Positions 1 to 27,421 of a stretch of 27,421 nucleotides of DNA are shown here, piece by piece. Positions within the stretch are counted from its first letter, which is position 1, and each line of letters opens with the position of its first letter. The notes below the pieces were generated by a model. That model did not search any database. It saw only the letters and a list, made by a program, of their open reading frames with translations, and was not told where the DNA came from. The stretch comes from a virus: the IMG/VR virus record IMGVR_UViG_3300023202_000015, positions 1-27,421 of that record; one strand, given 5' to 3'. The position numbers and the translations under genes are program-made.

Positions 1-261
1 AAAAACCTCTAAGGCAATTTGGGCTTTTTCTAAATCGGACGCTGTTTTAAGGCTTAATGCTCCAAGGGCTGTTATTGGAGCCGTAACAAAAGCCGTCAAA
101 CCAAAACCAACATTCCTTGCGGTCTGAGACAAAGCCCGCATGTTCTGAGTAGTACGCCCAATATTCTGACGCAGAGCGCCGATGTTACGATCAAAACGCT
201 GGACGGCGGAGTTATCGGCCCTGAATGATAACCGGGTAACAAGTTCGCGGACAATTGCCAT
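1..261 (-). CDS. tail tape measure protein, N-terminal part (runs off the window)
   Basis: This is the first 87 codons of a protein that continues past position 1. The ATG overlaps the stop of the -1-frame tail chaperone (TAATG), with GGAG upstream in that gene. The peptide opens MAIVRELVTRLSF, followed by a stretch rich in Gln, Arg and Asn (RFDRNIGALRQNIGRTTQNM) and then a hydrophobic run FVTAPITALGAL. This beginning (short beta segment, helical RN-rich region, then a small hydrophobic helix) is typical of tape measure proteins, which set tail length and sit inside the tail tube. Gene order (tube, chaperones, this gene) supports the call. Length and C-terminal domains cannot be seen. Confidence 0.85.
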   Translation of the reverse strand, partial: MAIVRELVTRLSFRADNSAVQRFDRNIGALRQNIGRTTQNMRALSQTARNVGFGLTAFVTAPITALGALSLKTASDLEKAQIALEVF

Positions 262-874
262 TATTTATTTTTCTCCATGCTTTGCCTCTGATACTCGGCT
301 TGGAAATCCAAAACAGCATTTGCCCTTAGTACATCATCCAATCCCCAATTGGTTTCAAGCTCTGTGAGGGTGCATACCTTTTCCGTTACAAGCCGCCAAA
401 TGATAAATTCTTCCTTTAATTCTTCGTTGATTCTGGAACTGAGTCGCTCTGCGGTACTGTCTGACTTTGTTTGAAATGGCTTCCAATACCGCTTTTCTCC
501 AAAAAAGATTTATAATTAACCTCCAACACAAACCCAATAGTTTTGTATAGTAACATCTGGTCTTCGGTGAATACATGGTCGAACTTGTCTTCACTGGATA
601 CATCGAGGTTATCCACAAAGACACCCTTCAACAACTCATCTATTAGAGGAAGTACTTTGTCCTCCGGTAGTGCAGCAAACAACTTTTCCGCTGCTCCGGA
701 TATATCCAGGTCGGCGTCAAGAAAGGATCCGCCTTTGAATCCATCCGCAAGCTTCCCCAGTGAAGGGCCGAATATACGGACTAGTTTGGCCTTTAGAAGG
801 ATGGCCTTCCTGGCCGGCAACTGCTGGACCTTTACGGTCTTACCATGTATAGACCTTTCTTTTACTTGAATCAT
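261..874 (-). CDS. tail assembly chaperone, long form by -1 ribosomal frameshift (gpGT-like)
   Basis: In the -1 frame relative to the 416-874 gene there is an open stretch from 500 to 261 with no start codon of its own. It reads as ordinary soluble protein (for example INEELKEEFIIWRLVTEK and LTELETNWGLDDVLRANAV) and ends with TAA overlapping the tape measure ATG. Shifting at the T_TTT_TTG heptamer (506-500) joins residues 1-125 of the short form to 79 further residues, giving 204 residues. A G/GT pair made by programmed -1 frameshifting is a widely conserved feature of long-tailed phages. The site and frame are visible; use in vivo is inference. Confidence 0.72.
416..874 (-). CDS. tail assembly chaperone (lambda gpG-like position), short form
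   Basis: A 152-residue protein between the tail tube gene and the tape measure gene, the position of the tail assembly chaperones that coat the tape measure before tube polymerisation. It begins MIQVKERSIHGKTVKVQQLP and has an acidic helical middle (residues about 55-110). The start has a GGAG site. The C-terminal tail after residue 125 is polar and low in character (SQTVPQSDSVPESTKN), as expected of the short product of a frameshifting pair. The last part overlaps a second open frame at -1 that reaches the tape measure start. The assignment rests on position, size and the frameshift arrangement, not on a remembered homologue. Confidence 0.8.
   Translation of the reverse strand: MIQVKERSIHGKTVKVQQLPARKAILLKAKLVRIFGPSLGKLADGFKGGSFLDADLDISGAAEKLFAALPEDKVLPLIDELLKGVFVDNLDVSSEDKFDHVFTEDQMLLYKTIGFVLEVNYKSFLEKSGIGSHFKQSQTVPQSDSVPESTKN
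500..506 (-). promoter_or_regulatory. -1 frameshift slippery heptamer T_TTT_TTG
   Basis: The minus strand reads TTTTTTG from 506 to 500. In the short-form frame the codons are TTT (505-503) and TTG (502-500), preceded by T, so both tRNAs can re-pair on TTT TTT after a one-base backward slip. The first -1 frame stop upstream (TAA) lies only just before this site, so the shift must occur here or further downstream. No convincing downstream pseudoknot was identified by eye. Confidence 0.65.
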
Positions 875-904
875 AATTTTCTCCCGTGGTGATTGAGTTC
901 ATTT

Positions 905-1336
905 TTAAAGATTTCCGTTTCCGCCTAAAAATATGTCCATATCTGCTAAGTCAAAAACCCATTCCCGATTTTCAATTTCCTTCCCGAAACTGGATTCAGG
1001 TGTCTTCCTTATCCAACCATTTCCAGAGAAATAAACGGAACGCCCGCTTATATCCTTTACCATGATGGGTACTACTCCGGTATTGGTAAGCTCGTCCGCT
1101 AATGCGATTCCGGAAAGGAAGTCATTGCTCGGGGAAGTCTGGGTCAATGTTAGTGTCATCTCACCCGACCTGTCTCCTGATTTAGCCCTTGATGTTACTC
1201 CATCCGGTCCGGTTACCTTGGTGAAAGCATCGTTTGACCTCATAATAGTGACAAATGTTCCGTCTGCGAAACCGCTTATCTGACCACCGCCAACGGTAAC
1301 AACAAATTGACCGGGGTCGTATGTTCGTACAGCCAT
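905..1336 (-). CDS. tail tube protein, DUF3277-like
   Basis: A 143-residue protein directly downstream of the sheath gene. It starts MAVRTYDPGQFVVTVGG and contains the pattern ISGFADGTFVTIMRSNDAF, a Gly-Asp framed beta segment (SGDRSGEMTLTLTQTSPSND) and a C-terminal DMDIFLGGNGN. These features match DUF3277 structural proteins, the tube partner of DUF3383 sheath proteins in myovirus-like phages. The tube forms the inner channel through which DNA passes. The start has GGAG eleven bases upstream. Sheath followed by tube, chaperones and tape measure is the standard order in contractile tails. Confidence 0.82.
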   Translation of the reverse strand: MAVRTYDPGQFVVTVGGGQISGFADGTFVTIMRSNDAFTKVTGPDGVTSRAKSGDRSGEMTLTLTQTSPSNDFLSGIALADELTNTGVVPIMVKDISGRSVYFSGNGWIRKTPESSFGKEIENREWVFDLADMDIFLGGNGNL

Positions 1337-1355
1337 TTTAATTACTCCTTATATA

Positions 1356-2666
1356 TTAAACTGAAACCGTTCCGTTTACGGTTACCTCATGTATAGCACC
1401 TGAAAGCGTTGCTGAGAATGTTACATCGTTCAACTCACGATTTGACTTGTCGGCGGTAGACCTGTCCGCATTTAGGGGAACAGTCACAACCGGCGCCGGA
1501 TCGGAAGCCAGCCCTCCGACTGCTATTCCGTCCTGCAATTGTGCAGTAACATCCGCCTCAATGGCTGCAATACCGCCGTCCGTTCCGGGAACCTTGTCGT
1601 TATTTACAAGAGTACTGAAAATTCTCTCCGTCATGCGGGCCTTTAACCAGTCAACAAATACGATAACATCGAAAAACTCACCCTCTCCGACCGTTCCATT
1701 ACAAGTGATGTTCACACCGCCGGTAAGCTGGTAGAAGTTTGCGTTTTTGTCGGATATGTTCTTCTGTTGTGTGCTCGTTAGGTTATTCACCGTCACGCTT
1801 GCAATAGTTTTGAATTTTCCGGTATATGAACCGGGGTCAAGAGGCAAAAGCCTACCTAGGTATCCGGCATCCAGAAACTCCGTGGCGGCTTCTTTGTGGT
1901 AAAATACCGATGTTCTCGCCAGGCTCTGGGCCTTCGCATATCCGGCAATGGTCTGACTGGCCCCGGTATCGGCTGAATCACTCAAATCCGCTATATCGGC
2001 GTCTGCACTGGATGTTACGAATACCTTAAGTTCGGATTCGGTCCAGTCCATTACGGACTTAACATCGGTCTCATCGCGGCTGGTAAATACCAGACCATAC
2101 CAATCCGAATCCGCTTCATTGATTGCTGTCAAATCCGCTGAAATAGTGGCGGAGGTTGTGAAGGCGATAGAGCACTTTGAATCAACCTTAACGGCGTAGG
2201 CCGTGCCGGCAACATCAGGGTCGAGATTGAAGGTTCCATCCGTATTATCGATTGCCCCTACATTGATTGAACCCTCACCGTTAATATCAGAAACGATTTC
2301 TCCGGCTATATCGATAGCTGTTGATCCAGAAGCCACAGTTGTAATAGTAACACCATCAATAATCGTGGTGTACGTTGCGCCGGCAGTGGCGGTATCAACG
2401 GTAACAACCGATGTATCCGCAGTGTCACGCCTGGATATGGCCAATTGGGTTATCTGCGGATTCTGTGCAAAGGCATCAGAAGCGGCCACGTGTTCAGCAT
2501 CGGTAGTATTGAAGTCGCTCGAAACCTCGGAAAGGCTGGAATAAAATTTAATCCGTTCCGCGAAAGCTTTGTTTGTTCCAAATACATTGATAGTACCGAA
2601 TCCAACCCGGCTCACAGATGTGGTTTCCCGGGTTATCGAAACATTTACAATATCCTTCAAGCTCAT
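1356..2666 (-). CDS. contractile tail sheath protein, DUF3383-like
   Basis: A 436-residue protein opening MSLKDIVNVSITRETTSVSR, the characteristic start of DUF3383 proteins, now regarded as tail sheath subunits. The middle carries an alternating Asp/Ala/Thr beta-rich insertion (about residues 85-185, including GVTITTVASGSTAIDIAGEI), and the C-terminal third has WLKARMTERIFSTLVNNDKVP followed by a conserved-looking SNRELNDVTFSATLSGAIHE. Sheath subunits surround the tube and contract on infection. A GGAGAAATTATT ribosome site precedes the ATG. The adjacent tube gene and tail terminator support a contractile tail. Confidence 0.85.
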   Translation of the reverse strand: MSLKDIVNVSITRETTSVSRVGFGTINVFGTNKAFAERIKFYSSLSEVSSDFNTTDAEHVAASDAFAQNPQITQLAISRRDTADTSVVTVDTATAGATYTTIIDGVTITTVASGSTAIDIAGEIVSDINGEGSINVGAIDNTDGTFNLDPDVAGTAYAVKVDSKCSIAFTTSATISADLTAINEADSDWYGLVFTSRDETDVKSVMDWTESELKVFVTSSADADIADLSDSADTGASQTIAGYAKAQSLARTSVFYHKEAATEFLDAGYLGRLLPLDPGSYTGKFKTIASVTVNNLTSTQQKNISDKNANFYQLTGGVNITCNGTVGEGEFFDVIVFVDWLKARMTERIFSTLVNNDKVPGTDGGIAAIEADVTAQLQDGIAVGGLASDPAPVVTVPLNADRSTADKSNRELNDVTFSATLSGAIHEVTVNGTVSV

Positions 2667-2677
2667 AATAATTTCTC

Positions 2678-3214
2678 CTATGTTGATTCCACGGAAATAT
2701 TACTGATTACATCAGGCTTCCCGGGGCTTTTATAAGTTCCTGTTGCGTTGACTGTTTCAATAACACCAACCTGGTCGGTCTGTGAGCTTCTATCAGTCCG
2801 CATTAAAATATCCATGCTAGCCCTTGATTCAAATTCACTGTTATCCAGGGCCGAAAGGTCGATGGCGTCAAGTCGGTTCACTACAATAACATCCCCATCC
2901 CGTAAAGATTGTCTCACGCTGGGTTTATTGAGTGAATCCCTCAAAGTTAAAATCTTCTCCATGGAACCCTCACCAAAATACTGAACACTAACGGTGAAGT
3001 CCATGTTTATTTGTATTTCAGCATCTCCAGATACATCAGGTGGGCCGATGTATGCCTCACCAATTTGTACACCTGGATTTATTTTTAAACCAATCATAGG
3101 ATTCGGTTTTTTAGCAAAGTTCTGATCCATCCAAACAATAGAATCAGAAGCAACAAGGCCCTGAGAATCCACCCAATCATAAACCGTCTTCTCTATTGTG
3201 CTAATATCAGCCAT
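2678..3214 (-). CDS. neck / tail terminator protein (gp12-like, LIC_12616-type)
   Basis: A 178-residue protein between the head-closure gene and the sheath gene. It begins MADISTIEKTVYDWVDSQGL and has a central beta-rich part with DFTVSVQYFGEGSMEKILTL and the pattern ESRASMDILMRTD. The layout (N-terminal helix, then WMDQNFAKKPNPMIGLKI, then strands) resembles phage neck terminator proteins, which cap the tail tube and join it to the head connector. The ATG lies inside the end of the preceding gene (8-base overlap), suggesting coupled translation. The family assignment is from remembered sequence character plus position. Confidence 0.7.
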   Translation of the reverse strand: MADISTIEKTVYDWVDSQGLVASDSIVWMDQNFAKKPNPMIGLKINPGVQIGEAYIGPPDVSGDAEIQINMDFTVSVQYFGEGSMEKILTLRDSLNKPSVRQSLRDGDVIVVNRLDAIDLSALDNSEFESRASMDILMRTDRSSQTDQVGVIETVNATGTYKSPGKPDVISNISVEST

Positions 3215-3551
3215 TTATAAGACTCGCAATTGCTTTGTAGTGTGGAATGACGTTGTTTTTCCATGTATCGACCTTAATTATTTCAAAACTCTGCCCAAAT
3301 ATATCCACCTGGTCCGGGTTCGTGTTTCCTTCCTCGTCAACCGTTCTGAGCTGAAAATCGGTATATATATTGTATGTATCCTTTTCCCTTCGGCCTTCCG
3401 GTAGGGATTCCAGCTCCTTTCCGTTCAAGGGCTGAATACTGGCCTTGAAGGATATATCCGTCTGGGAACCTGGTGTAAATCGACCGTCAACATTAGTAGA
3501 AGCTGACTTGCGCTTTCCCGTAATGGTATGTACTGAGAAGCTACCTAACAC
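3207..3551 (-). CDS. head closure / head-tail joining protein
   Basis: A 114-residue protein with a GTG start preceded by AGAGG and overlapping the end of the upstream gene. It begins MLGSFSVHTITGKRKSAST and contains QPLNGKELESLPEGRREKDT and a strand-rich C-terminal half ending HYKAIASLING. The motif of a polar beta protein with a 'PLNGKELESLPEGRR' turn is typical of small head-closure or stopper proteins in this neck position. The role would be to seal the connector and bind the tail. The order DUF4054, gpG-like, stopper, terminator, sheath fits a neck module. Confidence 0.6.
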   Translation of the reverse strand: MLGSFSVHTITGKRKSASTNVDGRFTPGSQTDISFKASIQPLNGKELESLPEGRREKDTYNIYTDFQLRTVDEEGNTNPDQVDIFGQSFEIIKVDTWKNNVIPHYKAIASLING

Positions 3552-4038
3552 GCATTACCTCTTTGCTCATAATAGACTGCCTGAGTTGCCCGGTGTCTAT
3601 CAATGGATTAGAGCTTCCCTTTCTTTTTATAGTTCTGGGAGCGTTTGCAGGAGTCTTAACATCAGTAATACGCTTCTGGGTTTTTGATACCATGAATGTA
3701 CCCATTATTTTAAGTCCCTTTCGAACAGATGTCCTGCCCAGCAAAACAGAAGTGTAAAGCCTATCTTGTAGGTTCTGGATTTCAGTTTTATTCTGGTCAA
3801 AAGCATGTCGGATAAATGAACGCGAAGGAATCTTACCATCGGAAGAACCAAATTCATTCACCCATGCAATCAATTCAAGTTCACTTGGTTCATGCTGCTC
3901 ATCAGGCCCAGGGCCAGCCTTTAGCTGCGCCAGTTCCGAACCATCCTGGACGCCAACTTTAACAAAGGAATTATCCATTTTAAGGATGTTCAGCTTGGCC
4001 CTATCCCAACCCCTATCTATGTCTTTGAAAGAACTCAT
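3541..4038 (-). CDS. neck-module protein (minor tail / virion morphogenesis type)
   Basis: A 165-residue protein starting MSSFKDIDRGWDRAKLNILK. The ATG at 4038 overlaps the upstream stop as ATGA, so I prefer it over in-frame starts at 4044 and 4068. Features are a VGVQDGSELAQLKAG strand-turn, ELIAWVNEFGSSDGKIPSRSFI and, near the end, LIDTGQLRQSIM. The combination of 'a neighbour-rich acidic strand, WVNEFG, IPsRsFiRh, then L(I)DTGxLrxSi' is seen in phage proteins encoded between the connector and the tail terminator. The exact role is not established from sequence alone. Confidence 0.65.
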   Translation of the reverse strand: MSSFKDIDRGWDRAKLNILKMDNSFVKVGVQDGSELAQLKAGPGPDEQHEPSELELIAWVNEFGSSDGKIPSRSFIRHAFDQNKTEIQNLQDRLYTSVLLGRTSVRKGLKIMGTFMVSKTQKRITDVKTPANAPRTIKRKGSSNPLIDTGQLRQSIMSKEVMRVR

Positions 4039-4418
4039 ATACATCGATTCATGGGTAAAATGGCACATGAACGGAAAAGCTGATACAATTCCTGTCCATA
4101 CATAGTTTTTGAATAATAAGAAGCAGCACCGGCGGATGTAAACGAAACATTCCCATAGCTCCGGCTTAAATCCCCTTCCTTCTCGGATGTTATTGAACCT
4201 CCAACACCAGAACCGGCACCGGAGGAACTACCACCAGACAAGCCTTCACAAGCAATCCAGTGGCAGACCATGAGGGCTAAAGCGTAGTTGTATTTACTTC
4301 CGAATACATCACTGGAAATATGAAATTTAGCCAAATCCGTAAAATCATCGATACGGGGATCGGTTTCATACCCCGGAGCCTTAACGGCAATGATTTCTGA
4401 TACGGTGGTGATGGCCAT
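4035..4418 (-). CDS. head-tail connector, DUF4054
   Basis: A 127-residue protein with DUF4054 character: MAITTVSEIIAVKAPGYETD at the start, then the DLAKFHISSDVFGSKYNYAL segment, the ALMVCHWIACEG helix, a Gly/Ser linker and YGQELYQLFRSC near the end. DUF4054 proteins are short helical adaptor proteins that bind below the portal. The gene follows the capsid module and overlaps the next gene by ATGA. It is normal in length for the family (about 120-150 residues). Confidence 0.78.
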   Translation of the reverse strand: MAITTVSEIIAVKAPGYETDPRIDDFTDLAKFHISSDVFGSKYNYALALMVCHWIACEGLSGGSSSGAGSGVGGSITSEKEGDLSRSYGNVSFTSAGAASYYSKTMYGQELYQLFRSCAILPMNRCI

Positions 4419-4420
4419 GT

Positions 4421-4837
4421 TTATTCATCACCATCTTTTTTCTTTTTAATGGGCTTTTCCATTTCCTTAATTTGTGCGTCAATAGCAACCAACACACCAC
4501 CACGATTAGGGCCGTCAATTTCGGATTCTTTAAGGGCGTTCAACTGCTTAACATCGTACAATTCACCGATGTATTTTCTTGCGTCCCTCACGTTCATCTT
4601 CCCGACTTCCTGGGTTTCCTTTCCGTCTTCTGTTTCACCCTTAATCAGAATCAGTTTTCCTTCGCTTAACTGGTCTTGGAATCCTTTCTTCCAACCTGGA
4701 TTAGCAAGTATAGACTCGTAATTTTCCTGGCTAACGATGTTAATACCGGGCATGAACTTAACCGGGCCAATCTTATGAAGGTTCTCATAAGTACGTTTGA
4801 TGGTTATGGTTTCCGGTTGTTTTTGTTTTTCTGACAT
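4421..4837 (-). CDS. hypothetical head/neck protein with LEM-like C-terminal segment
   Basis: A 138-residue charged protein between the capsid gene and the DUF4054 connector. It begins MSEKQKQPETITIKRTYENL, has a beta-like part (KFMPGINIVSQENYESI), and residues about 82-125 (KMNVRDARKYIGELYDVKQL followed by a short helix) resemble the two-helix LEM/HeH fold sometimes appended to phage head proteins. It ends in a Lys-rich tail (PIKKKKDGDE). The ribosome site is AGGAG. Function is unknown; location suggests a virion or assembly role. Confidence 0.6.
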   Translation of the reverse strand: MSEKQKQPETITIKRTYENLHKIGPVKFMPGINIVSQENYESILANPGWKKGFQDQLSEGKLILIKGETEDGKETQEVGKMNVRDARKYIGELYDVKQLNALKESEIDGPNRGGVLVAIDAQIKEMEKPIKKKKDGDE

Positions 4838-4951
4838 TTTTTAAACTCCTGTTTTCGTGGTTAAGAAAGTGGTATGCGGATCTACTGCGAAGAGGGAACT
4901 ACACAGTACCGGGGCATACCAGCCCGGACCTTCTCTCACCACGAGAGTATA
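4838..4951 (-). other. structured 114-base spacer between capsid gene and next gene
   Basis: This is the longest gap in the head-tail run. On the minus strand it can fold: CTCTC (4947-4943) with GAGAG (4937-4933) around a 5-base loop, CCGGG with CCCGG around a 9-base loop near 4907-4927, and a competing long-range 7-bp pair GGTATGC/GCATACC (4871-4877 with 4914-4920). No T-run follows, so it is not an ordinary intrinsic terminator. It may act as a 3' stabiliser for the capsid message or as an RNA processing site. Confidence 0.4.
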
Positions 4952-5878
4952 TTAAATACCCTCAAGGATGTTAGCAGACAAGGGATAATAGAATTGTACC
5001 CCGGCAATTCGTGACATAGTGTTCACAACAAATTCAAGGTTTCGTTCCTGAACCGGAAGCATCTCAAAAGCACTGGGGATTTCAAGAGTCAACTTATCAG
5101 CCCGTTTCGTGTATGCAAAAGCAACATCCGACGGACCCGCGCCACCACTCGGTAACGGCGCAACGGCTTTCAATTCCGGAATAGGTTCAACAGTAACACC
5201 AGGCTGGTTCTTCAAAAAGAATTCCAGGATAGTGGTGTCACTTGCCGTTGATTTCTGAGTAGTAGAAATCAATGTAAATTGAGCGAAAGGCAGAAGAATG
5301 GTATCCGGCTTTTCAACTCCGTTTGTATTGTCAATAGGATCGTTGATAAGGCTATTGAGATCATCAATAATCTCATCAACTGTCGCAGAAGCCCAAGCGG
5401 TTCCAGCCGTAGCAGTAGGAATACCGTGACCTTGGCTTAACATTCCCAAAAGTCCGGAATCCGGATCACCAAACCACGCGAGGTTATTCACCTTCTGTTC
5501 GTTTGATTGTCGGGTTGCCGTTGCCTTCATCTGTTGCAGAGGTCTTCCAGCCTTTGAGGCGTTTCGGACTTCCATGATGTTATAGCCAAAGCTTCCGCCG
5601 ATGGTCTTAACATTGATGGTAAATTCCTTTCCAAATACATCAGACCGGGGAAGGTCATCGGCGTAATTTGAAATGATTTTGGCCATTCCAACCCGGTCAA
5701 AAGATCGGTATGTAATGGTCTCCGCACCAGCTCCGGCACTGGAATCTACAGGGATTAGCCGTGTAGCCGTGTACTCTGGATAAAGTACATTGTAGACCTG
5801 AGCCTTTACGCTTTCCAACTCCCTTGCGAAAAATGCCGATTCCCCAGCATCCAGGTGTGTAAATTTTTGAACGTCCAT
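4952..5878 (-). CDS. major capsid protein, DUF2184-like
   Basis: A 308-residue protein with a strong GGAG site. It begins MDVQKFTHLDAGESAFFARE, followed by YNVLYPEYTATRLIPVDSSA and a long acidic and glycine-rich strand region with RSDVFGKEFTINVKTIGGSF. The C-terminal part has FAYTKRADKLTLEIPSAFEM and ends with an AGVQFYYPLSANILEGI strand. These segments match DUF2184 major capsid proteins of HK97 fold (N-arm, E-loop, P- and A-domains). Position directly after protease/scaffold and cement genes confirms it as the shell subunit. Length is normal. Confidence 0.88.
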   Translation of the reverse strand: MDVQKFTHLDAGESAFFARELESVKAQVYNVLYPEYTATRLIPVDSSAGAGAETITYRSFDRVGMAKIISNYADDLPRSDVFGKEFTINVKTIGGSFGYNIMEVRNASKAGRPLQQMKATATRQSNEQKVNNLAWFGDPDSGLLGMLSQGHGIPTATAGTAWASATVDEIIDDLNSLINDPIDNTNGVEKPDTILLPFAQFTLISTTQKSTASDTTILEFFLKNQPGVTVEPIPELKAVAPLPSGGAGPSDVAFAYTKRADKLTLEIPSAFEMLPVQERNLEFVVNTMSRIAGVQFYYPLSANILEGI

Positions 5879-5911
5879 TGTTTTTATCTCCGTGTTAAAA
5901 TTTAGCCCTCA

Positions 5912-6676
5912 TTAAGGGAGGTTGATTTCTACTTTTGCCAGTTTAGTGCTTGAATCGTATGTAAGTACAGTGCCTCCGGTCGATACATTTCCGGTGGATA
6001 CACTGGTAACCTTACCTTTTTCAGCCCCTCCGATGGCTACATTGATGTATACATCGTCCTCGGCTTTAAGGGTTCCCTGGTTCGATGTTTCAACAAGTGC
6101 CCATAAGACTCCCTGACGCATAACCGAAACGGATTCTTCATCCTTGTATTCGGCATCGTTAAGCCCAACCCCGGACGGTTCCTTATGTATATGCACTGCA
6201 AGACCAACAAACTTCTCGATAGAAGATTGAGCCTGAGTCCATGTACCTTGAGAAGCCCCGCCCGTGGTAACTGCGGAGGCCGAAATAGCTACCCCTTCAT
6301 CACCAACGATAACAATATCCCTTCCTGTGCCTGCATAAGTTGCTGTATCGACACCGGCAAGAGCAGCGATCTTAGTTGCGATGGCGGCCATAGTTGTTTC
6401 GTGATCCGTTGCAAATACCGTTGCCGTGGTGCTGTTTCCGTTTACCGTTGCGACTGTGGAGTTACTGGAAATCAGATCCGCATCAATGGAAAGAATACTT
6501 TGATTAAGTACCGGCATACGAACCTGGTTCTCTTTGTCGGTTCCTCCGACAAGTCCATAGCCAAAAGGAATATCTTCCTCGGCCAGCCTTGAAACCACAC
6601 GGTCAAAGCCTGAATCCGCCTTCATTCCGGGAAATGCGACTGGGGCGTTTTGGGGGTATGATGTTTGTACAGACAT
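5912..6676 (-). CDS. capsid cement / decoration-type structural protein
   Basis: A 254-residue protein immediately before the capsid gene. It starts MSVQTSYPQNAPVAFPGMKA and has a repeated-looking Ala/Thr/Val beta region (residues about 80-150, including ATVFATDHETTMAAIATKIA) and a C-terminal DDVYINVAIGGAEKGKVT strand pair. The 'YPxxxPVAFPGMxAD' opening and the late 'VLWALVE' strand are typical of structural cement proteins (gp24-type) that brace capsid joints. The central 80-170 insertion looks like an added beta domain. Structural role well supported by position; the precise family is inference. Confidence 0.68.
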   Translation of the reverse strand: MSVQTSYPQNAPVAFPGMKADSGFDRVVSRLAEEDIPFGYGLVGGTDKENQVRMPVLNQSILSIDADLISSNSTVATVNGNSTTATVFATDHETTMAAIATKIAALAGVDTATYAGTGRDIVIVGDEGVAISASAVTTGGASQGTWTQAQSSIEKFVGLAVHIHKEPSGVGLNDAEYKDEESVSVMRQGVLWALVETSNQGTLKAEDDVYINVAIGGAEKGKVTSVSTGNVSTGGTVLTYDSSTKLAKVEINLP

Positions 6677-6705
6677 GTTACATTACCTCATTTTAAAATT
6701 AATGG

Positions 6706-7842
6706 TTATTTGTTTTCACCCTTCCAGGCGTTATGCAAGTTCTCGATCATTTTTTCACGGGCTGCATTTGAATCGACACGATCGTCCTTTTTACCGGCTG
6801 AATCGGTTTTAATCTTCTGACGCTGATCCTTGATTCCGTCTTCTTTCTTGGAACCAAGTTCAATGTATGCATCGAAACGTGAGTCAATATATACGTCGTC
6901 TTTACCTTCCATGTCGGCGTCGGTATGCTTTGCGATCACGGCAAGCTTAATTTCTTTGTCGCTCATGCTGTCCAATTTCTTGACCTCTTCCTCATCCAGG
7001 TGAGATTTGGCAGATTCTACCAGCTTTACACGTTCGGAAACGCCCTTTCGGATCAGGTCATTAACATCGACCTTTTTGAGCTTTTTCAACTCTTCTTCCT
7101 GGGTGTCAAACTTAGCCTGCAATGCGGACTTTTCGCTTTTCTCTGTTTCCAGTTCTTTTGAAATGGAATCGTTTTTTGTCTTGGCGGCTTCCAACGCTTT
7201 CGCAACCTCGGGGCTGCCCTGGTAGCTGAGTCCGTCCAAATTGATTTGAACCAATTTCTCGCTCATATCGTTTCTCCTGTGTTTTTGGGCAGATATATCG
7301 CCCGTTAATTGAATTGCATCTTTTGAATCAAGTGAAATCTTTGCCCGGGAACCCGCCCTTGCAAAATCAACAATAGCCAGGTGATTGTACCGGATGTTAG
7401 TCTGACGGGCATCATAAGGCTCACCGTCATATACACCGGGATCCATAACTAAATCCGTATCATATCCCAGGCTGAGTTCTCGGGTTCCATCCTTGACTGT
7501 TTTAACGGCTTCATCGTCATTAATAACAACCGGCACACGGACAAATTTACCGTCCGGCTCTATCTGCTGCCCCGTACTTCCTACTTTAAGCTGCTTGGAG
7601 TTTTCGGAATTAACAAAACCCTGATCCGGGTGCATGTTAGTGATGGGAATCATGGATAGTGTATCCAGGCTTGCCCTTTCAAATACATCGTCCGGGTGTC
7701 TTAATTCCCTGCGAATACTCCCGTCTGAGTTCTGATACAGGAATATTCCGGTACGGGTGACGACTGGATTAGCCTTTAAATAACCTTCCTGGGTTATTTC
7801 AGTGAATTTCACTTCGCCGATGTCAAAACGTCTCTCGCTCAT
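6706..7842 (-). CDS. prohead protease-scaffold fusion, DUF2213
   Basis: The start is set at the ATG with GGAG four bases before (7850-7847), giving 378 residues beginning MSERRFDIGEVKFTEITQEG. The first 180 residues carry DUF2213 features: FLYQNSDGSIRRELRHPDDV, IPITNMHPD, RELSLGYDTDL and YNHLAIVDFARAG. Such proteins are maturation proteases. Residues about 205-265 form a Lys/Glu coiled coil typical of scaffolding, followed by a charged tail. The likely product is one polypeptide with protease at the N-terminus and scaffold at the C-terminus that guides capsid assembly and is then cleaved away. An internal ATG near 7267 (MSEKLVQINLDGL), preceded by a GGAG-like site, could also make a separate scaffold. 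Confidence 0.83.
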   Translation of the reverse strand: MSERRFDIGEVKFTEITQEGYLKANPVVTRTGIFLYQNSDGSIRRELRHPDDVFERASLDTLSMIPITNMHPDQGFVNSENSKQLKVGSTGQQIEPDGKFVRVPVVINDDEAVKTVKDGTRELSLGYDTDLVMDPGVYDGEPYDARQTNIRYNHLAIVDFARAGSRAKISLDSKDAIQLTGDISAQKHRRNDMSEKLVQINLDGLSYQGSPEVAKALEAAKTKNDSISKELETEKSEKSALQAKFDTQEEELKKLKKVDVNDLIRKGVSERVKLVESAKSHLDEEEVKKLDSMSDKEIKLAVIAKHTDADMEGKDDVYIDSRFDAYIELGSKKEDGIKDQRQKIKTDSAGKKDDRVDSNAAREKMIENLHNAWKGENK

Positions 7843-7852
7843 TTTTCTCCAT

Positions 7853-7888
7853 AAAAAAAGCCCCAATACCGGTTTAGGGTATTGGGGC
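7853..7888 (-). terminator. intrinsic terminator just upstream of the protease gene
   Basis: A perfect 11-bp stem, GCCCCAATACC (7860-7870) against GGTATTGGGGC (7878-7888), with a 7-base loop, followed on the minus strand by seven T residues (7859-7853). This is a textbook rho-independent terminator for minus-strand transcription. Its T-run ends ten bases before the ATG at 7842 and abuts the GGAG site, so it would block reading from the packaging genes into the head genes unless overridden. Confidence 0.8.
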
Positions 7889-7931
7889 CTTCGATACACT
7901 CCAGAAAAGGATCAAACTGCCTTTGAATACA

Positions 7932-7944
7932 AAGTACTGTACTT
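7932..7944. promoter_or_regulatory. 13-bp palindrome, operator-like
   Basis: AAGTAC-T-GTACTT is a perfect 6+1+6 inverted repeat between the tRNA and the terminator hairpin. Short odd palindromes of this kind are common binding sites for dimeric regulators. No regulator can be assigned. Confidence 0.3.
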
Positions 7945-8013
7945 ACATCCTAAAAACAAGAAATATTTTCATTTATTTTAAAAACCTCATATACATCAAA
8001 AAAAACAGGTTTT

Positions 8014-8043
8014 TTGTGAACTGAGTGTGAACTATTGTATATT
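8014..8043 (+). promoter_or_regulatory. weak sigma70-like promoter for the tRNA
   Basis: TTGTGA (8014-8019), an 18-base spacer, then TATATT (8038-8043), preceded by TG. The start site would fall at about 8050, essentially on the first base of the tRNA, so either the primary transcript has almost no leader or the true promoter is elsewhere. It is the only recognisable plus-strand promoter next to the tRNA. Confidence 0.3.
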
Positions 8044-8048
8044 AACAT

Positions 8049-8123
8049 CGCGGGGTGAGGCAGCGGAAGCCTACCGGGTTCATATCCCGGATGTCCTGGG
8101 TTCGAATCCCAGTCCCGCTACCA
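8049..8123 (+). tRNA. tRNA with CAU anticodon, initiator (fMet)-like
   Basis: All arms fold. The acceptor 8049-8055 pairs with 8113-8119 except at the first pair, which is C1-U72. The D stem is AGGC/GCCT, the anticodon stem CCGGG/CCCGG with loop TTCATAT (anticodon CAT at 8081-8083), the variable loop ATGTC and the T arm CTGGG-TTCGAAT-CCCAG. Discriminator A and CCA are encoded. The unpaired C1-U72 end and the three G-C pairs next to the anticodon loop are hallmarks of bacterial initiator tRNA; elongator Met or Ile2 remain possible. It is the only convincing plus-strand gene in the window and ends one base from the stop of the opposing small gene at 8125. Confidence 0.9.
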
Positions 8124-8124
8124 A

Positions 8125-8289
8125 TTACATCGATTTTCTTAAGTCTTTTCTCGAATAAACGGATATATGGGCAATTCCGCCTTGATTCATCTTCAATGTT
8201 AGTGACATCTCACCGGTGAATTTATTCTCATTGTGGTCACGTATTTCCTTAAGAATAAGCTCAAGGTCTCTTTGTAGGTTTTCGTTCAA
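8125..8289 (-). CDS. small hypothetical protein (54 residues) after the MuF gene
   Basis: I place the start at a TTG (8289-8287) that overlaps the MuF stop as TTGA and has GGAG five bases upstream. The open frame extends upstream to 8337, but that part overlaps MuF coding sequence. The protein begins MNENLQRDLELILKEIRDHN and ends with a strand-like HISVYSRKDLRKSM. It is a helix followed by two strands, with a polar surface. Function unknown; translation is probably coupled to the MuF gene. Confidence 0.6.
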   Translation of the reverse strand: MNENLQRDLELILKEIRDHNENKFTGEMSLTLKMNQGGIAHISVYSRKDLRKSM

Positions 8290-9146
8290 AGCTGCTCCAG
8301 GACTGGGGTGAAATCTGGCTGGGCGATACATCGGCAATTTACGTCCTCTCCCGGGTGCCCGGTTACCGCCGGAGGATTATCCCATGCGAATTTTTTATTG
8401 TTGTTTGCCCGATGTGTGGGCCTAACCCTTTCGTCACCAGCCGTCACCCATATGTATTCTTTGACTCCAATCCCCTCCTGCTTCCGCTGTGCGAGCTGGC
8501 TGTTTAACTTGGACACCTGGTCACGGCCTATCAGTTTAGCCCGGTTCTTGGATACGCCGATCTGCTTTTGAATCTCTTTGGCAATTGTCTCATGCCTGGA
8601 GCCGTTTCTAAGCCCACGCTGTACTATTCCGTCAACCTTGGCGATGTAATCGGACTCCATGTTGGTGATTAGAGTTACATTCTCTTTAACGAAGGAATCC
8701 ATTAACGGGGTTAGCCACGGCTGGCTTTGGAAAAACGAAACACCAACGGCGCTTTTTTGTATCTTTTCCCACTGCTTTTCATTAAACTCATTAGTATTTT
8801 GACCGACATTCTCCGCCACCTGCTGTTTTGGGAATTTCAGTGCTGATATTCCGGATGTTAATGACAATATCATCCTATTTGCGGAATCCCCAAAACTGTC
8901 GGTTCGCATTAATTCAATATCAGCTTCGGATACCAATGATGGAAGATTTTTAATCAAAATTTCTTCTGTCAACCTATCCCATTCAGATACATAGTCCAAC
9001 AATGCCTTTTGATAGGCCCTTTCAACAGGAATTGGAACCAGCCATTTAGATGTAGGCGTTGCCTTTAATTTTTTTACGCCAAGGGACTTACGCCTTCGGT
9101 TTATCTCTGCAATACGTGGATCGTTTTGGTCAATCCTTCTTATCAT
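8286..9146 (-). CDS. minor head protein, MuF-like morphogenesis domain
   Basis: A 286-residue protein whose C-terminal third has the Mu gpF signature: IGRDQVSKLNSQLAQRKQEG, then VKEYIWVTAGDERVRPTHRA and HPGEDVNCRCIAQP. The N-terminal two thirds are helical. MuF-type proteins are minor head components packaged with the genome, sometimes carrying effector domains; none is obvious here. The preceding Zn-ribbon gene overlaps its start by 17 bases. Confidence 0.85.
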   Translation of the reverse strand: MIRRIDQNDPRIAEINRRRKSLGVKKLKATPTSKWLVPIPVERAYQKALLDYVSEWDRLTEEILIKNLPSLVSEADIELMRTDSFGDSANRMILSLTSGISALKFPKQQVAENVGQNTNEFNEKQWEKIQKSAVGVSFFQSQPWLTPLMDSFVKENVTLITNMESDYIAKVDGIVQRGLRNGSRHETIAKEIQKQIGVSKNRAKLIGRDQVSKLNSQLAQRKQEGIGVKEYIWVTAGDERVRPTHRANNNKKFAWDNPPAVTGHPGEDVNCRCIAQPDFTPVLEQL

Positions 9147-9327
9147 ATCTCTTCTTTTTGGACTTCTTCTTTTTCGGTTTATCGGATGTATCTTCCGATG
9201 TATATGAAACCGGTTCGGCTTCCGATGGCAATACTGTCTTCCAAGCGTAGTTGCAATCCGGGCAACTTGCTCTACCTGGTTTCACTTCACAGTTGTTTTT
9301 TCCGCATTTAGGGCATTCTATAGACAA
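9130..9327 (-). CDS. small zinc-ribbon protein with Lys-rich tail
   Basis: 65 residues with a TTG start and an AGGAGG site. The N-terminal half is a four-cysteine zinc ribbon (CPKCGKNNC...CPDC, residues 5-25) and the C-terminal half is a basic tail (KPKKKKSKKKRYDKK). It lies between the portal and MuF genes. A DNA- or protein-binding role in head assembly is possible but not shown. Confidence 0.7.
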   Translation of the reverse strand: MSIECPKCGKNNCEVKPGRASCPDCNYAWKTVLPSEAEPVSYTSEDTSDKPKKKKSKKKRYDKKD

Positions 9328-9336
9328 AACGTCCTC

Positions 9337-9519
9337 CTATTCTAAAAGTTCTTTTTTCTTTATTTCCAGCCACATATCAAAATGAATCGGACTTGGTTCT
9401 AAACCAGGTACGCTTTCCTGACACCAGAAATAATCAAACTCCTGGTAATGTGACGCACATAAAACTGTCCCTTTTTCCTGTGGTTCGTTACAACCATGGA
9501 CTTTACAATCATTATCCAT
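9337..9519 (-). CDS. small Cys/His-rich hypothetical protein
   Basis: 60 residues with a CKVHGCNEPQEKGTVLCASH pattern (two spaced Cys pairs and two His), which could bind zinc, followed by an aromatic acidic segment (YQEFDYFWCQE) and a helix. It overlaps the end of the DUF1353 gene by eight bases and lies just before the zinc-ribbon gene. Function unknown. Confidence 0.65.
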   Translation of the reverse strand: MDNDCKVHGCNEPQEKGTVLCASHYQEFDYFWCQESVPGLEPSPIHFDMWLEIKKKELLE

Positions 9520-9919
9520 TACTTAAGTCCTCGATGTAATGCAACTGCCATTCTTTAGGCCTTTTTCTATGTGATCGCCAGGAAGGCCAAGACCCTAGTC
9601 TCAATCCCTGCATAACAAGCCAGGCCCGGAAACGACCTACATTTTTTCGTTTCTTCAAAACCTCAACCCCTATTCTGTTTGAACGATTCCAGCCCACAAT
9701 TCCGCAACGGAAAAGAGCGTCATGTATCAATGAGAACAATTTGTTATCGGGTTCAAACTTGTGACCTACAATCCTATCCGCAATTGCCGGGATACTGGCC
9801 CCATCCCAAGGGAACCCTTTTTTTATTACGATGTTAATTCCAAAATCATTGAAGTGATAATCATCTGAAAGTACTTCAAGGTTTTTGTAAGGATGTGGAT
9901 AGCTTGACGGGTGTTTCAT
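9512..9919 (-). CDS. DUF1353 protein, copy 1
   Basis: A 135-residue protein with the DUF1353 hallmarks GFPWDGASIPAIADRIVG and LFSLIHDALFRCG, then an Arg/Lys-rich C-terminal half. The ATG directly follows the portal stop (TAAATG) with GGGG upstream. DUF1353 proteins are common in phages, often near lysis or morphogenesis genes, and have no agreed function. A second member lies at 18620-19018. Confidence 0.8.
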   Translation of the reverse strand: MKHPSSYPHPYKNLEVLSDDYHFNDFGINIVIKKGFPWDGASIPAIADRIVGHKFEPDNKLFSLIHDALFRCGIVGWNRSNRIGVEVLKKRKNVGRFRAWLVMQGLRLGSWPSWRSHRKRPKEWQLHYIEDLSNG

Positions 9920-11278
9920 TTATTCCCCTTCCGGTTTTGGGCCTGAAACGTCTTCTTCTTCAGGTATCGGTAAAAGTGAATCACGTTCCTCTATACTAAC
10001 ATCCTCAAGAAGCAAGTCCGGGGAATACTCGTCACCGCCGAACCGGGATACTGCAACCTCGCCTGGGGTTAGGACTCCGGTATTGATGTATATTGCATCT
10101 GTTTCAGCGATCATCTTCCTTGTTTCTGCCCGTTCCTTTTCTGTTGGTTGCCATAGTGGGTTAAATTCAATTGACCAATTTTCAATCTCTTTGCCACCTG
10201 TGGGACCGGACTTCGATAACATAACCAATCTGGTTATTATCTCCATGTTCTTTTGTAGCCTGTCCACCTGTTCGGATCTGATGTTGTCATACCAAAATCT
10301 TATATCAGAGGCCCCGGTAGCGGATAGACCTGCCGGAGCCTGTCCCATAAGCAATGTATAGGGTGTTCCGGTAACAGCAGACAAAGCCAATGCATACCTA
10401 TCCATCAACATATCAAGCCCGGATACGCTGGAAGCCTTTTTCTCGTACTTTTCATTGGTATCAATGATTGCAGTATTCATTATATGACGACTTAAATCCA
10501 ATATATTAAGCCTATCTTTTACCACTTTATCATTTCCAGATACAATCAATTCCTGCAAGTTGTCAATTGAAATCACGGTCTGAATAAAATCTTCAATGAT
10601 GTTCTTACCGGAGTAATATACATTTCCTAAATCTTCCAACTGGCGGTAGAGTGATTGATATATCGAATCTCCCCATCCTTCATTGTTCTGACGTGTCAAA
10701 TCGTCTACATCCATTCCGTCAAATATCAAAACACGTGACCAATGTACTTTTATTTCAACCGTTGGAACGCTGACTATGGGATATATACGATAGTATTTAG
10801 GTTTTCCATATCGTTTCTTCTCCGGGTCTGATTCTAAATCCCCCGGCATCCATGTAACACGGTGTCTTTGATATACCCTTAACTCTTCAATTTCCTGAAT
10901 TGAATCTTCCCGTAACTCATCTTCAAAGGTTCCTCCATCGTTTACGACCATTAACATCAAAGAACCGCCATATGTAAACGCCTGCTGCAAAGCCTTCATG
11001 GTTACTTTCTTTGTGTCGAGATAGAATAGATCTGAATTTACTTCACCTGATGTATCTCCTGAAATATTGAACCATTCACGTACCATTTCCTTTGACCTCA
11101 AGTCTACAACACGGCGAGAAAACCCCTCGTTCCGGTATAAGTTCCTGGCCATGTCCTCGGTTATAATTCTGTCAGCCGCAAAGTCTCCGTTTACATGCCT
11201 ATCCTTTCCCGATACACCTTGTCCGGTTAAAATGTTCTTCCATCCGTCAAAATTGAATATTCTTTTCATTTTACTCAT
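9920..11278 (-). CDS. portal protein, DUF1073 type
   Basis: A 452-residue protein. Visible features are RIITEDMARNLYRNEGFSRR near the N-terminus, YGGSLMLMVVNDGG around residue 105, WSRVLIFDGMDVDD, and the family core LMGQAPAGLSATGASDIRFW followed by ENWSIEFNPLWQPTEKER. The portal is the dodecameric ring through which DNA enters and leaves the head. No C-terminal phosphodiesterase (Acb1-like) domain is seen; the protein stops after an acidic tail. The start overlaps the upstream DUF5675 stop as ATGA. Confidence 0.9.
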   Translation of the reverse strand: MSKMKRIFNFDGWKNILTGQGVSGKDRHVNGDFAADRIITEDMARNLYRNEGFSRRVVDLRSKEMVREWFNISGDTSGEVNSDLFYLDTKKVTMKALQQAFTYGGSLMLMVVNDGGTFEDELREDSIQEIEELRVYQRHRVTWMPGDLESDPEKKRYGKPKYYRIYPIVSVPTVEIKVHWSRVLIFDGMDVDDLTRQNNEGWGDSIYQSLYRQLEDLGNVYYSGKNIIEDFIQTVISIDNLQELIVSGNDKVVKDRLNILDLSRHIMNTAIIDTNEKYEKKASSVSGLDMLMDRYALALSAVTGTPYTLLMGQAPAGLSATGASDIRFWYDNIRSEQVDRLQKNMEIITRLVMLSKSGPTGGKEIENWSIEFNPLWQPTEKERAETRKMIAETDAIYINTGVLTPGEVAVSRFGGDEYSPDLLLEDVSIEERDSLLPIPEEEDVSGPKPEGE

Positions 11279-11679
11279 AAATGTTCCGTTATTGTTAAAT
11301 GCAGTTTATCCGATGTGGTGGTTTTTTTCATAAACTCCTGAAACATAGATTTACTATCTATGATAGCCTGGTCTCCGTAAAGTTCACCGAAGTATCTAGC
11401 CAATAAGATACATCCCTGAGTATTATGCACACGGTTACCCCAGTGAAACAGGATGTTACTTCTACCCGGAACGTCCATTACTTCCCATGTATATCCGTAT
11501 TTAGGAGATTTTACAATTTGGCACATGTATTGACCCGGAGGTATTTGTGATTTTCCAACCTGGTTAAAGTTATCAGGTGGCTCTAATGTAGGGCACAAAG
11601 GTATTTCATTAAGTTTCAATACCCCAAAGCTACCATATACATGGGATTCGCTAAACCTTATTATTCTTGCAAAATTCAT
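11275..11679 (-). CDS. DUF5675 protein (candidate lysis-associated)
   Basis: The start is the ATG at 11679 that overlaps the terminase stop (TAATG), rather than an in-frame TTG at 11685. The product is 134 residues beginning MNFARIIRFSESHVYGSFG, with LCPTLEPPDNF, IPPGQYMCQIVKSPKYGYTW, FHWGNRVHNTQGCILLARYF. The pattern 'TLE-PP-N, IPxGxY, H.GN....GCILLG' is that of DUF5675, which resembles a small cell-wall enzyme fold. It lies between terminase and portal, an unusual place if it works in lysis. No signal peptide is visible. Confidence 0.75.
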   Translation of the reverse strand: MNFARIIRFSESHVYGSFGVLKLNEIPLCPTLEPPDNFNQVGKSQIPPGQYMCQIVKSPKYGYTWEVMDVPGRSNILFHWGNRVHNTQGCILLARYFGELYGDQAIIDSKSMFQEFMKKTTTSDKLHLTITEHL

Positions 11680-12911
11680 TACCAAGCCGTCAGTTTAGTA
11701 TAATCTAAATATTCTTTGCCATACATGCTATGTAGAAAATACCGGAGGAAATCTACACAATGATCGTTTACCTTCATTGGCTTATCTTCTCCCCTCTCCG
11801 CCGCCTTCGGATCCCATACATACCCCAAAAACTCCTCAATTGAATGTTTACATGCGTCTGAAATAGCGAACTCACCGTTTTTCAACAACCTTGCAACCGT
11901 CCGGATTCCGTCCAAGACCGAGTTGTCGGCATCCGTAACACCGAAGAACCCATCTCTCCTAAGCTGAGTGTGGAATGATTCCGCCGATGGATCGCCGAAA
12001 ATCTTCACCAACTTATCTTTTCCTATAAATTCCTTTAGGTCTCTTGAATATTCCCCGTCCGTTTTTTGCCGGTTCTGCTCACGGCCTGAGTAATAATATT
12101 CTCTTTCAAGCCAAATCCTTGGCAATGTATCTGGATTAACCCCGAATATTCCGAATGCAAATGCGTTCTGTGTGCCGTAATCAAAGGCTCCGTACTTCAA
12201 TTTTGCTTTTGGCAGGTTGCTGCTGCTGATAACATATGGCGGTTTTTCCTCGAAAAAGTCATATATAGCCCCTTCTGCCTGTACCCAATGCCCTAGGATG
12301 AACCTCTTATAATATAGTCCCGTGAATTGTTGTTTCAGGCCCTCGATGTATGTCTTGGGTAGGAATACATTATTTTCAATCGGCCAATAAAACTCATTTA
12401 TTCCCAATGTATCTGCCTTATCAATGTAATCGGTCTTGAGGTAGTGTTTTGGAGCTCCAGGGTTGGTTGTGTAGAATCCCATTGCTCCTTCAACGGAAAG
12501 CCGCATTTGTAACTGCTTAAAGAATGATTCCGGCCAAAGACTGACCTCATCCCCAAACGCTCCCCGGCATGTTATTCCCCTTATTTTTTCCTCTGCCCTT
12601 TCGTCATTTGCCCCATATAGCTCTATTTCTTCACCAAACAAGTCGGCCTTGTGGCTTCCAATTGAATAATTGAACTCACTTCCGAGATAATCTTTCATTG
12701 GGTCCAGTATGTTAGCTCTAAGTGTCCTTTCCGTCTTTCCGGCCATTACCAGTTTTGATCCAGCTTCGGCTGGTGGGGCATCTTCTGCGATGTATTCAAT
12801 CCATCTCAATATTTGTGACACGGTCTTTGCGGATCGGACCGGGCCGTGCCATAGGTTAATCTTTGCCTTGGATTTATGTATGGACTCCGCTTGATCCCGA
12901 AACAGCTTCAT
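11679..12911 (-). CDS. terL: terminase large subunit
   Basis: A 410-residue motor protein that pumps DNA into the head. Visible motifs are the Walker A variant GPVRSAKT (residues 23-30), an acidic pair in GAFGDEVS (D121, E122) as Walker B/catalytic Glu, and the RNase H-like nuclease acidic residues D244 in AFDYGTQNAFAFG, D307 in FGDPSAE and D383/D387 in VNDHCVDFLRY. It is of normal length for the PBSX/XtmB-like group. The start overlaps the small subunit stop as ATGA. Confidence 0.93.
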   Translation of the reverse strand: MKLFRDQAESIHKSKAKINLWHGPVRSAKTVSQILRWIEYIAEDAPPAEAGSKLVMAGKTERTLRANILDPMKDYLGSEFNYSIGSHKADLFGEEIELYGANDERAEEKIRGITCRGAFGDEVSLWPESFFKQLQMRLSVEGAMGFYTTNPGAPKHYLKTDYIDKADTLGINEFYWPIENNVFLPKTYIEGLKQQFTGLYYKRFILGHWVQAEGAIYDFFEEKPPYVISSSNLPKAKLKYGAFDYGTQNAFAFGIFGVNPDTLPRIWLEREYYYSGREQNRQKTDGEYSRDLKEFIGKDKLVKIFGDPSAESFHTQLRRDGFFGVTDADNSVLDGIRTVARLLKNGEFAISDACKHSIEEFLGYVWDPKAAERGEDKPMKVNDHCVDFLRYFLHSMYGKEYLDYTKLTAW

Positions 12912-13450
12912 GTAAGTGCCTCATCCACCATGGTTTTAATGGATTGAAGTATAATTCCTTTGGAAGAGGATGAAGGTTTATCCAATCCCCTGGCGTGTTT
13001 CCACCTGTCCCGTTTGCGGTTTGTGAGGAAAAAGAAAATTGCAGTATCAGATGGCGGCATGTATTTCTTATACTTTCGTTGTATAGCATGGCTTTCCCCC
13101 GTGAACTTTCCGTCCTTACTGATTTTACCCCTTCGCTCTATGACGGTTTCTTCGTAGTAAAAGCCCTCTGCCTTCTTTAAAAGGGAGTTTTCAACTCGTT
13201 CACATAGTTTATCGTCCGATTCGTCCCTACCTTTTTTTATGGCACCCGAAAACGCCCCCATGTTGTCGTCCAATGTAGACAACGCAATACCAATTGCTTT
13301 CGCAATTTCTTTGTGGCTTAACCCTTTTTTTGCTCCGATGTATGCTGTATGTATGTGCTCTTCGGACGGAACATACTTTGGCCTTCCGGTTTTTTTTGGA
13401 TTGGGTTTCTTTTTCGGCTTTGATTTTTCCGTAGGTTTCTTTTTATCCAT
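12908..13450 (-). CDS. terS: terminase small subunit
   Basis: A 180-residue DNA-binding subunit. A basic N-terminal tail (KSKPKKKPNPKKTGRPKYVP) precedes an HTH-like segment, KKGLSHKEIAKAIGIALSTL (residues 45-65), then a charged helix (KKGRDESDDKLCERVENSL), a KGRISK-type strand pair and a C-terminal segment likely to contact the large subunit. The ribosome site AAGAGG lies wholly inside a hairpin arm (13453-13474), so initiation may be controlled. Confidence 0.85.
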   Translation of the reverse strand: MDKKKPTEKSKPKKKPNPKKTGRPKYVPSEEHIHTAYIGAKKGLSHKEIAKAIGIALSTLDDNMGAFSGAIKKGRDESDDKLCERVENSLLKKAEGFYYEETVIERRGKISKDGKFTGESHAIQRKYKKYMPPSDTAIFFFLTNRKRDRWKHARGLDKPSSSSKGIILQSIKTMVDEALT

Positions 13451-13452
13451 GT

Positions 13453-13474
13453 GCCTCTTAAGATTAAAAGAGGC
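13453..13474 (-). promoter_or_regulatory. hairpin masking the terS ribosome-binding site
   Basis: GCCTCTT (13474-13468 on the minus strand) pairs perfectly with AAGAGGC (13459-13453) around an 8-base loop. The 3' arm contains the AAGAGG Shine-Dalgarno of terS, whose ATG begins three bases later. Folding would hide the site; opening could be coupled to transcription or to a protein. Confidence 0.55.
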
Positions 13475-13537
13475 GGTTTGATTTACTTATATGAGTGTAT
13501 GTTTCATGTGGAACAATTACATCAATGCGAATAAAAT

Positions 13538-13577
13538 ACAAGTTGGGATTGGATGTATCGGGCCGGGACCAACTTGT
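13538..13577. terminator. inverted repeat, possible bidirectional terminator or operator
   Basis: ACAAGTTGG (13538-13546) and CCAACTTGT (13569-13577) are perfect reverse complements separated by 22 bases that include a GC-rich run. A T6 run follows on the plus side and ATTTTATT on the minus side. A minus-strand terminator after the methyltransferase cluster is possible, but the long loop argues equally for a protein site. Confidence 0.35.
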
Positions 13578-13654
13578 GATTTTTTGATGTAATCGCCATT
13601 TTTTTCGTTTGGTTGATGTATAGTTTAGGATGTTGTTTTGCGTATAAAGTACAA

Positions 13655-13816
13655 TTATAAGTGATCTTCGGCTAATTCCTGCCAGGTTTTGCCGTCTGTT
13701 GTGAAAACTCCTGCCTCTATATCAATAACCATTTCTCCCCGGGTGAAATCAAGTATTCCCTGCCAATATTGGCTGTAAAATGGTTGTCGTCCTGGTATAA
13801 TCGTTAAATATGGCAT
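13655..13816 (-). CDS. small hypothetical protein (53 residues)
   Basis: The ATG overlaps the methyltransferase stop (TAATG) with an excellent AAAGGAG site seven bases upstream. The protein begins MPYLTIIPGRQPFYSQYWQG and ends TWQELAEDHL, with a strand-turn-strand pattern around FTRGEMVIDIEAGVFTTDGK. Coupled translation suggests a helper or partner of the methyltransferase, but no function is recognised. Confidence 0.75.
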   Translation of the reverse strand: MPYLTIIPGRQPFYSQYWQGILDFTRGEMVIDIEAGVFTTDGKTWQELAEDHL

Positions 13817-15021
13817 TATTTCTCCTTTAGTTTGGCTTTCTCGCCGGTGTATTCTTCCCAGCGTTTTATGATAACATCGCAGTAAATCGGGTCTATTTCA
13901 ATCATACGGCATTTTCTAACTGTTTTTTCTGCTGCAATCATGGTTGAACCTGAACCTCCAAAAGCATCGTAGATAACATTCCCCTTCTGGCTGCCGTCCT
14001 GGATGAGCCTTTCCAGTAATTCTATGGGCTTCATGGTTGGATGTAATTCGTTTTTTTGTGGTTTATCAAATTCCAGAATGGTATACGGATGACCGCCGTA
14101 AAATTTATGTTGACCCTTCCATCCATACATAGCAAATTCATGCTTACTGTTATAGTCTTTTCTTCCAAGTACATGGTTATTTTTTAACCAAACCAAGTAA
14201 TCGGACCAGTGAAATCCGCAGTCATCAAAGGCAAGTCTTAGGTTGTGTAATTGAATGCCGAACATAAATATGTAGCATGTATTGTATTCAGACATCGGTA
14301 TAATGGATAGGAAGTCTGTGAAGAATTGACGGTAATCTTCGATGTTATCGTTTAAGATGGTTGATTCTATTCTTTTACCGCCATCGTTTTTGTTTAATTT
14401 CCTATTTTTTTCCCCATAATCCGCGCCATAAGGTGGGTCGGTCAATAACATACCCACCGTTTCCCCCTCCATCAAATCTTCCAAGTGCTGAATATTCGTG
14501 CAGTCTCCGCAAAGCAATCGATGATTGCCAAGTATGTATATATCCCCTGGTTTGGTTTTGGGATGTTTCGGTGGGTCCGGGACTGAATCCTGGTCCCCAT
14601 TGTGTTCGTCGCCTTCCATTCCGTCAATAACATCAGGAAAGTCGGATTCGGTGAAACCCCAATCAACCAGGTCCGATGTATCGAATTCCTTAAAAAGCGT
14701 CTCCCAGTCCCATTCTCCGGTATTTTTGTTCATGCGTATGTTTAGTTCCCTCTCACGTTCCGGGTCTAAATTGACCTCTATACATGGCCAGGTCTCATAA
14801 TGTAGGGATTCCGCTACTTTTATACGCTGATGGCCGGAAATAATGACGTTCTCCCGGCCCGGGTGCATGTTAATAATGGCGGGCTCCATCTCCCCAAATG
14901 CTTCAATTGACCTGGAAAGGTCTTCTGATTGCTTTTCTGTGAGCCTTCTGGGGTTGTATTCAGCCGGCAACAGTTCGGATATTTTACGATCAATGATGTT
15001 CAAGAGTTCTTTTCCCTCCAT
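13816..15021 (-). CDS. ParB-domain / DNA N6-adenine (or N4-cytosine) methyltransferase fusion
   Basis: A 401-residue protein. Residues 10-80 form a ParB/Srx-like N-terminal domain (LLPAEYNPRRLTEKQSEDLS, then VIISGHQRIKVAESL). From residue 160 it is an amino-methyltransferase: motif IV DPPYG (195-199) comes before the AdoMet motif DAFGGSGST (352-360), the beta-class order, with HPTMKPIELLERLI just before. It would methylate phage DNA, commonly to avoid host restriction; the ParB-like part may bind DNA. The target sequence cannot be read from the protein. The start overlaps the upstream small gene. Confidence 0.9.
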   Translation of the reverse strand: MEGKELLNIIDRKISELLPAEYNPRRLTEKQSEDLSRSIEAFGEMEPAIINMHPGRENVIISGHQRIKVAESLHYETWPCIEVNLDPERERELNIRMNKNTGEWDWETLFKEFDTSDLVDWGFTESDFPDVIDGMEGDEHNGDQDSVPDPPKHPKTKPGDIYILGNHRLLCGDCTNIQHLEDLMEGETVGMLLTDPPYGADYGEKNRKLNKNDGGKRIESTILNDNIEDYRQFFTDFLSIIPMSEYNTCYIFMFGIQLHNLRLAFDDCGFHWSDYLVWLKNNHVLGRKDYNSKHEFAMYGWKGQHKFYGGHPYTILEFDKPQKNELHPTMKPIELLERLIQDGSQKGNVIYDAFGGSGSTMIAAEKTVRKCRMIEIDPIYCDVIIKRWEEYTGEKAKLKEK

Positions 15022-15164
15022 CTATACATGTATTGCCTGTATGCAATTCTGCATAGTTTTGATTCATCCAGGGACTCACATTCAGCGATTTTCTTAAAAT
15101 CCTTCCGCTCTCTGGGACTCACCTTGGTAATGATGTAATCGGTCTTTTTATCCTTTTTTGTCAA
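15000..15164 (-). CDS. small ribbon-helix-helix-like protein (54 residues)
   Basis: An open frame too short to stand out, but of clear protein character. It has a TTG start, since an in-frame TGA lies just upstream and there is no ATG. It reads MTKKDKKTDYIITKVSPRER, then DFKKIAECESLDESKLCRIA. A short strand followed by two helices with a 'VSPRERKDF' turn is the ribbon-helix-helix layout of small repressors. It overlaps the preceding gene by 17 bases and the methyltransferase by 22, so it may regulate that gene. A GTG start at the VSPRE codon is an alternative. Confidence 0.6.
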   Translation of the reverse strand: MTKKDKKTDYIITKVSPRERKDFKKIAECESLDESKLCRIAYRQYMYRWREKNS

Positions 15165-15387
15165 AACGCATCATCCATAGCTTAAAAGTTAGATCTGAAA
15201 CGGCATGTATGGCTTCACGGCCTTCCCATCGGGTTGCTATCCCTCCCTTTCCATGCAGGAAGTGTTGACCTTTCCGGGTCATATACATGGTTTCAGAATA
15301 CCGCATGTCTCCCCTCCCACCAGATACATGTCCAAGGTTTTTGGCTGTTTCGGTGTTATACATCGTTTTTTTTATGGACCTTTTCAT
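15148..15387 (-). CDS. small conserved phage protein ('YMTRKGQHFLHGKGG' type)
   Basis: 79 residues. It begins MKRSIKKTMYNTETAKNLGH and contains the run YSETMYMTRKGQHFLHGKGG, a pattern I recognise from a family of small phage and plasmid proteins with an 'ETLYrTkkGxyFLhGeGG' core and a late 'vSdLTfk' segment. No function is known to me. It overlaps the nuclease gene stop by ATGA and precedes the ribbon-helix-helix-like gene. Confidence 0.72.
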   Translation of the reverse strand: MKRSIKKTMYNTETAKNLGHVSGGRGDMRYSETMYMTRKGQHFLHGKGGIATRWEGREAIHAVSDLTFKLWMMRFDKKG

Positions 15388-15818
15388 TTATAAATTGGAG
15401 TTTTTTGCAAAAATTCGTCAATTATTCGCTTTGCCTCATCAAATCCGTATGCAATATGGGTTCCTATTAGTTTCTGCCATCGCAGTTGATGCGTTGATAG
15501 ACGGCCATTCTCGCGCTTTAGTTCCAGGGGTAGTACAATCGGGTATTTGTCCCGAAAGTACCTTGTTGGGTGGAATATGGTCAAATCCGGCAAACCCTTA
15601 AGATATGTTGACATCACTGACTTATCCCTTAATGTTATTGAAGTACCGTGATATATGGCTTTAAATGTGGCATCCGGGATTCGGATGTATGTGACACCCA
15701 AGACCTTCAAATACTCCTCAACCATGGATTGTATCTCATGCTCATAATATTTAGACTTCGGTATTTTCCGAAGCGGTTTTTTCCTGTCTTTGGGTTTTTT
15801 AAGATGTTCCGGAATCAT
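15384..15818 (-). CDS. VRR-NUC (PD-(D/E)XK) nuclease
   Basis: A 144-residue nuclease with the compact VRR-NUC layout: YYEHEIQSMVEEYLKVLGV helix, IRIPDATFKAIYHG, then the metal site GLPDLTIF (residues 75-82, D78) and LPLELKRENGRLST (E99, K101), and Q111 in the following helix, ending AYGFDEAKRIIDEFL. VRR-NUC proteins act on branched or flap DNA, fitting replication or recombination. The ATG at 15818 is chosen because the upstream extension to 15857 overlaps another gene; the site is AGGAG-poor, with GGAGAAGG 12-13 bases back, so the start is uncertain. Confidence 0.85.
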   Translation of the reverse strand: MIPEHLKKPKDRKKPLRKIPKSKYYEHEIQSMVEEYLKVLGVTYIRIPDATFKAIYHGTSITLRDKSVMSTYLKGLPDLTIFHPTRYFRDKYPIVLPLELKRENGRLSTHQLRWQKLIGTHIAYGFDEAKRIIDEFLQKTPIYK

Positions 15819-16098
15819 TCTTTTTCTTTGCCTTCTCCAATGCCTTGGTACATACATCAATCATTTCACGGTATCGGCCCTTATCCTTACATCGCTCCAG
15901 CTCATATAACTGATCGTGTGTTATGATACCTGCCATGGGGTTGAGAAACACGTGATCCGGGTCTTTATCCAGTAAAGCGCTTCCCATCAATTGAATCATT
16001 CCGGCTGCCCTGGCTATTATCGTTTGAAGCCCTTCAACCTGCCTATTTAGTTCCTTTCGGCTTTTTCTTTCCGGAACTTTTTTTTTACTATCTTTCAT
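15799..16098 (-). CDS. hypothetical helical protein
   Basis: 99 residues from an ATG with AGGG upstream; the frame is open further to 16134 but that part overlaps the preceding gene. It begins MKDSKKKVPERKSRKELNRQ and continues with a long helix (VEGLQTIIARAAGMIQLMGS), then HDQLYELERCKDKGRYREMI and a basic helix. Likely all-alpha. Unrecognised; overlaps the nuclease gene by 20 bases. Confidence 0.65.
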   Translation of the reverse strand: MKDSKKKVPERKSRKELNRQVEGLQTIIARAAGMIQLMGSALLDKDPDHVFLNPMAGIITHDQLYELERCKDKGRYREMIDVCTKALEKAKKKNDSGTS

Positions 16099-16326
16099 TT
16101 TCCCTCGTTTGAACGTGTTGATATATGTAAACACCGTCTGCTTTCATTTCAGATTTACGATATGTTTCGTTTATTGTTTCACCGCTAATCATAGTCCTAT
16201 TCCCTGAATCGTCTTCCACACATGGGTAAAGTTTTATAGTGATAACATCGGCTCTGTCATCATCAACATCAAGCGTAAGACATTTACCGTCACCGGCCCC
16301 CCCCCAAATAATTCCGCCTCAATCAT
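16088..16326 (-). pseudogene. small gene disrupted at a G9 tract (restored by one extra G)
   Basis: An ATG at 16326 overlaps the upstream stop as ATGA. The frame reads MIEAELFGGG, then passes through nine G residues (16305-16297) into a meaningless short frame. One frame over, the sequence reads AGDGKCLTLDVDDDRADVIT and continues as good protein (LYPCVEDDSGNRTMISGETI) to TAG at 16088. With ten G residues (or seven) the two join into a clean 79-residue product. This is either a phase-variable switch, transcriptional slippage, a real mutation or a base-calling error in the homopolymer. Function unknown. Confidence 0.65.
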
Positions 16327-16505
16327 CCAAAACGCCTTAAGCCATGCTTAACAGAATGTATAGTTTTTGCTGAAATTTCCTTAGAGCGCTGGTTTATTTG
16401 TTTGTTTATGAGTTCCAGTTTTTTGTGAAACTCCTCTTTTAGCTCATAGCGTGTAGCTATCAGGTCTTCGAGGACTTCATCCTTTTTGAAAGTTTGCTTA
16501 GACAT
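16323..16505 (-). CDS. small hypothetical helical protein (60 residues)
   Basis: Begins MSKQTFKKDEVLEDLIATRY and is predicted to be a single amphipathic helix (ELKEEFHKKLELINKQINQR) with a basic end. It is the first gene after the promoter at 16554-16582, with AAGGA close to the ATG, and its stop overlaps the next start as ATGA. Unrecognised. Confidence 0.6.
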   Translation of the reverse strand: MSKQTFKKDEVLEDLIATRYELKEEFHKKLELINKQINQRSKEISAKTIHSVKHGLRRFG

Positions 16506-16786
16506 GATTCCTTACATACATTACCATTAATATAGTTAAATAACGGTAAAGTAAGTATAACTTTTACAAACTTTTTTTTCAAAAAATTTAACCGAACACG
16601 GAATAACCAAAATGAATAATCCCGGGTTTCTGTTGCATGAATCCATTTAAGCATATTACTATCAGTCCATTCCAATTTTTCCTTAGCAAACCAAGCCATC
16701 ATCTCTTCCATATGTTGAGAACATATATATGGGTAATCGCCGTTACATAACTCAAAACATTCATCCAAATAACATTTATATATCAT
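16460..16786 (-). CDS. hypothetical protein, C-terminus probably shifted
   Basis: 108 residues as sequenced. The first 68 look natural (MIYKCYLDECFELCNGDYPY, HMEEMMAWFAKEKLEWTDSN, ATETRDYSFWLFRVRLNF). After a T6-G-A8 stretch (about 16572-16586) the frame becomes Lys/Val/Asn-poor nonsense that overlaps the next gene by 46 bases. With one extra T the frame would instead continue NFFEKKVCKSYTYFTVI and stop at 16536, leaving a normal gap. The true end is uncertain. The start overlaps the preceding stop by ATGA. Confidence 0.5.
   Translation of the reverse strand: MIYKCYLDECFELCNGDYPYICSQHMEEMMAWFAKEKLEWTDSNMLKWIHATETRDYSFWLFRVRLNFLKKKFVKVILTLPLFNYINGNVCKESCLSKLSKRMKSSKT
16554..16582 (-). promoter_or_regulatory. 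strong sigma70-like promoter
   Basis: On the minus strand TTGAAA (16582-16577), a 17-base spacer, then TATACT (16559-16554): five of six matches to each consensus box, with A/T tracts around the -35. The start site would be near 16547, about 40 bases before the 60-residue gene. It lies within the 3' end of the gene at 16460-16786. Confidence 0.6.
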
Positions 16787-17142
16787 TTCCTCTTTTCCCT
16801 GAAAATAGTGTTTTCAAGCCTTCTGATTACATCATGTATCTTCTCCGAAACATGTTCGTTATTAAAAAGAGAGGCACTCATTAGTGTAAGTTCCGATAAC
16901 ATCAACTCACATACCTCATGGAATGCACATAGTTTTATTTCGTTTGAATCCATAGATACTTGAAATTCTGTATTTAAACGGATACAAGCTATACCGTTCG
17001 GTTTATCAAAGCTACACTCCGCCCGATTTCCTTCCAGTTCCACGTTCTCAAAATATACATACCAGTTTTTAAGACCGAAATAATCGATCCAATACATCGC
17101 TTCCTTTTTGAACTCGTTAAATTGTGATTTTGTTGTTTTCAT
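16783..17142 (-). CDS. hypothetical protein with HEVCE motif
   Basis: 119 residues from an ATG preceded by GGAGGGGAGGGG; the longer frame to 17214 overlaps the upstream gene. It begins MKTTKSQFNEFKKEAMYWID, with WYVYFENVELEGNRAECSFD and IRLNTEFQVSMDSNEIKLCA, followed by AFHEVCELMLSELTL. The HExxE helix resembles the metal-binding helix of small zincin-like phage proteins but lacks the second His of HExxH, so catalysis is doubtful. Confidence 0.65.
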   Translation of the reverse strand: MKTTKSQFNEFKKEAMYWIDYFGLKNWYVYFENVELEGNRAECSFDKPNGIACIRLNTEFQVSMDSNEIKLCAFHEVCELMLSELTLMSASLFNNEHVSEKIHDVIRRLENTIFREKRK

Positions 17143-17470
17143 TCCATCCCCTCCCCTCCAAATATTGATAAAGCTCCAGTAAATTTGTGAGACTGTGTTT
17201 CGACCCGTCCGCATGGCTTATGCAGTCTTTCGCCATTTCTTTTTGGCCCCAGTCCAGCTCGTATATGTAATACTCTATGAAAGAGTCTTCCAATTCGTCC
17301 CCGGTGAGTTCCTTCAATAGATCAGTCATATCCTGAACAAGTGGGGTGATGTATATGCCTTGAAAATCGTCAAAAAACGGCTCTAACACTTCTGGGAATT
17401 TCTGGTCTCGCTCCATCTGCTCCTGAATGTCCGTCATTGCTTTTATGAACTGCTCTTTTGTTATTTGCAT
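17117..17470 (-). CDS. hypothetical acidic protein
   Basis: 117 residues, MQITKEQFIKAMTDIQEQME then FEVLEPFFDDF-type acidic helices and DSFIEYYIYELDWGQKEMAK. Mostly helical with net negative charge. A 'YYIYELdwG' segment of this kind occurs in several small phage proteins that I cannot name. It overlaps the HEVCE gene by 26 bases. Confidence 0.65.
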   Translation of the reverse strand: MQITKEQFIKAMTDIQEQMERDQKFPEVLEPFFDDFQGIYITPLVQDMTDLLKELTGDELEDSFIEYYIYELDWGQKEMAKDCISHADGSKHSLTNLLELYQYLEGRGWNENNKITI

Positions 17471-17480
17471 TTTTTCTCCT

Positions 17481-17732
17481 TTAACAATTGCACTTGGGAC
17501 AAATTTCTTCTACAACTATCATCTTAACCACTTCTCCACAATTATAACACAATACCGATCCGACCGGCCTTTCTGATTTTTCTTTCAGAAATTCAAAGTC
17601 GCTTCCGTTTTTAGGAACGGTTCTCTCTTTAAAGAAATCCATAACCTTTTTTACATTTGAACAATGCAAACGACCTTGCTTGTAGCACAAATCTTCAATC
17701 GCCTGTTTCTCAATTTCTTCCCAACTACCCAT
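17481..17732 (-). CDS. small protein with C-terminal zinc ribbon
   Basis: The ATG at 17732 follows a G6 run and is preferred to an in-frame start at 17759. 83 residues begin MGSWEEIEKQAIEDLCYKQG, and the C-terminus has LCYNCGEVVKMIVVEEICPK with a final C-N-C, a four-cysteine zinc site. Likely nucleic-acid or protein binding. Function unknown. Confidence 0.68.
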   Translation of the reverse strand: MGSWEEIEKQAIEDLCYKQGRLHCSNVKKVMDFFKERTVPKNGSDFEFLKEKSERPVGSVLCYNCGEVVKMIVVEEICPKCNC

Positions 17733-17733
17733 A

Positions 17734-18105
17734 CTAATTTCCCCCCAAAAGTTCCTCAAATTTCTGATTACTATTTGTTCTCATCTCCTCCACAGTATTT
17801 ACCAGCGCCTTCCAACATATTTCAGCTTTTGCCGAATGTATCTTAAACCAATCCGCAGTATTTGTTTCGGCAGTCGGCTCTAGCGTTATTCCTAGCAATT
17901 TTTCGAGTTCCAAAGAATATTTAAATTTAATTTCTGGTGACATATGCTCGAAAATATACTGCCATGTGTTGCGGTCGGATTGCGGGTTCCATTGGTCTAA
18001 AACCATCATTCTATTACCGTCAAAATAAACCGCTCCGGGGTGTTCTTCTATGCAATGGCCACCCATCCACGATGCCACCATTTTCTTCTGTTCAAGTAAA
18101 GTCAT
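17734..18105 (-). CDS. hypothetical phage protein (alpha-beta-alpha sandwich type)
   Basis: 123 residues. The central VLDQWNPQSDRNTWQYIFEH segment, with a preceding strand pair (PGAVYFDGNRMMVLDQW), recalls the small phage 'ABA sandwich' (BC1872-like) proteins, whose N-terminal half has a WNPxxxxxxW pattern. The assignment is tentative. The ATG overlaps the upstream stop as ATGA. Confidence 0.6.
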   Translation of the reverse strand: MTLLEQKKMVASWMGGHCIEEHPGAVYFDGNRMMVLDQWNPQSDRNTWQYIFEHMSPEIKFKYSLELEKLLGITLEPTAETNTADWFKIHSAKAEICWKALVNTVEEMRTNSNQKFEELLGGN

Positions 18106-18260
18106 TTGTCCTCCCCCTCTTTATTTAAAATCTCTTCAATAAGCTCATAATTCGGATCGTCTTTACCCGGATATTTTAGATGACCTCCGTTAAAAGCATC
18201 ACGGATAAACTTTTCCAACATCACGATTCGGTTTTTTAATTTAGTTTCTTTTAATTCCAT
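18102..18260 (-). CDS. small hypothetical protein (52 residues)
   Basis: ATG with a GGGAGG site six bases upstream. It reads MELKETKLKNRIVMLEKFIR, then DAFNGGHLKYPGKDDPNYEL and an acidic end. A helix followed by a short loop; unrecognised. It overlaps the next start by ATGA. Confidence 0.7.
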   Translation of the reverse strand: MELKETKLKNRIVMLEKFIRDAFNGGHLKYPGKDDPNYELIEEILNKEGEDK

Positions 18261-18264
18261 GTTT

Positions 18265-18432
18265 TTACCTCCCTAAAAATTTGTCAAACATCAAACTATC
18301 TTCCACAACCCTTTCCCGGCACCTTTCCAGCTTCGTCTCTACCTGCTGCTTTTCTTTTTCAATACTTATGCCTAAAAAGCACCCTACAAGCCCGGCCAAT
18401 GATATAATACATACCGCTATCCACTCTCTCAT
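18265..18432 (-). CDS. small membrane-anchored coiled-coil protein (55 residues)
   Basis: It starts MREWIAVCIISLAGLVGCFL, an 18-residue hydrophobic helix that also contains a lipobox-like LVGC, followed by a charged helix (EKEKQQVETKLERCRERVVE). This is the layout of small spanin-like or other inner-membrane accessory proteins, but the gene is far from recognised lysis genes. The ATG overlaps the upstream stop (ATGA). Confidence 0.65.
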   Translation of the reverse strand: MREWIAVCIISLAGLVGCFLGISIEKEKQQVETKLERCRERVVEDSLMFDKFLGR

Positions 18433-18611
18433 AAACCATACTCCTCTATTAAATCTTTTGGCAATAACATTTTAGCTTTACGGAGCCTACTTTCTGACAC
18501 TGACATGCTTTGATAACCTGTAAGCCTATTTGTGTTAGTATCAAACTCCCACGTTCTCGGACAATCCAAAAACCCAGCAATACATCGTTCAAGCTCTTCT
18601 ATTCTTGTCAC
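18429..18611 (-). CDS. small hypothetical protein (60 residues)
   Basis: MTRIEELERCIAGFLDCPRT then WEFDTNTNRLTGYQSMSVSE and a basic helix. A helix-strand-helix layout; two Cys. Good spacing and AGGAGG-like site (GGAGGTAAGGTG). Unrecognised. Confidence 0.62.
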   Translation of the reverse strand: MTRIEELERCIAGFLDCPRTWEFDTNTNRLTGYQSMSVSESRLRKAKMLLPKDLIEEYGL

Positions 18612-18619
18612 CTTACCTC

Positions 18620-19018
18620 CTATGGCGCAGTATGCACCTTTTTTATGCTAGACTCACTCGCCGCCCCTTTTCCCGCAGCCCTTAAACTTAAATACCACAG
18701 CTTGGCCCTGATGTAGCTCATGCCGTCTTCCCGGCAAATATCATAAAACCTTTGGTCTGCATACTTGCGGTACTTTCTGTCCAATACACCGACCCGCATT
18801 AGCTGGTAAAGCCCATCATGCACCAGGCTTGCCCGCATAGCGTTTTTAGTGTCAAACGTAGGCCCTGACGGCCCGTCCCATGCGTACCCCGGCTCAAAGG
18901 TTAGGATGTTGTGCGATACCCATATAAAATCACCCATGTAATCTCGTACCGGAAACGGGAACGTAATTGAATAAACATACCACAGCTGATATTTGTAGCC
19001 TTTTTTATATTGTATCAC
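18620..19018 (-). CDS. DUF1353 protein, copy 2
   Basis: 132 residues with a GTG start and GGAGG seven bases upstream. It has the DUF1353 core FEPGYAWDGPSGPTFDTKNA, ASLVHDGLYQLMRVG and YADQRFYDICREDGM, followed by AKLWYLSLRAAG. It is closer to the family norm than the copy at 9512-9919, which lacks the 'ADrrFydi' part. Two diverged DUF1353 genes in one genome suggest separate roles, one in the packaging cluster and one in the accessory cluster. Confidence 0.82.
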   Translation of the reverse strand: MIQYKKGYKYQLWYVYSITFPFPVRDYMGDFIWVSHNILTFEPGYAWDGPSGPTFDTKNAMRASLVHDGLYQLMRVGVLDRKYRKYADQRFYDICREDGMSYIRAKLWYLSLRAAGKGAASESSIKKVHTAP

Positions 19019-19020
19019 TT

Positions 19021-19179
19021 CTAACCTCCGTTATCCAGTCGTTTAATCAAATCCGCCTTGGCCTTTTCGAGCCTGCGCTTGTATTCCAGGTGCCTTCTCC
19101 CTCCTGATTGCAAAAGAGCCTCCTCTATCTCCAATATTTGCAGCTCAAGCAGGTTTTCAACCAGTTCTTCGTTTGTCAT
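19021..19179 (-). CDS. small coiled-coil protein (52 residues)
   Basis: MTNEELVENLLELQILEIEE, then ALLQSGGRRHLEYKRRLEKA, a Leu/Glu-rich helix and a basic helix: probably a helical hairpin. The ATG sits two bases after the cytosine-methyltransferase-like stop, with GGGGGTGA as ribosome site, and its end carries the GGAGG site of the DUF1353 gene. Unrecognised. Confidence 0.7.
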   Translation of the reverse strand: MTNEELVENLLELQILEIEEALLQSGGRRHLEYKRRLEKAKADLIKRLDNGG

Positions 19180-19181
19180 CT

Positions 19182-19760
19182 TCACCCCCATTGCTCGGCC
19201 ATGGCTTGCGCTATTCCGGGAAAAGTTTTTGATCTGTTTTTGGCGTTATGGGAACCCATCGTATCAACCCACGTTCTCCACCTTTTTCCATCCCACCGTT
19301 TTTCTGGCGTTACAATTTCTGTAAGTTTTAGTTTGGGCAACCCTTTTAACCAAAGACACGTTTGTTTTGATGCCGGGTGCCCAAATTCGTATGGCTGTAT
19401 TATTTGGTCACTTCTGCGGTACTCCCTTTCAGGTAAACCGCGTGGATTTTCAATACAGATTTTAGGTATATCGCTTTTGACAAGCTCCATAAAAAATTCC
19501 ATGCCCTGCCGGCGTAATTCTTTCCGCCCCGGTTCTTTTATTCGACAATTACTCATGTTGCTAATATATGTGCATGGTGGGTGGGCTATCATCATATCCC
19601 ATTTACGCAGACCCATAGCTTTCACACAATCCATTTGCAAATGCCACTCAGGATGTCCACCGGAACACGGCTCCAAGTCGCAAGAGTACGCTTCGTGTCC
19701 ACGCTCCCGGAAAGCTTTACATACACGTTGGCTTTCTTCACACGCTATTAGTATTTTCAT
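19182..19760 (-). CDS. C5-cytosine-methyltransferase-like protein
   Basis: 192 residues of a phage family related to DNA cytosine methyltransferases. It opens with a Rossmann-like MKILIACEESQRVCKAFRER, has CDLEPCSGG, the motif IV-like HPPCTY (60-65, with the catalytic-type Cys 63), IENPRG (103-108) at the ENV position, and TCLWLKGLPKL. The protein is much shorter than a full C5 methyltransferase and lacks a clear target-recognition domain. It could be active on DNA, be a hypermodification enzyme, or be inactive. It is distinct from the amino-methyltransferase at 13816-15021. Confidence 0.78.
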   Translation of the reverse strand: MKILIACEESQRVCKAFRERGHEAYSCDLEPCSGGHPEWHLQMDCVKAMGLRKWDMMIAHPPCTYISNMSNCRIKEPGRKELRRQGMEFFMELVKSDIPKICIENPRGLPEREYRRSDQIIQPYEFGHPASKQTCLWLKGLPKLKLTEIVTPEKRWDGKRWRTWVDTMGSHNAKNRSKTFPGIAQAMAEQWG

Positions 19761-19831
19761 ATCCCTCCAAAATTAAAGCGACACCCGGGCGTGGATAAAC
19801 AACAAGAGGTTTAACCCAGGTGCCGCCGTTA

Positions 19832-19984
19832 TTATTTACTTCTCTCCTTACAACAGACCGTGCATCTGTAAGTTTTATTTTCGACCGAACCTTTACGAGT
19901 AATATTGTGTACACGCATACCAAGACTGTAAGTACGGCCTTGGTATGCGTGACTGCAATTACACATTAATGTTTTAGTCCCCAT
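19832..19984 (-). CDS. small zinc-finger protein (50 residues)
   Basis: ATG with AAGGAGG nine bases upstream. It begins MGTKTLMCNCSHAYQGRTYS, then LGMRVHNITRKGSVENKTYR and ends with CTVCCKERSK. Cys pairs CNC and CTVC(C) with His between them fit a small zinc protein of a type frequent in phages ('CnCkHefQd..yG.gmRvhN...yRCTVC'). Part of its coding sequence forms a 13-bp inverted repeat (19912-19951). Function unknown. Confidence 0.75.
   Translation of the reverse strand: MGTKTLMCNCSHAYQGRTYSLGMRVHNITRKGSVENKTYRCTVCCKERSK
19912..19951. repeat. 13-bp perfect inverted repeat inside the zinc-protein gene
   Basis: CACGCATACCAAG (19912-19924) and CTTGGTATGCGTG (19939-19951) are perfect reverse complements around a 14-base loop. 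They lie in the coding sequence of the 50-residue zinc protein, where the constrained codons encode SHAYQ and LGMRVH. Confidence 0.8.
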
Positions 19985-20002
19985 ATTCTTTCCTCCTTGT
20001 TA

Positions 20003-20022
20003 CCCCCACGGAATTGCGGGGG
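20003..20022 (-). promoter_or_regulatory. twin hairpin module, copy 1
   Basis: On the minus strand CCCCC-GCAATTCCGT-GGGGG lies directly after the TAA of the STG-repeat gene and is followed by TAACAAGGAGG, the ribosome site of the zinc-protein gene. There is no U-run, so this is not a minus-strand intrinsic terminator. The same arrangement, almost base for base, occurs at 21244-21262. Confidence 0.6.
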
Positions 20023-20682
20023 TTATAATTTTTTAAATACTTCCAATAATTGTTTTATTTCTGACAACGTAAACTTTTTGCCGTCAATTTCTATTGTATC
20101 CTCTGATTTTTCATATACATCAATACCGCTTATCTCTTTAAAAACCTTGGCATCAAAATTAGGTAGTTTGAAGAGTAGTGCTCTGTCTTCATCCGACGCA
20201 CTATCCCAAGAGCGTTTAAACGCTTCTTTGTAATCATATACCTTCAAATATCCTTTACATACATGGAATGACGGGTTTTCGATTTTCTCCTGTTCCGACA
20301 TTTTATCTTCTTCAATCCACTCAGTTAAATCGAAGAATAAAAATTCTGGTTTTTTAGCTTTATCCCATTCCTCTTTTGTGCAGGGCTTGTTAAAAGCCCC
20401 ATAGCCAGCATAGTCTATAGTGCTAAAATGCCCAGTACTGTAATTTGATTTTGACCAGTCTCCAGTTGAACAGTCTCCAGTTGACCAGTTTCCAGTTGAC
20501 CTGTCTCCAGTTGAACAGTCTCCAGTTGACCAGTATCCAGTTGACCAGTTTCCAGTTGACCAGTTTCCAGTTGACCAGTATCCAGTTGACCTGTCTCCAG
20601 TTGAACAGTCTCCAGTTGACCTGTCTCCAGTTGAACAGTCTCCAGTTGACCTGTCTCCAGTTGATGTTTTATTTCCTGACAT
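20023..20682 (-). CDS. STG-repeat protein with folded C-terminal domain
   Basis: 219 residues. After MSGNKT come 14 exact pentads STG-[D/N/Y]-[R/C/W], then three degenerate ones (residues about 77-91), then an ordinary acidic/aromatic domain (EEWDKAKKPEFLFFDLTEWI, FHVCKGYLKVYDYKEAFKRS, a final helix ending LLEVFKKL). Five-residue periodicity with T/G/N is reminiscent of beta-solenoid proteins such as pentapeptide-repeat DNA mimics, though the motif is not A(D/N)LXX. A perfect GGAGG site precedes the ATG. It overlaps a second open frame across the repeats (20415-20822). Function unknown. Confidence 0.75.
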   Translation of the reverse strand: MSGNKTSTGDRSTGDCSTGDRSTGDCSTGDRSTGYWSTGNWSTGNWSTGYWSTGDCSTGDRSTGNWSTGDCSTGDWSKSNYSTGHFSTIDYAGYGAFNKPCTKEEWDKAKKPEFLFFDLTEWIEEDKMSEQEKIENPSFHVCKGYLKVYDYKEAFKRSWDSASDEDRALLFKLPNFDAKVFKEISGIDVYEKSEDTIEIDGKKFTLSEIKQLLEVFKKL

Positions 20683-20822
20683 ATATCCTCCTTTTTTGTA
20701 AAATCCAAAGTTATATTCCCATCCACTGCCAACTGTATCACTATCAAAGCGTGCTCTCGTTTTGTACGTGACAGATAAGCCAGGTTGTGGACGATGTTGT
20801 TTATTAGTGATTGTTTATTCAA
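20415..20822 (-). CDS. overlapping hypothetical protein running into the STG repeats in another frame
   Basis: A TTG start overlaps the stop of the 20815-21228 gene. The first 45 residues look natural (NKQSLINNIVHNLAYLSRTK, then LIVIQLAVDGNITLDFTKK). The frame then crosses the ribosome site of the STG gene and stays open through the 15-bp repeats as QLETGQLETVQ pentads to 20415. The front part probably encodes a real small protein; whether translation truly continues through the repeats, giving 135 residues, is unclear. Confidence 0.45.
   Translation of the reverse strand: MNKQSLINNIVHNLAYLSRTKREHALIVIQLAVDGNITLDFTKKEDICQEIKHQLETGQLETVQLETGQLETVQLETGQLDTGQLETGQLETGQLDTGQLETVQLETGQLETGQLETVQLETGQNQITVLGILAL
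20455..20664 (-). repeat. 14 tandem 15-bp repeats encoding STG pentads
   Basis: Each unit reads TCAACTGGA-NAC-NNN on the minus strand. The first nine bases are invariant in all 14 copies; variation is limited to the first base of codon 4 (G, A or T) and to codon 5 (AGG, TGT or TGG). Near-identity of units indicates recent expansion by slippage or unequal exchange. Because the unit is 15 bases, several frames stay open. Confidence 0.92.
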
Positions 20823-21228
20823 AGTATACACCCGATATTTCATGCGCATAATTGTAACCGCTTGCACATTCCGGGCAGACAAAATAATCCAACTCCCCAT
20901 ATACTGTCACCATGGTTTCAGGGCGATAGTCTTTAATTTTATTTAACGCAAAACAACTTCTACACGTCAAACTATCGCTCTCCCAATCCTCGTTTTTATG
21001 CAATTCTACCAACAAATGGTTATCAAACTCCATTTCAGAAAATTCGCCGTTTCTCATTCGTTGCCGGATATTAAACACAAAATCATTGGCCGATTTTCCT
21101 ATGTATGTATTGCCAGCTGGGTTTGTGATTATTTTATCCCCATTGTTTTTATTTTTCCAGATGATTTCCTCAATTTCATCCTGACTCAAATCCCGATAAC
21201 CTTTGATTTGTTTGTGTTGATTATCCAT
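20815..21228 (-). CDS. hypothetical protein with 'IKGYRDLSQDEI' motif and zinc site
   Basis: 137 residues with GGAGAGAG before the ATG. It starts MDNQHKQIKGYRDLSQDEIE; this IKGYRDLsxdEi segment is frequent in small phage proteins and often begins longer unrelated ones. The C-terminal half has CRSC and FVCPECASGY, four cysteines fit for zinc, and KSANDFVFNIRQRMRNGEFS in the middle. Function unknown. A twin hairpin precedes it. Confidence 0.7.
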   Translation of the reverse strand: MDNQHKQIKGYRDLSQDEIEEIIWKNKNNGDKIITNPAGNTYIGKSANDFVFNIRQRMRNGEFSEMEFDNHLLVELHKNEDWESDSLTCRSCFALNKIKDYRPETMVTVYGELDYFVCPECASGYNYAHEISGVYFE

Positions 21229-21243
21229 CTCTCTCCTTGTTTA

Positions 21244-21262
21244 CCCCACGTAATTGCGGGGG
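21244..21262 (-). promoter_or_regulatory. twin hairpin module, copy 2
   Basis: Minus strand CCCCC-GCAATTACGT-GGGG directly after the TAA of the 21263-21649 gene, followed by TAAACAAGGAG, the ribosome site of the next gene. Around it, stop codon, loop core GCAATT and downstream CAAGGAG match copy 1 at 20003-20022. Confidence 0.6.
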
Positions 21263-21649
21263 TTATAATTTTGTTTTTTCTTCTAATTCGTCAATCCAAT
21301 CGTCCAGCATTTGAAAGACCATCTGTATTTCCGTTACATCCGCTTTTTCGTCGTGTTTTTTTAGACGCCCTCTGATTTCTTTAAGAAACGACAAGTCGCC
21401 GTCATTTCGTTCCCAAATTTTATCTTCAATATCGCCTTGTAATTTAAATACCAATTGTTTATAATCTGGTATAGTAACTCCCGTTAATTCATCCACTTTA
21501 TCACACAACCCATCGTAATCGTCTTTAAAATTCTCCAACGATGTTAGTATGTTTCCATCAAAATCAGAACTATTTAGCTTGAAAATGCGGCAAACATCCC
21601 ATGTGAATTTCAGTAATTCCGATTTCTTTAAATTTTCTAGCCTTTCCAT
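21263..21649 (-). CDS. hypothetical acidic protein
   Basis: 128 residues from the ATG at 21649 with GGAGAGG ten bases upstream; an in-frame start at 21673 would overlap the preceding gene. It begins MERLENLKKSELLKFTWDVC and continues with acidic helices (DDYDGLCDKVDELTGVTIPD, FQMLDDWIDELEEKTKL). Unrecognised. It ends with KL-stop followed by the same hairpin as the STG gene. Confidence 0.62.
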   Translation of the reverse strand: MERLENLKKSELLKFTWDVCRIFKLNSSDFDGNILTSLENFKDDYDGLCDKVDELTGVTIPDYKQLVFKLQGDIEDKIWERNDGDLSFLKEIRGRLKKHDEKADVTEIQMVFQMLDDWIDELEEKTKL

Positions 21650-21665
21650 TCTAACGCCTCTCCTG

Positions 21666-22220
21666 TTAAGCATCCTTTACCTCCAAAATCTGAACGCCAT
21701 AAGCGATTATTTTCTTTTGCATGGTTTTGAAATTTGAAGCCCCCGAAGCAGCCCACGCAGCCCTCGTAGCATCCCACGCAGCCCTCGTAGCATCCCTCGC
21801 AGCAGCCCTCGCAGCCCCCGAAGCAGCCCACGCAGCCCACGCAGCAGCCCACGCAGCCCCCGCAGCCCCCGAAGCAGCCCCCGAAGCAGCCCACGCAGCA
21901 GCCCTCGCAGCCCACGCAGCAGCAGTACCTCTCGTTTTCAGATATTTTTTAGCTGATTCGATAGCCCAGCGGGGACGATCATCACCCGAATATTTTTTCT
22001 CAAAAATGTCAATCACTTGTTCTGCTGCAAATATTGCATACCTCACGCACTGATCTTTTGTCATTAAATTTGTGATAGTCCAATTTGCCCAGTCCGCATG
22101 GTTGTCATCAACAAGTCCGTTGCAGATTTCGAGCAAATCAGTTTTTCCATGGTTGATGTACCACTCGAAACCCTCACTACATGGGTTAAGATTTTTCAGT
22201 TTTTCTTTTGTTAGTTTCAT
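21666..22220 (-). CDS. Ala/Trp-rich repeat protein (AAWAA repeats)
   Basis: 184 residues. The first 95 are ordinary (MKLTKEKLKNLNPCSEGFEW, LMTKDQCVRYAIFAAEQVID); residues about 96-163 are an alanine-rich array of AAWAARAA, AAWAASGA and RDATRAAWDAT units. Such C-terminal AAWAA arrays are common in phage accessory proteins and should form long repeated helices. Coding DNA here is far more GC-rich than neighbours. The role is unknown. Confidence 0.72.
   Translation of the reverse strand: MKLTKEKLKNLNPCSEGFEWYINHGKTDLLEICNGLVDDNHADWANWTITNLMTKDQCVRYAIFAAEQVIDIFEKKYSGDDRPRWAIESAKKYLKTRGTAAAWAARAAAWAASGAASGAAGAAWAAAWAAWAASGAARAAARDATRAAWDATRAAWAASGASNFKTMQKKIIAYGVQILEVKDA
21736..21926 (-). repeat. 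Ala-rich imperfect tandem repeat region
   Basis: About 190 bases of shuffled units built from GCAGCCCACGCAGC, GCAGCCCTCGCAGC and CCCGAAGCAGCC words (plus strand). Units are 12-18 bases and not in strict register. It encodes the AAWAA array and is the most GC-rich stretch of the accessory region. Confidence 0.8.
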
Positions 22221-22420
22221 TCTCCCTCCAAGGTTACGCCGTACTTTTTAAACACTCGTCTAACATCGTTTGAATAAATCCCCATATCCCTGCAACGTGA
22301 AATTGGTTCTGATATATTTGTTTCCGCTTCCATTAACTCCATCAAAATCCCATTTAGTTCGGACTGGTGGTCTGCATAGGTGATAAGTTGTCCTTTATCA
22401 TTTCTTTTCGCTTTTGCCAA
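22217..22420 (-). CDS. hypothetical small protein
   Basis: 67 residues from a TTG without a clear ribosome site, overlapping the previous gene by 67 bases; the real start may be an internal ATG near 22351 (MELMEAETNISEP). The recognisable part is AETNISEPISRCRDMGIYSN, then DVRRVFKKYGVTLEGE, a helix-turn-helix-like arrangement. Its stop overlaps the next start by ATGA. Unrecognised. Confidence 0.5.
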   Translation of the reverse strand: MAKAKRNDKGQLITYADHQSELNGILMELMEAETNISEPISRCRDMGIYSNDVRRVFKKYGVTLEGE

Positions 22421-22560
22421 TGTAAGGCTAGTTGGTCTGTCATTGCTCTCGAAAAATCATAAAATTCTTTTTCATCAAGTGCCCCTATATCTACCCTAGT
22501 TTCAGTACCCCTTATTTTTATAAAATTAGGTGGGCGTGTCGCTTCAAATTCCATCCTCAT
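22354..22560 (-). CDS. hypothetical small protein
   Basis: 68 residues. MRMEFEATRPPNFIKIRGTE, then VDIGALDEKEFYDFSRAMTD and LALHWQKRKEM. A strand region followed by two helices. The overlap with the next gene is unusually long for this genome, so the last residues (after KRKEM) may be out of register. The ATG overlaps the previous stop by ATGA. Confidence 0.58.
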   Translation of the reverse strand: MRMEFEATRPPNFIKIRGTETRVDIGALDEKEFYDFSRAMTDQLALHWQKRKEMIKDNLSPMQTTSPN

Positions 22561-22805
22561 TTCTCCTGTTCTGGTGGGGTGTCCTGTTCTAAATTAGAGA
22601 TATATTCCCATTGTTTTTTTGTGTCAATCAAGCCACTTGGCACAAAGTTGCTGTAACACTGCATTGCCCCGAACCATCCATTCACCTGTTTTGTTTTAAA
22701 GTATAACATTCCTGTCTTAAAGTTTTTTTTAACAAAAGTTATGTGGTCACTACTACCATGACTAAAATTACCTAGTGGAATCCATTTGGATTTTTTACCT
22801 ATCAT
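22557..22805 (-). CDS. hypothetical small protein with TPPEQEK tail
   Basis: 82 residues beginning MIGKKSKWIPLGNFSHGSSD with strand-rich GMLYFKTKQVNGWFGAMQCY and a final NLEQDTPPEQEK. The tail resembles that of its upstream neighbour (TPPAQEKQEGEG), and the underlying DNA matches closely. Overlaps its neighbours by four bases on both sides. Unrecognised. Confidence 0.65.
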   Translation of the reverse strand: MIGKKSKWIPLGNFSHGSSDHITFVKKNFKTGMLYFKTKQVNGWFGAMQCYSNFVPSGLIDTKKQWEYISNLEQDTPPEQEK

Positions 22806-23038
22806 CCCTCGCCCTCCTGTTTCTCCTGTGCTGGTGGGGTGGGTATATGTTTGAATCCGACATACTTTCCTTTTATTGCTTCATCATATAAATCACATTT
22901 TGTTTTCATTCCCCCCACATCACGGATTAGGGACTGTTTACACTCGTGCAACTCCGCTTTTATCTTATCATCATAAGTGTGGGCTTCGTAGTTACACGCT
23001 TTATTTATCAATTCTTCTAGCCGTTCTCTTATGTTCAT
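22802..23038 (-). CDS. hypothetical helical protein with TPPAQEK tail
   Basis: 78 residues from the ATG at 23038 that overlaps the preceding stop (ATGA), with GGGGG upstream. MNIRERLEELINKACNYEAH, then DDKIKAELHECKQSLIRDVG: a helical hairpin followed by a flexible acidic tail. Unrecognised. Confidence 0.65.
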   Translation of the reverse strand: MNIRERLEELINKACNYEAHTYDDKIKAELHECKQSLIRDVGGMKTKCDLYDEAIKGKYVGFKHIPTPPAQEKQEGEG

Positions 23039-23835
23039 AGCCGACCCCCTGCTTTGATATATTCTGTGGGGTCGGTGACGTAGGCGTGTATCCAATATCC
23101 CCTATCTGTCAATATGGGGCACTCTCTGTTTTTGCCGAATCCTTCCAAAGTACCAGGCACAAACTCTTTTTTATAATCGGTACCCCAAACCTCCTTGTCC
23201 CAGTACTCCGTGAAATTCTCTGCTGTAATTTCAATAGGCTTATCCGGCAGGTCTCTGTAGCCCTTCCAGCACTCGTGATATTCAGCTTCAGTTGAGGGGA
23301 TGACCTGGTCTATTCTGTACGTCCACGTAATCATTTTTGCAGTGTATTTGGAATTATCAGGAATAACTTTACCGCGATCGTGTTCTATGTGGCCTACCGG
23401 CAAAACCTTCCCCATTAACCAATCCATATCGTCTACCCAATCCTTCGGTCTTTTCGCAAACGTCTTAATCCTGACGTACTTGGCGTTCTCTAGGGTGAGG
23501 GGTTCATTGTCCTTTAATTCGTACATCTCCTGTATTTCTGAGTATGTGAACACCCCTGTTGCAGCACCCTCTAAATTACACAATACTACATAATTTGAAT
23601 GTACCGCAATAACTTTACGCTCCCGCCCATTGTCATCAACTAAAACCGTGCCTTTGTGGCCCATAAAGCCGTCCGGGATTAGAGCATCAAGTCCGGTTAG
23701 GGTTACAAATTCGTCTTTGTTTCTATTTATGTGAAGTGCGCTGTTAAACAAAGAGACAATCCAAAAGCTCGTGTTGACGCTTACATCAATAAATAAACCC
23801 CGATGTCCCGTTTCTTTGTGTTTTACGATTTCCAT
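23035..23835 (-). CDS. hypothetical protein, largest of the accessory cluster
   Basis: 266 residues. It begins MEIVKHKETGHRGLFIDVSV, with strand-rich FVTLTGLDALIPDGFMGHKG and TVLVDDNGRERKVIAVHSNY in the first 100 residues, a middle with RIKTFAKRPKDWVDDMDWLM, and EITAENFTEYWDKEVW later. It looks like two beta domains joined by a helical part. No function recognised. The ATG overlaps the upstream gene by 13 bases. Confidence 0.68.
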   Translation of the reverse strand: MEIVKHKETGHRGLFIDVSVNTSFWIVSLFNSALHINRNKDEFVTLTGLDALIPDGFMGHKGTVLVDDNGRERKVIAVHSNYVVLCNLEGAATGVFTYSEIQEMYELKDNEPLTLENAKYVRIKTFAKRPKDWVDDMDWLMGKVLPVGHIEHDRGKVIPDNSKYTAKMITWTYRIDQVIPSTEAEYHECWKGYRDLPDKPIEITAENFTEYWDKEVWGTDYKKEFVPGTLEGFGKNRECPILTDRGYWIHAYVTDPTEYIKAGGRL

Positions 23836-24017
23836 TTTTCCCTCACGTATTTGTGTACTGTGTACGTTGTGGTGGTGTCACCAAAAGTTCTTTCAAGGTT
23901 ATCAATAAACTCAAAAGCCTCTCTTTTCGTTCCCATAAAAAGCCCGGTTAAGTTTTCAGCCCAGACGCAACCGTCACTACTGATCACAACCCAAATATTT
24001 TTTGGTGGTTTTTTCAT
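23823..24017 (-). CDS. hypothetical small protein (64 residues)
   Basis: MKKPPKNIWVVISSDGCVWA, then LFMGTKREAFEFIDNLERTF and a strand near the end (TYTVHKYVREKWKS). Reads as strand-helix-strand. It overlaps the HTH-like gene by four bases upstream and the 266-residue gene downstream. Unrecognised. Confidence 0.62.
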   Translation of the reverse strand: MKKPPKNIWVVISSDGCVWAENLTGLFMGTKREAFEFIDNLERTFGDTTTTYTVHKYVREKWKS

Positions 24018-24244
24018 TTTGACCCCAAATATTTGTTGATGTATCCAGACACTTTTTTATAAACCCGGTATTGCACCGGCGGAATATTGTGCGCCTGTAG
24101 TTTTGTGATGACGTTGACAGACACGCCCATTTCTGAGCTGGCATCGACCACTGTATGGCGGGCCGCGTCCCTGGCTGCCTTCATGTTTTTTGCGTTGATT
24201 TTTATTGCTTTTTTCAAATCGTACTCCCGGAATAGTTTAAACAT
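24014..24244 (-). CDS. small HTH-like regulator
   Basis: 76 residues. A basic N-terminal part (MFKLFREYDLKKAIKINAKN) is followed by AARHTVVDASSEMGVSVNVI, which reads as a helix-turn-helix with an AA..MGVS..VI core, then RVYKKVSGYINKYL. Probably DNA-binding. It is preceded by a spacer holding a possible promoter and an AT palindrome (24297-24310). Whether it represses its own operon is not known. Confidence 0.62.
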   Translation of the reverse strand: MFKLFREYDLKKAIKINAKNMKAARDAARHTVVDASSEMGVSVNVITKLQAHNIPPVQYRVYKKVSGYINKYLGSK

Positions 24245-24296
24245 TAAATGTAAAGGTAGTCCAACTCTGATTAAAAGTCAAGTGAGAAAAGTTTGA

Positions 24297-24310
24297 ATTA
24301 AATATTTAAT
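24297..24310. promoter_or_regulatory. 14-bp AT palindrome upstream of the HTH-like gene
   Basis: ATTAAATATTTAAT is a perfect palindrome overlapping the stop of the 24298-24513 gene. Thirty bases downstream the minus strand has TTGACT-N17-TACCTT, a moderate promoter match ending just before the HTH-like ATG. The pair looks like an operator plus promoter. Confidence 0.3.
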
Positions 24311-24513
24311 ATTTCCTCGGGATTAACAGTCATGCTTTTGCCGACCATGGGCCCGGTCAGAAATTTCACCACGATTTGAGGCTCGTTTTTTTCTATCAAA
24401 AAACTGTGGCCGTGTATCTGACGCAGCTCCGGGCAGTTGAACCGGTATTTTTCCCCGACCGGGTAAGCCGGGGTCTGATAAAAATCGTCGTTGACTCTAA
24501 CATATGCTGGCAT
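24298..24513 (-). CDS. hypothetical small protein (71 residues)
   Basis: MPAYVRVNDDFYQTPAYPVG, then KYRFNCPELRQIHGHSFLIE and a strand pair ending SMTVNPEEILNI. Mostly beta, one Cys, two His. Unrecognised; overlaps the upstream gene by 17 bases. Confidence 0.62.
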   Translation of the reverse strand: MPAYVRVNDDFYQTPAYPVGEKYRFNCPELRQIHGHSFLIEKNEPQIVVKFLTGPMVGKSMTVNPEEILNI

Positions 24514-24733
24514 TTCTATCCCTCCATGCGTCTATGTATAGATCAATCCGATCCCAGGTGATACCCTCGTCCCGGTGATCTTTTTTCATGTGCTCGAGCA
24601 TTTTCCGGGCCACGTGATACTCAACGAAAGCGCCCAGTTTTTCCGCTCTGTTGATAACATCGTCCACAGTCCAGCGCAGCGATATTTCAAAATTTACGGA
24701 TTCGATTTCGTAAGTCAGTTTTTTCAAATCCAT
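24497..24733 (-). CDS. hypothetical helical protein
   Basis: 78 residues from the ATG at 24733, which overlaps the previous stop (TAATG) and has GGGAGGG upstream. MDLKKLTYEIESVNFEISLR, RWTVDDVINRAEKLGAFVEY and HVARKMLEHMKKDHRDEGIT. Helical, slightly acidic. Unrecognised. Confidence 0.63.
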   Translation of the reverse strand: MDLKKLTYEIESVNFEISLRWTVDDVINRAEKLGAFVEYHVARKMLEHMKKDHRDEGITWDRIDLYIDAWRDRNASIC

Positions 24734-24882
24734 TATTCCCTCCCGTCCCAATAATTTATTTCAGCGCACATACACTCTTCCAACTGACATTCCTCGCAAT
24801 ATTCGACATCGACCTCATTCGCTCCCAGATGTTCGTCTGCCAGCCTCTCTAAATACTGATCAATTCTATTGTTGCCGTACAT
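24733..24882 (-). CDS. small Cys-rich protein (49 residues)
   Basis: ATG with GGGGG five bases upstream, within the end of the RHH gene. It reads MYGNNRIDQYLERLADEHLG, then an acidic Cys cluster CEECQLEECMC and INYWDGRE. The five cysteines in eleven residues suggest metal binding. Unrecognised. Confidence 0.7.
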   Translation of the reverse strand: MYGNNRIDQYLERLADEHLGANEVDVEYCEECQLEECMCAEINYWDGRE

Positions 24883-25090
24883 TGTGACCCCCTAAATTTA
24901 CCTCGCCGTCTCCGCTGACCTCGGTGTATGAATCGCCGAGGAGCGATATATTGCCCTGCAAACACTCAGCTATTAACATCCGCACGACTGTTGACGCGCC
25001 CACCCCCCTTTCCCGGCAGAATACGCCGAATTGTGCTTTCATCGCCGGAGTGACCGGCACAGTGATAAATTCCTCTTTTCGCTCTGTCAT
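24866..25090 (-). CDS. ribbon-helix-helix regulator
   Basis: 74 residues. EEFITVPVTPAMKAQFGVFC at residues 6-25 is the strand and first helix of a CopG/Arc-like fold, followed by RERGVGASTVVRMLIAECLQ as turn and second helix; a polar tail follows. A DNA-binding repressor of early genes is likely. The start has GAGG upstream. Confidence 0.72.
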   Translation of the reverse strand: MTERKEEFITVPVTPAMKAQFGVFCRERGVGASTVVRMLIAECLQGNISLLGDSYTEVSGDGEVNLGGHNVRQQ

Positions 25091-25093
25091 TTT

Positions 25094-25204
25094 TTACCTC
25101 ATTTTGTAGTGATGTTTTTGCATTTGTGTAATTTCCCATGGCCCCGGCGGGGTTTTGAATTTAACCCAGCACCCGCGCCACTTACTGTAGTACTCTGTGA
25201 TCAT
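25094..25204 (-). CDS. very small hypothetical protein (36 residues)
   Basis: ATG preceded by AGAGG. It reads MITEYYSKWRGCWVKFKTPP then GPWEITQMQKHHYKMR. The 'GcWVKFktpPGPWeI' wording looks selected rather than random, and the gene fills the gap between two others with good spacing. Unrecognised. Confidence 0.55.
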   Translation of the reverse strand: MITEYYSKWRGCWVKFKTPPGPWEITQMQKHHYKMR

Positions 25205-25211
25205 TTTGCCT

Positions 25212-25475
25212 CTATATACACCCATAGTGTGCAATCTCAAATTCCAGATATTCATTGTAATCCTGCATACTCATTCCTAAATGATAATCTCGGATTTCTG
25301 ATTTATTTACGGCTATTTTTCTACACCCATCCGCCCAATTGTCTCTAGCTAATTTAGTGTCAAATATTTTTAAATTGCAGGCTATCGACATATTACCGGT
25401 TTTTTCGTTTGGCCATCCTGTGGTAGTGTTTTTTCCACATTTAAACTCTATGCCATAGAAATATTTTTTTCCCAT
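25212..25475 (-). CDS. hypothetical conserved phage protein ('GIEFKCGKNTTTGWPN' type)
   Basis: 87 residues: MGKKYFYGIEFKCGKNTTTG, WPNEKTGNMSIACNLKIFDT, ARDNWADGCRKIAVNKSEIR. A beta-rich protein; I have the impression of a widespread small phage family with the 'YFYGIEF..GxxTTTGxPN..TGxmSIaCnLkvF' core, of unknown function. Good GAGGG ribosome site. Confidence 0.7.
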   Translation of the reverse strand: MGKKYFYGIEFKCGKNTTTGWPNEKTGNMSIACNLKIFDTKLARDNWADGCRKIAVNKSEIRDYHLGMSMQDYNEYLEFEIAHYGCI

Positions 25476-25546
25476 TTTTCCCTCTTTTGTTGTTGTTAGT
25501 CCACCCCCGCCGGAGCGGGACGCACAGGGCCTAAGGACTCCCTGCT
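25476..25546 (-). other. short spacer with GC hairpin
   Basis: Minus strand CCCGC-TCCG-GCGGG (about 25508-25521) forms a compact hairpin between two small genes. No U-run follows, so it is probably an RNA stabiliser or processing element rather than a terminator. Confidence 0.35.
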
Positions 25547-25690
25547 TTATTCGTCACCAAAAGGTGTATAACCTTCGCTGTAGACGTTATATTCCTCGGG
25601 ATCACGCAACCGATCTCCCGCTATATTGTAGTAACACTCTCCGTCATAGTTCTCATATGTTCCCGTAGGTGCGTAGTATTCCATTTCCAT
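25547..25690 (-). CDS. small acidic Tyr-rich protein (47 residues), first gene of the early operon
   Basis: ATG with AGAGG upstream, 29 bases after the predicted start of the strong promoter. It reads MEMEYYAPTGTYENYDGECY then YNIAGDRLRDPEEYNVYSEG. Eight Tyr and many acidic residues; no helix-forming core. Being first behind a strong promoter, it could be a host-directed early protein (DNA-mimic or inhibitor type), but nothing in the sequence proves this. Confidence 0.7.
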   Translation of the reverse strand: MEMEYYAPTGTYENYDGECYYNIAGDRLRDPEEYNVYSEGYTPFGDE

Positions 25691-25725
25691 TGTTTACCTC
25701 TTTTGTTGTTTAACTCTATATCTAT

Positions 25726-25754
25726 AATATAACAAATTATTTAAACAAATTCAA
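25726..25754 (-). promoter_or_regulatory. strong extended -10 promoter of the accessory operon
   Basis: On the minus strand TTGAAT (25754-25749), a 17-base spacer, then TATATT (25731-25726), with TGT just before the -10 (extended -10). The spacer is almost pure A/T. Transcription would start near 25719 and serve the small-gene run. It is the clearest promoter in the window together with 16554-16582. Confidence 0.65.
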
Positions 25755-25762
25755 TATAAAAG

Positions 25763-26058
25763 TTAAATAATGTTTAAATAATCCAGCGAATAGCGACAAA
25801 AGTTTACGTTTTTGGGTGCCGTTTTTAGCCCATAATCGCCGATTTTCATTTTAAGGTCCGTAAAGGCCGTTTTAAGCCGTTTTTGTGGTTGGGGTGGTGC
25901 AGGTGGGTGGGGAGGTGATTGATCGTTGGAATTTGGGCCGTTTCTGGCTGAATTTGATAGCATTTGGCTCGCTTCAATATATGCGTCAAACCAAATCCTG
26001 AGATCCCTCCATAAAAATTATCAAATCCCGGGCCAGCGATGTATCTGTCCCAGTCCAT
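25763..26058 (-). pseudogene. small gene after the helicase, split by a frame break at a T5 run
   Basis: The ATG at 26058 has GGTGAGGT upstream, right after the helicase stop. The frame reads MDWDRYIAGPGFDNF and then, past TTTTT (about 26020), loses sense. One frame over, WRDLRIWFDAYIEASQMLSN, a Pro/Gln linker and RLKTAFTDLKMKIGDYGLKT run to TAA at 25763. One extra T joins both into a 98-residue protein ('GPGFD-F-(W)rdLr-WFDaYieA'), which reads as natural. It could be a real mutation, slippage or a base-calling error. Possibly a replication accessory protein by position. Confidence 0.55.
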
Positions 26059-26061
26059 ACC

Positions 26062-27000
26062 TCACCACGCTCGCATTTGCTCATCAGCTCGTGATATATC
26101 TGATACCACATCTCCCGCGTCTTCAAATCCGCTGCACCAGGGCAAAAATCTGAAGGCATGTTCACCGCATTTTCCATATCGACGATCCTTAATTTTTTGA
26201 ATGTAAACTCTGTTGATGTTGTCATTACCCTTTTTGTCGTCATAGCTTCGATGTACGATAAACCCGTTGTCAGCCATGTTGAACCAGTGAGCTGAATCAG
26301 ATACATCGTATAAGCTGGGTATCGGAAACGTCCCGTCTTTCTTCCTGCCTTGCTTTGATGGGTGTGCAGCTACAAAAAAATGAATGTTGTATTCCCTGGC
26401 TACCATCTGCATACGTGATAAACATCGGCCTATATGGTCAGTTTTGTTCATGCCGGCAGGGACTCCGGTCTCAACTTTGTTCCAGGGGTCAATAACAACC
26501 ATGTTAACCCGATCCGTCAGGGCCTTGAGTATAACGGTGTTGACTATGGATTCCAGATCTGAACCGGCTAAACGGCAGTCTCCGAACACACAGGCGGCTT
26601 TTAGGATTGAAATAGCCTTTTCAAGCTCTTCCGATGTTACTTGACCCTTTCCGTTATATTTACCGCCAAAAGGCTTATCGACCAACTTCTCAACCAGCTT
26701 TTGCAGGTGGAACGATGGAGGGTTATTCTCCGGGCTGTAAAACAGAACTTTCCATTTGTGGTTCGCTATGCAGTTCATCGCAAGGCTGTCAATCCATTCG
26801 CTCTTACCGCTCCCCGGGGTGCCCGAAATGATGTTAAGCTGCCCAAAGGGTGGGATTGTGTAGTATTCGTCAAAAGAGGACCATCCGGTGGTTAGTCCAG
26901 GGGGTATACCGTGCTTGAGTTGTTGTTGTAGTTCTGCATGTACCTCGTCAACATTGACCAGTTCCATGGTCTTTTTCATCAAGTCACGAATTTTAATCAT
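26062..27000 (-). CDS. replicative DNA helicase (DnaB/RecA-like ATPase domain)
   Basis: 312 residues corresponding to the C-terminal helicase half of DnaB-type proteins without the N-terminal collar. Visible are GLTTGWSSFDEYYTIPPFGQ, Walker A GTPGSGKS (60-67), a YSPEN segment after strand 2, Walker B VVID (168-171) followed by DPWN, the sensor strand FFVAAHPSK (208-216) and VSDSAHWFNMADNGFIVHR near the end. It unwinds DNA at the fork; loading would need the upstream partner. The ATG overlaps the upstream gene by eight bases. Confidence 0.88.
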   Translation of the reverse strand: MIKIRDLMKKTMELVNVDEVHAELQQQLKHGIPPGLTTGWSSFDEYYTIPPFGQLNIISGTPGSGKSEWIDSLAMNCIANHKWKVLFYSPENNPPSFHLQKLVEKLVDKPFGGKYNGKGQVTSEELEKAISILKAACVFGDCRLAGSDLESIVNTVILKALTDRVNMVVIDPWNKVETGVPAGMNKTDHIGRCLSRMQMVAREYNIHFFVAAHPSKQGRKKDGTFPIPSLYDVSDSAHWFNMADNGFIVHRSYDDKKGNDNINRVYIQKIKDRRYGKCGEHAFRFLPWCSGFEDAGDVVSDISRADEQMRAW

Positions 27001-27421
27001 GGAACACCTCGGATGTATGTGCTGGTTTTGGTATTTCGTCTTCCCAGCATTTACCGTTCAGGTAGGTCAAAGGGTTCTTACGGTATTGTTTGTCTGGGTT
27101 AGCCTGGATGTATGCTATCAATGTTGTTTTAATTGAATCTAACTCTTCCTTCTTTAAGGAAAAGAACTTCTTCTTACATTTCAGCTTATCCACCTTTTTA
27201 CCATAAACATCAAAGAACTTCTGGAACATATCCTCTAAAACTTCTGGAGGATAAGCTAGTTTCTTTGATGTTGTTTTAGATAATGGTGATGGTGATGGTG
27301 ATGGTGATGGTGACGGCTTACCCTGTAGGTTATCCTGTGCTAAACCTGTAGGTTTACCTGTAGGTTTACCTGTAGGTTTACCTGTAGGTTTACCTGTAGG
27401 TTTTTTTGGCCTGCCACCTTT
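26993..27421 (-). CDS. replication initiator/loader-type protein, C-terminal part (runs off the window)
   Basis: The frame is open to the window edge, 142 residues visible, so an ATG at 27229 is internal. The start visible here, GGRPKK, is followed by five KPTG units, a linker and five SP units, then the folded part LAYPPEVLEDMFQKFFDVYG, KKEELDSIKTTLIAYIQANP and QYRKNPLTYLNGKCWEDEIP. This last domain (helices ending 'yrKnPltYLNgkcWeDei') is the C-terminal domain of phage replication organisers/helicase loaders. It sits immediately before the helicase. The N-terminal DNA-binding part lies outside the window. Confidence 0.8.
   Translation of the reverse strand, partial: KGGRPKKPTGKPTGKPTGKPTGKPTGLAQDNLQGKPSPSPSPSPSPLSKTTSKKLAYPPEVLEDMFQKFFDVYGKKVDKLKCKKKFFSLKKEELDSIKTTLIAYIQANPDKQYRKNPLTYLNGKCWEDEIPKPAHTSEVFHD
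27284..27313 (-). repeat. five 6-bp repeats (TGGTGA)
   Basis: Five exact TGGTGA units on the plus strand encode Ser-Pro dipeptides in the replication protein. A sixth degenerate unit (CGG) follows. Confidence 0.9.
27344..27403 (-). repeat. five 12-bp repeats (ACCTGTAGGTTT)
   Basis: Five perfect 12-base units encode KPTG repeats in the replication protein; a degenerate copy lies at about 27321. The unit holds the near-palindrome ACCTGTAGGT, so the array could also bind protein. Confidence 0.9.

Follow-up and report, generated by a model that had tools for sequence, protein, structure and literature searches.

It has long been debated why phages carry tRNA genes, and a lone initiator is not easily accounted for by codon supplementation. 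The locus described here has a single tRNA gene, which shows initiator features and lies among phage head genes on the strand opposite to theirs. The window that we analyzed, a stretch of 27,421 bases, is a linear-classed IMG/VR virus contig that represents a fragment of a myovirus genome, comprising head and tail genes and an early region.

An intact initiator-type tRNA gene

ARAGORN identifies a single tRNA in the window, tRNA-Met(CAT), and positions 8049-8120 match the Rfam tRNA family with 52.7 bits (E = 7.7e-9). The minimum-energy fold of the RNA from 8049 to 8123 is an exact cloverleaf of −31 kcal/mol.

8049 to 8123, plus strand: initiator-type tRNA-Met(CAU) gene, 75 nt, CCA encoded (ARAGORN, Rfam, fold, sequence reading and scripted rule)

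Initiators are distinguished by a purine at position 11 paired with a pyrimidine at position 24 (R11:Y24), whereas elongators carry Y11:R24, and the acceptor-stem pairs G2:C71, C3:G70 and G4:C69 are determinants of formylation. The window tRNA has G11:C24 and all three of these acceptor-stem pairs. Positions 1 and 72 form a C1·U72 mismatch rather than a Watson-Crick pair, and the anticodon stem (CCGGG/CCCGG) provides three consecutive G:C pairs at 29-31:39-41. With U33, A37, A73 and the encoded CCA also present, the sequence passes our scripted rule for a strict initiator. This is a complete initiator-type tRNA gene in which all tested identity features are intact, and formylation and use in the P site would follow from its identity determinants.

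The original prediction, made from the sequence alone, was correct in its coordinates, strand, encoded CCA, C1-U72 end and GGG/CCC stem. It had allowed that the gene might instead be an elongator tRNA-Met or a tRNA-Ile2(CAU). Either would need a paired 1:72 and Y11:R24, and both are ruled out by C1·U72 and G11:C24, which are of the initiator type. The sequence itself is divergent, in that an exact search of viral contigs with the 5' half of the tRNA gave no match and the best full-length phage match is 75%.

The tRNA gene lies antisense within the head module

All functionally assigned genes of the window are on the minus strand, and the tRNA is on the plus strand. Protein profile scans and inspection of the surrounding sequence yield the following arrangement, given in minus-strand order.

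12908 to 13450, minus strand: terS (protein profile scan)
11679 to 12911, minus strand: terL (protein profile scan)
9920 to 11278, minus strand: portal (protein profile scan)
8286 to 9146, minus strand: head morphogenesis gene, upstream of the tRNA site (phrog_324, E = 2e-71)
8125 to 8337, minus strand: 70-codon opposing gene, orf70 (open reading frame with a homologue at the same place in relative L135)
7850 to 7892, minus strand: strong hairpin with T-run, immediately upstream of the protease ribosome-binding site (z = −4.6; similar in relatives L135 and L462)
6706 to 7842, minus strand: head maturation protease, downstream of the tRNA site (phrog_530, E = 2e-94)
5912 to 6676, minus strand: virion structural protein (protein profile scan)
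4952 to 5878, minus strand: MCP (protein profile scan)
1356 to 2666, minus strand: tail sheath (protein profile scan)

The stop codon of orf70 (TAA, 8125-8127) is separated from the end of the tRNA by the single base 8124. Both the antisense placement inside the virion gene run and this one-base spacing had been noted at the outset and are upheld. Because a homologue of orf70 is present in L135 (31%, E = 6e-4 by tblastn), this small gene is probably real. It is plausible that an antisense copy of the tRNA is co-transcribed in the minus-strand message. On that strand the hairpin with its T-run falls after the tRNA and just before the protease gene, and it is possibly a conserved terminator or attenuator that splits the head operon.

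Upstream of the tRNA, a pattern search finds one candidate promoter.

8014 to 8043, plus strand: sigma70-like candidate promoter TTGTGA-18-TATATT, its end 5 nt upstream of the tRNA (pattern match)

Chance alone would give 1.8 such matches in this region, against the one observed, and we therefore reject it as strong evidence. For viral initiator tRNAs as a group, −10-like hexamers occur directly upstream of 20%, compared with about 7%, an approximately 3-fold enrichment. Judged from these patterns, the window tRNA probably has its own plus-strand promoter.

Elsewhere in the window, the region from 20023 to 20900 (minus strand) contains overlapping open reading frames in which short repeats appear in two frames, as STGDR/STGYW and LETGQ/LETVQ, and the right end (27229-27421) carries tandem GATGGT and ACCTGTAGGTTT repeats.

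Syntenic relatives retain the boundary and lack the tRNA

The most syntenic relatives are L135 and L462. L135 is a phage contig that had been binned with a Nanoarchaeota MAG, and its TerL, portal, protease and MCP match those of the window at 47%, 45%, 45% and 51%, respectively. L462 matches at 44% for portal and 50% for MCP. The order terL, portal, morphogenesis gene, protease and MCP is common to all three. In both relatives a hairpin followed by a T-run closes an intergenic gap just ahead of the protease gene, as in the window (L135, 13870-13915; L462, 5457-5505), and L462 has at the position of orf70 an open reading frame that is similar by eye. Neither relative has a tRNA, so that the conservation in relatives for which the original prediction had looked is not borne out in this lineage.

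Because these syntenic relatives keep the gene order and the boundary without the tRNA, the window tRNA appears to be a mini-gene (moron) whose gain or loss took place at a transcription boundary that was already there, formed by orf70, the hairpin and the protease gene. The initiator type recurs in many unrelated phages, as described below, which favors a mobile moron over an artefact.

A TerL relative, L003, carries an antisense tRNA-Met at 9397-9472 (minus strand), about 1 kb downstream of terL. This contig was considered as a conserving relative and rejected, since the anticodon stem of its tRNA is CAG/CTG and not of the initiator type. A megablast search with 25 kb of the window found no match among named phages. 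The TerL relatives span Bacillota, Actinomycetota and other groups, and point to no single host group.

Initiator-type tRNAs recur in phages

To the original prediction, phages seldom carry initiator tRNAs, a statement that proves too strong. We searched with a pattern combining the anticodon and T arms, GGGYTCATANCCC-N11-GTTCRANTC, in which GGG/CCC, U33, CAU and A37 are fixed. The pattern gives at least 120 matches in IMG/VR, and a narrower version that requires U32 with U38 or C38 also gives at least 120. Named phages carry initiator-type tRNAs as well, often without annotation. Such a tRNA follows terL in Pseudomonas phage PaMx74, Janthinobacterium phage Donnerlittchen, Stenotrophomonas phage QDWS359 and Xanthomonas phages Elanor and DoCa5, and precedes terS in Sinorhizobium phage phiLM21 and Streptococcus phage Javan59. 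Among IMG/VR contigs, it lies between terL and portal in L015, adjoins MCP in L056, L082 and L254, and adjoins terS in L106, L227 and L237.

The tRNA of QDWS359 is annotated as tRNA-fMet. The terminase-adjacent initiator-type tRNAs of PaMx74, Elanor, DoCa5 and Javan59 are unannotated in their GenBank records (L333, L337, L338 and L340). The initiator-type tRNA of Donnerlittchen (L334, 4000-4076) has the loop CCCAUAA with C33, a base otherwise typical of eukaryotic initiators.

Initiator loci lie by head genes in 7-8 of 24 cases, compared with at most 3 of 23 tRNA-Arg(UCU) loci. Although not significant, this difference is suggestive of a preference of phage initiators, relative to other tRNAs, for sites next to head genes. 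Fully antisense neighbors were found at 5/38 and 2/50 viral initiator loci and at 0/23 tRNA-Arg loci; antisense placement of an initiator tRNA is thus unusual, but not unique.

Positions 32 and 38 of the loop vary among viral initiators

The anticodon loop of the window tRNA (UUCAUAU) carries U32 and U38.

8079 to 8086, plus strand: anticodon loop U32-U33-C34-A35-U36-A37-U38, with C39 (U32 and U38 versus cellular C32/A38)

When position 38 was left open in the pattern, all 203 cellular initiators recovered from three phyla had C32/A38; this sample comprises genomes with a pattern match (54/61, 38/60 and 47/61), so some initiators were missed. C32/A38 is not normally listed among the features that define initiators, and the window tRNA departs from it. 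A dedicated search for non-A38 initiators in bacterial genomes returned 0/299, 0/299, 0/149 and 2/148. Together with 61 genomes of the open-38 sample, these four sets cover 956 genomes from five phyla (phyla as inferred by us), among which only two non-A38 initiators occur. Both are within prophage head modules, one between the portal and head morphogenesis genes (L465) and the other directly after the major head protein gene (L466).

In viral contigs, 26 of the 108 unique tRNAs among the matches listed are non-A38 (Fisher p = 1e-13 versus 0/203), a fraction that would be diluted by any host flanks that IMG/VR contigs may carry. For strict viral initiators among the matches listed, the count is 10/69 (p = 7e-7 versus 0/203). 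The viral changes at 32/38 yield pyrimidine pairs only (C-U, U-C and U-U), and no G38 occurs in the 108 listed sequences.

We also examined the 91 unique viral U32/Y38 tRNAs listed. Open 1:72 is found in 87/91, G2:C71 in 74/91 and C3:G70 in 71/91, and since the search pattern has no such requirement, these initiator features are conserved. The class is nonetheless heterogeneous: in about 40 of these 91 tRNAs the 11:24 pair is unclear or of the elongator type. The window tRNA is of the strict kind. Apparent hybrid initiators, which combine an open 1:72 and GGG/CCC with Y11:R24 and either U32/C38 or U32/U38, are seen in L015, L028, L042, L056, L059, L082, L106, L229, L230 and others. As judged from these sequence comparisons, the U32/U38 loop is without counterpart in the sampled cellular initiators outside prophages, and this is a new observation.

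Possible roles of the phage initiator

We tentatively favor, at somewhat under an even chance, the explanation that the window tRNA is a self-contained phage initiator moron that replaces or adds to the host initiator pool and perhaps survives nuclease attack. Such an RNA would be transcribed from its own plus-strand promoter at the existing boundary in the minus-strand head operon. Host enzymes would process it, host MetRS would charge it, and after presumed formylation it would be used for initiation during infection. Pyrimidine pairs at 32-38 are compatible with the geometry of tRNA anticodon loops, and the altered pair should therefore keep it. In Shigella and Salmonella, VapC cleaves tRNA-fMet at the bond that joins A38 to C39 (PMC4105405). 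The base 5' of this bond is U38 in the window instead of A38, although VapC is an enteric enzyme and may not be that of the host. Because the A38 next to the VapC-cut bond is gone, the window tRNA may escape cleavage and stay active once a nuclease of this type destroys the host initiator. The idea gains indirect support from the change of position 38 in the window tRNA and in roughly one viral initiator in four, against only two prophages among the cellular genomes searched. Since A38 is retained in the other three quarters of viral initiators, evasion at this position cannot be the general reason for carriage. A broader proposal, which we consider doubtful, is that phages evolved a distinct initiator class, marked by a pyrimidine 32-38 pair, virtually absent from cellular bacteria, in place of C-A. 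Carried as a lone moron in or beside head and packaging modules, it would take over initiation when host defense nucleases cut the cellular initiator at 38/39.

It is also possible, though we think it unlikely, that the tRNA simply raises initiator supply for the late burst of translation and that its loop differences are functionless drift. The intact identity features agree with a dosage effect, as does the finding that phage initiators recur in modules for late functions, packaging or the head, and dosage with drift remains live because most viral initiators keep A38. This account nonetheless leaves unexplained the variation at position 38, which is seen in viruses but, across 956 cellular genomes, in two prophages only, as well as the restriction of the changes to pyrimidine pairs, with no G38 in the 108 listed sequences. 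Moreover, the window tRNA runs opposite to the late genes, and so is not simply co-expressed with them. A recently acquired passenger, tolerated in an intergenic gap without benefit, is less probable still. Absence of the tRNA from syntenic relatives, the natural gap between transcription units that it occupies and the lack of a close relative of its sequence in viral contigs and named phages all suit a passenger, but the retention of every identity element despite wide divergence (75% to the best full-length phage match) would be unexpected if the tRNA were unselected.

Two further explanations appear very improbable. One is regulatory overlap, in which the boundary that precedes the protease and capsid genes would be controlled by transcribing the tRNA or by its antisense copy in the head message. 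The tRNA converges with the minus-strand unit, and the strong hairpin lies just before the protease; yet the hairpin and boundary are present in relatives without the tRNA, and a complete initiator would be unnecessary for such control. Equally remote is tRNA-dependent lysogeny, in which the phage integrates into the host initiator gene and its own copy complements the loss, as mycobacteriophages are known to do with other isotypes (PMC10865867). The tRNA sits in the head module, however, and no integrase was found among the 20 scanned proteins of this incomplete contig. An integration-site role like that in cyanophage P-SS2 likewise found no support.

A class of viral initiators that is set apart by a single base at an established nuclease cut site, and that occurs in the bacterial genomes searched only within prophages, makes evasion testable by a single-base comparison. 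Such a class would also supply candidate orthogonal initiators for translation work and a sequence signature for prophage-borne initiators.

Comparison with known systems

Changes in the anticodon loops of phage tRNAs have been proposed to confer resistance to host anticodon nucleases (van den Berg et al. 2023, PMC10264068), and the window tRNA resembles that set in having a base changed beside a known nuclease cut (38/39). The comparison made here is with enteric VapC enzymes, which may not be those of the host. According to the main text of the same article, phages exposed to S. flexneri VapC generally do without a tRNA-fMet gene, and we found there no initiator class with an altered position 38 (PMC10264068).

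PaMx74, Donnerlittchen, Elanor, DoCa5 and other named phages share with the window a usually lone initiator-type tRNA by terminase or head genes. In these four, as in QDWS359 and L015, the tRNA is in sense orientation, in contrast to the antisense tRNA of the window. Several named phage initiators have altered anticodon-stem G:C pairs, whereas the window tRNA keeps GGG/CCC, and its 17-nt anticodon arm is identical to that of L015.

The likeness to bacterial tRNA-fMet extends to the open 1:72, G2:C71, C3:G70 and G4:C69, R11:Y24, the three stem G:C pairs, CAU, U33, A37 and CCA. Relative to E. coli tRNA-fMet, which has C1·A72, A11:U24 and a longer D loop, the window tRNA has C1·U72, G11:C24 and a shorter D loop. 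It differs from all sampled cellular initiators in carrying U32/U38 in place of C32/A38. Lone phage initiator tRNAs are already known; what is new is the variant loop at 32/38.
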